From Micrococcales bacterium (lineage in GTDB: Bacteria; Actinomycetota; Actinomycetes; Actinomycetales; Microbacteriaceae), in contig JAFKIY010000001.1 in the NCBI GenBank assembly GCA_017306245.1, positions 682,001 to 746,000 on the forward strand: a stretch of 64,000 nt of DNA. The letters run 5' to 3'. Position 1 is the first letter of the stretch. The number at the start of each line of letters is the position of its first letter. The notes under the pieces are model-generated. The model had not been told where the DNA came from. It saw only the letters and a list, made by a program, of their open reading frames with translations, and ran no database searches. Below are positions 1 through 64,000 of this stretch, in pieces. A program made the translations under genes and the position numbers.

Positions 1-25
1 GTCGGAACGGCGGTCGGAAGTGTGC

Positions 26-1381
26 TCAGAAGGGCGGTGGGGGTTCCTCGTATGTGAATCTCGGACCCGGCGGGTCGCCGCCGGACACGACGACGCCTTG
101 CGGGCTCGTCCATTCGAGGATTCCGGGCGAGACTTGCCTGACTTTCCACGGCGAATGGTGTTTGAGAATGTGGTGCCAGCGGCAGAGGAGTGCGAAGTTC
201 TCGGGGACGGATTTTCCGCCATCCTCCCACGCGACCGTGTGGTCGGCATCGCACCAGCGGGCATCGCGGGTGCATCCCGGAAACTGGCAGTGCTGATCCC
301 GTGCCGACAGAAACCTCCGAACGCTGGCGGTTGGCCGGTAGATGTCGGCCGCCACGACCATCCCGGTGACGGGGTGGGTAAGTACGCGCGTGAACTCCGG
401 CGCGTTGGCGGTGAGCCGAAGCGCCGTGTCGAGGTCGATCGGCCCGCGTCCGGTGAGGGCGGCGGGCTCATCGCCCTTGCCGAGAAGCGTGAGCGCAGGA
501 ATCGTGATCGAAATTTGAGCCTTGATGCCTTCTGCCGCCGTATGCGGAGCGTCCTCGCCGCACGCGGGTTCACCGGTGAGCAGAAGGTCCGTCGCAAGGT
601 CTGCGCGCAACTGGTCCCGCGTGCGCGGGTCGCCCGCAGCGGAAACGGCTTTCGCCTGCCGGGTCAGCCGGTCGAATATCGCGGCGGCGAACGGGGTCGG
701 CAGCAGGTGAAGCAGCTCGGACATTCCGTTGTCGAGTTCCCTGATCGAAACGGTCCGGGTGTCGCAGGCTGCCGCGTGCCGTTCCTCGAACGTTTCGGTG
801 CGGAGGCGTGCTGAGACGATCTTTGCCGTCGTCGCGAGCTTGCCGGGCGTTGTTGCCTCTGCCCGCTCGATGAGCTGCCGCTCGTAATCCGCTCGCCGAT
901 CCTCATCGATTCCCACACTGTGCTCCAGAATGACGCGGGCGTGGGCAAGGGAGATCCGTCCGGCATCCAGAGCAATCAGCGTTGCGGGCAAAGACCCCAC
1001 CAGCGCTGCCGCGGAACTCACCATGCTTTGCACGGTGCGGTCGGCAAGCCGCGTCGCGACGGCAATTTCGGCGACCATGGAACGCCAGGCGATCTCACGA
1101 TTGTCCTGATGCGGCGACTTCGGTGCTGCTTTGGCGCTTTCCAGAGCAATTGCTTCGAGCCGCGCGAGGCACCGCTGCTCGCGTGCCTGCAGAGAGGCAA
1201 TCATCGTGCGGGTCTCGACGAGGGCATCCAGGCAATCCTGCGTCTCGTCGTAGTCGCCGTGATGCGCGGACCACGCGGCCACCAGATCATCGAACTCGCG
1301 GTCAAAGTCCCAGTCGAGCTCATGTTCGAACTCGCGGTCGAGGTCACATTGTGCGACCTTTTCGCTGCTGACTTCTTCCAT
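26..1381 (-). CDS. DUF222 domain HNH endonuclease-like protein
   Basis: A 451-residue protein with a long helical N-terminal and middle region typical of DUF222 and a C-terminal HNH nuclease module. The module shows zinc-type cysteines C365 and C370, the segment WCDADHTVAW with H381 at 376-385, N395, and C400 with H403/H404. Such proteins occur in many copies in Microbacteriaceae and other actinobacteria; their role is not settled and may be linked to mobile DNA or DNA processing. The first 35 residues are very acidic, with a repeated DREF-like pattern. It starts at an ATG and diverges from the acetyltransferase gene across 74 bases. Family call firm, function open. Confidence 0.85.
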   Translation of the reverse strand: MEEVSSEKVAQCDLDREFEHELDWDFDREFDDLVAAWSAHHGDYDETQDCLDALVETRTMIASLQAREQRCLARLEAIALESAKAAPKSPHQDNREIAWRSMVAEIAVATRLADRTVQSMVSSAAALVGSLPATLIALDAGRISLAHARVILEHSVGIDEDRRADYERQLIERAEATTPGKLATTAKIVSARLRTETFEERHAAACDTRTVSIRELDNGMSELLHLLPTPFAAAIFDRLTRQAKAVSAAGDPRTRDQLRADLATDLLLTGEPACGEDAPHTAAEGIKAQISITIPALTLLGKGDEPAALTGRGPIDLDTALRLTANAPEFTRVLTHPVTGMVVAADIYRPTASVRRFLSARDQHCQFPGCTRDARWCDADHTVAWEDGGKSVPENFALLCRWHHILKHHSPWKVRQVSPGILEWTSPQGVVVSGGDPPGPRFTYEEPPPPF

Positions 1382-1443
1382 ACCTTCAGTGAATACCCCA
1401 CCACTGACATTCGTGCCCGAACCGCGTCCCGCCTGCCTGCGCG

Positions 1444-1449
1444 TACCAT
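1444..1449 (+). promoter_or_regulatory. -10 hexamer of a leaderless acetyltransferase gene
   Basis: TACCAT lies exactly 6 bases before the ATG at 1456 and no Shine-Dalgarno sequence is visible, so transcription probably starts at or next to the start codon. No convincing -35 box was found. Confidence 0.45.
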
Positions 1450-1455
1450 CTGAGC

Positions 1456-1935
1456 ATGAACGGGAGCGTGAGGAAGGCGACGATCGAGGACGCCGACGCG
1501 ATCGGGCGCGTGCACTATCTCGCCCACGTGGAAACCTACACGGGAAAGTTTTCGTCCGAAGTCATCGAGGCCAATCCGCCCGAACACCGGGCGCGGATGT
1601 GGCGACGCATCATCGGGGAGCAGCTCGGCGACGCGTGGGTTGCCGAGCTGGACAACGAGATCGTCGGCTTCACACATACCGGGCCACCGCGCGATGAAGA
1701 CCCGCCGAGAGACATTGAACTCAACACCATTTACCTCCTCGCAGCACACCACGGTTCCGGACTCGGCCAGGCGCTGCTGGATTCCGTCCTCGGCGATCGC
1801 CCTGCCATGCTCTGGGTGCTCGACGAGAACCCGCGCGCGATCGCGTTCTACCGTCGAAATGGCTTCGAACCGGATGGAGCGGAGAAGAATGACCGCGACT
1901 ACGGCGACATCCGGGAAATCAGACTCGTGCGGTGA
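1456..1935 (+). CDS. GNAT family N-acetyltransferase
   Basis: A 159-residue single-domain GNAT protein, predicted to transfer an acetyl group from acetyl-CoA to an unidentified amine. The acetyl-CoA pyrophosphate loop is at 98-108 (HHGSGLGQALL) and the closing motif NPRAIAFYRRNGF at 125-137. The N-terminal half fits the usual first strands and helices of the fold. It stands alone, diverging from the DUF222/HNH gene, and is followed after 38 bases by the first microprotein. The start is supported by a leaderless promoter 6 bases upstream. Substrate cannot be inferred. Confidence 0.88.
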   Translation: MNGSVRKATIEDADAIGRVHYLAHVETYTGKFSSEVIEANPPEHRARMWRRIIGEQLGDAWVAELDNEIVGFTHTGPPRDEDPPRDIELNTIYLLAAHHGSGLGQALLDSVLGDRPAMLWVLDENPRAIAFYRRNGFEPDGAEKNDRDYGDIREIRLVR

Positions 1936-1937
1936 TG

Positions 1938-1967
1938 TTAGCCGAATCCGCCGAACAGGAGAATACT
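1938..1967 (+). promoter_or_regulatory. Promoter of microprotein 1 (leaderless type)
   Basis: A -35-like TTAGCC (1938-1943), an 18-base spacer, then AATACT (1962-1967) 6 bases before the ATG at 1974. The same arrangement recurs before microprotein 2, with identical spacings. Confidence 0.5.
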
Positions 1968-1973
1968 GGCACT

Positions 1974-2066
1974 ATGCATCCGATCGAATACGTACTGCTC
2001 ACCATTGGGACGATTGTCGCCATCCTCGGCGTTTTTGCGCTCGTCGCCATGGTTAAATCTCACTGA
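1974..2066 (+). CDS. Single-helix membrane microprotein 1
   Basis: A 30-codon ORF encoding a short acidic and aromatic start (HPIEY), one hydrophobic helix of about 20 residues (roughly 6-26), and a basic end VKSH. A positive C-terminus and slightly negative N-terminus predict an N-out, C-in inner-membrane peptide. It closely resembles the next ORF (31 codons) in length, in the LLTI start of the helix, in the VAM(V/I)(K/R) end and in its promoter, which argues that both are real genes. No family is recognised; such peptides often regulate membrane complexes, but no partner is evident here. Coding is inferred from paralogy, not from a known homologue. Confidence 0.55.
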   Translation: MHPIEYVLLTIGTIVAILGVFALVAMVKSH

Positions 2067-2096
2067 TTGGCCCTATTTCGACTTCCGGGCGATACT
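2067..2096 (+). promoter_or_regulatory. Promoter of microprotein 2 (leaderless type)
   Basis: TTGGCC (2067-2072), an 18-base spacer and GATACT (2091-2096), 6 bases before the ATG at 2103. The bases after the hexamer (GGC) are also shared with the promoter of microprotein 1. The -35 box begins directly after the stop codon of that gene. Confidence 0.5.
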
Positions 2097-2102
2097 GGCC
2101 AC

Positions 2103-2198
2103 ATGGAAGCTGTCCTCCTCACCATCATGGCAATCATCAGTGCGGTCGTTACAGTTATCGGAGTTATGGCGATGGTCGCCATGATTCGCACCGACTGA
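2103..2198 (+). CDS. Single-helix membrane microprotein 2
   Basis: A 31-codon ORF with a near-continuous hydrophobic helix (about residues 3-27) between an acidic start (MEA) and the polar end IRTD. It is unusually rich in methionine (five of 31 residues). It is a diverged copy of the ORF at 1974: same length class, LLTI after a short N-terminus, VAMIR versus VAMVK before the end. Together they form a tandem gene-plus-promoter duplication. Function is unknown; the methyltransferase gene starts 22 bases later and may be read from the same transcript. Confidence 0.55.
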   Translation: MEAVLLTIMAIISAVVTVIGVMAMVAMIRTD

Positions 2199-2220
2199 CG
2201 ACGACCGAGGCACAGAGAGC

Positions 2221-2736
2221 ATGACCACGAGCGGCGCCCCGCGGAACGATGCCAGCAGGGCCGGGGCCGCGAGCCTCGTGGCCCTGCAACTGGTCCTGCT
2301 CGCAGCATTGATACTGGAGCCGTACGGCGGCTGGTGGCCCCGAAACCCTGCTGTCCTGATCGTGACCGGCGTGCTCGTCCTGGCCGGACTCATCATCGCC
2401 TCCGGAGCACTCCTCAGCCTCGGGTCCTCCCTCACTGCCAGCCCGATCCCCAAAGATCACGCCGCACTGGTCATTCGCGGGCCGTTCGGGGTCGTCCGCA
2501 ACCCAATCTATTCGGGCCTCATGATCGCCGGGGCGGGGCTCGTCGTCCTCGGCGCCTCCTGGTGGCATCTTGCGACCTGGATTGCGCTCATCGTCCTCTT
2601 TGCCGTGAAGGCACGGTGGGAGGAACGGATGCTCGCGGCACGCCATCCGGAGTTTGCCGCGTACGCGCAGCGCGTGGGCCGGTTCATTCCCGGGATCGGC
2701 CGGTGGCCAGAACCGGGACCGGGGGAGCAGAAGTGA
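2221..2736 (+). CDS. Isoprenylcysteine carboxyl methyltransferase-like membrane protein
   Basis: A 171-residue integral membrane protein with about four hydrophobic segments (near 16-34, 43-65, 97-113 and 115-130). The C-terminal part carries the ICMT/PEMT-type S-adenosylmethionine motif: GPFGVVRNPIYSGL at 87-100, the glutamates E134-E135 and the FAAYAQRVGRFIP tail. Bacterial members of this family have mostly unknown methyl acceptors, because protein prenylation is absent. The stop codon overlaps the GTG of the thioesterase gene by four bases (GTGA), so the two are probably co-translated. Confidence 0.8.
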   Translation: MTTSGAPRNDASRAGAASLVALQLVLLAALILEPYGGWWPRNPAVLIVTGVLVLAGLIIASGALLSLGSSLTASPIPKDHAALVIRGPFGVVRNPIYSGLMIAGAGLVVLGASWWHLATWIALIVLFAVKARWEERMLAARHPEFAAYAQRVGRFIPGIGRWPEPGPGEQK

Positions 2737-3521
2737 GCGCGGCATCCGAGCCCTACTACGTCGACTACGGAAACGGTCGCTTCACCGCCACCGTGCACAC
2801 GCAGGGCGCGTGGAACCCGCACGAACAGCACATGGGGCCCGTCTCCGGGATCCTCGCGCACTGCCTCGAGAAGTTCCAACCGCGCGACGACCTGCGGATG
2901 GCGCGCATCAGCTACGACATTCTCGGACTGATCCCGGATGGCGAGTTCGAGGTCGTCACGACCATGTTGCGCCCGGGCCGCACCATCGAACTCGTGCAAG
3001 CGGAACTCGTCTCCGGCGGACGCACCGCCGTGCGTGCGACAGCGTGGCGGCTGCAACTCTCGGACACGAGCGCCATCGAAGGCATCGAGGACGAGCCGAT
3101 GTCCGGGCCGCCGGAGTCAGCCAAACCGACCACGCTGGGAGAGTGGCCGGGCGGCTACATCCACTCGATCGAGATCCGCACGCTTCCGGGCCACGCGCCG
3201 GGGCACGGCCGCGCCTGGATCAAGCCGAGGCATCCGCTCGTCTCTCCCGGCCTGTTCTCGGATCTCGTCCGGCTCATCGGCGTCGCCGACACTGCCAACG
3301 GGATCGCGACCAGGGTGGAGCCGGGACCGGGCGGATACGCGTTCCCGAACGTCGACCTGCAGCTGCACCTGTACCGCGAGCCGCACGGAGAGTGGCTTGG
3401 CCTGCAGAACTCGGTCTCGTTCGGCAGCGACGGCATCGGGCTCACGTCCACGGTTCTGTGCGATTTGGCAGGGCCATTCGGTCGCGCAGAGCAGATCCTC
3501 ACCCTGCGTTCGCTCAGCTGA
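2733..3521 (+). CDS. Acyl-CoA thioesterase family protein (TesB-like)
   Basis: A 262-residue protein starting at a GTG that overlaps the preceding stop, with GGGGGAG just upstream as a ribosome site. The N-terminal half (WNPHEQHMGPVSGILAHCLE and the following strands) and C-terminal half (HPLVSPGLFSDLVRLIGVAD, then QNSVSFGSDGIGLTSTVLCD) each look like a hotdog domain, as in double-hotdog thioesterases. The role would be hydrolysis of an acyl-CoA thioester in the cytoplasm; the natural substrate is not evident. Its last 8 bases overlap the converging amidase gene. Confidence 0.75.
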   Translation: MSAASEPYYVDYGNGRFTATVHTQGAWNPHEQHMGPVSGILAHCLEKFQPRDDLRMARISYDILGLIPDGEFEVVTTMLRPGRTIELVQAELVSGGRTAVRATAWRLQLSDTSAIEGIEDEPMSGPPESAKPTTLGEWPGGYIHSIEIRTLPGHAPGHGRAWIKPRHPLVSPGLFSDLVRLIGVADTANGIATRVEPGPGGYAFPNVDLQLHLYREPHGEWLGLQNSVSFGSDGIGLTSTVLCDLAGPFGRAEQILTLRSLS

Positions 3522-4866
3522 CCGTTTCGCCCGCCGGCGCCGTCCGGGGCCACGGTCGCAACCTTTCGAGCTGCGCGGCCACACCGAGGATCAGCGGCTC
3601 CCCGCCGGGCGGCGCGACGATTTGCACGGCCGTCGGCATCCCGGTGTTCACGTCGAACCCTGCCGGCACGGATGCCGCGGGCCAGCCCACCATGTTCCAT
3701 GGTGCAGCGAACGGCGCATACTGCAGGTTGGACCAGATGTTCCGCAGCCAGGAGCGGCGGTGCCACGCTTGCGCCTTCGGTGCGGAGCGCGCGAGCATCG
3801 GCGTGAGCAGGATGTCGTGGTCGGCGAAGAACGTGCGCGCGTCCGATTCGATGCGGTCGGTGTCGCGCTGCTTCACCCAGCCCTTCTTCAGAGCGCGCTG
3901 CCCGAGCTTCACGTGGCGGAGGGTGCGAGGCTGCAGCCTCGACTCGTCCAGGCCCTCGGCATCCTTCGCCACTCCGGCAAACCACCGGGCAACCATCGGG
4001 ATCGGGTTGGCTGGGTAAGGGAAACGCGTGACCTCGACGTCATGGCCCGCTTCGCGCAGCGCATCGGCGGTTGCCAAAAGCGACTTCTTCCATTCTGGAT
4101 CGAGACGGACGAGGAACGACGTCGTTGCCGGCACTACCCCGATGCGCAGCGGCGCAGCCGGTTCGGTCACGGCCCCGAGCTCCGGTTTCCCTGCCATGAC
4201 CGACAGGACGAGTGCCGCGTCGGCCACCGTCGTCGCGAGCGGGCCGTTCTCCGCCATCCCGCCCCAGGAATCGCCGCCGAGGTCCGCCGGAACCGTGCCG
4301 CGGCCGGGCTTGATGCCGAAAAGGCCGTTATTGGCAGACGGAATGCGGATCGAGCCCATGCCGTCGGTGCCGTGCGCCACCGGCACGATTCCCGCCGCGA
4401 CTGCCGCCCCTGACCCGCCGGAGGAACCGCCAGGCGTGCGATCCGGATTCCACGGATTGCGGGTGATGCCGGCGGGGGAGTCCGTGGTCGCGAACACGCA
4501 CAACTCGGGGACCGTCGTGAGGCCGACAACGATCGCGCCCGCAGCCCGCAGCCGCCGAACCACCTCGTGGTCCTGCGCGGATGGCTCAGCGCTCGTCGCC
4601 AGGGATCCGATGCGCATCGGGTGCCCGGCGACCGGAATCGTGTCCTTGATGAGAATCGGCAAACCGGCGAGGGGGAGCGTGGCGAGATCCTTGGCGTTCG
4701 CCAGAGCCTTCGCCTCGGCGAGCGCCTCTTCCGCGAAGACCTCCTGCAGCGCGCCCAGGTTCTCGTTCTCCCGGATGCGCTGCAGGGCGCCCTCCACCAC
4801 GGCAACCGGGCTCTGCTCGCCCGATTGGACTGCGGACACGATGTCAAGGGCAGTGGGTGTCGTCAT
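3514..4866 (-). CDS. Amidase signature family hydrolase
   Basis: A 450-residue cytoplasmic enzyme of the amidase signature family, which hydrolyses carboxamides through a Ser-cisSer-Lys triad. The triad is visible: K74 in LIKDT, S148 in the glycine/serine loop PGGSSGGSG and S172 in GSIRIP. The length is normal. It lies 22 bases after the ABC permease gene on the same strand and may be the last gene of the TetR-exporter operon. Amide substrate unknown; an indole-acetamide, nicotinamide or drug amidase cannot be told apart from sequence alone. Confidence 0.9.
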   Translation of the reverse strand: MTTPTALDIVSAVQSGEQSPVAVVEGALQRIRENENLGALQEVFAEEALAEAKALANAKDLATLPLAGLPILIKDTIPVAGHPMRIGSLATSAEPSAQDHEVVRRLRAAGAIVVGLTTVPELCVFATTDSPAGITRNPWNPDRTPGGSSGGSGAAVAAGIVPVAHGTDGMGSIRIPSANNGLFGIKPGRGTVPADLGGDSWGGMAENGPLATTVADAALVLSVMAGKPELGAVTEPAAPLRIGVVPATTSFLVRLDPEWKKSLLATADALREAGHDVEVTRFPYPANPIPMVARWFAGVAKDAEGLDESRLQPRTLRHVKLGQRALKKGWVKQRDTDRIESDARTFFADHDILLTPMLARSAPKAQAWHRRSWLRNIWSNLQYAPFAAPWNMVGWPAASVPAGFDVNTGMPTAVQIVAPPGGEPLILGVAAQLERLRPWPRTAPAGETVS

Positions 4867-4888
4867 ACCGACATCCTGCCCGAGTTTG

Positions 4889-6550
4889 CTACGCGCTGGT
4901 CATATCCCTGTTCCTCAAGACCCACAGGCCGATGCCGCCGGCAATCACGGCAAGCGCTGTGACCACGACAAGCGGCAGTACTGTGAAATCCATTCCGAGG
5001 CGTGGAATCGCGGTGAAGGGCGTGTTGTTGATGACCCAGTCCGGAAGCCCGAACAGGTCGCCGAACATGGACAGAACCACGGCAACGGCGTACAGCGCCC
5101 ACGTCACCGCCGCTGCGGCACGCGGGATCACTGCCGCACAGAGCACGACCACACCGATCACGAGCAGCGCCGAAGGCCAATAGGCGACTGATGCGCCCAG
5201 GAATCGCCACGCCTGATCGGGCTGCCCGACAGCCGCGCCGAATGTTGCCCCGATCGCCGCTCCGCTCACGGCGAGCAACACGAGCGACCAGACCGCGGGA
5301 ACAACCATGCGGGCTGCCGCCCACCGAATCCGAGAAATCGCCGAGGACCATTGCATTTCCGTGCGGCCTTTGGACTCGGCCGCGCGAATCGCGTCGGCGC
5401 TCTGCAGGACGAATGCCGCAACCAGGAGGGCATTCGCCATCAGGAAGAACCCGAGAAGCCCGTCCAGGATGTTCTTCGATCCGCCGAGGAATGCCTGCGC
5501 GATGGGGCTGTCGCCGGAGAGCAGATCCGCCATGGCCGTGGCGACGCCGCCGAAAAACATCGCGAACACGACGATGCCGACACTCCATCCGATGATCGAC
5601 CCGCGCTGGAGCCGAATCGTGAGCCCGGTCTGGGTGCGAAGTGCCGCGGAGGCGCTGCGCGGACCCACTCGCTCGGGGATAAGTCCCGCGCCGAGGTCCC
5701 GCCCGCGCTCGAGTGCGAGCGCGACGACCAGGAGGATGACAGCTGCGCCGACGCACAGCAGGAGCGGCCACCAGTTGTTGTCGGCGTAGGAGCGAGACTG
5801 CTGCGCCCAGCCGATAGGGGAGAGCCAGGTGAGCCAGCTCGCGTTCTCGCCCTCGCCCTGGACGTCGGCGACGGCGCGCACGAGGTAGCTGATGCCCAGG
5901 ACGGTCGACGCGAGACCGTTCGCCCCGCCGCTCGTTCTCGTCAGCTGGCCGGCGACGGCCGACACTCCCAGGAACACGAGAGCCGTGGCAGCGAAGGATG
6001 CCCCCATCGTCAGTGCGCCGTCGACGGGTAATTCCTGGCTGATGGCCGCACCAGCACTGGCGAGCCCGACAAGGATCGCAAACGCGGAGAAGACCGTCCA
6101 GTTCGCGAGCGAATAGGCATAGTTTCCGAGGACGCCCGCGCGCAGGAGCTCGGTGCGTCCGGCCTCCTCTTCAGCGCGCCCGTTGCGCGTCACCAGGAAG
6201 ATGACGGCGAAGGACAGCGCGATGGCCATGGTCATCCACAGCTTGATGTTGAGGATGCCGCCGAGCGTTCCCGCCGCATAGGGCAGACCGGTGAGCGCGG
6301 CGATCGCCGGCGTGTTGGCCACGAGCGCGTAGGCATCCCGGTCGGCCTGCGTGGGGAACAGCTCGCGCTGGGAGTCGATCACGAGCACGACCATTCCCGC
6401 GAGCACGACGAGCCAAATGAGCATCCGGAGCCAGTTTCGGCGCAGGATGAACCGCACCATGATGCCGAACCCGGTTGACGCGTTCGTGAACGCGTTCGAG
6501 GACACTGCGGGAGGCGCGCTGTGGGTGCGCGCGGCGGTGGAGGTGGTCAT
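4889..6550 (-). CDS. ABC transporter permease, polyketide-antibiotic exporter type
   Basis: A 553-residue membrane protein with about twelve hydrophobic segments in two similar halves, the pattern of actinobacterial ABC-2 type permeases annotated as exporters of polyketide antibiotics. The first segment follows the basic stretch RFILRRNWLRML near residue 35; the last lies at about 515-545. Its start codon overlaps the stop of the ATPase gene by four bases, so the two are expected to form one transporter. The TetR-type gene upstream suggests drug-inducible efflux; the exported compound is unknown. Confidence 0.85.
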   Translation of the reverse strand: MTTSTAARTHSAPPAVSSNAFTNASTGFGIMVRFILRRNWLRMLIWLVVLAGMVVLVIDSQRELFPTQADRDAYALVANTPAIAALTGLPYAAGTLGGILNIKLWMTMAIALSFAVIFLVTRNGRAEEEAGRTELLRAGVLGNYAYSLANWTVFSAFAILVGLASAGAAISQELPVDGALTMGASFAATALVFLGVSAVAGQLTRTSGGANGLASTVLGISYLVRAVADVQGEGENASWLTWLSPIGWAQQSRSYADNNWWPLLLCVGAAVILLVVALALERGRDLGAGLIPERVGPRSASAALRTQTGLTIRLQRGSIIGWSVGIVVFAMFFGGVATAMADLLSGDSPIAQAFLGGSKNILDGLLGFFLMANALLVAAFVLQSADAIRAAESKGRTEMQWSSAISRIRWAAARMVVPAVWSLVLLAVSGAAIGATFGAAVGQPDQAWRFLGASVAYWPSALLVIGVVVLCAAVIPRAAAAVTWALYAVAVVLSMFGDLFGLPDWVINNTPFTAIPRLGMDFTVLPLVVVTALAVIAGGIGLWVLRNRDMTSA

Positions 6551-7503
6551 CGCTGTGCCGCCTCAGACTGTGCCGCCTCGGCCTGTGGGGCCTCGGACCC
6601 GGCGCCGTCCACCGGGTGCACGCCGTAGTGGCGCAGGAACAGCTCCTCGAGCGACGGGGGAGTGGAGACCAATTCGCGGGGTTTCAGCGGCGCAATGGCG
6701 GCGAGGACTGCCGGCAACGCTGCACTGTCGACCGTGAAGGTTGCGTGGCCGCCGTCGGCGACGAAGTCGTGGACCCCGCCGACGGTCTCGAGCGAACTCG
6801 GGTCCCCGTCCAGCGTCAGGGTGATGGTCGAGCGCTGCAGGTGGCGAAGCTCGGCGAGCGTGCCGGATTCGACGGTGCGGCCGTCGCGGATGATCGTGAC
6901 CGTGTCGCAGAGTTTCTCCACCTCAGCGAAAACGTGGCTGGACAGCAACACAGAGCGGCCCTCCGCCTTCGCCTCGGCGACGCACTCGGTGAACACGCCC
7001 TCCATGAGCGGGTCCAGCCCGTTCGTGGGCTCGTCGAGGATCAGAAGTTCGGCCCGGCTCGCGAATGCCGCGACCAGGCCGACCTTCTGCCGGTTGCCCT
7101 TGGAGTAGCTGCGCGCCTTCTTCGTCGGGTCGAGGTCGAATCGCTGGAGGAACTGTTCGACCCGAATGCGGTCGAGGTCGCCTCGAAGGGATCCGAGGAT
7201 GTCAATGGCCTGGCCACCGGTGAGACTCGGCCAGAGTGTCACGTCGCCGGCGACGTAGGCGATTCGGCGGTGGAGCTCGACGGCATCCTTCCACGGGTCG
7301 CCGCCGAGGAGGGTTGCGTGCCCGCCGTCGGCTTTGAGGAGTCCGAGCAGGATGCGGATGGTGGTCGTCTTTCCCGACCCGTTGGGGCCGAGGAATCCGG
7401 CGACGGTGCCGGTTTCGATGGTCAGGTTGAGTCCGTCGAGTGCTCGAGTCGAACCAAAGTTCTTCTCGAGGCCCTCCACGTTTACTGCGTTCGAGGTGGT
7501 CAT
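6547..7503 (-). CDS. ABC transporter ATP-binding protein (drug exporter type)
   Basis: A 318-residue ABC ATPase with Walker A GPNGSGKT at 39-46, signature-type YSKGNRQK at 133-140 and Walker B ELLILDEPTNGLDP at 152-165. The signature is SKGNRQ rather than LSGGQ, as seen in the daunorubicin-resistance ATPase branch. The C-terminal 100 residues form the extra domain of this branch. It is the middle gene of a TetR-ATPase-permease operon joined by four-base overlaps at both ends, so it should power the adjacent permease. Confidence 0.9.
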   Translation of the reverse strand: MTTSNAVNVEGLEKNFGSTRALDGLNLTIETGTVAGFLGPNGSGKTTTIRILLGLLKADGGHATLLGGDPWKDAVELHRRIAYVAGDVTLWPSLTGGQAIDILGSLRGDLDRIRVEQFLQRFDLDPTKKARSYSKGNRQKVGLVAAFASRAELLILDEPTNGLDPLMEGVFTECVAEAKAEGRSVLLSSHVFAEVEKLCDTVTIIRDGRTVESGTLAELRHLQRSTITLTLDGDPSSLETVGGVHDFVADGGHATFTVDSAALPAVLAAIAPLKPRELVSTPPSLEELFLRHYGVHPVDGAGSEAPQAEAAQSEAAQR

Positions 7504-8201
7504 GGCGTGTGCTCCAAAGTTTGCGGGGTGGTCATGGTCGAGGTTTCGGCCGTGCCGGGGGGATCGCCAACGTAGAGGAGGTATTCATCGAGGTAACGGC
7601 GGTCGGTCAGCACGCCCTCGGTGTACAGCTCGAGGGCGGGAAGCGAAATTTCATCCACGATCCTGCGCACCGTCACACCGACATCCGCGAGGTCCAGCTG
7701 CGGGTGAAGGGAAAGCTGGAGGAGGATGCCGCCGAGGCTGGATGTCACGAGGTACCTGGCGCGTGCCTCGGGGTCGCGGCTCGGCCGAATGAGCCCCGAT
7801 TTTTCCCCCTCGGCGGAGAACGCGATCGCTTCCCGAATCATCTGTTCCAGAAATTGGATGCCCGCTTCGCCTCCGTCGCGCACGCTGCGGAGAATGTAGA
7901 CGAACATGGGGGCGTACTCGTCGAGTTCGGCGAGGACGGCTATCGATTGCGCGGGCGACATCGCCGTTCCGCCGCCTTTGATGGTGCGGTATTGGCGAAT
8001 CACTTCCGTGTCGCACTCCGAACGCAGGTTGTCCTTGGAACCGAAGTGATGGGTGATGAGCCCGGCAGTCACACCGGCTCGAGCCGCAATGTCGCGGACG
8101 GATGCGCCGAACCCGCGGATCGCGAACTCTTCGATGGCGGCATTGCGTATCCGCGCGCGCGTGGACAGATCCGCGGTCCGCCCATTCGCTGCTATACGCA
8201 T
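7500..8201 (-). CDS. TetR family transcriptional repressor of the ABC exporter
   Basis: A 233-residue regulator if started at the ATG at 8201 (MRIAANGRTADLSTRARIRN). The frame is open 40 codons further upstream, but that part is unlike a TetR N-terminus and overlaps the operator region. The helix-turn-helix is at about 30-58 (GASVRDIAARAGVTAGLITHHFGSKDNL), followed by an all-helical ligand-binding domain. It is first in the operon with the exporter, and two matched palindromes lie at and just before its start codon, which predicts autorepression released by an exported compound. Confidence 0.87.
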   Translation of the reverse strand: MRIAANGRTADLSTRARIRNAAIEEFAIRGFGASVRDIAARAGVTAGLITHHFGSKDNLRSECDTEVIRQYRTIKGGGTAMSPAQSIAVLAELDEYAPMFVYILRSVRDGGEAGIQFLEQMIREAIAFSAEGEKSGLIRPSRDPEARARYLVTSSLGGILLQLSLHPQLDLADVGVTVRRIVDEISLPALELYTEGVLTDRRYLDEYLLYVGDPPGTAETSTMTTPQTLEHTP

Positions 8202-8206
8202 GTATA
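8193..8206. promoter_or_regulatory. TetR operator copy 1
   Basis: TATAC-N4-GTATA, with flanking G/C pairs extending the arms to seven bases (8191-8208). It covers the start codon of the TetR gene. Its centre is exactly 20 bases from that of copy 2, about two helical turns, so two dimers could bind on the same DNA face. Confidence 0.65.
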
Positions 8207-8212
8207 GCAGGT

Positions 8213-8226
8213 TATACAGCTGTATA
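8213..8226. promoter_or_regulatory. TetR operator copy 2
   Basis: A perfect 14-base palindrome, TATACAGCTGTATA, with the same TATAC-N4-GTATA half-sites as copy 1. It sits 12-25 bases before the repressor start codon, where the operon promoter is expected. Confidence 0.7.
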
Positions 8227-8278
8227 TTCTCCGTCAAGTTGCCGGGGGCAGGAGTGTGCGGCGACGAAATGTCTAGAG

Positions 8279-8315
8279 TCAGGCCATTGACAACGAGTGG
8301 CGGCGGAGGAATGAT
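8279..8315 (+). promoter_or_regulatory. Promoter of the GntR/amine-catabolism operon with shared element
   Basis: A perfect -35 box TTGACA (8287-8292), a 17-base spacer and AATGAT (8310-8315, four of six matches). The -35 box lies inside the 15-mer TCAGGCCATTGACAA (8279-8293), which recurs unchanged before the transporter operon at 14282. TTGACAA fits the palindromic pattern TTGNCAA, and a second copy, TTGTCAA, lies at 8325-8331; both may be operators of the GntR protein. Confidence 0.55.
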
Positions 8316-8433
8316 GTCCACAGATTGTCAATAGATTACGGGTTCGCTCTATCGCCAAATTCCATGCAGGGCAGTTCACGATCAGTGTCCACGACAAGCA
8401 ACCGAATTCACATTGAACACCTGGGAGAGAAAG

Positions 8434-9153
8434 ATGGCACGCACCCACTTGGTAGATGCCGCCTTGCATCCGGTTCGAGACCACATGGCCTTCGAGTCCT
8501 GCGTCGAACAATTGGGATCGGCGATTCAGCTTGGAATATTTGAACCGGGAACGCTATTGCCGCCGGAACGGATCCTGAGCGAAAAGCTCGGAGTATCGAG
8601 GGCGACAGTTCGCGAGGCGATCAGTGCGCTTCGGGCCGCAGGATTCGTCAGCACGACGCGAGGGCGCGGCGGTGGCACCGTCGTCGAAGAAGTGCGCCCA
8701 GTGCGCTTGCCCGACCAGGCAAACATCGGCGACCGCAACAGCGAAATCACCGACACCGTAATATTCCGTCGCGTCATTGAACCTGGGGCCTGTTTCGTCG
8801 CGGCATCTCAAACCTTGAGCACGGAGTCACGATCGCTCCTCCGCGATTGTCTGAACGATCTCAGCGAAGCGCCAAGTCCGACCCGTTACCGCCAGGCAGA
8901 CGCGCGACTCCACTTGTCGATCGCCTCGGTATGCGGGTCGAGCGAATTAACCAAGGCGTGCAGCATGATCCAAACCAAAATCCACCAATTCCTCGAAGAA
9001 ATCCCGTTCCTGGAAAAGAACATCGCGCACTCCGAGCGGCAACACCAGCGAATAGTGAAATCCATCCTCGACGGAGATGCAGAGGTAGCGAGGAGCGTCA
9101 TGGAAGATCACTGCGACGCGACGGCGGCACTCCTCAAGGGACTACTGAAATGA
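8434..9153 (+). CDS. GntR family regulator, FadR/FCD type
   Basis: A 239-residue regulator with an N-terminal winged helix-turn-helix (about 20-85; LPPERILSEKLGVSRATVREAISALRAAG is the recognition region) and a C-terminal helical FCD-type ligand domain (about 105-235). The ATG at 8434 is preferred over an in-frame TTG at 8413 because GGGAGAG lies 5-11 bases before it. It opens the amine-catabolism operon and is probably its substrate-responsive local regulator. Its stop codon overlaps a five-codon mini-ORF leading into the next gene. Confidence 0.88.
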   Translation: MARTHLVDAALHPVRDHMAFESCVEQLGSAIQLGIFEPGTLLPPERILSEKLGVSRATVREAISALRAAGFVSTTRGRGGGTVVEEVRPVRLPDQANIGDRNSEITDTVIFRRVIEPGACFVAASQTLSTESRSLLRDCLNDLSEAPSPTRYRQADARLHLSIASVCGSSELTKACSMIQTKIHQFLEEIPFLEKNIAHSERQHQRIVKSILDGDAEVARSVMEDHCDATAALLKGLLK

Positions 9154-9167
9154 GCACTTCGGCATGA
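9150..9167 (+). other. Five-codon bridging mini-ORF (MSTSA)
   Basis: ATG at 9150 overlaps the GntR stop (ATGA), and its own TGA at 9165-9167 overlaps the ATG of the ligase gene at 9164 (a second ATGA). The octamer ATGAGCAC occurs at both starts, 14 bases apart, so this may be a small duplication that moved the real start out of frame. It could pass ribosomes from gene to gene, since no Shine-Dalgarno sequence is seen before 9164. Confidence 0.4.
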
Positions 9168-10546
9168 GCACGGCAACCACCCATCCGAGAAACGAGCGGA
9201 TGCTGACGGTAGATCAACTGACTGCATGCATTGCCAGCGGCGAGACCGACACCGTGATCCTCGCATTCACGGACATGCAGGGGCGATTGCAGGGCAAGCT
9301 TATTCAGGCGCAGTTCTTCCTCGACACCGTGCTGCAACATGGCACTGAGGGCTGCAATTACCTTCTCGCGGTGGACACGGACATGAACACAGTCGACGGC
9401 TACGACATCACCTCGTGGGACAAGGGCTACGGCGATATGGTGTTCGAGACGGATCTCGAGACGATCCGCCGACTGCCGTATCGTCCGGGCAGCGTCATGA
9501 TCCAGTGCGATCTCCTCACCACGGCGGGGGAGGCCGTTGCCGTGTCCCCGCGGACCATGCTGAGGGCGCAAGTGGACAAGGCCGCCGCACTCGGGTGGAA
9601 AGCGGTGGCGGGAACAGAACTGGAGTTCATGGTCTACAACACGTCGTACGAGGACGCCTGGAACGGAAACTACAACAACCTGGTTCCAGCGAACCAGTAC
9701 AACGTCGACTACTCCATTCTCGGTTCCTCGCGCGTCGAACCGTTGCTGCGAACGATCCGCAACATGATGTGGGCCGCTGGCATGACTGTCGAATCGGCCA
9801 AGGGCGAGTGCAACCTCGGACAGCACGAGATTGCATTCAAATACGACGAGGTGATGACCACCGCAGACAACCACAGCGTCTACAAGACAGGGGCGAAGGA
9901 CATCGCCCAGCAGGCTGGGCAGTCCATCACGTTCATGGCGAAGCCGAACCCGCGCGAAGGCAGCTCATGCCACATTCACATGTCGCTTCGTTCGTTGGCC
10001 GACGAAATCGTATTTTGGGACAGTGCTGCCGGCAAACGCACTCCGCTGTACGAACACTTCATCGCAGGGGTCCTGACCACGATGAGCGAATTCACGCTGT
10101 TCTATGCCCCGAATATCAACTCGTACAAGAGGTTCGTGGAGGGATCCTTCGCTCCGACGGCCGTGGCCTGGGGTCAGGACAATCGATCCTGCGCGGTGCG
10201 GCTTATCGGGCAAGGAGCCAGCGCGAGAATGGAAAATCGGCTTCCAGGGGGCGATGTCAATCCGTATCTTGCACTCTCAGCCATGCTCGCAGGCGGGCTG
10301 TACGGCATCGAGCACGAGTTGGAACTAGAACCGGAGTCGGTCGGAAACGCCTACACCTCGAATGCGCCCCGGGTGCCGTCGACCCTTCATCAGGCCCGGG
10401 ATGCGTTTGCGAATTCGCAGGTCGCCGCTGAAGTATTCGGCGCAGACGTAGTGAAGCACTATGTCCACTATGCGGATGCGGAAATTGCGGCATTCGATGC
10501 TGCAGTCACCGATTGGGAACTTCGACGCGGATTCGAGAGGCTCTGA
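9164..10546 (+). CDS. Glutamine synthetase-like gamma-glutamyl-amine ligase
   Basis: A 460-residue protein of the type I glutamine synthetase fold. It keeps the metal and substrate motifs GTELEFMVY (about 150), ECNLGQHEIAF (about 220) and SSCHIHMSL (about 267), and the C-terminal region NRSCAVRLIG. In clusters of this kind the enzyme joins glutamate to an amine by ATP-dependent gamma-glutamylation (PuuA for putrescine; actinobacterial GlnA3 and GlnA4 for polyamines and ethanolamine) rather than making glutamine. The dehydrogenases and the hydrolase downstream support this catabolic role. The precise amine is not readable from sequence. Confidence 0.85.
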   Translation: MSTATTHPRNERMLTVDQLTACIASGETDTVILAFTDMQGRLQGKLIQAQFFLDTVLQHGTEGCNYLLAVDTDMNTVDGYDITSWDKGYGDMVFETDLETIRRLPYRPGSVMIQCDLLTTAGEAVAVSPRTMLRAQVDKAAALGWKAVAGTELEFMVYNTSYEDAWNGNYNNLVPANQYNVDYSILGSSRVEPLLRTIRNMMWAAGMTVESAKGECNLGQHEIAFKYDEVMTTADNHSVYKTGAKDIAQQAGQSITFMAKPNPREGSSCHIHMSLRSLADEIVFWDSAAGKRTPLYEHFIAGVLTTMSEFTLFYAPNINSYKRFVEGSFAPTAVAWGQDNRSCAVRLIGQGASARMENRLPGGDVNPYLALSAMLAGGLYGIEHELELEPESVGNAYTSNAPRVPSTLHQARDAFANSQVAAEVFGADVVKHYVHYADAEIAAFDAAVTDWELRRGFERL

Positions 10547-10552
10547 CTTCCC

Positions 10553-11947
10553 ATGAAATTCGCTACCTCCGCGTACCGTGCCGGCGGGACGCACACCGTG
10601 GTCAATCCCGCGACAGGCGCCTGGGTCACTGACGTGGCCCTCGCGGACGAACGCGAAACCGACGAGACGATCGCGGCGGCGCACGAGGCCTTCCAGAGTT
10701 GGCGCGCGGTCAGTCCGGGGGAACGGGCGCGGTTGCTCCGTGCCTTTGCGGCCACCGTCGATTCCCATGTCGAGGAACTCGCCGCGCTCGAGGTCATCGG
10801 TGCGGGTCACACGATTGGAAACGCCCGGTGGGAAGCGGGGAACGTCCGTGACGTACTGAATTACTATTCCGCCTCGCCAGAGCGCCACTTCGGCAGACAG
10901 ATCCCGGTAGAAGGCGGCGTTGACGTGACGTTCCATGAGCCGCTGGGAGTCGTCGGTTTGATTGTGCCGTGGAATTTTCCCATGCCGATTGCCAGCTGGG
11001 GTTTCGGCCCGGCCCTGGCTGCGGGAAACACCGTCGTCCTCAAGCCTGCGGAACTCACCCCCCTCACCGCAATGCGCATCGCCGAGCTTGCCCTGGAGGC
11101 AGGCATTCCCGAGCATGTTCTGACCGTCATCCCCGGCAAAGGCACGGTTGTCGGAAATCGCTTTGTCACGCATCCGCTTGTGCGGAAAGTGGCGTTTACC
11201 GGGTCGACAGTGGTGGGGAAGGCAATCATGCGCGGCTGCGCTGATCAGGTGAAACGCGTGACCCTCGAGCTGGGCGGCAAAGGGGCGAACATCATCTTCG
11301 ACGACGCTGATCTCGAACTGGCTGCCGCATCCGCGCCTGCGGGCGCCTTCGATAATTCTGGACAGGACTGCTGCGCGCGCTCCCGGATTCTCGTGCAGGA
11401 GAGCGTGTACGAACGCTTTCTGGAACTCCTGGAGCCTGCGGTGAAAGCCGTGAAGGTCATGGATCCGGCATCGCCAGAGTCGGAAATGGGGCCGATGGTT
11501 TCTGCACGGCAACGCGACTCGGTCTCCGCCTATCTGGATAAGGCAAATATCGCCTACAGCGGTTCAACGGTCACGGGCACCGACGGATTCTGGCTGGCAC
11601 CGACGGTGGTGCTGCCCACCGGCTCGCACGACCCGGTGTGGCAGGACGAGCTGTTCGGACCGGTGGTCGCCGTGATGCCCTTCGCCGACGAAGCGGATGC
11701 GGTCTCGAAAGCGAACGACACCGATTACGGACTGGCCGGATCGCTCTTCACCTCGAATCTCGGTCGAGCGCTGAGGGTTGCTCGGGCGCTGGACACGGGC
11801 AATTTGTCCATCAACTCGCACTCCTCGGTGCGCTACTGGACTCCGTTCGGCGGTTTCAAGCAGTCCGGACTGGGCCGCGAACTCGGGCCCGACGCGCCCG
11901 ACTCGTTCAGCGAAGTCAAAAACGTGTTCATTTCAACGGAAAGGTAG
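10553..11947 (+). CDS. NAD(P)-dependent aldehyde dehydrogenase
   Basis: A 464-residue aldehyde dehydrogenase that oxidises an aldehyde to a carboxylate. Key residues are present: N141 in PWNFP, E239 in TLELGGKGANII and the catalytic C273 in GQDCCARSR. The NAD-binding FTGST is at 215-219. It starts 6 bases after the ligase gene. In the proposed pathway it would oxidise the gamma-glutamyl aminoaldehyde, the step done by PuuC in putrescine breakdown. It is slightly shorter at the N-terminus than typical 480-500-residue members. Confidence 0.92.
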   Translation: MKFATSAYRAGGTHTVVNPATGAWVTDVALADERETDETIAAAHEAFQSWRAVSPGERARLLRAFAATVDSHVEELAALEVIGAGHTIGNARWEAGNVRDVLNYYSASPERHFGRQIPVEGGVDVTFHEPLGVVGLIVPWNFPMPIASWGFGPALAAGNTVVLKPAELTPLTAMRIAELALEAGIPEHVLTVIPGKGTVVGNRFVTHPLVRKVAFTGSTVVGKAIMRGCADQVKRVTLELGGKGANIIFDDADLELAAASAPAGAFDNSGQDCCARSRILVQESVYERFLELLEPAVKAVKVMDPASPESEMGPMVSARQRDSVSAYLDKANIAYSGSTVTGTDGFWLAPTVVLPTGSHDPVWQDELFGPVVAVMPFADEADAVSKANDTDYGLAGSLFTSNLGRALRVARALDTGNLSINSHSSVRYWTPFGGFKQSGLGRELGPDAPDSFSEVKNVFISTER

Positions 11948-11952
11948 CCACG

Positions 11953-12741
11953 ATGACGGGAAGCGGGAAGCTTGACGGCAAGATTGCCGTCATCACGGGA
12001 GGCTGCTCGGGGATCGGGCTCGCAACCGCGAGGAAGTTTACGGCAGAGGGCGCGACGGTCGTGATCGGTGATCTCGACACCAGCAACGGCTCCGACATTG
12101 CCCGCGAACTCGGCGGGTCCTTCGTTCGTACGAACGTGGCCGTGGAGGAGGAGGTAAACGCGCTGTTCGCACACGCCAAGTCGGCGTACGGGCGGGTGGA
12201 CGTCGCCTTCAACAATGCCGGAATATCGCCAGCAGACGATGACTCAATCCTCAAGACCGGGATTGAGGCATGGGACAAAGTGCAGCAGGTGAACCTCACG
12301 AGCGTATTCCTGTGTTGCAGGGCTGTGCTCCCGTACATGCTCGAGCAGGGGAAAGGCTCGATCATCAATACGGCATCGTTCGTGGCCATCATGGGTGCCG
12401 CCACTTCCCAGATCTCCTACACCGCATCGAAGGGCGGCGTTCTGGCGATGACGAGAGAACTCGGTGTGCAGTTCGCGAAGAAGGGTATTCGGGTCAACGC
12501 CGTGTGCCCCGGCCCTGTCAACACACCGCTGCTGCAGGAACTCTTCGCGAAGGACCCCGAGCGCGCTGCGCGGCGGCTCATCCATATTCCGATGGGACGC
12601 TTCGCGGAACCAGAAGAGATCGCCAATGCCGTGGCTTTCCTTGCGAGCGACGAATCGAGTTTCATCACCGCCACGGACTTTCTCGTGGATGGCGGCCTCT
12701 CGAACGCCTATGTAACGTCTTTGGACGCCGACTTTGACTAG
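11953..12741 (+). CDS. Short-chain dehydrogenase/reductase, NAD type
   Basis: A 262-residue classical SDR with the cofactor motif TGGCSGIG (15-22), NNAG at 87-90, and catalytic S142, Y156 and K160. D40 at the end of the second strand favours NAD over NADP, which suits oxidation. It sits 5 bases after the aldehyde dehydrogenase gene. In this operon it would turn an alcohol of the gamma-glutamylated substrate into the aldehyde, taking the place of the amine oxidase (PuuB) of the polyamine pathway. This role is inferred from context; annotation as an acyl-carrier-protein reductase would be the generic alternative. Confidence 0.88.
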   Translation: MTGSGKLDGKIAVITGGCSGIGLATARKFTAEGATVVIGDLDTSNGSDIARELGGSFVRTNVAVEEEVNALFAHAKSAYGRVDVAFNNAGISPADDDSILKTGIEAWDKVQQVNLTSVFLCCRAVLPYMLEQGKGSIINTASFVAIMGAATSQISYTASKGGVLAMTRELGVQFAKKGIRVNAVCPGPVNTPLLQELFAKDPERAARRLIHIPMGRFAEPEEIANAVAFLASDESSFITATDFLVDGGLSNAYVTSLDADFD

Positions 12742-12754
12742 GGAAGAGCCGCCG

Positions 12755-13474
12755 ATGCCCGTCATCGGAATAAGCACGTATCGGCAGCCGGCATCCTGGT
12801 CGTCGTGGGAAGGCGTGACAGCGGACATTCTCCCAACCGCGTACGCCGAATCCGTCGTCGAAACCGGGGGCGCACCGCTGCTCGTTCCCCCCGTGCCGTC
12901 GCTGGCGGCGGCCAAATTGCTGGTTACCCGAATTGATGGCCTGATCATCGCCGGAGGTTCCGACGTTAATCCTGCTCGGTACCGGCAGAAACCGCACGGT
13001 GCGGTGACCACGTGGTACGACGACCGCGACGCGTCCGAACTGTGGCTGCTGGATGCCGCGGCCCCGCGTCAACTTCCGGTGCTGGGGATCTGCCGCGGAA
13101 TGCAAATCATGGCGGTGCACGCCGGCGGCTCGATCATTCAGCATCTCCCTGACGACGTGGGCAACTCGAGTCATTCCGGCTTGGGTAATGCCTACGGCGC
13201 AACAAACGTCATGATCGAATCGGGGCATCGAATTTCCGCCCTCGTCGATCCGAGTCTGATCGTCGCGTGCCACCACCATCAGGGCGTCTCGACGCATCCG
13301 GGGTTCGTCGCGACGGCCCACAGTGGCGACGGCGTGCTTGAGGCGATGGAAGCGGAAGGCGAGCGCTTCCTGGTTGGGGTGCAGTGGCATCCGGAAACGA
13401 CAAAGGACAAGGGACTGTTCGCAGGGTTGATCGCCGCGGCCGGGGCAAATCGGTCGAACTCCGGCACCCGTTAG
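12755..13474 (+). CDS. Gamma-glutamyl amide hydrolase, class I amidotransferase fold (PuuD-like)
   Basis: A 239-residue peptidase C26-type protein with the nucleophile C113 in GICRGMQ and the partner residues H212 and E214 in QWHPE. The ATG at 12755 follows GGGAAGAG; an in-frame TTG at 12734 overlaps the preceding gene and is less likely. By family it cleaves gamma-glutamyl amides, here releasing glutamate and the amino acid made from the imported amine. It closes the catabolic half of the cluster, with no synthetase domain that would make it a glutamine amidotransferase. Confidence 0.87.
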   Translation: MPVIGISTYRQPASWSSWEGVTADILPTAYAESVVETGGAPLLVPPVPSLAAAKLLVTRIDGLIIAGGSDVNPARYRQKPHGAVTTWYDDRDASELWLLDAAAPRQLPVLGICRGMQIMAVHAGGSIIQHLPDDVGNSSHSGLGNAYGATNVMIESGHRISALVDPSLIVACHHHQGVSTHPGFVATAHSGDGVLEAMEAEGERFLVGVQWHPETTKDKGLFAGLIAAAGANRSNSGTR

Positions 13475-13505
13475 ACGCCGCTGGACTCGACAGTAAAAGG
13501 AGATC

Positions 13506-14216
13506 ATGTTTCACATCCAGTTCATCAGCGATTCGACCCTCACCGAAATCGTCCTGCTGGCTCTGGCATTCGTGCTCAGCGCCCTTATCGGAGGAGAGCG
13601 TCAACGCAAACTGAAGAGCGCCGGGTTGCGCACGCACACTCTGGTCGGGTTGGGCGCGGCAGTCTTCACGCTGGTCTCGGCGTACGGCTTCGCGAATGTC
13701 ATCGGGCCGGAAGTTGTACTCGATCCCTCCAGAATCGCAGCGCAGATTGTGTCAGGGATCGGATTCCTGGGTGCCGGTGTCATCTTCGTTCGACAGAACG
13801 TGGTGAGCGGGCTGACGACGGCGGCCAGTATTTGGATGACGGCAGCTGTCGGAATGGCGTGTGGGGCGGGGATGGCGCTCATCGCCATCATTGCGACGAT
13901 GTTTTACCTCATCGCCGTGATGTTTCTGCCGCTGCTGGGACGATACATCCCGAAGATCGATCGCGATCAGGTCTTTATCGTTTCTTACAAGGAAAATCGG
14001 GGCATTCTCCGGGAGATCCTCATCGTGGCGACGCGACACGGCTACGAAGCATCGCTCTCAGAGACGCGCAAGATCGAGGTGCCGGGAAAGGTTCCGCGGG
14101 TTGAGGCGAGCATGAGGTTCCGCCACGGCAGGGGACCGCTTGAGGACCTTGTCGAAGGGTTGTCCGAGATCAAGGGAGTCGTCTCAGTGCTGGTTACCAA
14201 GGAAGAAACCGAGTAG
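13506..14216 (+). CDS. MgtC/SapB family membrane protein
   Basis: A 236-residue protein with an N-terminal membrane domain of about four or five helices bearing the family hallmark GERQRKLKSAGLRTHTLVGLGA (split over residues 28-49) and GIGFLGAGVIF (about 84-94). A soluble C-terminal domain of about 80 residues, probably ACT-like, starts after residue 155. AAAGGAG lies 5 bases before the ATG. Known MgtC proteins support growth under magnesium or acid stress; why one sits inside an amine operon is unclear. It may share the transcript without sharing the pathway. Confidence 0.87.
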   Translation: MFHIQFISDSTLTEIVLLALAFVLSALIGGERQRKLKSAGLRTHTLVGLGAAVFTLVSAYGFANVIGPEVVLDPSRIAAQIVSGIGFLGAGVIFVRQNVVSGLTTAASIWMTAAVGMACGAGMALIAIIATMFYLIAVMFLPLLGRYIPKIDRDQVFIVSYKENRGILREILIVATRHGYEASLSETRKIEVPGKVPRVEASMRFRHGRGPLEDLVEGLSEIKGVVSVLVTKEETE

Positions 14217-14236
14217 CGATGAGCCGGATAGGGCCG

Positions 14237-14254
14237 GTCACCGCTCCCGGTGGC
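14237..14254 (+). terminator. Weak hairpin after the catabolic operon
   Basis: GTCACCG, a four-base loop and CGGTGGC can pair over seven positions with one G-U pair, 20 bases after the MgtC stop. It is followed by an A-rich rather than T-rich run, so it is a poor intrinsic terminator; it may only attenuate or protect transcripts. Confidence 0.25.
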
Positions 14255-14281
14255 GATGAAATAAAAATCAAATGCCTAACA

Positions 14282-14318
14282 TCAGGCCATTGACAAATTA
14301 GGGGAGGGCGCGGAAGAT
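14282..14318 (+). promoter_or_regulatory. Promoter of the ABC importer operon with shared element
   Basis: The 15-mer TCAGGCCATTGACAA (14282-14296) is identical to that before the GntR gene. It contains TTGACA (14290-14295), followed after 17 bases by a weak -10, GAAGAT (14313-14318). The same placement relative to the -35 box suggests that importer and catabolic genes are controlled together. Confidence 0.5.
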
Positions 14319-14392
14319 CAAAAGATCAGTCAGATGAGTGACCTCCAGTGGAGAAGACAGTGGTTTTCATTGTGTAGAGAATCGGAGAAAAA

Positions 14393-15523
14393 ATGTTCAA
14401 ACCTCGTACCCTCAACGGCGTCGTGGCAATCGCCGCGGTTGCCGCACTCGCCCTCGCCGGATGTTCGGCGGGCAACGGCGGATCCAGCGACAACAGTGGC
14501 GGGGTCGACGCGAGCAAGGCGACCAGCGCGGCCGATTTCGGCGGCATGGATGCCCTCGTCGCTGCGGCAAAGAAGGAAGGCACCCTCAACGTCATTGCGC
14601 TCCCGGACGACTGGGCGAACTACGGAAAGATCATTGCCGCGTTCAAAGCGAAGTACGGCCTGACGGTCAATTCCGCCAACCCAAATGGGTCCAGCGCGGA
14701 CGAGATCAAGGCCGCTGACGACAACAAGGGTCAGGACACCGCACCGGATGTCTTCGACCTCGGCGCAGCAGTCGCACTGGCGAACACCGCGAAATTCGCA
14801 CCCTACAAGGTTGCCAACTGGGGCGACATCCCGGATGGCAACAAGGAGCCGACAGGCTTGTGGGTCAACGACTACACGGGAAGCATGTCGATTGGCTACA
14901 ACTCCAACAAGTACCCGAAGCCGACAAGCCTCGACGACCTGCTGAAGCCCGACTACAAGGGCGCAGTGGCCATCAACGGTGACCCCACCCAGGCTGGCGC
15001 CGCGTTTGCCGCGGTTGGACTGGCGACAGTGCAAAGCGGCGGCACTCTGGACAACTTCCAGCCCGGTATCGACTACTTTGCCAAACTCAACAAGGCGGGG
15101 AACTTCCTCACGGTGGACCCCACGCCGGCAACCATCGCCTCGGGTGAAACCGGTGTCGTCTTCGACTGGAGCTACAACAACCTTGCAGCTGCTGCCACCG
15201 TCCCCGGGTGGAAGGTCACCACTCTTCCCGGAACCGCGTACATCAGCTACTACAACCAGGCCATCAACCTGGACGCTCCACATCCGGCCGCAGCGCGACT
15301 GTGGGAAGAGTTCGTGTACAGCCCTGAGGTTCAGAACCTGTTCCTCGCCAGCGGCGCGTACCCGGTCACCATTGACGCCATGACGAAGGCGGGAACCGTT
15401 GACCAGTCCGCGCTCGACACGGTCGGTGCGCTCCCCGAGCAGCGGGTAACTCCGACCACGGCGCAGACGGATGCGGCGAACGCGTTGCTCTCCAAGAATT
15501 GGGCAGCGGCCATCGGCCAGTAG
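14393..15523 (+). CDS. ABC importer substrate-binding lipoprotein
   Basis: A 376-residue lipoprotein with a signal peptide ending in the lipobox LAGC (C24), then a glycine/serine linker and a family 1 type extracellular binding domain from about residue 45. The fold resembles the PotD, iron and aminoethylphosphonate group. GGAGAAAAA lies just before the ATG. It would capture the substrate outside the membrane and deliver it to the two permeases encoded next. Co-regulation with the gamma-glutamylation genes suggests that it binds the same amine. Confidence 0.9.
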   Translation: MFKPRTLNGVVAIAAVAALALAGCSAGNGGSSDNSGGVDASKATSAADFGGMDALVAAAKKEGTLNVIALPDDWANYGKIIAAFKAKYGLTVNSANPNGSSADEIKAADDNKGQDTAPDVFDLGAAVALANTAKFAPYKVANWGDIPDGNKEPTGLWVNDYTGSMSIGYNSNKYPKPTSLDDLLKPDYKGAVAINGDPTQAGAAFAAVGLATVQSGGTLDNFQPGIDYFAKLNKAGNFLTVDPTPATIASGETGVVFDWSYNNLAAAATVPGWKVTTLPGTAYISYYNQAINLDAPHPAAARLWEEFVYSPEVQNLFLASGAYPVTIDAMTKAGTVDQSALDTVGALPEQRVTPTTAQTDAANALLSKNWAAAIGQ

Positions 15524-15532
15524 AGTGTGAAA

Positions 15533-16474
15533 ATGACTGTGGCGTCTGATCAATCCGATGCCAGCGGTGGCGCCGGGGCATTGCCTCGGCGCCACCCGCA
15601 CAACGGATCGATCATCATTCGACGGCAGAAGCGCGGGCTCGCCTTCCTCGGACTGACCCCGTTCGCTTCCTACGTCCTGCTCTTTCTCGCGTTGCCGACG
15701 GTCATCGCCATGGCCACCGGATTCTTCGACAATGCCGGGAAGTTCACGTTCGACAATATTGCCGCGATCTTCGACCCGGTCATCCTCAAAACGTTTGTCT
15801 CCTCCTTCTGGGTTTCCGCACTCACGTCGATCATCGGCGCGGTCGTCGGCGCGCTCGTGTGCTACGCCCTCCTCGGAACCCGCCCGGACGGTCCGCTTCG
15901 CCGGATGATCGAGGCCGCCTCGAGCGTCCTGGCCCAGTTCGGCGGCGTCATGCTCGCTTTCGCCTTCATCGCGACGGTCGGCGTCCAGGGCCTGGTCACC
16001 GTGTGGCTGCAAAATCTGTTCAACTTCAACATTTACGCCGACGGAGTCTGGCTGTATTCGGTGCCCGGGTTGATCCTCCCGTATGTGTACTTTCAAGTGC
16101 CGCTCATGATCATCACCTTCCTGCCAGCGCTGGAAGGGCTGAAGCCGCAGTGGGCGGAGGCGAATGCCACACTCGGGGGCGGGCGGTTCACCTACTGGAC
16201 GCGGATCGCCGCACCCGTCCTTGCTCCGGCATTTTTCGGCAGTCTGCTCCTGCTTTTTGCGAACGCATTCTCCGCATACGCGACTGCAGCGGCCTTGATC
16301 AGCCAGGGTTCCCAGATCGTCCCGCTCCAGATCAGGGCCGCTCTGGTCAGTGAAACGATTCTTGGCCGGGCGAACATGGCGGGCGCGCTCGCTCTCGGCA
16401 TGATCGTCGTCATGATCGTCGTGATGACCGCATATTCCTTCCTTCAGAGACGCACGACGATGTGGCAGCGATGA
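15533..16474 (+). CDS. ABC importer permease 1 (PotB-like)
   Basis: A 313-residue permease with a polar N-terminal tail of about 38 residues and six hydrophobic segments. The EAA-type loop near 205-220 (WAEANATLGGGRFTYWTRIAAP) contacts the ATPase. A GTG at 15527 is an alternative start two codons upstream. It begins 9 bases after the binding-protein stop and ends in a four-base overlap with permease 2. Confidence 0.88.
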   Translation: MTVASDQSDASGGAGALPRRHPHNGSIIIRRQKRGLAFLGLTPFASYVLLFLALPTVIAMATGFFDNAGKFTFDNIAAIFDPVILKTFVSSFWVSALTSIIGAVVGALVCYALLGTRPDGPLRRMIEAASSVLAQFGGVMLAFAFIATVGVQGLVTVWLQNLFNFNIYADGVWLYSVPGLILPYVYFQVPLMIITFLPALEGLKPQWAEANATLGGGRFTYWTRIAAPVLAPAFFGSLLLLFANAFSAYATAAALISQGSQIVPLQIRAALVSETILGRANMAGALALGMIVVMIVVMTAYSFLQRRTTMWQR

Positions 16475-17304
16475 CAACTCCAACGACACGTATCGGGATC
16501 GCCCCGAGCAAGCTGGCTCGCCGGGTCATCCTCGGGATCGTCGGGTTCCTGTTCGCGATCCCGATTCTGGCCATGATCGAGTTCACCCTGCGCAAAGGAC
16601 TCGTCGGCGGATACACGTTCGATCACTGGACGGGATTGTTCGACCCGGCGAACGCATCGAAGTACGACGTGGTGTACACCGGCCTCGTGAACTCGCTCAT
16701 GCTCGCCCTGGTCACGGTGGGGATTGTCCTGTTCGTCCTGCTGCCGACCATGGTGCTCGTGCAGTTGAAGTTTCCGAGCCTGCGACGAGTTCTCGAGTTC
16801 ATCTGCATCATCCCGATCACGGTTCCCGCCATTGTGCTGGTGGTGGGTCTTGCGCCCGTTTATTCGGTTGTCGCCCGAATATTCGGCAGTTCTGTGTGGA
16901 CGCTCGCATTCGCGTACGGCATCACCGTGTTGCCCTATGCCTATCGGACCATTCAGTCCAACCTTGGCGCCATCGACACCAACACTCTCAGCGAGGCAGC
17001 CAGGTCACTCGGCGCATCGTGGATGTCGGTATTCTGGCGGGTACTCATCCCGAACCTGCGTCGCGGGATCATGGCCGCATCCTTCATTTCCGTGGCGGTC
17101 GTCCTCGGCGAGTTCACCATCGCATCCCTTCTGAGTCGTCAGAACCTTCAGACCGCGATTCTCCTGATGTCGCAGAGCGACCCGTACGTTGCCGTCATCA
17201 TCGCGCTGCTCGCGCTGGCCTTTGTTTTCCTGCTCCTGCTTCTCATCGGATGGGCGGGGGCAGCCGGCAATTCACGGCGCACACAGAACCGGGAGACAAC
17301 GTGA
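16471..17304 (+). CDS. ABC importer permease 2 (PotC-like)
   Basis: A 277-residue permease with six hydrophobic segments and the EAA-type loop LSEAARSLGASWMSVFWRV near 175-193. Its ATG overlaps the stop of permease 1 (ATGA) and its stop overlaps the GTG of the ATPase gene (GTGA), so the transporter subunits are probably made in fixed ratio. It is the second half of the heterodimeric membrane channel of a polyamine-type importer. Confidence 0.9.
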   Translation: MTTPTTRIGIAPSKLARRVILGIVGFLFAIPILAMIEFTLRKGLVGGYTFDHWTGLFDPANASKYDVVYTGLVNSLMLALVTVGIVLFVLLPTMVLVQLKFPSLRRVLEFICIIPITVPAIVLVVGLAPVYSVVARIFGSSVWTLAFAYGITVLPYAYRTIQSNLGAIDTNTLSEAARSLGASWMSVFWRVLIPNLRRGIMAASFISVAVVLGEFTIASLLSRQNLQTAILLMSQSDPYVAVIIALLALAFVFLLLLLIGWAGAAGNSRRTQNRETT

Positions 17305-18341
17305 ACTCACCACAGGGTGTATCCGTCGAACTGACCGACATCACCAAGACTTACGGCGGCCAACGCGCGCTCAACGCGTTGACTCTTTCCGTCGAACCGG
17401 GCGAGTTCGTGGCGCTTCTCGGGCCCAGCGGCTGCGGAAAGACCACTGCGCTACGGTCGATTGCCGGACTTGAGACGATCGATTCGGGGACCATTGCCAT
17501 CAACGGTGAGGACGTGACCGATCAGCCGACGAATAAGCGCGACATGGGGATGGTTTTTCAGTCGTATTCTCTGTTTCCCCATCTGACGGCGGGAAAGAAC
17601 GTCGAATTCGGGCTCAGGATGCGCAAAGTCGGAGTCGACGAACGAAAGGAGAGAGCCGCCAAAGCACTCTCCATGGTGGGCCTTGACGGTCACTTCGATA
17701 GGTACTCGCATGAGCTCAGCGGCGGCCAGCAGCAGCGCGTTGCCCTTGCCCGTGCCCTTGTGACCGAACCGCGCGTCCTCCTTCTGGACGAGCCGCTTTC
17801 CGCCCTGGATGCAAAAGTGCGCGTGCAACTGCGGGAGGAGATCCGGCGAATCCAGACCCAACTCGGCATTACGACGCTGTTCGTGACTCACGATCAGGAG
17901 GAGGCGCTCGCCGTTGCCGATCGTGTCGCCGTCATGCAGGCGGGCAACATCGAACAGATCGGCACGCCGGAAGATCTTTACGGTCGCCCGCAGACCCCGT
18001 TCGTGGCAGAATTCATCGGTCTCGGCAATCGTCTGGCGGGTGTGGCCGCGGCGGGGGAGGTCGAGGTGCTTGGACAGAAGCTGCCCCTCCTTCAGCCCAA
18101 TGTCGCGGATGGGCCGGTACGTGTCCTGCTTCGCCCGGAGGATGTGGAGCTGACAAGTTCCGGCATGCCAGGAACCGTCATATCGTCGAGCTTCCTCGGT
18201 TCGTTCCGTCGCACCAACGTGCTCCTCGATGATGACACGACGATCATCGCGGTTCAGCACCCGGTGCGAGACAACCCGCGGCCGGGTACGAAAGTGTTTC
18301 TCAGCCTAATTGGCGCCGCGGTTTCTGTGACGCCCATGTAG
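17301..18341 (+). CDS. ABC importer ATP-binding protein (PotA-like)
   Basis: A 346-residue ATPase starting at a GTG. Walker A GPSGCGKT lies near 41, the signature LSGGQQQR near 138 and Walker B LLLDEPLSALD near 158, followed by the H-loop FVTHDQEEAL. The C-terminal 110 residues form a TOBE-type regulatory domain. Length and order match PotA-type importers. Its last 36 bases overlap the converging PAP2 gene, an unusually long tail-to-tail coding overlap. Confidence 0.93.
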   Translation: MNSPQGVSVELTDITKTYGGQRALNALTLSVEPGEFVALLGPSGCGKTTALRSIAGLETIDSGTIAINGEDVTDQPTNKRDMGMVFQSYSLFPHLTAGKNVEFGLRMRKVGVDERKERAAKALSMVGLDGHFDRYSHELSGGQQQRVALARALVTEPRVLLLDEPLSALDAKVRVQLREEIRRIQTQLGITTLFVTHDQEEALAVADRVAVMQAGNIEQIGTPEDLYGRPQTPFVAEFIGLGNRLAGVAAAGEVEVLGQKLPLLQPNVADGPVRVLLRPEDVELTSSGMPGTVISSSFLGSFRRTNVLLDDDTTIIAVQHPVRDNPRPGTKVFLSLIGAAVSVTPM

Positions 18342-19022
18342 CGGCTGAATATATCGGTTCCACAGCGCAGCCAGAATGCTGACGGCGATGGCCGAGTAGA
18401 GGAGTGACGCGGTCACATCCGACACGTAGTGCACGCCGAGATAGACGCGTGACAGTGCCACGGCGACCGCGAGGAGTATTCCGGCCACGACGATCAGGAG
18501 GCGCCAGGAGCGACCGCGGGCCAGCACGATGAACCCCAGCGCCAACGAGGCGGCGAAGGCGGTGTGGCCGCTCGGAAAGCTCCAGGAGGTTTCGCTGATC
18601 AGCGGATGCGCGAGCAGCGAGGAGTCCGGCCGGGGCCGCTGCACGATGTACTTGATCACTTCGGTTCCGAGCCAGGAGCCGGCCACGAGCACGACGAATT
18701 CCACCGCTGCGCGCCAGCGTCGGGTGAAAAGCAGGATGAGCACCGCTACACCCGCGAGAAGTACGGCCGCTATCCGAGGGCTGAACAGGAAGTCGATGCC
18801 GAGCGACACGGCGTCCAGAATTCCGGTGTGAATTCGACTGAACCCTTCGAGCACACTCATTTCTGCGGCGGTCCAGCCGACCGAGTGAGTCATGAGCGCG
18901 CCGATCGCCACGATGAGCGCAATCCCGACGACCCCCGAGCTCATCCGGAGGATGAAGCTGCGTCGAGTACTGAGCCGTTGCGCGGGACCCGGCGACGAGG
19001 GAATCCCAGTGATTTCGATCAA
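18306..19022 (-). CDS. PAP2 superfamily membrane phosphatase
   Basis: A 238-residue membrane protein with about six hydrophobic segments and all three PAP2 motifs: KYIVQRPRP (124-132), PSGHT (150-154, catalytic H153) and SRVYLGVHYVSD (191-202, H198). Members dephosphorylate lipid phosphates such as undecaprenyl diphosphate or phosphatidic acid on the outer face of the membrane. Its start overlaps the Lgt stop by four bases, so it is co-translated with a lipoprotein-processing enzyme. Substrate unproven; UppP is encoded separately at 30 kb. Confidence 0.88.
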   Translation of the reverse strand: MIEITGIPSSPGPAQRLSTRRSFILRMSSGVVGIALIVAIGALMTHSVGWTAAEMSVLEGFSRIHTGILDAVSLGIDFLFSPRIAAVLLAGVAVLILLFTRRWRAAVEFVVLVAGSWLGTEVIKYIVQRPRPDSSLLAHPLISETSWSFPSGHTAFAASLALGFIVLARGRSWRLLIVVAGILLAVAVALSRVYLGVHYVSDVTASLLYSAIAVSILAALWNRYIQPLHGRHRNRGAN

Positions 19023-19966
19023 CGCGAACCCGAATCGGTCGAATCCCCGTGCTCGTCAACTTTCGCCGGCGAGGTCGCCGTTTCCGGCGCGTTCGCTGCG
19101 TGCGGTTCCCGGCCCGGCCGGTACACGGACACCTCGGGTTCCGGGTGCCGTCGGCTTTGAACCACGATCAGGATGATGCCCAGGGCGATGGCCGCGAAGG
19201 AAGCCCAAATATTGGCCGGGATTCCGAACAGTGCGTCGCTCGTGGGGTCGATGCGGATCGCCTCAAGCCAGCTGCGGCCGAGCCCGTACCAGATGAGGTA
19301 TACGCCGAACGCGCGGCCCCAACGCAACCCGTTACCGCGTTGACGGAATTTGCGCTCGACCCACAGGATGATTCCCACACCGACCAGGTTCCAGATCATC
19401 TCGTAGAGGAACAGTGGATGGAACAGGGTATCGGCGGGGAGGCCCTTCGGGAACATCGCATCCGTCGGCAGAATCTGAAGCCCCCAGGGGAGCGTCGTGG
19501 GGAGCCCGAACAGTTCATGGTTGAAGTAGTTGCCGAGGCGGCCGATTGCCTGGGCGACGAGCATCCCGGGGGCAAGCGCATCCGCGAAGGACCAGAATCG
19601 AATACCCGTGCTGCGGCACCCGATCCAGGCACCGACGGCACCGCCCAGCAGAGAGCCGTACAGCGCGTTGCCGCCGTCCCAAATGGCGAAAATGTTCCAC
19701 AGGTTCGCGCCGGGGTAGAAGTAGTCGCCGCCGTGGGTGAACACGTGATAGAAGCGTGCGCCCACGATACCGAGCGGAATCGCCCAAATGATGATGTCGA
19801 GCACCACTCCGGGATGGGCCCCGCGTCGGCCAAGCCGGCGCTGGGTGATGACGGCCGCCGCGATCATGCCCGCAAGCAGGCATAGTGCGTACGTGTGGAT
19901 GGTGATCGGGCCAAGCTGGAACTGTGCCCAGGCGGGGTCGGGGCTGGGGATGCTGAAGTGGGTCAC
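19019..19966 (-). CDS. lgt: Prolipoprotein diacylglyceryl transferase
   Basis: A 315-residue membrane enzyme that moves diacylglycerol from phosphatidylglycerol to the lipobox cysteine of prolipoproteins, the first step of lipoprotein maturation. The Lgt signature GRLGNYFNHELFG lies at 142-154 (R143, N146, E151), and H74 is in RFYHVF. The start is a GTG at 19966. About 35 C-terminal residues are a charged tail beyond the membrane core. It would act on the lipoproteins in this window (importer binding protein, FKBP, CtaC) before Lnt. Confidence 0.93.
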   Translation of the reverse strand: MTHFSIPSPDPAWAQFQLGPITIHTYALCLLAGMIAAAVITQRRLGRRGAHPGVVLDIIIWAIPLGIVGARFYHVFTHGGDYFYPGANLWNIFAIWDGGNALYGSLLGGAVGAWIGCRSTGIRFWSFADALAPGMLVAQAIGRLGNYFNHELFGLPTTLPWGLQILPTDAMFPKGLPADTLFHPLFLYEMIWNLVGVGIILWVERKFRQRGNGLRWGRAFGVYLIWYGLGRSWLEAIRIDPTSDALFGIPANIWASFAAIALGIILIVVQSRRHPEPEVSVYRPGREPHAANAPETATSPAKVDEHGDSTDSGSR

Positions 19967-20104
19967 GAGTGCTTTCTCGTCAGTCGTAAAGCCGAAAATT
20001 CATGGTAACCCGCCGCAGCGGGGATTTTCTGACAGGCAATCGAAAGGTCTTCACCGACGATTCGCCCGCTCCGCCGAGGGGTAGCCGTACGCAAAGTGTT
20101 CTGG

Positions 20105-20110
20105 TATAGT
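20105..20110 (+). promoter_or_regulatory. -10 hexamer before the 743-residue membrane protein
   Basis: TATAGT (20105-20110), a near-consensus -10, with a predicted start of transcription near 20117. A leader of about 23 bases includes CGAGGAG at 20127-20133 as ribosome site for the ATG at 20140. The -35 region is not conserved. Confidence 0.45.
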
Positions 20111-20139
20111 GCCGGGCACTCGCCCCCGAGGAGCCCATC

Positions 20140-22371
20140 ATGCGATCAATCGCAGCTGGAATCATGGTCGGAGCGGTTCTCGCATCGCCCTTGCCGACGA
20201 CAGAATCTGTAGATCAGCCCGGAGCAATTGCGGTGATTTCACGGGCCGAAATCGCCACGACCACAGTCACGGACATCGAGTCCCTGCTCTCCAAAATTCC
20301 TGGCGTCGCGTCGTACCGTTTTGGCGATGACCCGCATGGCACAGCTACGCTCGACCGCGACGTGGTGCCGGCCGCGACCCCCGATCTGATTGGCGCCATG
20401 GTGCTGAGGCCCGGAACCGCCGGCTTCGGCGGGCTGGATGCCGCGATCCAGGGTTCTTCCTCCGAGTATCAAACCGTCGGCAATGGTCTCAACGACCTCG
20501 GCGACTACCTGTTCTTCATCGCGACACGCGCGGGACAGACAACGGCCAGCCCCCAGCCCGGGCTGGTTTCGCAAATTGAATTTCCCATTGGGTTCGCCGG
20601 CGAGACCGGTTGGGTTGCGCAATCCAAGTTCCCCGGCGACACCTGGCAGGGTGCGTCCCTCGTGTTGAGCAGTCAGCTCACGTTGGAAGGGAAGTTCACT
20701 ACGACGCTCTATGACGTCGGCAACGGGTTCGCACCGCTCCCGTTCAATGGACTGTTCGCCAGAGGTCCGGACTGGGCCATGGCCGCCGTCGACTGGGGCA
20801 CCCTCGAAGCGTACAACCCTCGGCCGGTGAGTTGGGGATTCGCGTCCCACGTGCACGACGGATCCTTCGGCTCGTGCTCCACGTGCTCATCCATTGTCAC
20901 GGCGTACCCGCCTGTGCCGCGAACCTCGGCCGACCTGTACCCGCTCGTGGCCACTGCGATCGACCTCGACAAGCCGACGGCCGAGGAGACCCGACCGCCA
21001 ACGGCCACCGACCAGAGCGGAACCCTGCCGTGGTTACCCCTCGTGATTATCGGATTTGTCCTGCTCTTCATCCTGATCGCACTGAGTTGGTTCTTGAGCG
21101 CGCGACGCAAAGAGCCCACGGCGTGCGATCGGGAACGGCGGGAATGGGAAGACGCGAAGAGACGCCTGGAAGCGGCGCGCGAGCTTCTCGAATCCCAACA
21201 CGAAGCGTTCAACGAACGGATGGCTCGGGTCACCGAGGTGGAAACTCTTCTCGCGGAGTACGAACAGGCCCTGGAGGGCCCCACCGCGGGCTCGGGCGGC
21301 ACCGAATTCGCCAGACTGGACGGCGAGTTGATTGTTGTCAGCGACTTGAAGGAACTCATTGGGCACCTCAAGGCCGATCTCGCCGACGCCCGATCTGATG
21401 CGGACCGCGAACGAGTCGAACTTGACCGCAGACTCGCCCGGTTCACCGAAGCGGAGGAACAGGAGGCGGCCGCGCGCGCAGCGTATGAGGCGTGCATGGC
21501 GGCGGCCGCCGCATCCTCAGAGGCCGCAAGCAGCGAGGGCACGAAGGACCCGCCGCCGACATCGACAGGCCGGGGTGGATCCAGCACCCCGGGCGTCGTT
21601 GTCGCGCCCCCAATGAGCTCCACACCCCGTGCGGACTGCGGCTGTGACTCGGATACCGCTTCCAGCCCGGTTGCCGTACCGGTCGGAGCAGCAGAGCGGT
21701 TTCGACTGTTCCGGGACTTCGATGTGATCTCCCACGTGGAGGAGTCTTCGCAGCATGGTGCCGATCTGGTGGGTGCCGATCTGGTGACCGGTCTCAAAGA
21801 TGCTGGCGTAACACTGACGACGATCGGCTCGGCCCTCAGCGGCCGCAACGCAGCGCTGGGCGGCGCGAAAGCGGTCGGTTCGCTCCAGACCGGGAAGTTC
21901 GTCAAAGGCTCACTTGAGGCGGTCAAAGGCACTGTCGACGGTCTCGGAGCGATCGATGTGATTCCCAATGTTCCGACGAGTTTGCCCGAAGCGGTCGCAC
22001 AGGGTTTGGCTGCCACGGCAAACCTTGGTGCCTTCGTCGCCGGCAAGGTGACGGAGTGGATGGGCAAGAACACGCTCGTGAGCGTGCACGCGACCTACTA
22101 TTTCCAGACGGTGACGATCCAGCCAACTCAGATTTGGGTCTGCGAAGACGGCGTGTGGAAGTGCAAGACGAAAGTGAACGTCTACACCGTTGGTTCCCTG
22201 GAACGTGAGCGGGGCCGCGATCAGCAGTTCACCGTCAAGAGCGAACCCGAGCGGAGAGCCCTCAGGGTGCATGTGGCGACGCTCGCGTCGCGAGGCCGCC
22301 TGCGCATCACGAACTCGGTGGCTCACATCGCGACGTGGGAGGCCGCCCACCCCACGGGTGACTGCCCGTAG
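20140..22371 (+). CDS. Unrecognised bitopic membrane protein with cytoplasmic coiled coil
   Basis: A 743-residue protein of no family I recognise. It has a short N-terminal hydrophobic signal (4-17), an external region of about 270 residues with a CSTC pair at 246-249, a proline/threonine linker and one transmembrane helix at 297-319 followed by ARRK, which predicts N-out/C-in. A charged, heptad-like helical region follows at about 330-460. Next comes a low-complexity Pro/Ser/Gly/Thr linker (461-515) with CGC at 500-502, and a C-terminal domain (515-743) with a glycine/alanine-rich helical part and a beta-rich end containing C668 and C675. A -10 box and ribosome site precede it. The layout suggests signal transduction or scaffolding across the membrane, which is inference only. 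Confidence 0.7.
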   Translation: MRSIAAGIMVGAVLASPLPTTESVDQPGAIAVISRAEIATTTVTDIESLLSKIPGVASYRFGDDPHGTATLDRDVVPAATPDLIGAMVLRPGTAGFGGLDAAIQGSSSEYQTVGNGLNDLGDYLFFIATRAGQTTASPQPGLVSQIEFPIGFAGETGWVAQSKFPGDTWQGASLVLSSQLTLEGKFTTTLYDVGNGFAPLPFNGLFARGPDWAMAAVDWGTLEAYNPRPVSWGFASHVHDGSFGSCSTCSSIVTAYPPVPRTSADLYPLVATAIDLDKPTAEETRPPTATDQSGTLPWLPLVIIGFVLLFILIALSWFLSARRKEPTACDRERREWEDAKRRLEAARELLESQHEAFNERMARVTEVETLLAEYEQALEGPTAGSGGTEFARLDGELIVVSDLKELIGHLKADLADARSDADRERVELDRRLARFTEAEEQEAAARAAYEACMAAAAASSEAASSEGTKDPPPTSTGRGGSSTPGVVVAPPMSSTPRADCGCDSDTASSPVAVPVGAAERFRLFRDFDVISHVEESSQHGADLVGADLVTGLKDAGVTLTTIGSALSGRNAALGGAKAVGSLQTGKFVKGSLEAVKGTVDGLGAIDVIPNVPTSLPEAVAQGLAATANLGAFVAGKVTEWMGKNTLVSVHATYYFQTVTIQPTQIWVCEDGVWKCKTKVNVYTVGSLERERGRDQQFTVKSEPERRALRVHVATLASRGRLRITNSVAHIATWEAAHPTGDCP

Positions 22372-22392
22372 TGCGGGATGGGCCGACGGAGG

Positions 22393-24093
22393 TCAGCGCG
22401 ACGGGTCCCGGCTGAAGACGCCAGCGAACAACGCATGGAGCAACGGGAGTCCGGAAACCGCCATGAGCACCCACCCAAATACTTCATCCGTTTGCTTGAG
22501 GAAGATGCCTCCGAGGAGAAGTCCGGCGAACACTATTGCCGAGAGAACCCGGTGCGTCAGTCGTTCGAACGACCGGACGCGCTGATCCAGGCCCGGCGTC
22601 CGGATAGCGAGCTGTCCCCGCTGAATCAGGGTGCTGAGGTCGTCCAGTTGCTGAGGCAGCCGTGCAAGGACACCCACCGTCGCGAGCGCCTGATCCGCGA
22701 ACGCGCGCAGCGTATCTGAGCCCTGCTTGCGCGTAAGACGCGCGGCATAGGGTTCGATCGCCGTCCAGATGTTGAATGCCGGATTCAGCGCAGTGCTCAC
22801 GCCGGACGTCACTGACACCGCGCGAATAATCAGGAGCAGGTTCTCCGGGAGTTGGAACGGCATCGTCCGCATCACTTTCCCGAACTTGTCCGCGAAGTCC
22901 TTGAACTCGCGCGGATCCACTTTCTGCAGTTCCGCGAAACCCAGCCCGCCGAACCGGTCGAACAGCTCGCCCATCGCCCGCTCGAGCGGTGCTCCTTCCG
23001 CGGAGGGCAGGAGCATCCCCATTTCCCGGATGCTGGCCACCAGCCCTTTCGAGTCGCGCGCGGCCACGGCGACGACGAGCCGCTGCATGCCGCCCCTGAG
23101 CGAGTCGGGAACTTCACCCATCATTCCGAAGTCGACGAAGGTCAGTGCCCAGGGCACTCCGGTTGCGTCAGTCGGCCCAGACGCGGTCGGGGTGACGAAA
23201 ATGTTGCCAGGGTGCGGGTCGGCGTGGAAGAAGCCGTGCGTGAAGAGCTGGTCAAACATTGCGCTCGCGAGTTCTTCCGCGACGGCGGCCGGGTTGATCC
23301 CCGCCGCTCTGAGCGAGTCGCTGTCGCTTATTTTTGTCGCCGTCACGTCGGAGAGCGTCAACACTCGCCGTGTCGTCCGCTCCCACACCACCGTTGGCGC
23401 CAGCACCCGGGGATCATCGGCAAAGTTTTCGGCGAAACGTTCTGCGCTGCTGCCCTCATGCAGGTAATCGATCTCCTGCATGCTGATTCTGGCGAACTCG
23501 CCGAGGAGTGCGCGCAAATCGACCCGCTGCGAGATGAAGGCGACACGGTTGAGCCAGTCGGCGACCTTGCGCAATGCCGCGAGATCGACTTTCACGATCT
23601 CGTCGATCCCGGGGCGCTGGACTTTCACAACCACATCGGCAAAGCCCACCAAGTCGGCGTCGCGTTGCGACAGTGTCGCACGGTGCACCTGGCCGAGGGA
23701 GGCGGCGGCCACCGGTGTCGGGTCGAAGGACGTGTACGCGCTCTCCAGGGCAACACCGAGGTCGGCCTCGGCAAGTTCACGGACCAGGGCGAAATCCGCG
23801 GCCGGAACCTCATCCTGGAGTCCTTCGAGCTCGCTCGTGATTTCCGGCGGGAGCACGTCGAGCCGCGAGGACATGAACTGGCCGACTTTGATCATGAGGC
23901 CGCCGAGTTCGATCGCGAGGTCGTGGAAATGCCGCGCGATGCGCCGTGTTCTGGATGCGCGGCCGCGACGCCCGATGCTCGCGAGCCCAATGCGGGGGAG
24001 AGCTACTTCGAACCACCACTCCTGCACAATGTATCGGCTGGCGAACCGGAGGATCTTCCGATAGCGGGCGCGCAGGTGCCTGACGTTCGTCAT
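22393..24093 (-). CDS. UbiB/AarF (ABC1) atypical kinase family protein
   Basis: A 566-residue protein with the hallmarks of the UbiB family: KVGQFMSSR (about 67-75) of the KxGQ motif, the alanine-rich loop ASLGQVHRATL, the lysine strand VVKVQRPGI, the catalytic-loop equivalent HADPHPGNI and the metal-binding VDFGMMG. Two hydrophobic segments near the C-terminus anchor it to the membrane. Such proteins support quinone or lipid handling in bacteria, by ATPase activity. It lies 36 bases after the PadR gene and probably shares its transcript. Confidence 0.9.
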   Translation of the reverse strand: MTNVRHLRARYRKILRFASRYIVQEWWFEVALPRIGLASIGRRGRASRTRRIARHFHDLAIELGGLMIKVGQFMSSRLDVLPPEITSELEGLQDEVPAADFALVRELAEADLGVALESAYTSFDPTPVAAASLGQVHRATLSQRDADLVGFADVVVKVQRPGIDEIVKVDLAALRKVADWLNRVAFISQRVDLRALLGEFARISMQEIDYLHEGSSAERFAENFADDPRVLAPTVVWERTTRRVLTLSDVTATKISDSDSLRAAGINPAAVAEELASAMFDQLFTHGFFHADPHPGNIFVTPTASGPTDATGVPWALTFVDFGMMGEVPDSLRGGMQRLVVAVAARDSKGLVASIREMGMLLPSAEGAPLERAMGELFDRFGGLGFAELQKVDPREFKDFADKFGKVMRTMPFQLPENLLLIIRAVSVTSGVSTALNPAFNIWTAIEPYAARLTRKQGSDTLRAFADQALATVGVLARLPQQLDDLSTLIQRGQLAIRTPGLDQRVRSFERLTHRVLSAIVFAGLLLGGIFLKQTDEVFGWVLMAVSGLPLLHALFAGVFSRDPSR

Positions 24094-24129
24094 ATCTCTT
24101 CCCGACGCCGACGTGGAGACGGCATCCGC

Positions 24130-24708
24130 TCAGTCTTCAGCGAGGATCAGGTAGAGCTTACGCCGGGCTTCGTCGATGACGGCGACGGCCTCGTCGACCT
24201 GCTCCGGTGTGCCGCCGCGCGCAATCTGCCCGACCACTTCCGCCAGCTTCACCCCGGCCTTCGGCAGAACCGTTGATCGAGCTCCGCCCCAGTGCGAGGA
24301 GGACTCCCACGGTGCTGAACCGCCTGTCTCGGCCTCGGCGGTACCGCTTTCGGTGAGGGAATACGTCTTCCTGCCGTCAGCTTCCTTCGCGAGAACGAGG
24401 CCCTCATCCGCGAGCATTTGCAGCGTCGGATACACGGAGCCTGCGCTCGGTTTCCATGCGCCGTTGCTGCGCTTTTCAATCTCCTGAATGATCTGGTAGC
24501 CGTGCATCGGCCCCTCGGAAAGGAGGCTCAGGATCGCTGCGCGGACGTCGCCGCGCCCCATCCGTAGCCCCATCCTCGGGCCGACGCGCCGCTCGAACTC
24601 CGAGCGCAGATTCTCTACCGCCTCCCACAGTCCGAATCCCGGCTGGTGTGTGCTGCCGGGAAATCCCTGACGGGAGCCTGGGCGCTTGTTTCCTTGTGCG
24701 TTGCTCAT
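24130..24708 (-). CDS. PadR family transcriptional regulator
   Basis: A 192-residue PadR-type protein if started at the ATG at 24708, which AAGGA precedes at 6 bases; an upstream in-frame start would add 13 unlikely residues. The winged helix lies at about 50-120 (RGDVRAAILSLLSEGPMHGYQIIQEI, then AGSVYPTLQMLADEGLV), and the last 40 residues form a dimerising helix (GGTPEQVDEAVAVIDEARRKLYLIL). A glycine-rich N-terminal tail of about 45 residues precedes the domain. It is expected to repress itself and the UbiB-family gene through the palindrome upstream. Confidence 0.88.
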   Translation of the reverse strand: MSNAQGNKRPGSRQGFPGSTHQPGFGLWEAVENLRSEFERRVGPRMGLRMGRGDVRAAILSLLSEGPMHGYQIIQEIEKRSNGAWKPSAGSVYPTLQMLADEGLVLAKEADGRKTYSLTESGTAEAETGGSAPWESSSHWGGARSTVLPKAGVKLAEVVGQIARGGTPEQVDEAVAVIDEARRKLYLILAED

Positions 24709-24764
24709 GAATGGTCCTTCGAGTCCGGTACATCGGGGTCCGTCCATGGGCCCTCGATTCTCTC

Positions 24765-24778
24765 AACGATACATCGTT
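24765..24778. promoter_or_regulatory. Likely PadR operator
   Basis: AACGAT-AC-ATCGTT, six-base arms around a two-base centre, 57-70 bases before the PadR start. On the minus strand it covers TATCGT, a TANNNT-type -10 candidate, so binding would block the promoter. Confidence 0.55.
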
Positions 24779-24835
24779 AAGCCGAAGATCTCATGGGAGG
24801 GAACCGGTGTCCGACACCTCGCCGTCCCGCACTCT

Positions 24836-25633
24836 TCAAAGGCCCCGCACCCGACGAACGGTTCGCAGGAATGACCACCGCACCGCGGGCTCGAGCATGC
24901 CGCCAAATCGCCGCAGAATGCTGGTCGTCGCGTCAACCGTGACACTGCGCCGATTGCGTTGGATTCCGTAAACCAACTTCTCCGCCACCTTCGTCGCTGC
25001 GAAAGGTCTTATGGCGCCCGAGATTGCCGCCGTTTCCGGTGGTTTGCGAAGGTTTTCGGCATCAAAGCCGGGTGTCTTGGTGTCTGGCGGATACAGGACC
25101 GTCACTTTCACCCCGAGTGGCTCGAGCTCGTACCGCAGCGACTCGGCAAACCCGCGGATCGCGAATTTGGTCGCGCCATATCCGGAATATCCGGGCACAC
25201 CAAGAATCCCTGCCGTCGAGCTGACCAGCACCAGATGGCCGGCACCACGCTCCGCCATGCCTGGCGCGATGCTTGCGACGGCCGCGGCGGCACCCCACAT
25301 GTTGACGCGCCACTGATCTTCCAGTTCCTGCAGGGGGACGTCCAGGAACCTGCCGGGCAGGGCAACACCGGCGCAGCACACGAGAACATCACACGGGCCA
25401 GCGTCGGATTCCAAAGCCGCGATCGTCTTCGCGAGCGCCTCATGGTCGGTAACATCACAGGCCGACCACCGCGCGGTGGGCGCGATCGATTCGGCAGTGG
25501 CACGGAGAGCACTTTCGCCGCGGGCAATCAGCGAGACGTGGGCACCATGGGCCGCCGCTTCGCGCGCGACGGCGGCCCCGATGCCTTGCGAGCCACCAGT
25601 AACAATTACATGTTTGCCCGCGAGGTCGGTCAT
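24836..25633 (-). CDS. SDR oxidoreductase resembling 3-ketosphinganine reductase
   Basis: A 265-residue classical SDR with TGGSQGIG (12-19), catalytic S138/S139, Y152 and K156, and basic residues suited to NADPH (R38). The stretch after the active site, YPPDTKTPGFDAENLRKP (about 190-207) and then ETAAISG, closely matches the pattern typical of eukaryotic 3-ketodihydrosphingosine reductase (PPDTxTPGF, EN, KPxET, IS). A basic C-terminal end follows. No sphingolipid synthesis gene (serine palmitoyltransferase, ceramide synthase) is in the window, so the substrate may be another beta-keto lipid. It stands alone between the PadR and SGNH genes. Confidence 0.82.
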   Translation of the reverse strand: MTDLAGKHVIVTGGSQGIGAAVAREAAAHGAHVSLIARGESALRATAESIAPTARWSACDVTDHEALAKTIAALESDAGPCDVLVCCAGVALPGRFLDVPLQELEDQWRVNMWGAAAAVASIAPGMAERGAGHLVLVSSTAGILGVPGYSGYGATKFAIRGFAESLRYELEPLGVKVTVLYPPDTKTPGFDAENLRKPPETAAISGAIRPFAATKVAEKLVYGIQRNRRSVTVDATTSILRRFGGMLEPAVRWSFLRTVRRVRGL

Positions 25634-25712
25634 AAATCAGAGTCTAGGACGCAGGACCCGGACCGATTGTTGGGCAGATGTGTTCCGCCTGGTCGAAAGC
25701 CCTCCTCCTGAC

Positions 25713-26573
25713 TTATCCAAGTACGTGGTCGTTCACCATGGCCCGGAAGTAGCCGAGCGCGTTGCCCAGCGCATTCGGATGGAAGTTAGCCGTCGCGTAC
25801 AAGTCGTTCGGATTGAAACTGATATACGGAATGCGCGAGCCGATGCCGTGGTTCGCGAACTCCTGCGTAACGTCCACCACCTGCACGTGAGCTATACCAG
25901 ATGCCGCACTCTCTATGATCCCGTTCAACAGGGCCAGCGCGCCGTTTACCTGATCACCCAGGGGCGGCACCCCTTCTTTGAACAGATACGGATAGGTGAA
26001 TACCACGACGCGGGCATTCGGCATGGCGGAGGCAATCGCCTCATAGGTCGAGGTGAGATTTGCCTTGAGGGGGGAATCCGGCGAGGTCAGTAGCCACATC
26101 GCTTGGCCGATGGCAGCGGCACATTGCGCTGAGCCCGCATCCGTTCCGCAGGCGGCGAGCACCACATTGGATCCGATGTCGATTCCGCCCACGGTCAGCG
26201 TCACCAGCTTTGCTGACGACTTCACATCGGCAGGCACATCGGCCAACTGCTGTGCAACGTGCGCCATGTCGGCTCCGGAGCACGATTCGTTGGCGACGAG
26301 TTTGTATCGGGTGAGGGCCGCGGTGATGACCGGGTAGCTCGTGTATTTGCTTTGCAGGCAGTCGCCGGCCAGATACGGCGGAGCGCCCTGTCCGGAGCTG
26401 AACGAATCTCCCAGCGCAACATAGCCGGCTGTCGAATAGGAGGTAAACCATCCTTGTGGAGTCACGGCCGCGGCGGGGGCTGCGGAGGTTCCAAAAATCA
26501 ACGCCGTGGTCAGGAGGGAGAGCGCGCCGAGGCGCGACAAAAGCCGGGGTTGAGCTTTAGTTGGGTTATTCAT
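25713..26573 (-). CDS. Secreted SGNH/GDSL-type hydrolase with altered motifs
   Basis: A 286-residue exported protein. A signal peptide with basic start and hydrophobic core 14-30 ends near AAPAAA (31-36). Block I is intact (ALGDSFSSGQG, nucleophile S57), as are block II SCSGAD (97-102) and the block V histidine H265. Block III reads VGGID instead of GGND, so the usual oxyanion asparagine is missing, and the position three before H265 is alanine rather than aspartate. Ser-His dyads are known in Streptomyces esterases of this group. Paired cysteines (C72/C98 and C142/C151 likely) fit an extracellular enzyme. Substrate unknown. Confidence 0.82.
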   Translation of the reverse strand: MNNPTKAQPRLLSRLGALSLLTTALIFGTSAAPAAAVTPQGWFTSYSTAGYVALGDSFSSGQGAPPYLAGDCLQSKYTSYPVITAALTRYKLVANESCSGADMAHVAQQLADVPADVKSSAKLVTLTVGGIDIGSNVVLAACGTDAGSAQCAAAIGQAMWLLTSPDSPLKANLTSTYEAIASAMPNARVVVFTYPYLFKEGVPPLGDQVNGALALLNGIIESAASGIAHVQVVDVTQEFANHGIGSRIPYISFNPNDLYATANFHPNALGNALGYFRAMVNDHVLG

Positions 26574-26653
26574 GCGCGAACTTTACTCTCGTCATTCTCC
26601 GTTGAATAGAGTTCACAGGGAAGAACCGAGCGTCCGGCTGGGTTGAGTTCACC

Positions 26654-27688
26654 ATGAAATCAGTCATCTTCAGCGAAACCGGGGACCCCTCCGTCCTGCG
26701 CCTTGTCGACCGAGAGGTCGCTGCGCCCGGCCCGGGGGAGGTCCGCGTGCGAATTGCCGTCTCCGGCGTGAATCCCACGGACTGGAAGTCGCGCCGGGGC
26801 GCCAAACCGGGTGACGCGTTGCCGTACTCTGAGGTCGTGCCGAACCAGGACGGCGCCGGGGTCGTTGACGCTGTGGGTTCGAGTGTCACGGGTATCAGCG
26901 TGGGCGACCGGGTCTGGCTCACGCTCGCGGCATATCAGCGGGCGAGCGGGGGAACCGCACAGGAGTACACCGTGCTGCCCGCCGAGCGCGTGCATCCGTT
27001 GCCGGATTCCGCGAGCTTCGACCTCGGCGCGAGCCTTGGGGTGCCGGCGGTGACCGCACACCGTGCCCTCACCGTGGCGGAGGACGGCCCCTCCCGGCTG
27101 CACCCGGGCGCGCTCGATGGCACGATCGTGCTCGTCGCCGGCGGTGCGGGTGCGGTCGGGCACGCTGCGATCCAGCTCGCCCACTGGGCCGGCGCCACGG
27201 TGATCACGACGGTGAGCTCAGCGGAGAAGGCTGCGCTGGCAACGGCCGCCGGTGCCGAACACGTTGTCAATTACCGGAAGTCGGATGCGGCCGCGGAGAT
27301 CCGCCGCATCGCCCCGGGCGGCGTCAACACCATCGTTGAAGTCTCCCCGGCGCAGAATGCGGGGTTGAATCTCGCCATCGCCGCCAATCATGCGACCGTC
27401 GCGGTGTACGCGAACAATGGCGGCGACACGATGAGCCTCGACGTGCGAAAACACTTCAGTCTGAACGTGCGCTACCAGTTCCTGCTGCTCTATACGGTCG
27501 GCGACGAGGCGATACGTGCTGCGGTGGACGACGTCACCGCAGCAGTGCGCGACGGCGCCATGGGAGTGGGGGAGGAGTCCGGTCTGCCTTTGCACCGATT
27601 CGATCTCGCCCATACCGCGGAGGCGCACGCCGCAGTGGAGAGTGCCGTCACCGGCAAGGTGCTCATCGACGTTGCCGCGGTCGGCTGA
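26654..27688 (+). CDS. Quinone oxidoreductase-type MDR family reductase
   Basis: A 344-residue medium-chain dehydrogenase/reductase without the zinc-ligand pattern, so of the NADPH:quinone reductase branch. The N-terminal GroES-like domain includes VSGVNPTDWKSRRG and the junction PNQDGAGVVDAVG; the Rossmann domain begins at VAGGAGAVGHAAIQLAHWAGA (about 160-180). Likely role: NADPH-dependent reduction of quinones or enones in the cytoplasm. It diverges from the SGNH gene over 80 bases and is followed by the DHFR-like reductase. Confidence 0.87.
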   Translation: MKSVIFSETGDPSVLRLVDREVAAPGPGEVRVRIAVSGVNPTDWKSRRGAKPGDALPYSEVVPNQDGAGVVDAVGSSVTGISVGDRVWLTLAAYQRASGGTAQEYTVLPAERVHPLPDSASFDLGASLGVPAVTAHRALTVAEDGPSRLHPGALDGTIVLVAGGAGAVGHAAIQLAHWAGATVITTVSSAEKAALATAAGAEHVVNYRKSDAAAEIRRIAPGGVNTIVEVSPAQNAGLNLAIAANHATVAVYANNGGDTMSLDVRKHFSLNVRYQFLLLYTVGDEAIRAAVDDVTAAVRDGAMGVGEESGLPLHRFDLAHTAEAHAAVESAVTGKVLIDVAAVG

Positions 27689-27729
27689 TCCACTGTGCTG
27701 GCCACCTTTTCCGCGCATCCGGTGCTTGG

Positions 27730-27735
27730 TAGCGT
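27730..27735 (+). promoter_or_regulatory. -10 hexamer of a leaderless reductase gene
   Basis: TAGCGT lies 6 bases before the GTG at 27742, with no Shine-Dalgarno sequence, and supports that GTG over the TTG at 27736. Confidence 0.4.
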
Positions 27736-27741
27736 TTGCTC

Positions 27742-28404
27742 GTGACAAAGCTCAGAGTGCACAACCTCGCCGTGTCTTTGGACGGCTTTGCAACGGGCGA
27801 AGGTCAGTCGCTCGAAACGCCGTTCGGTCATGCCGAGGGCCGGCTGATGCGCTGGTTCTTCCCCACGAACACGTTCGTCAGCATGTCGAGCCATGAGGAC
27901 GAAGCGGTCGGAATGGGCACGCACGGCGTCGACGATGCCTTCGCGGCCGCGACCAATCGGGGGATCGGCGCGGAGATCATGGGTCGCCGCAAATTCGGCC
28001 CGCAGGTCGGTCCCTGGGAGGACGAATCCTGGCGCGGCTGGTGGGGCGAGGAGCCGCCGTTTCACAGCCCGGTGATCGTGCTGACGCATCACCATCGCCC
28101 GGATCTGGTCGTCGGCGAGACGACGTTCCTCTTCCGTGAATTGCCTCCAGCCAAGGCGCTGGCGCTGGCGACAGAGCTCGCAGGCGGACTCGATGTGCGT
28201 CTCGGGGGCGGCCCGACGGTCGTGCGCGAGTTTCTCGAAGCCGATCTCGTCGACCATCTTCACGTGGTCGTGGTTCCGATCGTGCTCGGACGCGGGGTGC
28301 GGCTCTGGGATGGCCTGGAAGGACTCGAGCAGCGCTTCGAGGTCGAAGTGACCGCGTCGCCCACCGGAGTCGTGCACTACGTGTTCACACGCAAAACGCG
28401 GTGA
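27742..28404 (+). CDS. Dihydrofolate reductase/RibD C-terminal domain family protein
   Basis: A 220-residue single-domain protein of the RibD_C/DHFR-like fold: start VHNLAVSLDGFATG, then EIMGRRKFGP (about 78-87), and the dinucleotide region GGLDVRLGGGPTVVREFLEADLVDHLHVVVVPIVLGRGVRLW split over 150-195. Stand-alone members are common in actinobacteria and have no assigned substrate; they are neither FolA nor RibD. Start chosen at the GTG because TAGCGT lies 6 bases upstream. Confidence 0.85.
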   Translation: MTKLRVHNLAVSLDGFATGEGQSLETPFGHAEGRLMRWFFPTNTFVSMSSHEDEAVGMGTHGVDDAFAAATNRGIGAEIMGRRKFGPQVGPWEDESWRGWWGEEPPFHSPVIVLTHHHRPDLVVGETTFLFRELPPAKALALATELAGGLDVRLGGGPTVVREFLEADLVDHLHVVVVPIVLGRGVRLWDGLEGLEQRFEVEVTASPTGVVHYVFTRKTR

Positions 28405-28436
28405 TCGTGGGGGACTAGGCGGATGGATACTCTCTG

Positions 28437-28522
28437 TGTCCGAAGGGGGACTTGAACCCCCACGCCCTAATACGGGCACTAGCACCTCAAGCTAGCGCGT
28501 CTACCAATTCCGCCATCCGGAC
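28437..28522 (-). tRNA. tRNA-Leu, anticodon GAG
   Basis: The minus strand folds as an 86-base type II tRNA. The acceptor arm GTCCGGA pairs with TTCGGAC, the anticodon stem CTAGC/GCTAG encloses the loop TTGAGGT with anticodon GAG (reads CUC and CUU), the variable arm is long as expected for leucine (TGCCCGTATTAGGGCG), and the T arm is GGGGGTTCAAGTCCCCC. The discriminator is A; CCA is not encoded. No integrase or attachment-site repeat is seen beside it. Confidence 0.96.
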
Positions 28523-28613
28523 AGGATGTTATTCGGCTTGCACCGACTCACGAGAATAGCATGTCACGACCGCCTGCGAAGTCCAGTCGACGGCCAACAG
28601 ACACGCCAGCAGG

Positions 28614-28619
28614 TAGCGT
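28614..28619 (+). promoter_or_regulatory. -10 hexamer of the leaderless M20 peptidase gene
   Basis: TAGCGT, 6 bases before the ATG at 28626; no Shine-Dalgarno sequence is present. The sequence GGTAGCGTT is shared with the promoter at 27730. Confidence 0.45.
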
Positions 28620-28625
28620 TGAGCC

Positions 28626-29951
28626 ATGACCGACAAGCCGGGCACGGACACCGAAGAAGCAACCCTCGACGAGACCGCGATCATCGCGTGCGACCTCATC
28701 CGCATGGACACCACCAACTACGGCGAAGGCAAATCCAACGGGGAAGTCGAGGCCGCGGAATACCTGTCCGCCAAACTCACCGCGCTCGGGCTCGACTCGC
28801 AACTGTTCGAATCCGACAAAGGCCGCGTGAGCGTCGTCGCGCGCGTTGAGGGATCCGATTCAACAAAGCCCGCGCTTGTCGTCCATGGGCACACGGACGT
28901 CGTCCCCGCCCAGCCCGACAACTGGTCCGTCGACCCGTTCGCCGGCGTCATCCAGGACGGCATGCTGTGGGGCCGCGGCGCCGTCGACATGAAAAACATG
29001 GACGCCATGATCGTCACGGCGCTGCAAGACATCCTCGGCGCAGGCAAACAGCCCTCCCGGGACCTGATCATCACGTTCTTCGCCGACGAAGAAGCCGGTG
29101 GAGAGTACGGCTCGCAATACCTCGTCGACCGGCACCCTGAACTCTTCGCCGGCGCCACCGAAGCGATCAGCGAAGTCGGCGGCTACTCCGTCGAATTCGG
29201 CGGACAACGCGCCTACCTCATCCAGACCGGCGAAAAATCCATCGTGTGGATCAAACTCATCGCCCGCGGCGTCGCCGCCCACGGTTCCCGCTACATCCAG
29301 GACAACGCCGTCACCAAACTTGCCGAAGCGGTCGCGAAGATCGGCCGCCACGAATGGCCCATCACCCTCACCGACACCACGACAGACCTCCTGAACCGCG
29401 TCGCCACGATCCTCGGCAAAGATCCGCAAAAGATCGGCCCGGACGAACTCGCCATCGCCACCGGCACCGCGTCCGGATTCATCCGGGCCACCCTGCGCAC
29501 CACGAGCAACCCCACACTTCTGAACGCCGGCTACAAGCACAACGTCATCCCGGACACCGCCGAAGCGCTCATCGACATCCGCACCCTCCCCGGCGACGAA
29601 GACGCCGTGCTCGCACACGTCACCGAACTTGTGGGCGACGATGTCGAGATCGTCGTCATGCACCGCGACATCGGCCTCGAGAACACCTTCGACGGGCCCC
29701 TCATCGACACCATCACCGCCACGCTGAACACCCACGACCCGGAAGCGCAGGTGCTCCCGTACCTGCTCTCCGGCGGCACCGACAACAAAGCCCTCAGCCA
29801 GCTCGGCATCACCGGCTACGGCTTCGCCCCGCTGAAACTGCCAGCCCACCTCGACTTTCCCGCCATGTTCCACGGCGTTGACGAACGAGTGCCGCTCGAC
29901 GCATTAGTCTTTGGCAGGCAGGTACTTGGCGACCTGCTCCTGAACTATTGA
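28626..29951 (+). CDS. M20/M25 family zinc peptidase
   Basis: A 441-residue metallopeptidase, likely hydrolysing dipeptides or N-acyl amino acids in the cytoplasm. Zinc and catalytic residues sit in VVHGHTDVVP (about 78-87), GRGAVDMKN (about 117-125) and FFADEEAGGEYG (about 153-164). The central dimerisation insert spans about 200-320. Its codon choice is strikingly rich in C-ending codons, giving a long open antisense frame that is not real. It starts 104 bases beyond the tRNA-Leu gene, on the other strand. Confidence 0.92.
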   Translation: MTDKPGTDTEEATLDETAIIACDLIRMDTTNYGEGKSNGEVEAAEYLSAKLTALGLDSQLFESDKGRVSVVARVEGSDSTKPALVVHGHTDVVPAQPDNWSVDPFAGVIQDGMLWGRGAVDMKNMDAMIVTALQDILGAGKQPSRDLIITFFADEEAGGEYGSQYLVDRHPELFAGATEAISEVGGYSVEFGGQRAYLIQTGEKSIVWIKLIARGVAAHGSRYIQDNAVTKLAEAVAKIGRHEWPITLTDTTTDLLNRVATILGKDPQKIGPDELAIATGTASGFIRATLRTTSNPTLLNAGYKHNVIPDTAEALIDIRTLPGDEDAVLAHVTELVGDDVEIVVMHRDIGLENTFDGPLIDTITATLNTHDPEAQVLPYLLSGGTDNKALSQLGITGYGFAPLKLPAHLDFPAMFHGVDERVPLDALVFGRQVLGDLLLNY

Positions 29952-29960
29952 GCACGCAAA

Positions 29961-29992
29961 CAACCGGGCATCTGAACAACCGAACACCTGAA
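29961..29992 (+). repeat. Imperfect 16-base tandem repeat in the uppP leader
   Basis: CAACCGGGCATCTGAA (29961-29976) is followed directly by CAACCGAACACCTGAA (29977-29992), 13 of 16 bases alike. It fills the gap between the peptidase stop and the ribosome site GAGGAAG of uppP. It may be slippage, or a leader element affecting uppP translation. Confidence 0.5.
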
Positions 29993-30012
29993 CTACGAGG
30001 AAGAAGCAGCAC

Positions 30013-30867
30013 GTGGGACTGATCGAGGCACTCATACTCGGGCTCGTTCAGGGCCTCACCGAATTCCTCCCCATCTCCTCCAGCGCACACCTGCGCATCG
30101 TCGGCGAATTCCTGGGCAGCGGCGCGGATCCGGGCGCCGCATTCACCGCCATCACCCAGCTCGGCACCGAGACCGCAGTTCTCGTGTACTTCTGGCACGA
30201 CATCACCCGCATCATCGGCGCGTGGTTCAAATCCCTGTTCGGCAAGATCCCGCGCAGCGACCCGGATGCCCGCATGGGCTGGTTCATCATCCTCGGCAGC
30301 ATCCCCATCGTGCTCCTCGGCCTCGTATTCCAAACCGAAATCGAAACGAAACTGCGCTCCCTGTGGATCGTCGCCTTCATGCTCATCGTGTTCGGCATCC
30401 TGCTCGGCATCGCGGACTGGGTCGGCAGAAAAGAGCTGCGGCTCAAACAGCTCACCTGGCCGCACGCCCTCATCTACGGGCTCGCGCAAGCCGCTGCGCT
30501 CATCCCCGGCGTATCGCGCTCCGGCGGCACCATCACCGCGGGCCTCTTCATGGGCTACGAGCGGCGCGCGGCAGCCCGGTACTCATTCCTCCTCGCCATA
30601 CCGGCGGTCTTCGGCAGCGGACTGTTCCAGCTGTACAAGACGATCAAGGAACCGTGCCTGCGAGCAACCGCAGGGTGCACTCCCGAAATCTTCAACGGAT
30701 GGGAGATCGCCGCCGCCACGCTCGTCGCGTTCGTCGTCGGGCTTGCCGTCATCGCGTTCTTCATGAGTTACATCACGAAGCGTTCGTTCCTGCCGTTCGT
30801 GATCTACCGCATCCTGCTCGGCGGAACGCTCATCGTCCTCCTGTCCACCGGCGTCCTGCTCCCGTGA
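30013..30867 (+). CDS. uppP: Undecaprenyl-diphosphatase UppP
   Basis: A 284-residue membrane protein starting at a GTG. It carries the UppP motifs [14 protein letters not shown] (15-28) and [13 protein letters not shown] (about 165-177) and about eight hydrophobic segments. It removes a phosphate from undecaprenyl diphosphate to recycle the lipid carrier of peptidoglycan and polymer synthesis, and gives low-level bacitracin tolerance. Its stop overlaps the GTG of mshC (GTGA), so the two are co-translated although the pathways differ. Confidence 0.95.
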
Positions 30868-32135
30868 GGTCATGGAACGCGCCCGCGCTGCCGAACCTCC
30901 CCGGTCACGGCGGCCTGCCGCGAATCTTCGACACTCCGACCGGTGAGCTGCGCCCGCTCGTCGTCGGTGATCTCGCGCAGCTGTACGTCTGCGGCATCAC
31001 GCCGTACGACGCCACCCACCTCGGCCACGCCGCCACCTACCTCGCGTACGACACGCTCAACCGCGTCCTGCGCGACGCCGGATTCCGCGTCGACTACGTG
31101 CAGAACGTCACCGACATCGACGATCCACTCCTCGAGCGCGCCAACGAGACCGGGGTCGACTGGCGCGACCTCGCGGCATCGCAAATCGACCTGTACCGCG
31201 GCGACATGGAAGCGCTTCGCATCATCCCGCCCGAACACTACATCGGCGTCGTCGAGGCCATGGACGAGATCGCCGCCGCCTGCCAGAAACTACTCGACGA
31301 CGGCTACGCCTACTGGGTTGACTCCTCGACCGACAGCGCGGATGTCGGGCCCGACCTCTACTTCGATTTGGCCGTCGCCGAGGAACTCACCACCTGGTAT
31401 TTAGGGCAGGAGAGCCGATACGAGCGGGACACCATGCTCAGGCTGTCCGCCGAACGAGGGGGAGACCCCGAACGCCCGGGCAAACGCGATCCGCTGGACC
31501 CGCTGCTGTGGCGGTCGGAGCGCGAAGGCGAACCCGCCTGGGATTCTCCCGTCGGGCGCGGCCGGCCGGGCTGGCACATCGAGTGCTCGGTCATCGGCGA
31601 CCACTACCTCACCGCGCCGATCACGCTGACCGGTGGAGGCCTGGACCTTGTTTTCCCGCACCACGGGATGAGCGCAGCGCACTCGGCGGCGCTCACCGGC
31701 GTCGACTGGTCGCACAGCTACTCGCACGCCGGCCTCGTCGCCCTCGACGGCGAGAAGATGAGCAAGTCGCGCGGCAATCTCGTCTTCGTGTCTCGCCTCA
31801 TCGCCGACGGCGCTGACCCGCGGGCCATCCGCCTCGCGCTGCTCGCCCACCACTACCGCTCCAACTGGGAGTGGACGCGCCACGACCTCGAGGCGGCTCA
31901 GAGGCGGTTGACGGCGTGGACCGACTGGGCTGCGGATGCCACGGACGGCGACCTTGGCCTGCGCGACACCCTCCGCGCCCACCTCGCGAACGACCTGGAC
32001 GCCCCGGCCGCCCTCGCAGCGGTGGATGCGGCAATAGAGGAATCCCGGTCCAGAGGGCTGGGGCCCGGACACGCTGACATCGCAGCGATCGACGCGCTCC
32101 TGGGAGTCGACGTCGCAGCGGAACGCCCGCTCTAA
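30864..32135 (+). CDS. mshC: Mycothiol synthesis cysteine ligase MshC
   Basis: A 423-residue ATP-dependent enzyme that joins cysteine to glucosaminyl-inositol in mycothiol synthesis. It is a cysteinyl-tRNA synthetase relative without the anticodon domain: zinc ligand C43 in [17 protein letters not shown], the HIGH-type HLGH at 53-56, the second zinc region [10 protein letters not shown] and KMSKS in [10 protein letters not shown]. MshC enzymes are usually about 410 residues. It shows that the organism uses mycothiol, as actinobacteria do. It ends in a four-base overlap with the converging PAC2 gene. Confidence 0.95.
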
Positions 32136-33016
32136 GCCCGATCGCGCCCGTCGGCCCTGCCGTCCCGCTTCCGCAGGTAGCGTTCGAACTCTTCGGCGAT
32201 CGCGTCGCCGCTCGCCTCGGGGGAGTCGACCGTGTCCCTCGCGCGCTCCAACTGCTCGATGTAGTTCGCCATGTCGGAGTCATCCTCGGCGAGCGCGTTG
32301 ATGCCATCCTCCCAGGCCACAGACTCATCCGCGAGATCGCCGCGGGGCACCTCGACCTCGACGAGCTCCTCCAGCCGTTCGATCATCGCGAGCGTGGCCT
32401 TCGGGGACGGCGCGTTGTGGACGTAGTGCGGCACGGATGCCCAAATCGACACCGTCGGAATCCCGGCGGCTTCCGCCTCCGTCCCGATCACCGACAGAAT
32501 GCCGACCGGACCCTCGTAACTGCTCCGCTCGACATCCAGCAGGGTCCGCAGTCCGGCATTCTCGCTGCTCACGAACACCGAAATCGGGCGGGTGTGCGGG
32601 ACATCCGCGAGCATGGCGCCCAGCATGACGATGAAGTCGATTTCCCGGTCTCGGATAACCTCCATGAGCTCCGCCGTGAATCTCTTCCAGCTGCGGGCAG
32701 GCTCGGTTCCGAGGAGCAGGTAAATTTCCGGAGCGGTGGAATCTGAAGCGGCCGCCGAATCAGGGGACGCTTCCGGGCCGTACACGGTCACTGTCGGCCA
32801 GACGAGAATCCGGTTGCCATCCTCTCCGGTCATGACGACGGGCCGGTTGAACTGGTAGTCGGAGTAGCGTTCCGCATCGAATTCAGCGATCGGAAGCACG
32901 CCGAGCGCCTCCCGCAGCGTCTTCACGACACCGGTCGCCGCTTCGCCGGCATCGTTCCAGCCCTCGAAAGCAACAACCAGTATTCGGCCAGAGAGCCGGC
33001 TGGATCCATCAGTCAC
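32132..33016 (-). CDS. PAC2 family protein
   Basis: A 294-residue protein starting at a GTG preceded by GGGGAGG. The N-terminal VVAFEGWNDAGEAATGVVKTL (split over 15-35) and the segment VMLGAMLADVPHTRP (about 155-170) are typical of PAC2 (proteasome assembly chaperone-like) proteins of actinobacteria. The family has an ATP-grasp-unrelated chaperone-like fold and no settled bacterial role. It sits in the conserved mshC-PAC2-HAD-trmI neighbourhood. The long frame continuing upstream is an antisense artefact of the HAD and trmI genes. Confidence 0.85.
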   Translation of the reverse strand: MTDGSSRLSGRILVVAFEGWNDAGEAATGVVKTLREALGVLPIAEFDAERYSDYQFNRPVVMTGEDGNRILVWPTVTVYGPEASPDSAAASDSTAPEIYLLLGTEPARSWKRFTAELMEVIRDREIDFIVMLGAMLADVPHTRPISVFVSSENAGLRTLLDVERSSYEGPVGILSVIGTEAEAAGIPTVSIWASVPHYVHNAPSPKATLAMIERLEELVEVEVPRGDLADESVAWEDGINALAEDDSDMANYIEQLERARDTVDSPEASGDAIAEEFERYLRKRDGRADGRDRA

Positions 33017-33092
33017 GCAGTACCTCCCCGTCAAGGATAGGTCCGTACAGCGCGCGATGCGTACCCTCCGCGCCGCCGTAGACTCGGTTGTC

Positions 33093-33785
33093 GTGACCAC
33101 CGAAACTCCTGCTGCCGTTCTCTGGGACATGGACGGCACCCTCGTCGACACCGAACCGTACTGGATGGTGGCCGAACGGGAACTGGTGCTCGAGCACGGA
33201 GGCGAATGGTCCGCGGCGGACGGATTGGCGCTCGTCGGCCAGGGGCTCGAACACTCGGCCGCATCCCTGCAGTCCCGGGGAGTCACCCTGTCCGTGGCAG
33301 AAATCATCGACAAGCTGACCCACCGGGTGCTGGAACAGGCGACCGTGGATATCTCGTGGCGCCCCGGCGCGCGCGAACTGCTCATCGCCGTCAAACAAGC
33401 AGGAATCCGCACGGCGCTCGTCACCATGTCGATGAGGCCGCTGGCCGAGCACGTGTCCGGCGCTCTCGGCGAGCCACTGTTCGACATCATCGTCACCGGT
33501 GGCGATGTAGAGCATCCGAAACCACACCCCGACCCGTACGAACGCGCAGCGGTGCTGCTCGACGTGAACATCGCCGACTGTGTCGCGCTGGAGGATTCCG
33601 CTCCGGGACTTGCGTCCGCCACGGCTGCCGGCGCCGTCACGATCGGCATTCCGGCGCACGTCGAACTTGCCGAGGACCCCCGGTACACCCTGTGGCCAAC
33701 CTTGAAGGGTCGCACGCTCGACGACCTCGTCGGCGAGTTCCAATCCCGCAGGCAACAGCCGGGACTGCACAGGGAGTTCGCGTGA
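33093..33785 (+). CDS. HAD superfamily phosphatase (beta-phosphoglucomutase-like)
   Basis: A 230-residue HAD hydrolase with motif I DMDGTLVDTE (nucleophile D12, acid/base D14), the cap domain inserted after it, the motif III lysine in EHPKPHPDPYERA and motif IV LEDSAPGLASA. It would dephosphorylate a sugar or nucleotide phosphate. The GTG at 33093 is chosen because TAGACT (33079-33084) lies 8 bases upstream. Its stop overlaps the GTG of trmI (GTGA). Confidence 0.88.
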   Translation: MTTETPAAVLWDMDGTLVDTEPYWMVAERELVLEHGGEWSAADGLALVGQGLEHSAASLQSRGVTLSVAEIIDKLTHRVLEQATVDISWRPGARELLIAVKQAGIRTALVTMSMRPLAEHVSGALGEPLFDIIVTGGDVEHPKPHPDPYERAAVLLDVNIADCVALEDSAPGLASATAAGAVTIGIPAHVELAEDPRYTLWPTLKGRTLDDLVGEFQSRRQQPGLHREFA

Positions 33786-34789
33786 GCGGCGACGCGCAGC
33801 GGCGACCGAACGGGCCGTTCAGGGCCGGCGACCGGGTCCAGCTGACCGGCCCTCGGGGCCGACTCAACACGATCACGCTCGAAACCGGCGGGGAATTCCA
33901 CACCCATCGGGGCATCCTCCTGCACGACACGATCATCGGGCTGCCGGACGGATCCGTCGTTCGCAACACCGTGGATGACGAATATCTCGCCCTGCGCCCC
34001 CTGCTCTCCGACTTCGTCATGTCGATGCCCCGCGGCGCCGCCATCGTGTACCCGAAAGACGCCGCGCAGATCCTCCTGGTCGGCGACATTTTCCCCGGCG
34101 CCACCGTCGTCGAGGCGGGCGTCGGATCCGGTGCGCTCTCGCTCACCCTGCTGAGGGCGATCGGCCCCACGGGGACGCTGCTGTCCTTCGAACGCCGGGA
34201 AGAATTCGCCCGGATCGCCCGCGGCAACGTGACCGCGTTCCTCGGCGCCGAGCCGCCGAACTGGAAGGTCTGCATCGGCGATCTCGCGGATGAGCTCGCA
34301 CACGAGGCAGAACCGGGCACCGTCGACCGCATCGTGCTCGACATGCTTGCGCCGTGGGAGTGCCTCGACGCCGCCAGCACCGCTCTCGCGCCAGGCGGCG
34401 TACTCCTCTGCTACGTCGCCACCGTGACCCAACTCTCCAGAGTCGCCGAAAGCATCCGCGCCACTGCGGCATTCACCGACCCCGAATCGTCGGAAACCAT
34501 GATCCGGGGCTGGCACGTCGAAGGGCTTGCCGTACGCCCGGACCACCGGATGGTCGCCCACACCGGGTTCCTGATCGCCGCCCGCAGGCTTGCCCCCGGC
34601 ACCGTGCTTCCCGAACTCAAACGCAAGGTGAAACCCGACTATTCCGCCGAAGACATCGAAGCCTGGACTCCCGGGGCGCTAGGCCAACGCCAGTCGAGCG
34701 ACAAACGTGCGCGGAAAGCGGCGCGCCAGGCCGAGAGCGGCGCACGGCGCGCAGCGGGGGAGAACGAGCCCCCCGCGGGTTCGGCTTAG
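33782..34789 (+). CDS. trmI: tRNA (adenine-58-N1)-methyltransferase TrmI
   Basis: A 335-residue S-adenosylmethionine enzyme that makes m1A58 in the T loop of tRNAs. An N-terminal beta domain (FRAGDRVQLTGPRGR) is followed by a Rossmann domain with VVEAGVGSGALSLTLL (about 103-118) and the catalytic region VLDMLAPWE (about 181-189). The length is greater than the usual 280 because of a basic, alanine-rich C-terminal tail (300-335). In many actinobacteria the Mpa-Dop-Pup-proteasome genes follow; here the FKBP gene starts 23 bases later. Confidence 0.92.
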   Translation: MSGDAQRRPNGPFRAGDRVQLTGPRGRLNTITLETGGEFHTHRGILLHDTIIGLPDGSVVRNTVDDEYLALRPLLSDFVMSMPRGAAIVYPKDAAQILLVGDIFPGATVVEAGVGSGALSLTLLRAIGPTGTLLSFERREEFARIARGNVTAFLGAEPPNWKVCIGDLADELAHEAEPGTVDRIVLDMLAPWECLDAASTALAPGGVLLCYVATVTQLSRVAESIRATAAFTDPESSETMIRGWHVEGLAVRPDHRMVAHTGFLIAARRLAPGTVLPELKRKVKPDYSAEDIEAWTPGALGQRQSSDKRARKAARQAESGARRAAGENEPPAGSA

Positions 34790-34811
34790 AATTGTCCACG
34801 CCCCAAGAACG

Positions 34812-35756
34812 ATGAATCGAGGATCCGTGCGCGCCCTTCCCGTGCTGCTGCTGACCGCCGGAATCGTCGCGAGCCTCACCTCGTGCGCGACGGCACCATT
34901 CACCCAAACCTGCACGCCGACCGTGCACTCCGGCGATGCGTCTGACGTCGTCACGGTCACCGGCACCTTTGGAAGCAAGCCGACGGTCGACTTCCCGACG
35001 CCCATCGTGACAAAGAAGGTCGAAAGAACGCAGGCGCTCGACGGAACCGGCCCCGTGGTCGCCGACGGCGACGTCGTGGTGATCAAGTACACCGCGTACA
35101 ACGGCGCGACCGGCGACATCGTCGGGCAGGGAGATTACTCCGGGCCGGGCCAGCCGCTCACTCTCGGCAAGTCGGTCAACAAGGCGGTAAGCGAGGGACT
35201 GGATTGCGCACGCGTCGGCTCCCGCGTCGTGATCGCGTCGAGCGCCGCGAATGCCGGCCAGGACCCGGCCAAGTTCCCCGACGCCATCGTGTTCGTGATC
35301 GACATCGTGGATGCATACCCCGGGAAGGCGTGGGGGACTCCCCAGATTCCGCAGGCCGGGATGCCATCCGTCGTCACAGCCCCCAACGGCGCGCCGGGTG
35401 TCACCGTGCCGAAGGAGAATCCGCCGTCGACACTCGCCGTGAACGCGCTTCGCGTGGCGAACGGTACGACCGTCAAGGCCGGCGACAAGGTCGTCGTCAA
35501 GTACACCGCTCTGCTCTGGTCGGACAGCAGCGTCTTCGACTCGACCTGGACGAAAGGTCAGGCCAAGATCGTCACCCTGACCCCGTCAGACACGATCACC
35601 AAGGGCTTCGTGAAGGGGCTCGTCGGCCAGGCGGTGGGCTCTCAAGTGCTCATCGTGGCGCCGCCATCCGACGGTTACGGGTCGGCAGGCAGCGCCGGTG
35701 TTCCCGCCGGCTCGACGCTCATCTACGTCGTCGACATCCTCGGAGTCGACGGATAA
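34812..35756 (+). CDS. FKBP-type peptidyl-prolyl isomerase lipoprotein
   Basis: A 314-residue lipoprotein with lipobox LTSC (C25) after a hydrophobic signal. Two FKBP-like domains follow, about 60-160 (GTGPVVADGDVVVIKYTAYN) and 195-314 (GDKVVVKYTALLWSDSSVFDSTW, then GFVKGLVGQAVGSQVLIVAPP). Only the second keeps most FKBP-core residues. It would help proline-limited folding outside the membrane. TAGAAT at 34787-34792 is a probable -10, inside the trmI stop region. It lies directly before pafB, a place it also holds in related genomes. Confidence 0.88.
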   Translation: MNRGSVRALPVLLLTAGIVASLTSCATAPFTQTCTPTVHSGDASDVVTVTGTFGSKPTVDFPTPIVTKKVERTQALDGTGPVVADGDVVVIKYTAYNGATGDIVGQGDYSGPGQPLTLGKSVNKAVSEGLDCARVGSRVVIASSAANAGQDPAKFPDAIVFVIDIVDAYPGKAWGTPQIPQAGMPSVVTAPNGAPGVTVPKENPPSTLAVNALRVANGTTVKAGDKVVVKYTALLWSDSSVFDSTWTKGQAKIVTLTPSDTITKGFVKGLVGQAVGSQVLIVAPPSDGYGSAGSAGVPAGSTLIYVVDILGVDG

Positions 35757-35757
35757 C

Positions 35758-36780
35758 GTGGTCGGCCAGGGTTCTGCACCGCGAGTTCCCGTAGAGGAAC
35801 GGCTGTTCAGCCTCGTCCTGGCACTGCTCGCAACCGATCAGGGGCTGACCAAAGGTCAGATTCTCTCCACCGTCCAGGGCTACCGGCAGCGATTTTCGCC
35901 GAATCGCGACAACGCGAACCTCGAACGGCAGTTCGAGCGGGACAAGGACGACATCCGGGAACTCGGCGTGCCCATCGAAACGCTGGAGCCCCTGGGTCAG
36001 GCCGGCAATAACCAGAACCTGCGCTACCGAATCCCTCGCGGTGAATACGAACTCCCGCGGGACATCAGCTTCACGGCGGAGGAGACGGCGCTGCTGGGGC
36101 TTGCGGCCATGGTGTGGCGGGAAGGATCGCTGTCGGACGAATCGCGCCGCGCCATCATCAAGCTCAAGGCGCTCGGCATGGAGACGGTGGAACCGGTGCT
36201 CGCCTACGCGCCGCGCGTGCGCGTGCGGGATGCCGCGTTCGAGCCGCTCCGCGTCGCCATCGACAAACACCACATCGTGCGGTTCGGCTATCTCAAACCG
36301 GGAGAGTCGGATGCCGGGGTGCGGACTGTCGCCCCTCTCGCGCTCGTGCAGTTCCAGGGCCGGTGGCACTGCTGCGCGGTCGAGCCCGACACGGGGGAGC
36401 GCAAGACCTTCCTGCTCCGGCGCATCGTGACTGAGGTGTCGGCGACGGGCAAGTCGTTCGCGGCATCAACGGACGACGAGGCCGAGCGGGGCCTTCGCGA
36501 ACTCGACGAGGTGTGGGCCAGCCATCTCGCCCAGGTGCGGGTTGAGGAGGGCACCGACGCGGCAACCCGCCTGCACAAGCAGCGCGGCGCCGGGATGACG
36601 AAAGACGGGACTCTCCTGCTCCACTACGTCGACCTCAATATCCTCGCCGACGAGTTGACCGGCTACGGTCCGGAGGTTGTCGTGGTGTCACCGCCGGAAC
36701 TGGTCGAGGCCGTCCGGACTCGGCTCAGCGCCGTCGCCGCCGCACATACCGGGGCTGCGGGGGAGGACGGGCATGGCTGA
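35758..36780 (+). CDS. pafB: WYL-domain transcription factor PafB
   Basis: A 340-residue WYL protein: an N-terminal winged helix-turn-helix (about 12-85; VEERLFSLVLALLATDQGLTK), the central WYL domain (about 150-235; HHIVRFGYLKPGESDAGVRTVAPLALVQFQGRWHCCAV split) and the C-terminal WCX extension. It starts at a GTG one base after the FKBP stop. With PafC it forms the activator of the LexA-independent DNA damage response in mycobacteria, which needs no Pup-proteasome. pafC overlaps it by eight bases. Confidence 0.9.
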   Translation: MVGQGSAPRVPVEERLFSLVLALLATDQGLTKGQILSTVQGYRQRFSPNRDNANLERQFERDKDDIRELGVPIETLEPLGQAGNNQNLRYRIPRGEYELPRDISFTAEETALLGLAAMVWREGSLSDESRRAIIKLKALGMETVEPVLAYAPRVRVRDAAFEPLRVAIDKHHIVRFGYLKPGESDAGVRTVAPLALVQFQGRWHCCAVEPDTGERKTFLLRRIVTEVSATGKSFAASTDDEAERGLRELDEVWASHLAQVRVEEGTDAATRLHKQRGAGMTKDGTLLLHYVDLNILADELTGYGPEVVVVSPPELVEAVRTRLSAVAAAHTGAAGEDGHG

Positions 36781-37756
36781 CCACACCCCACAACCCCACG
36801 CCAGAGACAAGCTCACGTTCCTGCTGTCGCTCGTCCCGTACCTCATGGATCACGATCGGGTGTCCGTGCAGGAGGCGGCGCGGCAATTCGGGGTGAGCGA
36901 GGAGCACATTCGCGACGCGGTGCGGCTCATTTCCGTGTCCGGCATCCCGGGGGACACCGCCGCATACCAGCACGACGACCTGTTCGACATAGCGTGGGAC
37001 GATTTCGAGGACAACGACCAGATCGTTCTCACCAACCTCGTCGCGATCGACGACTCGCCGCGGTTCTCCGGACGGGAAGCCGCCGCCCTCATCGCCGGGC
37101 TCCAGTATCTCTCAGCACTGCCGGAGAACGCGGATCGCAGCGCCATCGCCGTCCTCATGGCCAAGCTGTCCCGGGGAGCATCCGCCGCGCCGAGCCCCGT
37201 CGCGGTCGAGGCCTCCGAGACGGATGCGACGCTCGCGCTCATCCGGGAAGCCGTCGCGGCCGAGCGGCAAGTCGAATTCGAGTACCTCAACTCCCGAGGG
37301 GAACGGGAGCGCCGCCGCGTCGACCCGTTGCGGGTCGAATCGGTTGACGCCGACTGGTACCTGCGCGGATGGTGCCACCTCCGCGAGGCGCTGCGCACGT
37401 TCCGCATCGACCGCATCGCCGACCCCGAGATCACTGCCGAACCGATCTCGTACCATCCGCACGATGTGGACATTCCGGATGCGCTCTTCGAAGGGTCGCC
37501 GGAGGATATCGAAATCCAGCTCGCGGTCGCGCCGGCCGCGCTTCCCCTCGTCGCCGACTACCTTCGCGGCACCACGTCAGCACCCGCGGCGGATGGCCTC
37601 GTGCACACCACGATGCAGGTTTCCCACCTCCACGCGGTCAAGCGCCTCGCCTGCAGCCACCCTGGCCTTGTCACGGTCACGGGCCCTCCCGAGGCGCGGA
37701 AAGTCGTCGCGGACTGGGCTGCCGCCGGGCTGCACCGTTATGACGAATCCCGGTAG
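36773..37756 (+). CDS. pafC: WYL-domain transcription factor PafC
   Basis: A 327-residue partner of PafB with the same order: HTH (about 10-75; RVSVQEAARQFGVSEEHIRDAV), WYL domain (about 155-225; AAERQVEFEYLNSRGERERRRVDPLRVESVDADWYLRGWCHLREALRTFRIDRI split) and C-terminal WCX domain. The eight-base overlap with pafB favours equal synthesis of the two subunits. Expected to activate DNA-repair genes upon damage. Confidence 0.9.
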   Translation: MADHTPQPHARDKLTFLLSLVPYLMDHDRVSVQEAARQFGVSEEHIRDAVRLISVSGIPGDTAAYQHDDLFDIAWDDFEDNDQIVLTNLVAIDDSPRFSGREAAALIAGLQYLSALPENADRSAIAVLMAKLSRGASAAPSPVAVEASETDATLALIREAVAAERQVEFEYLNSRGERERRRVDPLRVESVDADWYLRGWCHLREALRTFRIDRIADPEITAEPISYHPHDVDIPDALFEGSPEDIEIQLAVAPAALPLVADYLRGTTSAPAADGLVHTTMQVSHLHAVKRLACSHPGLVTVTGPPEARKVVADWAAAGLHRYDESR

Positions 37757-37807
37757 ACCCGGCTAAACTGTTCGCACCAGTATCAACGACGACAAGGACG
37801 TATCAGG

Positions 37808-38023
37808 ATGTTACAAGGATTTACCGGATGGCATGCGCTCATCATTCTGGTGGTCGTCGTCCTCCTTTTCGGCGCGACGAAGCTCCCGGGACTTGCCAAG
37901 AGCGTCGGTCAGTCGATGAAGATTTTCCGCAGCGAGATGAAGAGCACCGACGCGGACGAGAATGAATCCGAAGACAAGGCAAAGGACGCCTCGGGCGAAA
38001 CCAAGTCGACGCCTAAGTCGTAG
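37808..38023 (+). CDS. tatA: Twin-arginine translocase subunit TatA
   Basis: A 71-residue protein with one N-terminal membrane helix (about 8-24), the hinge motif FGATKLPGLAKSVGQSMKIF, an amphipathic helix and an acidic/lysine-rich tail. It forms the pore of the Tat system that exports folded proteins, such as the Rieske protein QcrA encoded downstream. TAAACT about 40 bases before the start is a likely -10. It precedes tatC directly. Confidence 0.94.
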   Translation: MLQGFTGWHALIILVVVVLLFGATKLPGLAKSVGQSMKIFRSEMKSTDADENESEDKAKDASGETKSTPKS

Positions 38024-38028
38024 TGCCC

Positions 38029-38829
38029 ATGGCCGCGCGTGAAAAGCGAGGCGCGGACGGCGAACGTCGGATGTCGCTCGGACAGCACCTCGTCGAGCTT
38101 CGCAAGCGACTGTTCCGGTCCGCGATAGGGATACTGCTCGGAGCCGTCGTCGGCTGGCTCGTGTACCCGTGGGTGTGGGACGCATTGCGGGCGCCCATCC
38201 AGGTCATCGCCGAGTCGCGCAACGCCATTCTGAATTATCAGGGAATCACGACGGCGTTCGACGTGCACATGCAGATCGCGATCTATGTGGGCGTGTTCGT
38301 GTCCAGCCCGATCTGGCTGTACCAGATCTTCGCGTTCCTCGTCCCCGGCCTGACCAGGAAAGAGAAGCGCTACACGTTCGGATTCGTGTTCACCGCGATT
38401 CCGCTGTTCCTTGCCGGATGCGCGGCAGGCTGGTTCGTGGTCCCGCACATCGTCATCATCCTCACCTCCTTCGTCCCGTCGGAAGACGCGAGCTTCATCG
38501 AGGCGAAGGACTACCTCGGATTCGTCCTCAAGCTGATCCTCGCGGTCGGGGTCGCCTTCGTTCTGCCGGTGTTCCTGGTCCTTCTCAACTTCGTCGGGGT
38601 CATGTCCGGCCGCACGATCCTCAAAGGCTGGCGAATCGCCGTCCTGACAATCACCCTGTTCACGGCCATCGCCACCCCGGCTGCGGACCCGTTCTCCATG
38701 TTCCTGCTCGCGATACCGATGGTGGTCCTGTATTTCCTCGCGGTCGGAATCGCGTACTGGCACGACGCTCTGGCCGCGAAGAGGGCCAGAAAACTGGAGT
38801 CCGACCTCGGTTCACCGAGCATCGCGTGA
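38029..38829 (+). CDS. tatC: Twin-arginine translocase subunit TatC
   Basis: A 266-residue membrane protein with six hydrophobic segments and the TatC features MSLGQHLVELRKRLFRSAIG (cytoplasmic N-terminus), FVSSPIWLYQIFAFLVPGL and the conserved glutamate after the second helix region. It recognises twin-arginine signal peptides. The ATG at 38029 is chosen; a GTG at 38023 overlapping the tatA stop would add two residues. Its stop overlaps the GTG of helY (GTGA). Confidence 0.93.
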   Translation: MAAREKRGADGERRMSLGQHLVELRKRLFRSAIGILLGAVVGWLVYPWVWDALRAPIQVIAESRNAILNYQGITTAFDVHMQIAIYVGVFVSSPIWLYQIFAFLVPGLTRKEKRYTFGFVFTAIPLFLAGCAAGWFVVPHIVIILTSFVPSEDASFIEAKDYLGFVLKLILAVGVAFVLPVFLVLLNFVGVMSGRTILKGWRIAVLTITLFTAIATPAADPFSMFLLAIPMVVLYFLAVGIAYWHDALAAKRARKLESDLGSPSIA

Positions 38830-41198
38830 TCGAGTCGTTCCGGCGAGGGCTCTCGTTCGAGCTTGACCCCTTCCAGGTGAGCGCGTGCACCTACCTCGAA
38901 CAGGGGCGCAGCGTTCTGGTCGCGGCGCCGACGGGCGCGGGAAAGACAGTCGTCGCCGAGTTCGCGGTCTACCTCGCCATGCAGTCGAAAACCACGAAGG
39001 TGTTCTACACGGCGCCGATGAAGGCGCTCAGCAACCAGAAATACCAGGAGTTCGTCGCGACGTACGGCACCGAAAACGTGGGGCTCCTCACCGGCGACAC
39101 GAACATCAATTCGCGCGCGCGCATCGTCGTGATGACGACCGAGGTTCTTCGGAACATGCTCTATGCCGATTCGGAGCTGCTGCCCGGCCTCGGGTTCGTG
39201 ATCATGGACGAAGTCCACTACCTCGCCGACCGGTTCCGGGGCGCGGTCTGGGAGGAGGTCATCATCCACCTCCCGCAGGAAGTGAAACTCGTCTCGCTGA
39301 GCGCCACCGTGTCGAATGCCGAAGAATTCGGCGACTGGCTGCAAACCGTGCGAGGGGACACGAGCGTCATCGTGTCGGAGGAGCGGCCGGTGCCGCTCGA
39401 GCAGCACATTCTCATGCGCAACAAACTGATCGACCTGTTCGCCTCCTCCGGCAAGGGCGAATTGCACCGGGTGAACCCCGAACTCGTCCAGATGGCGAGG
39501 TACGGCGGGCGCACGCTCAGCGCACGCCAGATGAAGGATGTCGGCCGATATCATTCGCGCGGTGGTCGCCCTCAGGAGTTCCGCGTCGACCGGGCGGCGG
39601 TGATCCGGCTCCTCGACGACCACAACCTGCTTCCCGCCATTTTCTTCATCTTCAGCCGCGTGGGTTGCGATGCCGCCGTCGGTCAGGTGCTGCGATCCGG
39701 GATCCGGCTCACGACGGCGGCGGAACGCGACGAAATCCGCACCTGGGTGGAACAGGAAGTTCGGACCATACCCAAGGATGACCTCGCCGTGCTCGGTTAC
39801 TGGGAGTGGCTGAACGGGCTGGAGCGGGGCGTCGCGGCGCATCACGCAGGCATGCTCCCCGCTTTCAAGGAAATCGTCGAGGAGCTGTTCCGCCGGAAAC
39901 TCCTGAGAGTCGTGTTCGCCACGGAGACCCTCGCCCTGGGGATCAACATGCCGGCCAGGACCGTCGTTCTGGAAAAACTCGAGAAATTCGACGGCGAAGC
40001 GAGAGTCCCGATCACCCCGGGCGAATACACGCAGCTCACGGGACGGGCGGGCCGCCGGGGCATCGACGTCGAGGGTCACTCCGTCATCCAGTGGAAGGAT
40101 GGCCTCGATCCGCAGGCGGTGGCGTCCCTCGCCTCACGGCGAACCTATCCGCTGAACTCCAGTTTCACGCCGAGCTACAACATGGCGGTGAACCTCGTCG
40201 CGCAATTCGGGCGTCAACGCACGAGGGAGATCCTGGAATCCTCCTTCGCCCAGTTTCAGGCGGACCGCGGCGTCGTGAACCTGGCGAAGAAGGTTCGCGG
40301 GTTGGAGGAGTCCCTCGCCGGGTACGAAAAGTCCATGGTCTGCCACCTCGGCGACTTCCGCGAATATTCCGGCATTCGACGCGAACTCACCGACCTCGAG
40401 CGCAAGGGGGCGGGACGCGCGCACTCGGCGAGCCGGGGCGAACGGGATTCGCGGCAGCGCCAGCTCTCGTCTCTGCGGGCGCGCCTCCGGAAGCACCCCT
40501 GCCACGGTTGCAGCGACCGCGAAGCCCACGCGCGGTGGGCTGAACGCTGGTGGGGCCTCAAACGGCAGGCCGACGACCTGCGGCGTCAGATCACCGGCCG
40601 CACCGGCGCCATTTCGCGCGTCTTCGACCGCGTGAGTGACGTGTTGATCGACCTCGGCTACCTCGCCGCGGATGAGGCGGGGGAACTCACCGTCTCGGCT
40701 CCCGGACGCACGCTTCGGCGGATCTACGGCGAACGGGACCTTCTCGTCGCCGAGTGCCTGCGCACGAAAGCATGGGAGGGCCTCGACGCTGCCGACCTCG
40801 CCGCAATGGCCGCAGCGCTCGTGTATGAGCCCCGCCGCGACGACGGGCAACTGTCCGACCGGCAGCTGCCGAGGGGGGCGTTCCGCGCGGCGCTGCAACG
40901 GACGACGACGCTGTGGAGCGAGCTGGATGATCTGGAACGCGAACACCAGCTGCCGGGGAGCGAACCGGTGTCCGCCGGCGTGTCGCTCGCGATGAGCCGC
41001 TGGGCGCAGGGCGCTGCTCTCGAGCGGGTGCTGGACGACGCCGACCTTGCCGCGGGAGACTTCGTGCGGCTCGCGAAGCAGGCCATTGACCTGCTCGACC
41101 AGATCTCGATCGTCGCGGATGCGAAAGTCGGCATCACCGCGAGGGCCGCTCTCGATTCCATCAGGCGGGGGATCGTCGCCTATTCGAGCGTCGGATGA
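38826..41198 (+). CDS. helY: DEAD/DEAH-box RNA helicase HelY (Ski2/Mtr4-like)
   Basis: A 790-residue superfamily 2 helicase beginning at a GTG. Motifs: Q/FELDPFQ, Walker A APTGAGKT (about 34-41), DEVH (about 127-130), SAT, and the domain 2 motifs ATETLALGINMPARTVV and QLTGRAGRRGID. The C-terminal 350 residues form the helical Ski2/Mtr4-type domain with a CHGCSDREAH segment. It probably acts in RNA processing or decay. The order pafBC-tatAC-helY is conserved in actinobacteria. Confidence 0.92.
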   Translation: MIESFRRGLSFELDPFQVSACTYLEQGRSVLVAAPTGAGKTVVAEFAVYLAMQSKTTKVFYTAPMKALSNQKYQEFVATYGTENVGLLTGDTNINSRARIVVMTTEVLRNMLYADSELLPGLGFVIMDEVHYLADRFRGAVWEEVIIHLPQEVKLVSLSATVSNAEEFGDWLQTVRGDTSVIVSEERPVPLEQHILMRNKLIDLFASSGKGELHRVNPELVQMARYGGRTLSARQMKDVGRYHSRGGRPQEFRVDRAAVIRLLDDHNLLPAIFFIFSRVGCDAAVGQVLRSGIRLTTAAERDEIRTWVEQEVRTIPKDDLAVLGYWEWLNGLERGVAAHHAGMLPAFKEIVEELFRRKLLRVVFATETLALGINMPARTVVLEKLEKFDGEARVPITPGEYTQLTGRAGRRGIDVEGHSVIQWKDGLDPQAVASLASRRTYPLNSSFTPSYNMAVNLVAQFGRQRTREILESSFAQFQADRGVVNLAKKVRGLEESLAGYEKSMVCHLGDFREYSGIRRELTDLERKGAGRAHSASRGERDSRQRQLSSLRARLRKHPCHGCSDREAHARWAERWWGLKRQADDLRRQITGRTGAISRVFDRVSDVLIDLGYLAADEAGELTVSAPGRTLRRIYGERDLLVAECLRTKAWEGLDAADLAAMAAALVYEPRRDDGQLSDRQLPRGAFRAALQRTTTLWSELDDLEREHQLPGSEPVSAGVSLAMSRWAQGAALERVLDDADLAAGDFVRLAKQAIDLLDQISIVADAKVGITARAALDSIRRGIVAYSSVG

Positions 41199-41249
41199 CC
41201 GCCCACCGTCGAGCCCGCATCGCCGGTCCGGGGGCCGGAAATCCCACTT

Positions 41250-41255
41250 TAGGCT
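41250..41255 (+). promoter_or_regulatory. -10 hexamer of leaderless lnt
   Basis: TAGGCT, 7 bases before the ATG at 41263; the bases between contain no Shine-Dalgarno sequence. Confidence 0.4.
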
Positions 41256-41262
41256 GGAATCG

Positions 41263-42855
41263 ATGAATACCCGCTTGCGCACCCCCGTTGCGCCCCACTC
41301 GTCCGTCACGACGCCGACATCGACCGCGCCGCTCTGGCTCGCGGTCGTCGCCGCGGGCGCCTCTGGCCCGATCAACGCAGCGGCATTCCCCGCCCTGGAC
41401 TGGTGGCCGCTCATTTTCGCCGGCACGGGGCTCATGATGTGGTCCGTCGCAGGACGCAGAATCGGCACAGCGTTCGGCCTCGGCCTTCTCGGCGGATTCT
41501 CGTTCTGGGGAACACATATCTTTTGGCTCACCATCTACCTCGGACCCGTGCCCTGGCTCGCCCTCGCAGGCCTGCAAACCGTGTTCTTCGCGATCGGCGC
41601 GGTGCTGTTGAACCTGGCCTGGCGGTGGGTGCCCGCGGTGTGGCCTGGACGATGGGGCACGCTCGTCCTGCTGCCGGCCGTACTCGGCGCGGTGTGGAGT
41701 CTGCGGGAGTCGATCACGAGCACGTGGCCCTACGGCGGATTTTCCTGGGGGCGCCTCGCGTTCTCCCAATCGGAGAGCCCGTTCGGCAGCCTCGCCGCCT
41801 GGTTCGGCATCTCCGGGTTGTCCTTTCTTCTCGCCTGGGTGAGCGCGATCCTCGTGCAGGCGTTCCGCGAGTCTGCCGCCCGGCAGCACGGCATCCGCAT
41901 ACCGCTGAGAGGGATTGTGGCCTCGGGTTCGCTCGTTCTGCTCCTGGCCCTTCCGGCGTGGCCCGTCGTGACCTCGGGCACGTTTCGCGTCGCGGCGGTC
42001 CAGGGCAACTCGGACGCCGGCTTGTTCGCCCACCGCTCGCCCGGCCAGACGCTCAATGACCACATCGCAGGCACCGTGCCGCTGTTCGGCGACCGCGTCG
42101 ATGCTGTGATCTGGCCGGAGAACGCCGCCGACCTGAATCCGCTCACGCATCCGGACGTCGCACAGGCACTCGACTACATCACCGAACAGATGGATGCGCC
42201 GCTCGTCACGGGAACCATCACGAGCGACAATCAGGGCCGCACGTTCAACAGCCTCCTGCTGTGGGAGCCGGGCACGGGACCGGTGGACCAGTACGACAAG
42301 ATCCACCCCGTGCCGTTCGCCGAGTACCTGCCGGACCGCAGCTTCTGGTACCCGTTCGCGCCGGCGCTGTTCGATCTGGTCCCGCGCGATTATTCGATCG
42401 GCACCCGAGACAACATTTTCACCATCAGCGGGGTTCGGGCCGGCCTCGCCATCTGCTTCGACATCGTGGACGATTCCCTCATCAGGCACATGATCTCGGA
42501 TGGGGCGCAGGTGATTCTCGCCCCGACGAACAACGCCGACTTCGGCCACTCGGACGAGAACGTGCAGCAACTGGCCATTGCGCGGCTCCGCGGCATCGAG
42601 ACGGGGCGGAGCGTCGTGCAGGTGTCCACGGTCGGCGTGAGCGCGATCATGGCGCCGGATGGACGCACCATTTCCCGATTGCCGATCTTCACCGCCGGTT
42701 CGATGGTCGAGAATGTACCTCTGAGCACTACGACAACGCCCGCCACCGTGCTCGGGGCGAACGTCGACCCGGCCGTAGGCGGATTCGCCCTGGCCGCTCT
42801 GGTCCTCGGCTGGCTTGTTTCCCGTCAGCAACGGAAGGTGCGACACCATGGTTGA
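41263..42855 (+). CDS. lnt: Apolipoprotein N-acyltransferase
   Basis: A 530-residue membrane enzyme with about seven N-terminal/central hydrophobic segments and a nitrilase-type domain (about 240-475). The catalytic triad is visible in WPENAADLNP (Glu), QYDKIHPVPFAEYLP (Lys) and ICFDIVDDSLI (Cys); a last helix lies at 500-520. It N-acylates the lipobox cysteine after Lgt and signal peptidase II. The ppm1 gene overlaps its end by eight bases; in mycobacteria these two activities are fused in one protein, Ppm1. Confidence 0.93.
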   Translation: MNTRLRTPVAPHSSVTTPTSTAPLWLAVVAAGASGPINAAAFPALDWWPLIFAGTGLMMWSVAGRRIGTAFGLGLLGGFSFWGTHIFWLTIYLGPVPWLALAGLQTVFFAIGAVLLNLAWRWVPAVWPGRWGTLVLLPAVLGAVWSLRESITSTWPYGGFSWGRLAFSQSESPFGSLAAWFGISGLSFLLAWVSAILVQAFRESAARQHGIRIPLRGIVASGSLVLLLALPAWPVVTSGTFRVAAVQGNSDAGLFAHRSPGQTLNDHIAGTVPLFGDRVDAVIWPENAADLNPLTHPDVAQALDYITEQMDAPLVTGTITSDNQGRTFNSLLLWEPGTGPVDQYDKIHPVPFAEYLPDRSFWYPFAPALFDLVPRDYSIGTRDNIFTISGVRAGLAICFDIVDDSLIRHMISDGAQVILAPTNNADFGHSDENVQQLAIARLRGIETGRSVVQVSTVGVSAIMAPDGRTISRLPIFTAGSMVENVPLSTTTTPATVLGANVDPAVGGFALAALVLGWLVSRQQRKVRHHG

Positions 42856-43597
42856 CACGCTCGTGGTCGTGCCCACGTTCAACGAACGCGGGAGTCTGGC
42901 ATCGCTGATCGGCCGACTTCGGCAGACCGTGACCGGGGCGGATGTCCTGATCGTCGACGACTCGTCCCCAGATGGCACGGGTGAGCTCGCCGACTCGCTC
43001 GCGGCGGCGGACAGCGCCATCACCGTCCTGCACCGGCCCAAAAAGGAGGGGCTCGGCCGCGCCTATCTGGCAGGATTCCAGCACGCGCTCGACTCGGGCT
43101 ACCGCTTCATCGTCGAAATCGATGCCGACGGCTCCCACGACCCGGCCGATCTTTCCGCGATGCTGGTTCTCGCCCAGGACGGCGCGGATCTCGTCCTCGG
43201 GTCACGCTGGATTCCCGGCGGCGCCGTGCTCAATTGGCCCTGGCCGAGGCGGATGATCTCCCGGGCGGGGAATTCCTATGCCCGGAAGGTTCTCGCCTCG
43301 CAGATCAGAGACCTGACATCCGGATTCCGGGTGTTCCGCTCGGATGCTCTCGCCGCGGTCGACTTCACGTCGGTCGCCTCGCAAGGCTACTGCTTCCAGA
43401 TCGAACTGGCCTGGCTGTTCGAACGGGCGGGCCTCGTTGTCACCGAACACCCGATCACGTTCATCGAACGATCGGTCGGCCGATCGAAAATGCACGCCGG
43501 AATCGTCGTCGAAGCGCTCGCGCGGGTCACGATGTGGGGCATGTTCAGCAGGCGCCGGAAACCCTCACGGCGCGACAACGGGAGTGCGGACGGCTAG
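42848..43597 (+). CDS. ppm1: Polyprenol monophosphomannose synthase
   Basis: A 249-residue family 2 glycosyltransferase with VVVPTFNERGSL (5-16), DDSSPDGTGE (about 38-47) and the DxD-type region EIDADGSHDP (about 92-101). It transfers mannose from GDP-mannose to polyprenol phosphate for lipoglycan and protein mannosylation. It has no membrane domain of its own and probably docks to Lnt, as the eight-base overlap and the mycobacterial fusion suggest. It ends in a four-base overlap with rbpA on the other strand. Confidence 0.92.
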   Translation: MVDTLVVVPTFNERGSLASLIGRLRQTVTGADVLIVDDSSPDGTGELADSLAAADSAITVLHRPKKEGLGRAYLAGFQHALDSGYRFIVEIDADGSHDPADLSAMLVLAQDGADLVLGSRWIPGGAVLNWPWPRRMISRAGNSYARKVLASQIRDLTSGFRVFRSDALAAVDFTSVASQGYCFQIELAWLFERAGLVVTEHPITFIERSVGRSKMHAGIVVEALARVTMWGMFSRRRKPSRRDNGSADG

Positions 43598-43965
43598 ACG
43601 CCGGCTTTGGCCTTCGCCTTGCCCCGGCGGGCGCGCAGGAACGTGAGCCGTTCGTCGAGAAGCTCCTGAAGCTCCTCGCGGGTGCGCCGCTCGAGCAGCA
43701 TGTCCCAGTGGGTGCGGGGGATGCGCACGTCCGTGTCATCCAGCGGAACGGGCTTGCCGTTTTCACCGAGCAGCCGGCCTTCCTGGCCGCTCTTGGGGGA
43801 CTCCCACAGCGGTGGAATTTCCGCATCGGCAGCGAACGTGACCTCGAACGTGGATCCGTCATCAAGCTGATATGTGCTGCGGCGTCGGGGAGAGAACGTC
43901 ACACCCTCTTCGCTCTGAAGGCTCTGCGCTCCCAGTCTCATTCCGCGCAAACTGCGATCCGCCAT
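43594..43965 (-). CDS. rbpA: RNA polymerase-binding protein RbpA
   Basis: A 123-residue actinobacteria-specific factor that binds RNA polymerase and the housekeeping sigma factor and stabilises open promoter complexes. The N-terminal MADRSLRGMRLG, the core zinc-ribbon-like beta domain without all zinc cysteines, and the sigma-interacting helix RIPRTHWDMLLERRTREELQ (split) are typical. A lysine/alanine tail ends the protein. TATAAC near 44005 on the minus strand is a possible -10. Confidence 0.93.
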   Translation of the reverse strand: MADRSLRGMRLGAQSLQSEEGVTFSPRRRSTYQLDDGSTFEVTFAADAEIPPLWESPKSGQEGRLLGENGKPVPLDDTDVRIPRTHWDMLLERRTREELQELLDERLTFLRARRGKAKAKAGV

Positions 43966-44085
43966 AATTTCGTCCCCTTTGTACTCAGCCGCCTGTCACA
44001 AGTTATAAACCACCAAGCTGGGCGAATCCTTTCCGCGGCACGCCTTTCACAGCGGGTTCTCAGGCTCACGGGCACCGCGGGAGGA

Positions 44086-44865
44086 TCAGTGCCTCGAATG
44101 AAGCACCTCGAGGGCGAGATCGGCACGGTCGGTGACGATGCCGTCGACCCCAAGATCCAGCAGGCGCGCCATGTCGAGCGGATCGTTGATCGTCCACACG
44201 TGCACCTCCACTCCAGCCTCGTGGGCGAGCCGCACAAGCGGGGGAGTGACGACGCGCACGCCGTTCCACTTTTCGGGCAACTGGAGCGCGTCAAAACGCG
44301 CCAGAAGCGTGCGCGCCCGGGGGAGGATGCCGAGCCGGGCTGCGGCCAGAATCTGCGCCATCTCCCCGGATGCCGCGGAGGTGGCCACTCCCGGAAGTCC
44401 TTTCACAGTCGCGGCGCGGCGGGACCTGCTGAACGACGTGACAAGAACCCGCTTCACGGAGTTCGTCACCTTGATCGCGTCGATCGTCGGCTGCACGACG
44501 CCCGCCGACTTCACATCGATGTTGAAACGCGCCTCCGGAAAAGCGTCGATCGCTTCGGCGAGCGTGGAAAAGTTCTGGCCGAACCCCAGATCCACGCGTC
44601 GCAAGTCCGCAACGGTGAGCTGATTGACATTCACCTTCCGCCCGGCGACTCGGGCAAGCGTGTCGTCGTGGCTAACGATCGCGACGCCGTCGGCGCTCTC
44701 GTGCACATCCGTTTCGAGGTACGTGACGCCAGCCGCGACGGCTTTCGCGAACGCCAGGAGCGTGTTCTCCGGCGCGTCGAGCGCAAGCCCGCGATGCGCA
44801 AGGACCCGCGGGGGAGGGGAACGGAAGTAGCCTCCCTCGCCGGATCCGCTACGCGCCGGGGGCAC
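44086..44865 (-). CDS. Glycerophosphodiester phosphodiesterase
   Basis: A 259-residue GDPD-family enzyme that splits glycerophosphodiesters into glycerol 3-phosphate and alcohol. Catalytic and calcium residues lie in LAHRGLALDAPENTLLAF (about 22-39) and ETDVHESADGVAIVSHDDTL (about 52-71), and the barrel closes with WTINDPLDMARLLDLGVDG. The GTG at 44865 is the only start candidate that keeps a complete N-terminus; it overlaps the end of the SPFH gene by 17 bases. No signal peptide, so it acts inside the cell. Confidence 0.87.
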   Translation of the reverse strand: MPPARSGSGEGGYFRSPPPRVLAHRGLALDAPENTLLAFAKAVAAGVTYLETDVHESADGVAIVSHDDTLARVAGRKVNVNQLTVADLRRVDLGFGQNFSTLAEAIDAFPEARFNIDVKSAGVVQPTIDAIKVTNSVKRVLVTSFSRSRRAATVKGLPGVATSAASGEMAQILAAARLGILPRARTLLARFDALQLPEKWNGVRVVTPPLVRLAHEAGVEVHVWTINDPLDMARLLDLGVDGIVTDRADLALEVLHSRH

Positions 44866-45751
44866 CCTTTTTGCCAAGGAATCCACCCGAAATGCTGTTG
44901 AGTGCTTCCGTGAACTCCGAGGGGATGATCCACAGCTTGCTCGACTCGCCCTCCGCGATTTTCGGGAGCGTGAGCAGGTATTGGTAAGCGAGAAGTTCGG
45001 GGTCCGGCTTTCCGTCGTGGATTGCCTGGAACACCGTCGTGATCGCCTGGCCTTCACCCTCGGCGCGAAGCACCGCGGCCTTCGCATAGCCCTCGGCCTG
45101 GAGAATCGCCGCCTGGCGCGCACCCTCCGCCTCGAGGATCTGCGACTGCTTCGTACCCTCGGCAGTGAGGATCACCGCTCGGCGGTCACGCTCCGCGCGC
45201 ATCTGCTTCTCCATGGAATCCTGGATGGACAGCGGCGGGTCGATCGCCTTGAGCTCGACGCGGCCGACCCGGATGCCCCATTTGCCGGTGGCTTCATCGA
45301 GCACGATGCGCAACTGCCCGTTGATATTGTCGCGGCTTGTGAGCGCCTCTTCGAGGTTCAGTCCGCCCACGACGTTGCGCAGGGTCGTCGTGGTGAGCTG
45401 CTCGACGGCGCCGAGGTAGTTCGCGATCTCATACGTCGCAGCGCGAGCATCCGTCACCTGGAAGTACACGACCGTGTCGATGGAGACGACGAGGTTGTCT
45501 TCGGTGATCACCGGCTGCGGCGGGAACGACACCACCTGCTCGCGCATGTCGATGAGCGGGCGGACGCGGTCGATGAGCGGGATGACGATGTTCAATCCGG
45601 GCATGAGCGTCTTGTGGTATTTCCCGAGCCGCTCGACGACCCCGGCCCGCGCCTGCGGGATGATACGGATTGCCCGGAACAGGATCGTCAGCACGAAAAT
45701 CGCGACGACGATGATGAGAAGCACGAGCAGGATGGTGCCGAAATCGTTCAC
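44849..45751 (-). CDS. SPFH/band 7 family membrane protein (stomatin-like)
   Basis: A 300-residue protein with an N-terminal membrane anchor (about 6-25), the band 7 domain (27-190; RIIPQARAGVVERLGKYHKTLMPGLNIVIPLID split) and an alanine/glutamate-rich coiled coil (190-240). Such proteins form large rings or microdomains that scaffold membrane proteases and transporters. Its start overlaps the stop of the NfeD gene by four bases; the SPFH-NfeD pairing is a well-known conserved operon. Confidence 0.92.
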   Translation of the reverse strand: MNDFGTILLVLLIIVVAIFVLTILFRAIRIIPQARAGVVERLGKYHKTLMPGLNIVIPLIDRVRPLIDMREQVVSFPPQPVITEDNLVVSIDTVVYFQVTDARAATYEIANYLGAVEQLTTTTLRNVVGGLNLEEALTSRDNINGQLRIVLDEATGKWGIRVGRVELKAIDPPLSIQDSMEKQMRAERDRRAVILTAEGTKQSQILEAEGARQAAILQAEGYAKAAVLRAEGEGQAITTVFQAIHDGKPDPELLAYQYLLTLPKIAEGESSKLWIIPSEFTEALNSISGGFLGKKGAPGA

Positions 45752-46215
45752 TTTTCGTTGCCTTTCACGGGAGCAACCATGGCGGTGGCCCCATCAATTG
45801 CGGTGACCGTGATTCGGTCACCGACCTCCAGCGGTGGCTGCGTCGCGGGGGAGACGCGAGCTGTCCACGTTTCGCCCACCGTGAGCTTCACGTGGCCCTG
45901 GCCGTTCACGAAATCGCTCACGACCGTTCCCTCCATTCCGATGAGGGCATCAACCAGCGTCTTGGTGGGGTCGCCACCGCGCTTGAGCCGCCGCAACAGT
46001 GGAGGTTTGACCGCGAGAAGGAGAAGGAGGGCGAGGATGGCGGCAATCACCACCTGCGCCCACCAAGGCAGTCCAAGAAGCCCGGACACCAGTCCGCCGA
46101 GGCTTCCGACGGCGATCATCAGAAACGTGAACTCGAGAGTGCTCATCTCGACGATGAGGAACAAGAGGATAAGGCCGAGCCACACAATCCACGCGTAGTC
46201 GTTGAGGAATTCCAC
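45748..46215 (-). CDS. NfeD family protein, short form
   Basis: A 155-residue protein with three or four N-terminal hydrophobic segments (about 8-75) and a C-terminal OB-fold domain (about 85-150; VDALIGMEGTVVSDFVNGQGHVKLTVGETWTARV split). It lacks the protease domain of long NfeD proteins. It partners the SPFH protein encoded four bases into its end, probably in membrane quality control. It diverges from the SDR gene over 71 bases. Confidence 0.9.
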   Translation of the reverse strand: MEFLNDYAWIVWLGLILLFLIVEMSTLEFTFLMIAVGSLGGLVSGLLGLPWWAQVVIAAILALLLLLAVKPPLLRRLKRGGDPTKTLVDALIGMEGTVVSDFVNGQGHVKLTVGETWTARVSPATQPPLEVGDRITVTAIDGATAMVAPVKGNEK

Positions 46216-46249
46216 TGGTTTCCAGCACCTCTCCCTTGTCGTGTTACTA

Positions 46250-46279
46250 CTGAAACTAGCACGCCGGACTTGCTAGGGT
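46250..46279 (+). promoter_or_regulatory. Promoter of the leaderless SDR gene
   Basis: CTGAAA (46250-46255), an 18-base spacer and TAGGGT (46274-46279), 7 bases before the GTG at 46287. The spacing equals that of the microprotein promoters. Confidence 0.45.
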
Positions 46280-46286
46280 CTGGGGG

Positions 46287-47051
46287 GTGAGCATACTTTT
46301 GCAGCCCCACTCCCTCGAGGGAAAACGTGCCCTCGTCACCGGCTCGTCCCGCGGCATCGGCGCGGAAACCGTCGGCTATCTTTCCGAAGCTGGCGCCCGC
46401 GTCGTGGTCAACTTCCGCAACAAAGAGAAGCGCGCGCTCCAGCTCGTGGAGAAGCTTGAAGCGGCGGGGGGCACCGCGATCGCCGTCGGGGCAGATCTCA
46501 CCGATCCGGCATCCGTCTCGTCGATGTTCGCGACCATCCGCGCCGAGTGGGGCGGCCTCGATATCCTCGTGCTCAACGCGTCCGGCGGCATGGAATCCGG
46601 CATGGGCGAGGACTACGCGATGCGACTCAATCGCGACGCCCAGGTGAATCTCCTCACCTCGGCACTGCCGCTGCTCGGGGCCGGATCCAGGGTCGTGTTC
46701 GTCACGAGCCATCAGGCCCATTTCATCCACACCGTGCCGACGATGCCGGAGTACGAACCCGTCGCCCTGAGCAAGCGCGCGGGGGAGGATGCGCTGCGCG
46801 CCATGATCCCGCAACTGGACGAGCTCGGAATCGAGTTCGTCGTGGTTTCCGGGGACATGATCGAGGGCACGATCACGGCGACGCTTCTCGAGCGGGCGAA
46901 CCCGGGCGCCATTAGCGCGCGGAAAGAGGCCGCAGGGCGCCTGTACAACGTCTCCGAGTTCGCCGCCGAAGTCGCGAGGGCGGCCGTCGAACCCGTGCCG
47001 GAGAACCACACGCGATACATCGGCGACATCTCGGGGTTCACCACGAACTGA
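46287..47051 (+). CDS. SDR family oxidoreductase, atypical
   Basis: A 254-residue SDR with the cofactor loop TGSSRGIGAETVGYL (about 18-32) and NASGG at the fourth strand. The usual YxxxK is seen only as Y151 in MPEYEPVALSKRAGE, with the lysine displaced to the sixth position after it (YEPVALSK), and the serine is in VTSHQAHF. Enzymatic activity may thus differ from classical SDRs. It starts at a GTG served by a leaderless promoter and is followed by the S9 peptidase gene after 20 bases. Substrate unknown. Confidence 0.82.
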   Translation: MSILLQPHSLEGKRALVTGSSRGIGAETVGYLSEAGARVVVNFRNKEKRALQLVEKLEAAGGTAIAVGADLTDPASVSSMFATIRAEWGGLDILVLNASGGMESGMGEDYAMRLNRDAQVNLLTSALPLLGAGSRVVFVTSHQAHFIHTVPTMPEYEPVALSKRAGEDALRAMIPQLDELGIEFVVVSGDMIEGTITATLLERANPGAISARKEAAGRLYNVSEFAAEVARAAVEPVPENHTRYIGDISGFTTN

Positions 47052-47059
47052 GTGGTGCC

Positions 47060-47065
47060 TAGAGT
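47060..47065 (+). promoter_or_regulatory. -10 hexamer of the leaderless S9 peptidase gene
   Basis: TAGAGT, 6 bases before the GTG at 47072, with TTCACC 17 bases upstream as a partial -35. Confidence 0.45.
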
Positions 47066-47071
47066 GGTGGA

Positions 47072-49075
47072 GTGAAACCCGCTGACCTTCCGCTCCTCAC
47101 GAGCGTTTCCCGCCCCACCATCCATCCCGACGGCACCTGGGCGGTGTTCGCCACCGCCACCCCGAATCTGGATGCGGATGCCTACGTCGGGCAGTTGTGG
47201 CGGGTGGACCTGGATGGTGGTTCGGGGCCTCGGCGGATCACGCGGGGGTTCAGCGACAGTGCGCCCCGGTTCAGCCCGGACGGTTCTCGTATCGCGTTCC
47301 TGCGGTCGGATGGCGAAGGGCCGGCGCAGCTTCACGTGGTGGCGGCGAACGGGGGAGAGGCGGTCCCGGCCACGGACGAGAAGCTCGGCGTGGGCAGTTT
47401 CGAATGGTCCCCGGATTCCTCTGCGCTTGCGTACACGGCCCGGCGGGCGGAACCCGGTCGGTATGGGACGGTCAAGGATCTGAAGGCCGATGCCGAACCG
47501 CCGCGGAGAATCGTCACGTTCCGATACCAGTCGAACGGGCTCGGTTACACGAATGATCGCCGCACCCACATTTTCCTGATCGATGCTCCCGATCCTTCTG
47601 CTGAGCCCACGTACCGCCGAGCGCCGTCGGTCGACGAACCGACTCCCGAACCTCATCGCGGGGTTCCCGAACCGCGTCAGCTCACCGAGGGAGATTTCGA
47701 TGATTCGAGAATGCGCTTCCATCCGGATGGCCGGCGTCTCGCGTTCCTCTCTGCCCGGCACGCGGAACGCGATGTGGATCTCGCCAACAACATCCACCTC
47801 GTGGACCTGGACGATCCGAACGCCGAGCCTGCCGCGCTCACGGGAAGGCACGCCCGGTATTCGATCGACGGCTTCGCCTTCGCGCCGGACGGGACCATCT
47901 ATTTCGTCGGCAGCGATCTGGGCGACACCGGGCGCGATTTCGTCGGGAGGAATGGGGCGCTGTACCGTCTCGGCGCTGACGGCGCTCCCGCCCAGAGGCT
48001 CACCGATCCTTCGGCGACGGACCTCTCCGACGGCGCGCACGAACTGATGGTCGCGTCCGACGGCGCCGTGCTGGCCCAGAACACGTGGCGCGGAGCCGTC
48101 GAGCTGGTGTCGATTGATTCACGCGGTGAGTTGAGCCGGGTCGTGGCGGGGGACCGCGTCGTGCGCGGTTTCGATGAAGCGGCGGGCAACGTCGTCGTGA
48201 GTTACCTGGACGCCGCAACCATGGGCGATGTCGCCGTGGTGCGGAAGGGCGATATCGCAACGCTCACCGACTTCTCCAGCGCGCTGCGCGACGCCGGGGT
48301 TGCGCCGCCGGTCGAGCTCACGGTTCCCGCCCGGGATGGCACTCCCGTGCACGGCTGGGTGCTCGCTCCGGCGGGCGACGGTCCGCACCCGGTGCTTCTC
48401 AACATCCACGGCGGCCCGTACACGCAGTACACCGGGAGCTTTTTCGACGAGGCGCAAGTGTACGTCGCGGCCGGATACGGCGTCGTCCTCTGCAACCCGC
48501 GCGGCGCATCCGGCTACGGCGAGGAGTTCGGCAGGGCCATTCGGCACCAGATGGGCACCGTGGACTACACGGACGTTCTCGACTTCCTGGACGGGGCACT
48601 CGCCGCGAACCCCTCGTTCGACCGGAATCGTCTCGGCATCATGGGCGGATCCTACGGGGGCTACCTCACGGCGTGGACGATAGCGCAGGACCACCGATTC
48701 ACGGCGGCAATCGTCGAACGAGGATTCCTCGACCCGGTGGGTTTCGTCGGCACCTCCGACATAGGCGACTTCTTCGGCGACGAATACACGGGGACGGATC
48801 CCGAGCAGATCCGCGCGCAGAGCCCGCAGGCGTTCGTGCACCAGGTCACAACTCCGACGCTCATCCTGCACTCTGAGAACGACCTGCGGTGCCCGCTGTC
48901 GCAGGGGGAGCGGTATTACGCCGCGTTGAAGCGGCAGGGCGTCGAGACGGAGTTGCTCATCTTCCCGGGTGAAAATCACGAGCTGAGCCGGAGCGGGCGG
49001 CCACGACACCGGCTGCAACGATTCGAGGCCGTCCTCGACTGGTGGGAACGTCACCTTCCCATTCACTTAGCCTGA
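47072..49075 (+). CDS. S9 family prolyl oligopeptidase-type peptidase
   Basis: A 667-residue serine peptidase: a beta-propeller with WD40-like repeats (about 10-390; [32 protein letters not shown]) and a C-terminal alpha/beta-hydrolase domain. The triad is visible in [11 protein letters not shown] (Ser), [13 protein letters not shown] (Asp) and [11 protein letters not shown] (His). Likely cleaves short peptides in the cytoplasm; no signal peptide is present. It is followed by the UvrA-like gene after five bases. Confidence 0.92.
49068..49073 (+). promoter_or_regulatory. -10 hexamer of the leaderless UvrA-like gene
   Basis: TAGCCT, 7 bases before the ATG at 49081. It overlaps the last codons of the peptidase gene, so the UvrA-like gene can be transcribed alone. 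Confidence 0.35.
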
Positions 49076-49080
49076 ATGCC

Positions 49081-51441
49081 ATGGAAAAAACGCCGCTGGC
49101 CGACAGCCACGACCTGATCCGCGTGCAGGGCGCGCGGGTGAACAACCTGAAGAACATCAGCGTGGAGATCCCGAAACGGCGCCTGACCGTGTTCACCGGC
49201 ATTTCCGGCTCCGGGAAGAGCTCTCTCGTGTTCGATACGATCGCCGCGGAGTCTCAGCGGATGATCAACGAGACCTACAGCACGTTCGTCCAGGGCTTCA
49301 TGCCGACGCTCGCGAGGCCGGATGTCGACGTTCTGGAGGGCCTCACGACCGCGATCATCGTGGACCAGGAGCGCATGGGCGCCAATCCGCGCTCTACCGT
49401 GGGCACCGCGACGGATGCGAACGCGCTGCTGCGCATCCTGTTCAGCCGGCTCGGGCAGCCGCACATCGGGTCCCCGCAGGCGTTCTCGTTCAACGTCGCG
49501 TCCATCAGCGGCGCGGGGGCCGTCACATTCGAGAAGGGCGGCGAAAAGGTCAAGGAGCGGCGCGAGTTCAGCATCACCGGGGGGATGTGCCCACGGTGCG
49601 AGGGGACCGGCAACGTCACTGACTTCGACCTGGCCGCGCTCTACGACGACACCAAGTCGTTGAGCGAGGGCGCCATCACGATCCCCGGCTACAGCATGGA
49701 CGGCTGGTACGGGCGCATTTACAAGGGGAGCGGCTATTTCGATCCCGACAAGCCGATCGCGAAGTATACGAAGAAAGAACTGAACGACCTGCTGCACAGG
49801 GAGCCGACGAAAATCAAGGTCGACGGCATCAACCTCACCTACGAAGGGCTCATCCCGAAGATCCAGCGTTCCATGCTCTCCAAGGACAAGGAGGCGATGC
49901 AGCCGCACATCCGGGCGTTCGTGGAGCGCGCGGTGACATTCACGACGTGCCCGGACTGCGACGGCACGCGCCTCAACGAAGGGGCGCGATCGTCGAAGAT
50001 CAAGGGAATCAGCATCGCGGATGCCTGCTCGATGCAGATCAGCGACCTCGCGGAATGGGTCAGCGGCATCCGGGACGAATCCGTCGCGCCGCTGCTGTCC
50101 ACACTTCGCCACACGCTCGACTCGTTCGTGTCGATCGGGCTCGGTTACCTGTCGCTCGAGCGCCCCTCCGGCACACTGTCGGGCGGCGAATCCCAGCGCA
50201 CCAAGATGATCCGGCACCTCGGCTCCTCGCTCACCGACGTTACGTATGTGTTCGACGAACCGACGGTCGGCCTGCATCCGCACGACATCCAGCGGATGAA
50301 CGAACTGCTGCTGCAGCTGAGGGACAAGGGCAACACGGTGCTCGTGGTGGAGCACAAACCGGAGCTCATCGAAATCGCCGACCACGTCGTCGACCTCGGG
50401 CCCGGAGCCGGGAGCGACGGGGGAGAGGTGACGTTCGAGGGGACCGTAGCGGGCTTGCGGGGCAGCAAGACCGTGACGGGACGGCACCTGGACGACCGCG
50501 CCGCACTGAAACCCGCCGTACGCACACCCTCGGGGAGAATCGAAGTGCGCGGCGCGAACGTGAACAACCTGAAGAACGTGGATGTGGACATCCCGCTCGG
50601 AACACTCGTCGTCGTGACCGGGGTGGCCGGCTCGGGAAAGAGCTCGCTGCTCACCGGCTCCGTATCGGGGCGGGATGGCGTCGTCTCGGTCGACCAGGGC
50701 GCGATCAAAGGTTCGCGCCGCAGCAATCCCGCCACCTACACCGGGCTCCTGGAGCCCATCCGCAAGGCTTTTGCCAAGGAGAACGGGGTGAAGCCGGCCC
50801 TGTTCAGCGCGAACTCGGAAGGCGCCTGCCCGAACTGCAACGGTGCCGGTGTGATCTACACGGATCTCGGCGTCATGGCCGGCGTGGAGACCGTGTGCGA
50901 GGTGTGCGAGGGCAAGCGGTTCGAGGCCACCGTGCTCGAGTACACGTTCGGCGGCCGCAACATCGCCGAGGTGCTGTCCATGCCGGTGTCTGAGGCAAAA
51001 TCGTTTTTTGCCCCGGGGGAGTCGGCCATCCCCGCCGCGCACACCATTCTGGAGCGCCTCGCGGATGTCGGGCTCGGTTACGTCCAGCTCGGACAGCCCC
51101 TCACGACGCTGTCCGGCGGCGAACGCCAGAGGCTCAAACTTGCGACGCAAATGGCGGAAAAAGGCGACGTGTACGTACTCGACGAGCCGACGAGCGGCCT
51201 GCACCTGGCAGATGTAGAGAATCTGCTCGGCCTGCTGGACCGGCTCGTCGACTCCGGAAAGTCCGTCATCGTGATCGAACACCATCAGGCGGTCATGGCG
51301 CACGCCGACTGGATCATCGACATCGGGCCCGGCGCCGGCCATGACGGCGGAGAAATCGTCTACGAAGGAACGCCGGCAGATCTCGTCCGGAGGTCGTCAA
51401 CGCTCACCGGGGAACACCTCGCGGCCTATGTGGCGTCCTAG
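49081..51441 (+). CDS. Short UvrA paralogue (class II, drug-resistance type)
   Basis: A 786-residue ABC ATPase pair of the UvrA family. Walker A motifs are GISGSGKSS (about 33) and GVAGSGKSS (about 518), signatures LSGGESQR and LSGGERQR, and zinc-module cysteines CPRC, CPDC and CPNC/CEVC. True UvrA is about 950 residues; the missing part matches the UvrB-binding region, so it is unlikely to serve standard excision repair. Relatives are found with antibiotic gene clusters, where they may remove DNA-binding drugs. An in-frame codon at 49042 would add 13 residues but overlaps the peptidase gene. Confidence 0.9.
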
Positions 51442-51526
51442 CCCCTCCCGCGCGCATTTTTTACATCCGATAATGCACATTATGTCAGTTCGATGATTTT
51501 CAGAGCGCAAGTGATTCCATATTCGG

Positions 51527-51853
51527 ATGATGCTGCACGCGGACGCGCACGGCCAGGGATCGCGAATCGCGGTCCTACAGCACGGGACGGTTGGGATCAT
51601 ACGGAACTGACGGCCGAGTACGAGAAGCACCGACTCGCGCGAACCTACGAGGGCCTCAGGGCCTCCAGGGCGGCCTATTACTGCGACCAGGACTGCGTCG
51701 TCGAGGCCTGTTGCGGCAGACCGGTTTGATCCGGCAACAGAAGCAGCGCCCGCCGCGTCGGAAGCACTCGCAGCCAAAGGAGCGGTCGTTCGCAGCATCG
51801 CCGGTGCGAGCCACACCGTTTGGTACAGCCACACCGGTGTCACAGTGCCTTGA
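51527..51853 (+). pseudogene. Possible alpha/beta-hydrolase remnant
   Basis: One frame from the ATG at 51527 to the TGA at 51851 is broken only by an in-frame TGA at 51608-51610. Its start contains SRIAVLQHGTVG, like the first strand and oxyanion loop of alpha/beta hydrolases. Its end contains RFDPATEAAPAASEALAAKG and IAGASHTVWYSH, like the last strand and catalytic histidine. The middle is too short for a complete fold, so this looks like a remnant with internal loss. Resemblance judged by eye only. Confidence 0.3.
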
Positions 51854-52085
51854 TGGCCTTGAGGTACCGCCCTACATGTAGCCAATTACCGGAGGCGAGT
51901 GCACGTCGTTTCAAACACGCTAGTACCTTCGACGTCCTGGCACGCTCGGCAAAGTGTGGTGCAGTCATCCAGTTTGCGAACCTGATCAGCGTCGCGGTGA
52001 GCAAATAGTCAATCTGGTGCTTCGGTCGTTTGTTTGGAGTCAAAGACGTCTGTGCGCACAGCGACACCCCAAACCACAAAGGCAC
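51840..52085 (-). pseudogene. Unassigned 81-codon ORF, possible gene remnant
   Basis: The frame reads as plausible protein, with KHQIDYLLTATLIRFANWM followed by a basic helical part (APHFAERARTSKVLACLKRR, then ASGNWLHVGRYLKAIKAL). It has no good ribosome site and no recognised family. It may be the tail of a decayed gene, for example of a mobile element, but nothing proves that. Confidence 0.2.
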
Positions 52086-52263
52086 TGTGTGGGAATATCC
52101 TGACTAACTTTAAGGCGAAGCTCGCCATCGAACGTAATCTTCGGGTACGTGGCTCGGGCTGGCTTGATCGTGAGCACGTCTTTTGGGAGCAGCTAGTGGA
52201 CCCGCGGGGAAATTCACTATAGTGAGACTAATTTGATTCTCTGATCCCGAAACGAGGATATAC

Positions 52264-52605
52264 GTGGCTCTCGTACCTTGCCGTGAATGCGGCGCTGAAA
52301 TTTCTGCTGCTGCTCCTACATGCCCTAAGTGTGGTGTCCCATCCCCAGCAGGAAAGACCGCCTCCTTGGTCGTAACACGTGAGAGACGATTGACTGGTGC
52401 GATCTTGCTCATGTGGGTTGGTATCGAGGGACGAGGGAAACAATTGTCTGGTGGCCAGAGTGTGTCATTCGATCTGGCACCTGGCGAACATCAGCTCGAA
52501 GTGGGGTTCGGCGGGGACGACCTGTACGAGTATGAGTTTGAGGTCGCACCTGGGGAATCGAAGAGAGCCGTGGTTGCGATCGGAAAAGGCGTCAGGTTCG
52601 AATAG
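52264..52605 (+). CDS. Small zinc-ribbon protein with a C-terminal beta domain
   Basis: A 113-residue protein starting at a GTG with GAGG about 8 bases upstream. The first 24 residues form a zinc ribbon (CRECGAEISAAAPTCPKCG). Residues 30-113 look like a small beta-sandwich of the PEGA/Ig-like type (GRGKQLSGGQSVSFDLAPGEHQLEVGF, split, then EYEFEVAPGESKRAVVAIG). No membrane segment. Base composition is lower in G+C than in neighbours, which suggests recent acquisition with the islet. Function unknown. Confidence 0.65.
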   Translation: MALVPCRECGAEISAAAPTCPKCGVPSPAGKTASLVVTRERRLTGAILLMWVGIEGRGKQLSGGQSVSFDLAPGEHQLEVGFGGDDLYEYEFEVAPGESKRAVVAIGKGVRFE

Positions 52606-52812
52606 GTCCCAGCAGAATAGGGCGCGAATCGTCAATTTGGTCGAGGGTGCCTGCGTGACGATTTCCATCAAACCCACTGTCCTGCCGCTCAGCTTTCCTT
52701 GGCAATGCCAATCTAGTTGACCACTCTTTTGGATCCTGCTTTCGAACATATAAGTGCAGAATTTAGACTCGTTACTCTCGTACGCTCTCAATAATCAATG
52801 GGAGTAACCGCA

Positions 52813-54108
52813 ATGACGGAAAAGCCAATGCATCCAGGTTTTGGCCGCGACACACAGTCGACGATCTATCGAGATGGCGCCAGCGGGCGTCAACCGGCAG
52901 TCCCCACGAGTGCACGGGCGCTCTACGACGCCGCACACGCCGCCATGTCCCCCGAAGCCTGGGCCTACGTTGCCGGCTCCAGCGGCAGCGAATCCACCGC
53001 CGATGCGAATCGTGCGGCACTCGAGAGCTGGCGGGTACTCCCCCGCGTCCTGCGCAACGTCGCCGTGCGAGACCTCGGGATCGAGCTCTTCGGACACCGC
53101 TACCCCTCCCCTGTCATTGCCGCACCAATCGGCGCGCTCGGGCTCGTGCGACGCGAGGCAGATCTCGTTGTTGCGCGCGCGGCCGCAAAGTTGGGTATTC
53201 CTTATGTATTTTCCAATCAGGCCTCATCGAGCATGGAAGACACTGCAGCGGTCATGGGCGACGCGCCACGGTGGTTCCAGCTGTACTGGAGCAGTTCGGA
53301 CGACCTTGTGGCGAGCCTCCTGCGACGTGCCGAGGCATCCGGAGCCCAGGCCATCGTCATCACGCTCGACACGCACACCCTCGGCTGGCGGCCGCGCGAC
53401 CTGGACCTGGCCTATTTGCCATTCATCCACGGCATCGGCATCGCGCAGTACACGAGCGATCCGGTGTTCCGCGAGCTCGTGCGCGAACGCGTATCCAGTC
53501 CCGCGACCGGACCGCGCCCGAAAGTGACGCCGAGTGCGATCCGAACCCTCCTCGACATGACGCGCAACTATCCGGGAAAGTTCCTGCCGAACCTGCGCTC
53601 CGGCGAACCCAGGGCGGCCGTCGAGACGTTCCTGGACGTGTTCTCCCGTCCCTCTCTCACGTGGGAAGAGCTGGACTTCGCCCGGGCGCACACGAGCCTG
53701 CCGATCGTCCTGAAGGGCATCCAGCATCCGGATGACGCGAAGCGTGCGCTCGCGGCGGGCGTCGACGGCATCATCGTGTCCAACCACGGCGGGCGCCAAA
53801 TCGACGGCGCCGTGGGCTCGGCTGATGCGCTGCCCGCGATCGTGGAGACCATCAACGGCGCCATTCCGGTGCTGTTCGACAGCGGAATTCGCGGCGGAAG
53901 CGACGTCCTCAAAGCGATGGCGCTCGGCGCCTCCGCCGTCCTCGTGGGGCGACCGTACGTCTACGGTCTCGCCGTCGCCGGCGAACGTGGCGTTTACGAG
54001 GTGTTGCGGAATTTCATCGCCGAGTTCGACATCGCGCTCGGCCTCAGCGGCCACGCGAGCACGAAGGAACTGTCCGTCGACGATCTGATCCGGGCCCCGC
54101 TCCCCTGA
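52813..54108 (+). CDS. FMN-dependent alpha-hydroxy acid oxidase, lactate 2-monooxygenase-like
   Basis: A 431-residue flavoprotein of the lactate oxidase group. FMN-site strands are AAPIGALGLVRRE and FSNQASSSMED, and the catalytic histidine and arginine lie in IIVSNHGGRQIDGAVGSADALP; the phosphate loop FDSGIRGGSDVLKAMALGASAVLVGRP (split) is intact. Length and the insert at 195-270 fit lactate 2-monooxygenase, which converts lactate to acetate, CO2 and water, but other 2-hydroxy acids are possible. The ATG at 52813 follows GGGAG; an upstream ATG at 52798 overlaps that site. The 207 bases before it hold no gene. Confidence 0.87.
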   Translation: MTEKPMHPGFGRDTQSTIYRDGASGRQPAVPTSARALYDAAHAAMSPEAWAYVAGSSGSESTADANRAALESWRVLPRVLRNVAVRDLGIELFGHRYPSPVIAAPIGALGLVRREADLVVARAAAKLGIPYVFSNQASSSMEDTAAVMGDAPRWFQLYWSSSDDLVASLLRRAEASGAQAIVITLDTHTLGWRPRDLDLAYLPFIHGIGIAQYTSDPVFRELVRERVSSPATGPRPKVTPSAIRTLLDMTRNYPGKFLPNLRSGEPRAAVETFLDVFSRPSLTWEELDFARAHTSLPIVLKGIQHPDDAKRALAAGVDGIIVSNHGGRQIDGAVGSADALPAIVETINGAIPVLFDSGIRGGSDVLKAMALGASAVLVGRPYVYGLAVAGERGVYEVLRNFIAEFDIALGLSGHASTKELSVDDLIRAPLP

Positions 54109-54141
54109 CGCGCAGTCCCGACCGCGGAAAGGCCCGCCGGC

Positions 54142-55194
54142 TCACTGATTGGTCGCGGCAACCCACTCGTCGAGCTTGCGTTCGGCGGCCCCGGAATCGA
54201 TCGCCTCGGCCGCAATCGCGAGCTTCTCCCGGAATCGGCCCACGATCGACTTCTGCACTTCAGCGGGCTCCTTCGCCAGGTCGAACGCGACCAGGCCGGC
54301 CGCGGCATTCAGCAGGACGATATCCCGAATCGGGCCTGCCTCGCCCGCGAAGACCCGACGCGCGACATCCGCATTGTGCGCGGGGTCGCCGCCGACCAGG
54401 TCTGAAAGGTCGGCCCGCGCAATCCCGAGTTCCTGCGGATCCAGGTCATGTTCGGTCACGGCGCCGCGGCTGACCTCCCAGATGTGGCTGTGGCCCGTGG
54501 TCGTGAGCTCATCGAGCCCATCGTCGCCGCGGAACACGAGCGCCGTCGCGCCCCTGGTCTGGAATACTCCGACGAACAGAGGCACCTTCGAAAGGTCTGC
54601 AACCCCCACGGCGTTCGCTTCGCAGCGCGCGGGGTTGCAAAGCGGTCCGAGGAAGTTGAACACAGTGGGGATCGCGAGTTCACTTCGCACTCCCCCTGCG
54701 TGCTTAAATCCGGGATGAAAGTGGGCTGCGAACGCGAACGTGATGCCGGTCTGCGCGAACACCTCGGCCACCCGGTCCTCGCCCAGGTCCAGCCGCACGC
54801 CGAGCGCCGAAAGCACATCGGATGCACCGGATGCCGAACTCGCCGCTTTGTTCCCGTGCTTGATCACCGGGGCGCCGGATGCTGCGGCCACGACCGATGC
54901 CATCGTCGAAACATTGACGGTCCCGAATCGGTCCCCGCCGGTTCCCACGATGTCGATCGCCATCGGGTCGAGGCGGAGCGGGCGGGCGTGCTCGAGCACG
55001 GCATCCCGGAACCCCACGATCTCATCGACCGTTTCGCCCTTGGCCCGCAGCGCCACCAGGAATGCCGCAAGGACCGCGGGCGAAGCCTCTCCGGCCATGA
55101 TCTGGCGCATCGACCAGGCGGCCTCGCTAATGGAAAGGTTCCTGCGATCGAGCAGAGACGTGAGCAGATCGGGCCAGTTCGGGGCTATAGACAC
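54142..55194 (-). CDS. trpD: Anthranilate phosphoribosyltransferase
   Basis: A 350-residue enzyme joining anthranilate to phosphoribosyl diphosphate in tryptophan synthesis. It shows [17 protein letters not shown] (the PRPP loop), [17 protein letters not shown] and [13 protein letters not shown]. The GTG at 55194 is chosen because TAGGAT lies 7 bases upstream; the frame is open 13 codons further. No other trp gene is near. It diverges from ctaE, an arrangement common in related actinobacteria. Confidence 0.94.
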
Positions 55195-55201
55195 ACAAGC
55201 G

Positions 55202-55207
55202 ATCCTA
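55202..55207 (-). promoter_or_regulatory. -10 hexamer of leaderless trpD
   Basis: TAGGAT on the minus strand, 7 bases before the GTG at 55194, with no Shine-Dalgarno sequence between. Confidence 0.45.
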
Positions 55208-55259
55208 GCTTTCCGCCGAACCGGGCCGCCCAAATGGCGAAGTCCTTCGCAATTTCGGA

Positions 55260-55265
55260 CATAAT
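55260..55265 (+). promoter_or_regulatory. -10 hexamer of leaderless ctaE
   Basis: CATAAT, 7 bases before the GTG at 55273. It also contains part of the alternative ATG at 55264, which would leave no room for the promoter. Confidence 0.4.
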
Positions 55266-55272
55266 GGAAACC

Positions 55273-55902
55273 GTGACCAGCACCTCTCTCTCGCGAAACG
55301 TGGGCGCCCCTGTCGTCAACCGTCCGAATGTCGTGTCTGTGGGAACGATCGTCTGGCTCGGCAGCGAGGTTATGTTCTTCGCCGGCCTGTTCGCGATCTA
55401 CTTCACACTGCGATCGACATCGGCAGGATTATGGGCGTTCGAAACCTCCAAACTCGACGTGTGGTACGCGCTCGGAAACACGACGATCCTCGTGCTTTCG
55501 TCGTTCACCTGCCAGGCGGGGGTGTTCGCGGCAGAGCGACTGCAGCCGCGGGCGACCGGCTGGAAGCCAACCCAATGGGGCATGGTCGAGTGGTTCTTCC
55601 TCACCTACGCGATGGGTTCCGTGTTCGTCATCGGTCAGATCTTCGAGTACGCGAACCTTGTGGCCGAGCACATCAGCATCAGCTCCAACTCTTACGGGTC
55701 CGCGTTCTACATCACCACCGGGTTCCACGGACTTCACGTCATCGGCGGTTTGATCGCCTTCATTCTGGTGATCGGACGGGCATTCAGCGTCAAGAACTTC
55801 ACGCACAAGGAGGCGACAAGCGCCATCGTCGTCTCCTACTACTGGCACTTCGTCGACGTGGTCTGGATCGGGCTGTTCCTGGTCATCTACGTACTCAAAT
55901 AG
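55273..55902 (+). CDS. ctaE: Cytochrome aa3 oxidase subunit III
   Basis: A 209-residue membrane protein with five hydrophobic segments and subunit III motifs: [22 protein letters not shown] (split, about 22-43), the acidic residue in that helix, [10 protein letters not shown] and [14 protein letters not shown] near the end. It stabilises the oxidase core and proton uptake. The GTG start is supported by the -10 box and by the length of relatives; an ATG three codons upstream is possible. It heads the ctaE-qcrCAB operon. Confidence 0.94.
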
Positions 55903-55918
55903 GAACTCGGAAACGTAC

Positions 55919-56725
55919 ATGCGCACAAAAAGTTCGACTGACGCTCGCCGTCGCCAGACCGGACGCCGCCACCCGCTCGCGTCCATCGCGCTGATCACGA
56001 TCGGCCTGCTCTCCACCGGTGGTGCGTATGCGCTCCTCACGACCACCGCGTCGGCTGAGACCACCACCGCGACACAGCAATCGATCAGCGAAGGTCAGAA
56101 GCTTTTCGCCGCGAACTGCGCGACGTGCCACGGGATGACGGCTGCGGGCACCGAGCACGGTCCGAGCCTGTACGGGGTCGGTGCGGCATCGGTGGACTTC
56201 CAGATGGGCACCGGCCGGATGCCGCTCGCCTTCCAGGGCCCACAGGGCGCCCAGAAGCCGCCGCAGTTCACGCAGCAGCAGATCGATGATGTTGCGGCGT
56301 ACATCGCAAGCCTCGCGCCAGGGCCGGGCATCCCCGACGAGAAATGGCTCACGGGAGACTCGAATACCGCCCTCGGTGGCGAGCTGTTCCGCGTCAACTG
56401 CGCCATGTGCCACAACGTCGCCGGTGCGGGAGGTGCGCTCACCGAAGGCAAATTCGCGCCAGCACTGAAGGGCGTCGAAGCGCGGCACATTTACGAGGCG
56501 ATGGTCACCGGGCCGCAGAACATGCCGGTGTTCAGCGACACCAACCTCACCCCGCAGGACAAAGCGGACATCATCAGCTACCTCAAGTTCCTTGATGAGA
56601 ATGAGTCGGTCGGCGGCTACAGCCTCGGCAGCCTCGGCCCGGTGTCCGAAGGCTTGTTCATCTGGATTTTCGGTCTCGGTGCGATCGTCGGCGTGACGAT
56701 CTGGATTACCGCCCGCCCGAACTGA
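55919..56725 (+). CDS. qcrC: Dihaem cytochrome c subunit of the bcc complex
   Basis: A 268-residue protein anchored by an N-terminal helix (about 20-40) and a C-terminal helix (about 245-263). Two CxxCH haem sites are visible, C67-C70-H71 and C161-C164-H165, in two cytochrome c domains. In actinobacteria QcrC passes electrons directly from the bc1 part to the aa3 oxidase, replacing soluble cytochrome c. It is 17 bases after ctaE. Confidence 0.96.
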   Translation: MRTKSSTDARRRQTGRRHPLASIALITIGLLSTGGAYALLTTTASAETTTATQQSISEGQKLFAANCATCHGMTAAGTEHGPSLYGVGAASVDFQMGTGRMPLAFQGPQGAQKPPQFTQQQIDDVAAYIASLAPGPGIPDEKWLTGDSNTALGGELFRVNCAMCHNVAGAGGALTEGKFAPALKGVEARHIYEAMVTGPQNMPVFSDTNLTPQDKADIISYLKFLDENESVGGYSLGSLGPVSEGLFIWIFGLGAIVGVTIWITARPN

Positions 56726-56762
56726 CGTCGCACGGCTACCGCAGAAACTCGAAGGGAACGTT

Positions 56763-57833
56763 ATGGCACAGCACGACAGTGAACACGACATCGCTGCCGG
56801 CTCCGAACTCGATACCGTTGCGGAACGCACGGTTTCCGCCGGTACTGCGGTCGCTGTTCCCTCCGGTGCTTTCGAAAATCCCGGTTCCCCTCCTGACCGC
56901 ATCCGCGCGACCGACCTCGACCCCAAAAAGGAGAAGACGGCCGAACGTCGCGTCGGCGGCTTGTTCCTGTTCTCCATCGCGGCGAGCATCTTCGCGATCG
57001 TCGCCTACATCATCTTCCCGATCGTCCCGGGCGATTTGTCCTCGGTCAGGCTCAACAACCTGTTTCTGGGCCTCGGGATCTCCCTTGCGCTGATCTCGAT
57101 CGGCCTCGGATCGATCTACTGGGCGAAGAACCTCATGAAGGACGGCGAGTGGGAGGAACACCGTCATCCCACCCGTGGCCGTGAAGAAACCAGGGAGGCG
57201 GCCGCCGAAGTGTTCCGCCTCGGCAACGAAGAGTCCGGATTCGGCCGCCGCGCCCTCATCCGGCGCAGCCTGATCGGCGCACTCGTCGTGTCGCCACTCC
57301 CCGCCGTCGTCATGTTCCGGGACCTCGCGCCCGCAGCGGACCCGGTTGCGCTTCTCAAGTCCACCGTGTGGGACAAGAACGTCCGGCTCATGCGCGACCC
57401 GTCGAACACTCCCATCAAAGCGTCGGATGTGACGCTCGGGTCGGTGTTCCACGTGATTCCCGAGACGCTGGCCAATTCCGAGCACTACATCGAGGACAAG
57501 GCCAAAGCGGCCGTGCTTCTCATGCGGTTGAAGCCCGAAGACCTGCACGTCTCCGCGGACCGCGCGGACTGGAACTACCAGGGCATTGTCGCGTACTCGA
57601 AAATCTGCACGCACGTCGGTTGCCCGGTCGCCCTCGCCGAGCAGCACACGCACCACCTGCTGTGCCCGTGCCACCAATCGCAATTCGACATCAGCCACGA
57701 GGCGAAGGTGATCTTCGGACCTGCCAAACGCCCACTCCCCCAATTACCGATCACCGTGGACTCGCAGGGCTACCTGGTAGCGCGAAGCGACTTCCATGAA
57801 CCCGTCGGCCCGAGCTTCTGGGAGCGTTCATGA
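56763..57833 (+). CDS. qcrA: Rieske iron-sulphur subunit of the bcc complex
   Basis: A 356-residue protein with three hydrophobic segments (about 64-84, 93-117 and 168-186), as in actinobacterial QcrA, and a C-terminal Rieske domain. The 2Fe-2S ligands are C282, H284, C301 and H304, with the disulphide pair C287/C303. The third helix region, FGRRALIRRSLIGALVV, holds a twin-arginine-like motif, in line with assembly through the Tat system encoded at 37.8 kb. Its stop overlaps qcrB by four bases. Confidence 0.95.
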   Translation: MAQHDSEHDIAAGSELDTVAERTVSAGTAVAVPSGAFENPGSPPDRIRATDLDPKKEKTAERRVGGLFLFSIAASIFAIVAYIIFPIVPGDLSSVRLNNLFLGLGISLALISIGLGSIYWAKNLMKDGEWEEHRHPTRGREETREAAAEVFRLGNEESGFGRRALIRRSLIGALVVSPLPAVVMFRDLAPAADPVALLKSTVWDKNVRLMRDPSNTPIKASDVTLGSVFHVIPETLANSEHYIEDKAKAAVLLMRLKPEDLHVSADRADWNYQGIVAYSKICTHVGCPVALAEQHTHHLLCPCHQSQFDISHEAKVIFGPAKRPLPQLPITVDSQGYLVARSDFHEPVGPSFWERS

Positions 57834-59440
57834 CCACCGCGCAGGAAACGACTACGGCACCCTCCCGGGGTTCGCGCTTCACCTCCGCCGCCGCAAACTA
57901 CCTTGACGAGCGCACGAGCATCTCCGGCATCACCAAGGAGCTCGGCCGCAAGATTTTCCCCGACCACTGGTCGTTCATGCTCGGCGAAGTGGCTCTGTAC
58001 AGTTTCGTCGCGATCCTGCTCTCCGGTACGTTCCTGACGTTCTTCTTCGAGCCGACGATGACTCAGGTCCACTACGACGGATCCTATGTCCCGCTCAAGG
58101 GCATTCAGATGTCCGCGGCGTACGCCTCCACCCTGGACATCTCGTTCGACATCCGCGGCGGCCTGCTCATGCGCCAGGTGCACCACTGGGCGGCACTGCT
58201 CTTCGTGGCCGCGATCGGGTTGCACATGCTGCGCGTGTTCTTCAACGGCTCCTTCCGGAAGCCGCGCGAGCTCAACTGGGTGATCGGGTTCACACTCTTC
58301 ATCCTCGCCATGGCTGAGGGCTTCACCGGATACTCGCTTCCGGATGACCTGCTCTCCGGAAACGGCCTTCGGATCATCGACGGCATGGTCAAGGGAATCC
58401 CCGTCATCGGAACCTGGATCTCCTACCTCCTGTTCGGCGGCGAGTTCCCCGGCGAGGTCATCGTTCCGCGTCTCTATTCCCTGCACATCCTGCTCGTCCC
58501 CGCAATCCTCGTCGCAGCGCTCGGCCTCCACCTGCTGCTCATGGTGATCAACAAGCACACGCAGTACGCCGGCCCCGGACGAACCAACGAGAACGTCGTG
58601 GGCGTGCCGATCATGCCGAACTTCGCTGCGAAAGCCGGCGGATTCTTCTTCGTCGTGTTCGGCGTCATCGTGCTCATCTCCTCGTTCTTCACCATCAACC
58701 CGATCTGGAACTACGGGCCATACGACCCCTCCCCCATTTCGGCGGGAACCCAGCCGGACTGGTACATCGGATTCCTCGATGGCGCGCTGAGGCTCGTGCC
58801 GCCCGGCCTGGAGTTCGTCCTGTGGGGTCACACCTGGTCGTTCAACATCCTGATCCCGATGATCGTCGTCGGAATTTTCATCGTCGCCGTCGTGCTCTAC
58901 CCGTTCCTCGAAGCGTGGATCACCGGCGACAAGCGCGAGCACCACATCACGGAGCGCCCGCGCAACGCGCCGACCCGCACCGCGATCGGTGCCGCCGGGG
59001 TGACGTTCTACGCCGTCCTGTGGGCGGCCGCCGCGTCGGACATCCTCGCCACCCACTTCCATCTCACGATTGAAGCGGTGACCCACTCTCTGCAGGCGCT
59101 GCTCATTGTCGGACCGATCATCGCCTACTTCGTGGCGAAGCGATCGTGTCTCGCTCTGCAGAAGAAGGACCGCGAGATCGCGCTCCACGGCTATGAGTCG
59201 GGCCGGATGATCCGACTGCCCGGCGGCGAGTACCATGAGGTCCACAAGGAGCTGAGCGACTACGAGAGGTGGCGACTCGTCGACTACCTCGACTACAAGC
59301 CGCTCATGGTCCGCCCGGACGCCCGCGGACGAATCTCGCCCATGCAGCGCGTTCGTGCAGCGTTCTCCCGCTGGTTCTTCGAGGACCGGATCTCCCCCGC
59401 GACGCGCGCCGAACTGGAGTCGGGCAAGGAACACCACTAG
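57830..59440 (+). CDS. qcrB: Cytochrome b subunit of the bcc complex
   Basis: A 536-residue membrane protein with about eight or nine hydrophobic segments. Haem-ligand histidines are in MRQVHHWAALLFVAAIGLHMLRVF (split) and LHILLVPAILVAALGLHLLLMV, and the quinol-site motif PDW is present (TQPDWYIGF). The C-terminal 130 residues are a cytoplasmic extension typical of actinobacteria. It oxidises menaquinol and passes electrons to QcrA and QcrC. This is the site of bcc inhibitors of the Q203 type in mycobacteria. Confidence 0.96.
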   Translation: MTTAQETTTAPSRGSRFTSAAANYLDERTSISGITKELGRKIFPDHWSFMLGEVALYSFVAILLSGTFLTFFFEPTMTQVHYDGSYVPLKGIQMSAAYASTLDISFDIRGGLLMRQVHHWAALLFVAAIGLHMLRVFFNGSFRKPRELNWVIGFTLFILAMAEGFTGYSLPDDLLSGNGLRIIDGMVKGIPVIGTWISYLLFGGEFPGEVIVPRLYSLHILLVPAILVAALGLHLLLMVINKHTQYAGPGRTNENVVGVPIMPNFAAKAGGFFFVVFGVIVLISSFFTINPIWNYGPYDPSPISAGTQPDWYIGFLDGALRLVPPGLEFVLWGHTWSFNILIPMIVVGIFIVAVVLYPFLEAWITGDKREHHITERPRNAPTRTAIGAAGVTFYAVLWAAAASDILATHFHLTIEAVTHSLQALLIVGPIIAYFVAKRSCLALQKKDREIALHGYESGRMIRLPGGEYHEVHKELSDYERWRLVDYLDYKPLMVRPDARGRISPMQRVRAAFSRWFFEDRISPATRAELESGKEHH

Positions 59441-59476
59441 GAGCGGCCCCCTGGCCCGCAAGGGCTGAGCGCGAGG

Positions 59477-59905
59477 CTACTCGTCGAACCGCTTCTTCAG
59501 GAAATCGGCCGTCGAACGGTAGTCGAGCCGCTCGTAGAAGGATGCGCTCTTCAGCGTCGCCACAGTGAGCTGGCGGACCCCGCGCTTCTGGCACTCCTCC
59601 TCGATCGCCGACACGAGCTGGCTGCCGATCCCTCTGCCGCGGGAATGCTCATCCACGACGAGCTCCTGCAGCTGGGCGGCATCGCCGTTCGTGTAGAACA
59701 GCCGGGCGATGGTCGCGAGGGCATATCCCACGACGGCGTCACCGTCATCAGCGACGAAGAGGAGATGGTCTTCCTCGTCTTTCACGGCATCCGCATAGGC
59801 CGCGTCGAACACGTCGCGCTGGGGAGTGTACTGCTCCCCGAGCTGTGCGAGCAGACCGAAGACGGTCGGCCCGTCGGTGCCCGCAGCCCGGCGAACGACG
59901 ACCAT
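59477..59905 (-). CDS. GNAT family N-acetyltransferase
   Basis: A 142-residue GNAT protein with the acetyl-CoA loop VVDEHSRGRGIGSQLVSAIEEEC (split; RGRGIGS core) and the final KSASFYERLDYR. The ATG at 59905 is used; a TTG at 59932 would overlap ctaF by 11 bases and add 9 residues. It lies between the two convergent respiratory operons, downstream of ctaF on the same strand and possibly on the same transcript. Substrate unknown. Confidence 0.85.
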   Translation of the reverse strand: MVVVRRAAGTDGPTVFGLLAQLGEQYTPQRDVFDAAYADAVKDEEDHLLFVADDGDAVVGYALATIARLFYTNGDAAQLQELVVDEHSRGRGIGSQLVSAIEEECQKRGVRQLTVATLKSASFYERLDYRSTADFLKKRFDE

Positions 59906-59921
59906 GCGGGGTGCGCCCGGT

Positions 59922-60344
59922 TTAGCGTCCAAAGTATCCGCGGTAGTACTCGTACACCCAGCCGACGATGCTCACGAACGCCAGCGCCGCACCAATGTAC
60001 GCGATCCAGAAACCGATCGCCAGACCCAGGAACACGAGGCCGGCGCCCGTGCCGACCATGAACGGCCACCAGCTCCACGGGCTGTAAAAGCCGACCTCGG
60101 TGTCGCCGTCGTCAATATCCGAGGTGGGAATGTCTTCGGGGAGCTCGCCGCCCTGAACGCTGTGCGCGCGGCTCAGGTAGAACGCGATGAGAGCGAAGAG
60201 GACTCCGCACAGCGCGAGGGCCAGCGTGCCCACCCACTCCACATAGCCGTGGAAGGAATCGAGCAGGCTCCAGACCGTGTACATCGCCGAGACGACGAAG
60301 AAGAAGCTGGAGAGGATCCAGAACATGTGGGCGTTGGTCTTCAC
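59922..60344 (-). CDS. ctaF: Cytochrome c oxidase subunit IV, actinobacterial type
   Basis: A 140-residue membrane protein with four hydrophobic segments (about 8-27, 33-53, 82-100 and 105-125), matching the actinobacterial CtaF subunit of the bcc-aa3 supercomplex. It starts at a GTG 2 bases after the ctaD stop, so ctaC-ctaD-ctaF form one operon. It has no counterpart in mitochondrial oxidase. Confidence 0.93.
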   Translation of the reverse strand: MKTNAHMFWILSSFFFVVSAMYTVWSLLDSFHGYVEWVGTLALALCGVLFALIAFYLSRAHSVQGGELPEDIPTSDIDDGDTEVGFYSPWSWWPFMVGTGAGLVFLGLAIGFWIAYIGAALAFVSIVGWVYEYYRGYFGR

Positions 60345-60346
60345 GG

Positions 60347-62089
60347 CTACTTCACCTTCTCGTCGTCGTGGCCGGCGGACAGCGCGTACTGCGCAGGTGC
60401 CGCCTCCGGGTGGTTGAGGTCAAACGCCGGCGACTCGGAGCGAATTCGGGGAATCGAAGTGAAGTTGTGGCGCGGCGGCGGGCAGGATGTCGCCCACTCC
60501 AGCGAACGGCCGTAGCCCCAGGGGTCGTTGACCGTGACTTTCGGCGCCCGACGTGCCGTGATGTACACGTTGTACAGGAACGGGATCATCGAAATGCCCA
60601 GCAGCATCGCGCCCATCGTGGACAACTGGTTCATCCAGGTGAAGCCGTCCTCCGGCTGGTACGTCGCGTAGCGCCGCGGCATCCCCATGACGCCGAGCCA
60701 GTGCTGGATGAGAAACGTGGTGTGGAATCCGAGGAACAGCAACCAGAAGTGAACCTTCCCCAGCCGCTCGTTGAGCATCTTCCCGGTCCACTTCGGCCAC
60801 CAGAAGTAGAAACCGCTGAACATCGCGAACACGACGGTTCCGAACACCACGTAGTGGAAGTGCGCAACCACGAAGTACGTGTCGGACACGTGGAAGTCCA
60901 GGGGCGGCGACGCGAGGATCACACCGGTGAGCCCGCCGAACGTGAACGTCACGAGGAAGCCGATCGCCCACAGCATGGCGGCCTCGAACGTGATGGAGCC
61001 TCGCCACATCGTTCCGATCCAGTTGAAGATCTTGAGGCCAGTGGGCACCGCGATGAGCATCGTCATGAGGGAGAAGAACGGCAGGAGCACCGAACCGGTG
61101 ACGTACATGTGGTGAGCCCACACCGTGACGGACAGCGCGGCGATGGCGATCGTGGCGCCGACGAGCGTCTTGTATCCGAAAATGGGCTTCCGGCTGAAGA
61201 CAGGGAACACCTCCGACACGATGCCGAAGAACGGCAGCGCGATGATGTACACCTCCGGATGCCCGAAGAACCAGAACAAGTGCTGCCAGAGAAGCGCTCC
61301 CCCGGCCTCGACGTTGTAGATGTGGCCGCCGAACACGCGGTCCATGCCCAGACCCAGCAGCGCCGCGGCCAGCGGCGGGAACGCCATGAGCACGAGGATC
61401 GAGGTGACCATCGCGTTCCAGGTGAAGATCGGCATCCGGAACATGGTCATGCCGGGCGCGCGCATCGTGATGATCGTCGTGATGAAGTTCACGGCACCCA
61501 GAATCGTCCCGAATCCGCTCATCGCGAGGCCGAAGACCCACAGGTTGCCTCCTGCCCCCGGTGAGAACGTCGTCTCCGAGAGCGGCGCATAGGCGAACCA
61601 GCCGAACGATGCCGCTCCCTGCGGCGTGAGGAATCCCGCCACGGCGATGAGGCTGCCGAAACTGTAGAGCCAGTACGCGAAGGCGTTCAGCCGCGGGAAT
61701 GCGACGTCCGGCGCGCCGATCTGCAGGGGCATGATCACGTTCACGAACCCGGCGAACAGCGGCGTCGCGAACATGAGCAGCATGATCGTGCCGTGCATCG
61801 TGAACAGCTGGTTGTACTGGTCCTTCGTCTGCAGGAGGGAGAGCCCGGGCTCGAACAGCTGCGCGCGGATGACGAGCGCCATCACTCCGCCGAGGCAGAA
61901 GTAGATGAACGAGGTGATCAGGTAGAGGTAGCCGATCTTCTTGTGGTCAGTCGTCGTGAGCCAGCTGATGACGAGATCGCCCTTGGTTCCCACCCTGGAT
62001 GCGCCGAAGTCGTGACCGCCGCTGCTCCCCCGATTCGGTTGGCCGGGCTTCGCCTGCGGTGTCGTGCGTGACTGGGTCGTTGTGCTCAT
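60347..62089 (-). CDS. ctaD: Cytochrome aa3 oxidase subunit I
   Basis: A 580-residue haem-copper oxidase subunit with twelve hydrophobic segments. The low-spin haem histidine is in [15 protein letters not shown], and the CuB histidine and cross-linked tyrosine are in [15 protein letters not shown], followed by the histidine pair in [11 protein letters not shown] and the haem ligands in [11 protein letters not shown] polar N-terminal tail of about 40 residues precedes the core. It reduces oxygen and pumps protons; the glutamate in GHPEVY marks an A-type oxidase. Confidence 0.97.
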
Positions 62090-62100
62090 GTTCTGCTGCC

Positions 62101-62979
62101 CTACTCGTTACCGGTCGGGGCTTCGTTGCCCGGCTGATTGGTGTTCGTGTCGTACTCGAAACCGAGCGCGCCGATGTTCCCCTGATCGGCGAGGCTTTGA
62201 ATGTACGCCTCATAGTCAGCCTCGGAAACGACGTGCACCTTGAACAACATGAGCGAGTGGTATTCGCCGCACAGTTCGGCGCACTTGCCCATGTAGACGC
62301 CGATCTTGGTCGGCGTGAAGTAGATGTGGTTGGACTTGCCCGGAATCATGTCCTTCTTGTACAGGAAGTCCGGCACCCAGAACGAGTGGACGACATCCCG
62401 GCTCTCGATGTCGAGGGCGACCGTCTTGTTCACCGGAAGGTACAGGACGGGCAGTTTGCTTTCATCGATGTACGGCGACTGATCGATTTCCTGCGCCTGA
62501 AGACCCTGGTAGTAGACGCCCTTGTTCTGCGGCCCGACGTTCAGGTAGTTGAAGTCCCACGACCACCGCTTGCCGAACACCTGAATGGACACATCGGGGT
62601 TTTCGGTGGGCTGTTCGATCGCCGCCTGGTCGCGCGCCGTGAACGCGAAGAATCCGAGGACGAGGATGAGCGGGACGACGGTGTAGAAGATCTCGATCGG
62701 CATGTTGTACCTGAGCTGGACCGGCAGACCCGTCTGACCCTTGCGGCGACGATAGACCACGGCCGTCCAGATGATGAGGCCCCACACGATGAGTCCGACC
62801 GCGAGGAGGATGATCCAGCTCGTCACCCACAGGCCCGTGATGGTGTCCGTGTGGTTCGTGATCCCCGACTCGCCGGGGAGGTAGCCGCGCAGCTGTTGCT
62901 GGGTGCAACCGGCCAGCACCATGGCGAGCCCTAAAGCTACCGGGATAGTAATCCATCGAAGACGACGAGGAGAACGCAC
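62101..62979 (-). CDS. ctaC: Cytochrome aa3 oxidase subunit II (lipoprotein)
   Basis: A 292-residue subunit beginning at a GTG with GAGAGG 7 bases upstream. A lipoprotein signal ends in LAGC (C25). Two membrane helices (about 48-72 and 98-116) precede the cupredoxin domain with the CuA site [13 protein letters not shown]. It receives electrons from QcrC. The lipobox makes it a client of Lgt and Lnt encoded elsewhere in this window. It is 11 bases before ctaD. Confidence 0.96.
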
Positions 62980-63017
62980 AGGAAGACCTCTCGGATGACA
63001 CGGAGACTGACAACTGC

Positions 63018-63023
63018 AGTCTA
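63018..63023 (-). promoter_or_regulatory. Candidate -10 of the ctaC operon
   Basis: TAGACT on the minus strand, 38 bases before the ctaC start, leaving a leader that holds the GAGAGG ribosome site. No clear -35 was seen. Confidence 0.35.
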
Positions 63024-63094
63024 TGGAACGCTCCCCAGCCTACTCCGAAGGACGCGCCCGCCATGCCATTAGGGGGCCAAAAACGGGGTAAAAC

Positions 63095-63472
63095 TTAGTT
63101 GAATGAGTCCCCGCAGGCGCAACTTCCGGCCGCGTTGGGGTTATCGATCGTGAAACCCTGCTTCTGGATGGTGTCCTCGAAGTCGATCTTCGCACCGTCG
63201 AGGTACGGAACACTCATCTTGTCGACGACCACCTCGACGCCGTCGAACTCGACCGTGCAGTCGCCGTCGAGGAGTCGTTCATCGAAGTACAGCTGGTAGA
63301 TCAGCCCGGAGCATCCGCCCGGCTGCACGGCGACGCGCAGGCGCAGATCGTCTCTGCCCTCCTGCTCGCACAGCGCGCGGACCTTCTCGGCGGCGGTGCT
63401 CGTCAGGGAAACCCCGTGGGTGGGCCTTTCGGTCTTCACCGTGCCGTTGTCAACCGTGGTCGTGTCAGACAT
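63095..63472 (-). CDS. erpA: A-type iron-sulphur cluster carrier (ErpA/HesB family)
   Basis: A 125-residue A-type carrier with the three cluster cysteines in GGCSGLIYQL (about 53-62) and the C-terminal SCACGDSF (about 116-123). The N-terminus has a 20-residue extension before the domain start VSLTSTAAEKVRAL. It delivers 4Fe-4S or 2Fe-2S clusters to target proteins. Its place beside the oxidase genes is common in actinobacteria; the symbol is given by family, and IscA-type naming is also possible. Confidence 0.9.
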   Translation of the reverse strand: MSDTTTVDNGTVKTERPTHGVSLTSTAAEKVRALCEQEGRDDLRLRVAVQPGGCSGLIYQLYFDERLLDGDCTVEFDGVEVVVDKMSVPYLDGAKIDFEDTIQKQGFTIDNPNAAGSCACGDSFN

Positions 63473-63508
63473 GAACTGCTCCCTCTGTCACCTTCCAGTG
63501 TAGGCGCA

Positions 63509-64000
63509 TCAGCTGCGAGAGTTCAGCCGCGCCAGGAGTGTCGCCTCGGTCAGGACGGCGCGACGGAACACGCCGAGGTGAAGCGACTCGTTGGGGCTGT
63601 GCGCCCGGGAATCGGGGTCTTCGACGCCCGTGACCAGGATCTGCGCGGCGGGAAACAAGTCGACGAGGTCGGAGATGAACGGAATTGATCCGCCGATGCC
63701 GGTCTCCACCGGGTCAACTCCCCAGGCATCTGCCATCGCCCGCTTCACCTCGGCCACGGCCCAACCGCTCGTGTCCACGAGGAACGGGTCCCCCTTGTCG
63801 ACGTCATCGATGTCGATAACGGCACCGAAGGGGGCGTTGGCGCGGAGGTGGCGCTCGAGCGCGTCGAACGCCTCGGCCGCGGATTGGCCGGGGGCGATTC
63901 GCGCGCTCACCCGGACGGACACCGCAGGCAAGAGCGTATTCGACGCGTTCGCGACCGTGGGCGCGTCGATGCCGGTGACCGTGATGGACGGCTGGAACCA
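63509..64000 (-). CDS. M20 family peptidase, C-terminal part (cut by the window edge)
   Basis: The last 163 codons of a gene that continues beyond position 64000. The visible part contains the end of the dimerisation domain (TVANASNTLLPAVSVRVSAR) and the C-terminal catalytic half with GGSIPFISDLVDLFP and the metal-region histidine in AHSPNESLHLG, typical of M20 dipeptidases. It differs from the M20 protein at 28.6 kb, so the genome has at least two. The frame is open to the window edge. Confidence 0.88.
   Translation of the reverse strand, partial: WFQPSITVTGIDAPTVANASNTLLPAVSVRVSARIAPGQSAAEAFDALERHLRANAPFGAVIDIDDVDKGDPFLVDTSGWAVAEVKRAMADAWGVDPVETGIGGSIPFISDLVDLFPAAQILVTGVEDPDSRAHSPNESLHLGVFRRAVLTEATLLARLNSRS

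Follow-up and report, generated by a model that had tools for sequence, protein, structure and literature searches.

The window analysed here, 64,000 nucleotides from a Micrococcales bacterium of the Microbacteriaceae (contig JAFKIY010000001.1, positions 682,001 to 746,000), contains a gene, referred to below as X, for a large membrane protein that an earlier note on this DNA could not place in any family and likened to receptors or tethering proteins rather than enzymes. The locus raises the question of whether X is an orphan or one member of a wider group of proteins, and what such a protein might do at the cell surface. X has a single close ortholog and six distant relatives among the genomes searched.

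The open reading frame of X has the 743 residues previously described, and its ribosome-binding site is as clear as had been claimed (Table 1). The earlier note had also credited X with a good -10 box. The hexamer is present but has no -35 partner, as a promoter scan detected no plus-strand site upstream of X, and it differs in the ortholog. The codon usage of X was inside the range of the neighbouring genes.

Hydropathy and sequence confirmed the proposed succession of an outside domain, one helix, a linker, and a C-terminal domain. Exactly one strong hydrophobic helix was detected (approximately residues 292 to 324; peak Kyte-Doolittle value, 3.0), the signal-like stretch at the N terminus being weaker. 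The residues ARRK directly past the membrane helix suggest an N-out/C-in orientation, that is, a type I single-pass topology. What had been described as a 130-residue coiled coil is indeed a charged helical region, but rather than a single coil it consists of two amphipathic helices with shifted heptad phase, split by a Gly/Ser loop at approximately residues 381 to 390 and framed by Cys329 and Cys452. Cysteine pairs were found exactly where they had been noticed before (246/249, 500/502, and 668/675), and together with Cys329, Cys452, and Cys742 they make up nine cysteines, all nine of which are kept in the ortholog.

Table 1. Coordinates in the window of X, its parts, its upstream signals, and its neighbours
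Feature	Position	Strand	Basis or remark
X, whole gene, 743 codons + stop	20140..22371	+	ORF; 88% full-length ortholog; dN/dS 0.176
TATAGT, possible -10 box	20105..20110	+	Sequence; without -35 match; TATTGT in ortholog
GAGGAG ribosome-binding site, 6 nt before ATG of X	20128..20133	+	Identical in ortholog
lgt (prolipoprotein diacylglyceryl transferase), divergent neighbour of X	19019..19966	-	Named from sequence
ubiB/ABC1-type kinase gene, convergent neighbour of X	22393..24093	-	Named from sequence; adjoins lgt directly in G002
Signal-peptide-like N terminus, residues 1-21	20140..20202	+	Hydrophobic stretch; comparable start in all aligned relatives
Outside region, residues 22-292	20203..21015	+	Shared family domain at about residues 35-260; profile E = 2.3e-21; hhalign 99.0%
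HVHDG motif, residues 237-241	20848..20862	+	H-x-HDG in X, ortholog, G944, G1448, and G1437
C-x-x-C, residues 246-249	20875..20886	+	Present in G1437 too
Transmembrane helix, about residues 299-321	21034..21102	+	Hydropathy 3.02; position common to relatives
Charged helical region, residues 325-455	21112..21504	+	Starts C329-x6-W336, ends near Cys452; two helices with Gly/Ser break
Low-complexity linker, residues 456-499	21505..21636	+	Fast evolving; dN/dS 0.36
C-terminal domain, predicted cytosolic, residues 500-743	21637..22368	+	Ortholog identity 96%; dN/dS 0.069; no relatives found elsewhere

The one close relative of X among the genomes searched was on CALMSL010000043.1, from an uncultured member of the Microbacteriaceae (L003; the match recurs as G006). 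This ortholog is 88% identical to X over the full length, and the gene order is the same. The dN/dS ratio between the two was 0.176 for the whole gene, compared to 0.058 for ubiB and 0.091 for lgt, and within X it was 0.067 in residues 140 to 292 of the outside region, 0.069 in residues 500 to 743, 0.36 in the linker, and 0.46 in the membrane helix. On the basis of these codon comparisons, X is a real gene under purifying selection in both globular halves. A lack of homologues combined with neutral codon evolution, which the earlier note had named as one of two observations that would speak against its reading, was not what was found.

Sequence searches of Pfam, NCBIfam, PHROGs, PADLOC, and PDB recovered no fitting family for X, in agreement with the earlier description of a protein without a recognisable family, and a literature search found no paper describing such a family. 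Apart from a short Plug-like stretch (see below), the matches were to coiled coils or were due to chance: the PADLOC match to JetC reflected coiled-coil similarity only, and PDB matches to a butyrophilin coiled coil, a BMC shell protein, and SEM1 were attributed to chance. Full-length and domain searches of plasmids, phages, and viral contigs gave no match. The genome searches covered 2000 genomes in all, chosen by sampling and searched with different queries, and the absences reported here apply to those. For the C-terminal domain (residues 500 to 743), these searches returned no convincing match outside the ortholog. Weak matches to it occurred in 12 Microbacteriaceae genomes, but most of the nine loci inspected were ABC-F ATPases and one was an aldehyde dehydrogenase, indicating chance similarity in composition. 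AlphaFold models of the outside and C-terminal domains had pLDDT values of 32 and 34; only two sequences were available as input for each, so the predictions were uninformative and Foldseek searches with these models were without meaning.

The profile search against actinobacteria that had been suggested earlier revealed six distant relatives of the outside domain of X, all in another class of the phylum (G944, G1448, G1437, G815, G1093, and G1102; G numbers denote searched genomes and their family proteins). A search of the phylum with a two-row profile for the outside region detected G944 (E = 3.1e-7), a protein of 720 amino acids with its parts in the same order as in X. A match in G856 (E = 7e-4) was rejected, as it overlaps a thioredoxin-reductase-like gene. 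The similarity between the two (pairwise BLASTP, E = 2e-11) covers the outside domain, the membrane helix, and the start of the helical region. A three-row profile run on 45 relatives of G944 detected G1448 (E = 1e-40), G1437 (E = 7e-33), and G815 (E = 1e-10), and a six-row profile run on 24 genomes of the class of G944 detected G1102 (E = 1e-43) and G1093 (E = 1e-42). These proteins were found via profiles seeded on X and were then checked reciprocally. A profile built from G1437, G944, and G1448 only recovered X at an E value of 2.3e-21, compared to 0.14 for the best of 2000 shuffled copies, and hhalign gave 99.0% for the outside domain (E = 6.9e-18). All-against-all BLASTP connected all members with X, the links being weak for the proteins from the three uvr loci described below (E = 7e-6 to 2e-4). 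Of the distant members, G1437 was the closest to X, with 33% identity over 218 amino acids, including the C-x-x-C (E = 4e-22). The family of eight proteins, X and its ortholog included, is characterised by an outside domain of approximately 200 to 240 amino acids with a P-x-D-x-W motif, located after the signal peptide, and by a membrane helix that follows a Pro/Thr-rich stretch. As judged from these alignments, X is a member of an actinobacterial family that had not been catalogued before and that has a conserved outside domain, and the existence of distant relatives rules out de novo birth of X as an orphan gene.

The inner halves of the family proteins differ. In X and its ortholog, the C-x6-W helical region is followed by a domain of 244 amino acids for which no relative was found. 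G944 has a similar helical region (C350-x6-W357 to C520) and then a different domain; hhalign gave 0.1% for the C-terminal domain of X against the C-terminal part of G944. G1448 has the same helical start, and its sequence ends at the contig end. G1437 has a short tail, G815 and G1093 have membrane blocks of several helices that are rich in Trp (G1093 in duplicate), and G1102 has one helix followed by a different soluble region of approximately 400 amino acids. None of the inner pieces tested matched a Pfam family. At each of the loci L054, L059, and L060, the family gene, which is that of G815, G1093, or G1102, is located between uvrA and uvrC, names assigned on the basis of sequence. Two of the three loci also have a methyltransferase-like gene. 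G815 and G1102 were 41% identical over residues 2 to 449 (approximately 450 outside residues), and no similarity was reported beyond. Comparison of these proteins indicates that the inner half is exchanged at one conserved locus, uvrA-X-uvrC; the combination of a constant front and an exchanged C terminus was seen among eight proteins only, and one of these is truncated where its contig stops.

The retention of the outside domain among relatives that change the inside module fits a receptor or a tether, and it supports the earlier preference for such a protein over an enzyme. The same order of parts (signal, outside domain, membrane helix, and C-x6-W helical region) in X, G944, and G1448 also counts for a receptor or tether. 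Interchangeable cytoplasmic output modules are found in single-pass transmembrane receptors such as methyl-accepting chemotaxis proteins and sensor kinases. The family of X resembles such receptors in having a signal peptide or N-terminal helix, an outside domain, a membrane helix, a helical linker, and an exchangeable inner module. However, no HAMP, kinase, cyclase, or chemotaxis signalling domain was detected in X, which had no match in Pfam or NCBIfam to HAMP or to an output domain (MCP, histidine kinase, or GGDEF), and its outside domain is in no listed family. The outside domain might bind a wall-side ligand or partner. Spacing and oligomeric state might be set by the helical region that begins with Cys-x6-Trp, and a cytosolic partner might be recruited or acted on by the C-terminal domain. 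With such roles for its parts, X would be a surface receptor or membrane tether that links what happens outside the cell to a partner in the cytosol, the favoured reading, whose chances we consider to be about even. Against this reading, neither a signalling domain nor a ligand or partner could be recognised, and the gene neighbourhoods differ between lineages and therefore indicate no functional partner.

The main rival to such coupling is a structural anchor, an envelope tether or adhesin whose outside domain would attach to the wall or to an adjacent cell while the inner part anchors or scaffolds, without any signal. The short tail of G1437 and the membrane-only, Trp-rich blocks of G815 and G1093 fit signalling less well than they fit a structural or tethering role, and the low-complexity linkers beside the membrane and the failure of the searches to detect a signalling domain also favour it. 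However, the C-terminal domain of X is conserved like a housekeeping protein (dN/dS, 0.069), apparently more strongly than passive anchoring would require, and a purely structural role, while possible, appears somewhat unlikely. A front half that stays constant while the C-terminal ends differ, as seen in the family of X, is the hallmark of polymorphic toxins (PMC3482391). This likeness, along with the patchy presence and single-gene insertion of X, could point to a protein of genetic conflict (defence or polymorphic-toxin-like), with a constant half for delivery or sensing and exchangeable effector ends. Unlike such toxins, X is anchored by a membrane helix. Its variable end comes after that helix, is predicted to face the cytosol of the very cell that makes it, and evolves slowly under purifying selection. 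Moreover, no toxin family matched X, no defence domain was detected other than the coiled-coil similarity in PADLOC, and no immunity gene adjoins it, the neighbours being the convergent ubiB and the divergent lgt. A role in genetic conflict is accordingly considered improbable.

A remnant of a TonB-dependent receptor, in which residues 25 to 62 would go back to a plug domain of diderm origin, was also considered. This stretch resembles the start of the colicin I receptor plug and the Pfam family Plug (PF07715), with E values of 0.0017 in X and approximately 1.1e-4 to 1.2e-4 in the ortholog. Against a cut-off of 23.9 bits, X scored 19.3 to 21.6 and the ortholog 23.0 to 24.1, the latter value, just over the cut-off, being obtained in a genome scan. 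However, the match spans 40 of the 107 model positions, no full-length plug over the curated cut-off was found in X, and no barrel family was matched, the remainder of X containing charged helices and only one membrane helix. By its lineage, the host is a monoderm. G1437, G944, and G1448 align across the stretch without plug-like letters, and the resemblance is therefore judged to be convergence, which makes descent from a TonB-dependent receptor the least credible of these explanations and a most improbable one.

The family turns an apparent orphan into an entry point to an uncatalogued group of proteins with testable parts. One solved structure of the shared outside domain could serve all members, and the exchange of inner modules points to function. 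If the members are receptors, they would add to sensing in the Actinobacteria a family that Pfam and NCBIfam currently miss. A bolder proposal is that of a new family for sensing at the surface, whose conserved extracellular sensor would be recombined with many unrelated cytosolic effector modules and whose members would move between classes as single genes; this seems rather unlikely.

In G002, ubiB and lgt are present in the same order and orientation, approximately 17 bp apart, and X is absent; thus, X occupies a junction that exists without it. Searches of eight genomes of the genus gave no match to X in six, several of them incomplete drafts. Given the relatives in another class, this distribution is most simply explained by a gain of X at the junction of ubiB and lgt in an ancestor shared by both host species, repeated loss being the alternative. 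The gain would probably have been by lateral transfer, with X kept by selection. The sequence GTCAG is present at both ends of the inserted segment but is too short to count as evidence of a duplication.

Several other features of these regions were observed. The genome of X apparently has four lgt-like loci, the copy in the window and three others (G000:C7:457412, C7:596839, and C3:34090) that are 78%, 64%, and 55% identical to it; other genomes of the genus have one or two. Similar MFS-type transporter genes are located near the family genes of G944 (L044, 8006-9391) and G1448 (L052, 1574-2881), and a DM13-domain (electron-transfer) membrane protein follows in G944. Near the family gene of G1437, L053 10366-12546 encodes a second signal-peptide, helix-rich protein with scattered cysteines and no named family. 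Within the window, identity to the sister genome rises from approximately 85 to 90% to approximately 97% at about positions 25700 to 28430, which include SGNH-hydrolase-like and oxidoreductase genes. With dS values of 0.10 to 0.12, compared to approximately 0.4 to 0.5 elsewhere, this tract, which reaches the end of the compared stretch beside tRNA-Leu(gag) (28436-28522), looks like a recent exchange.
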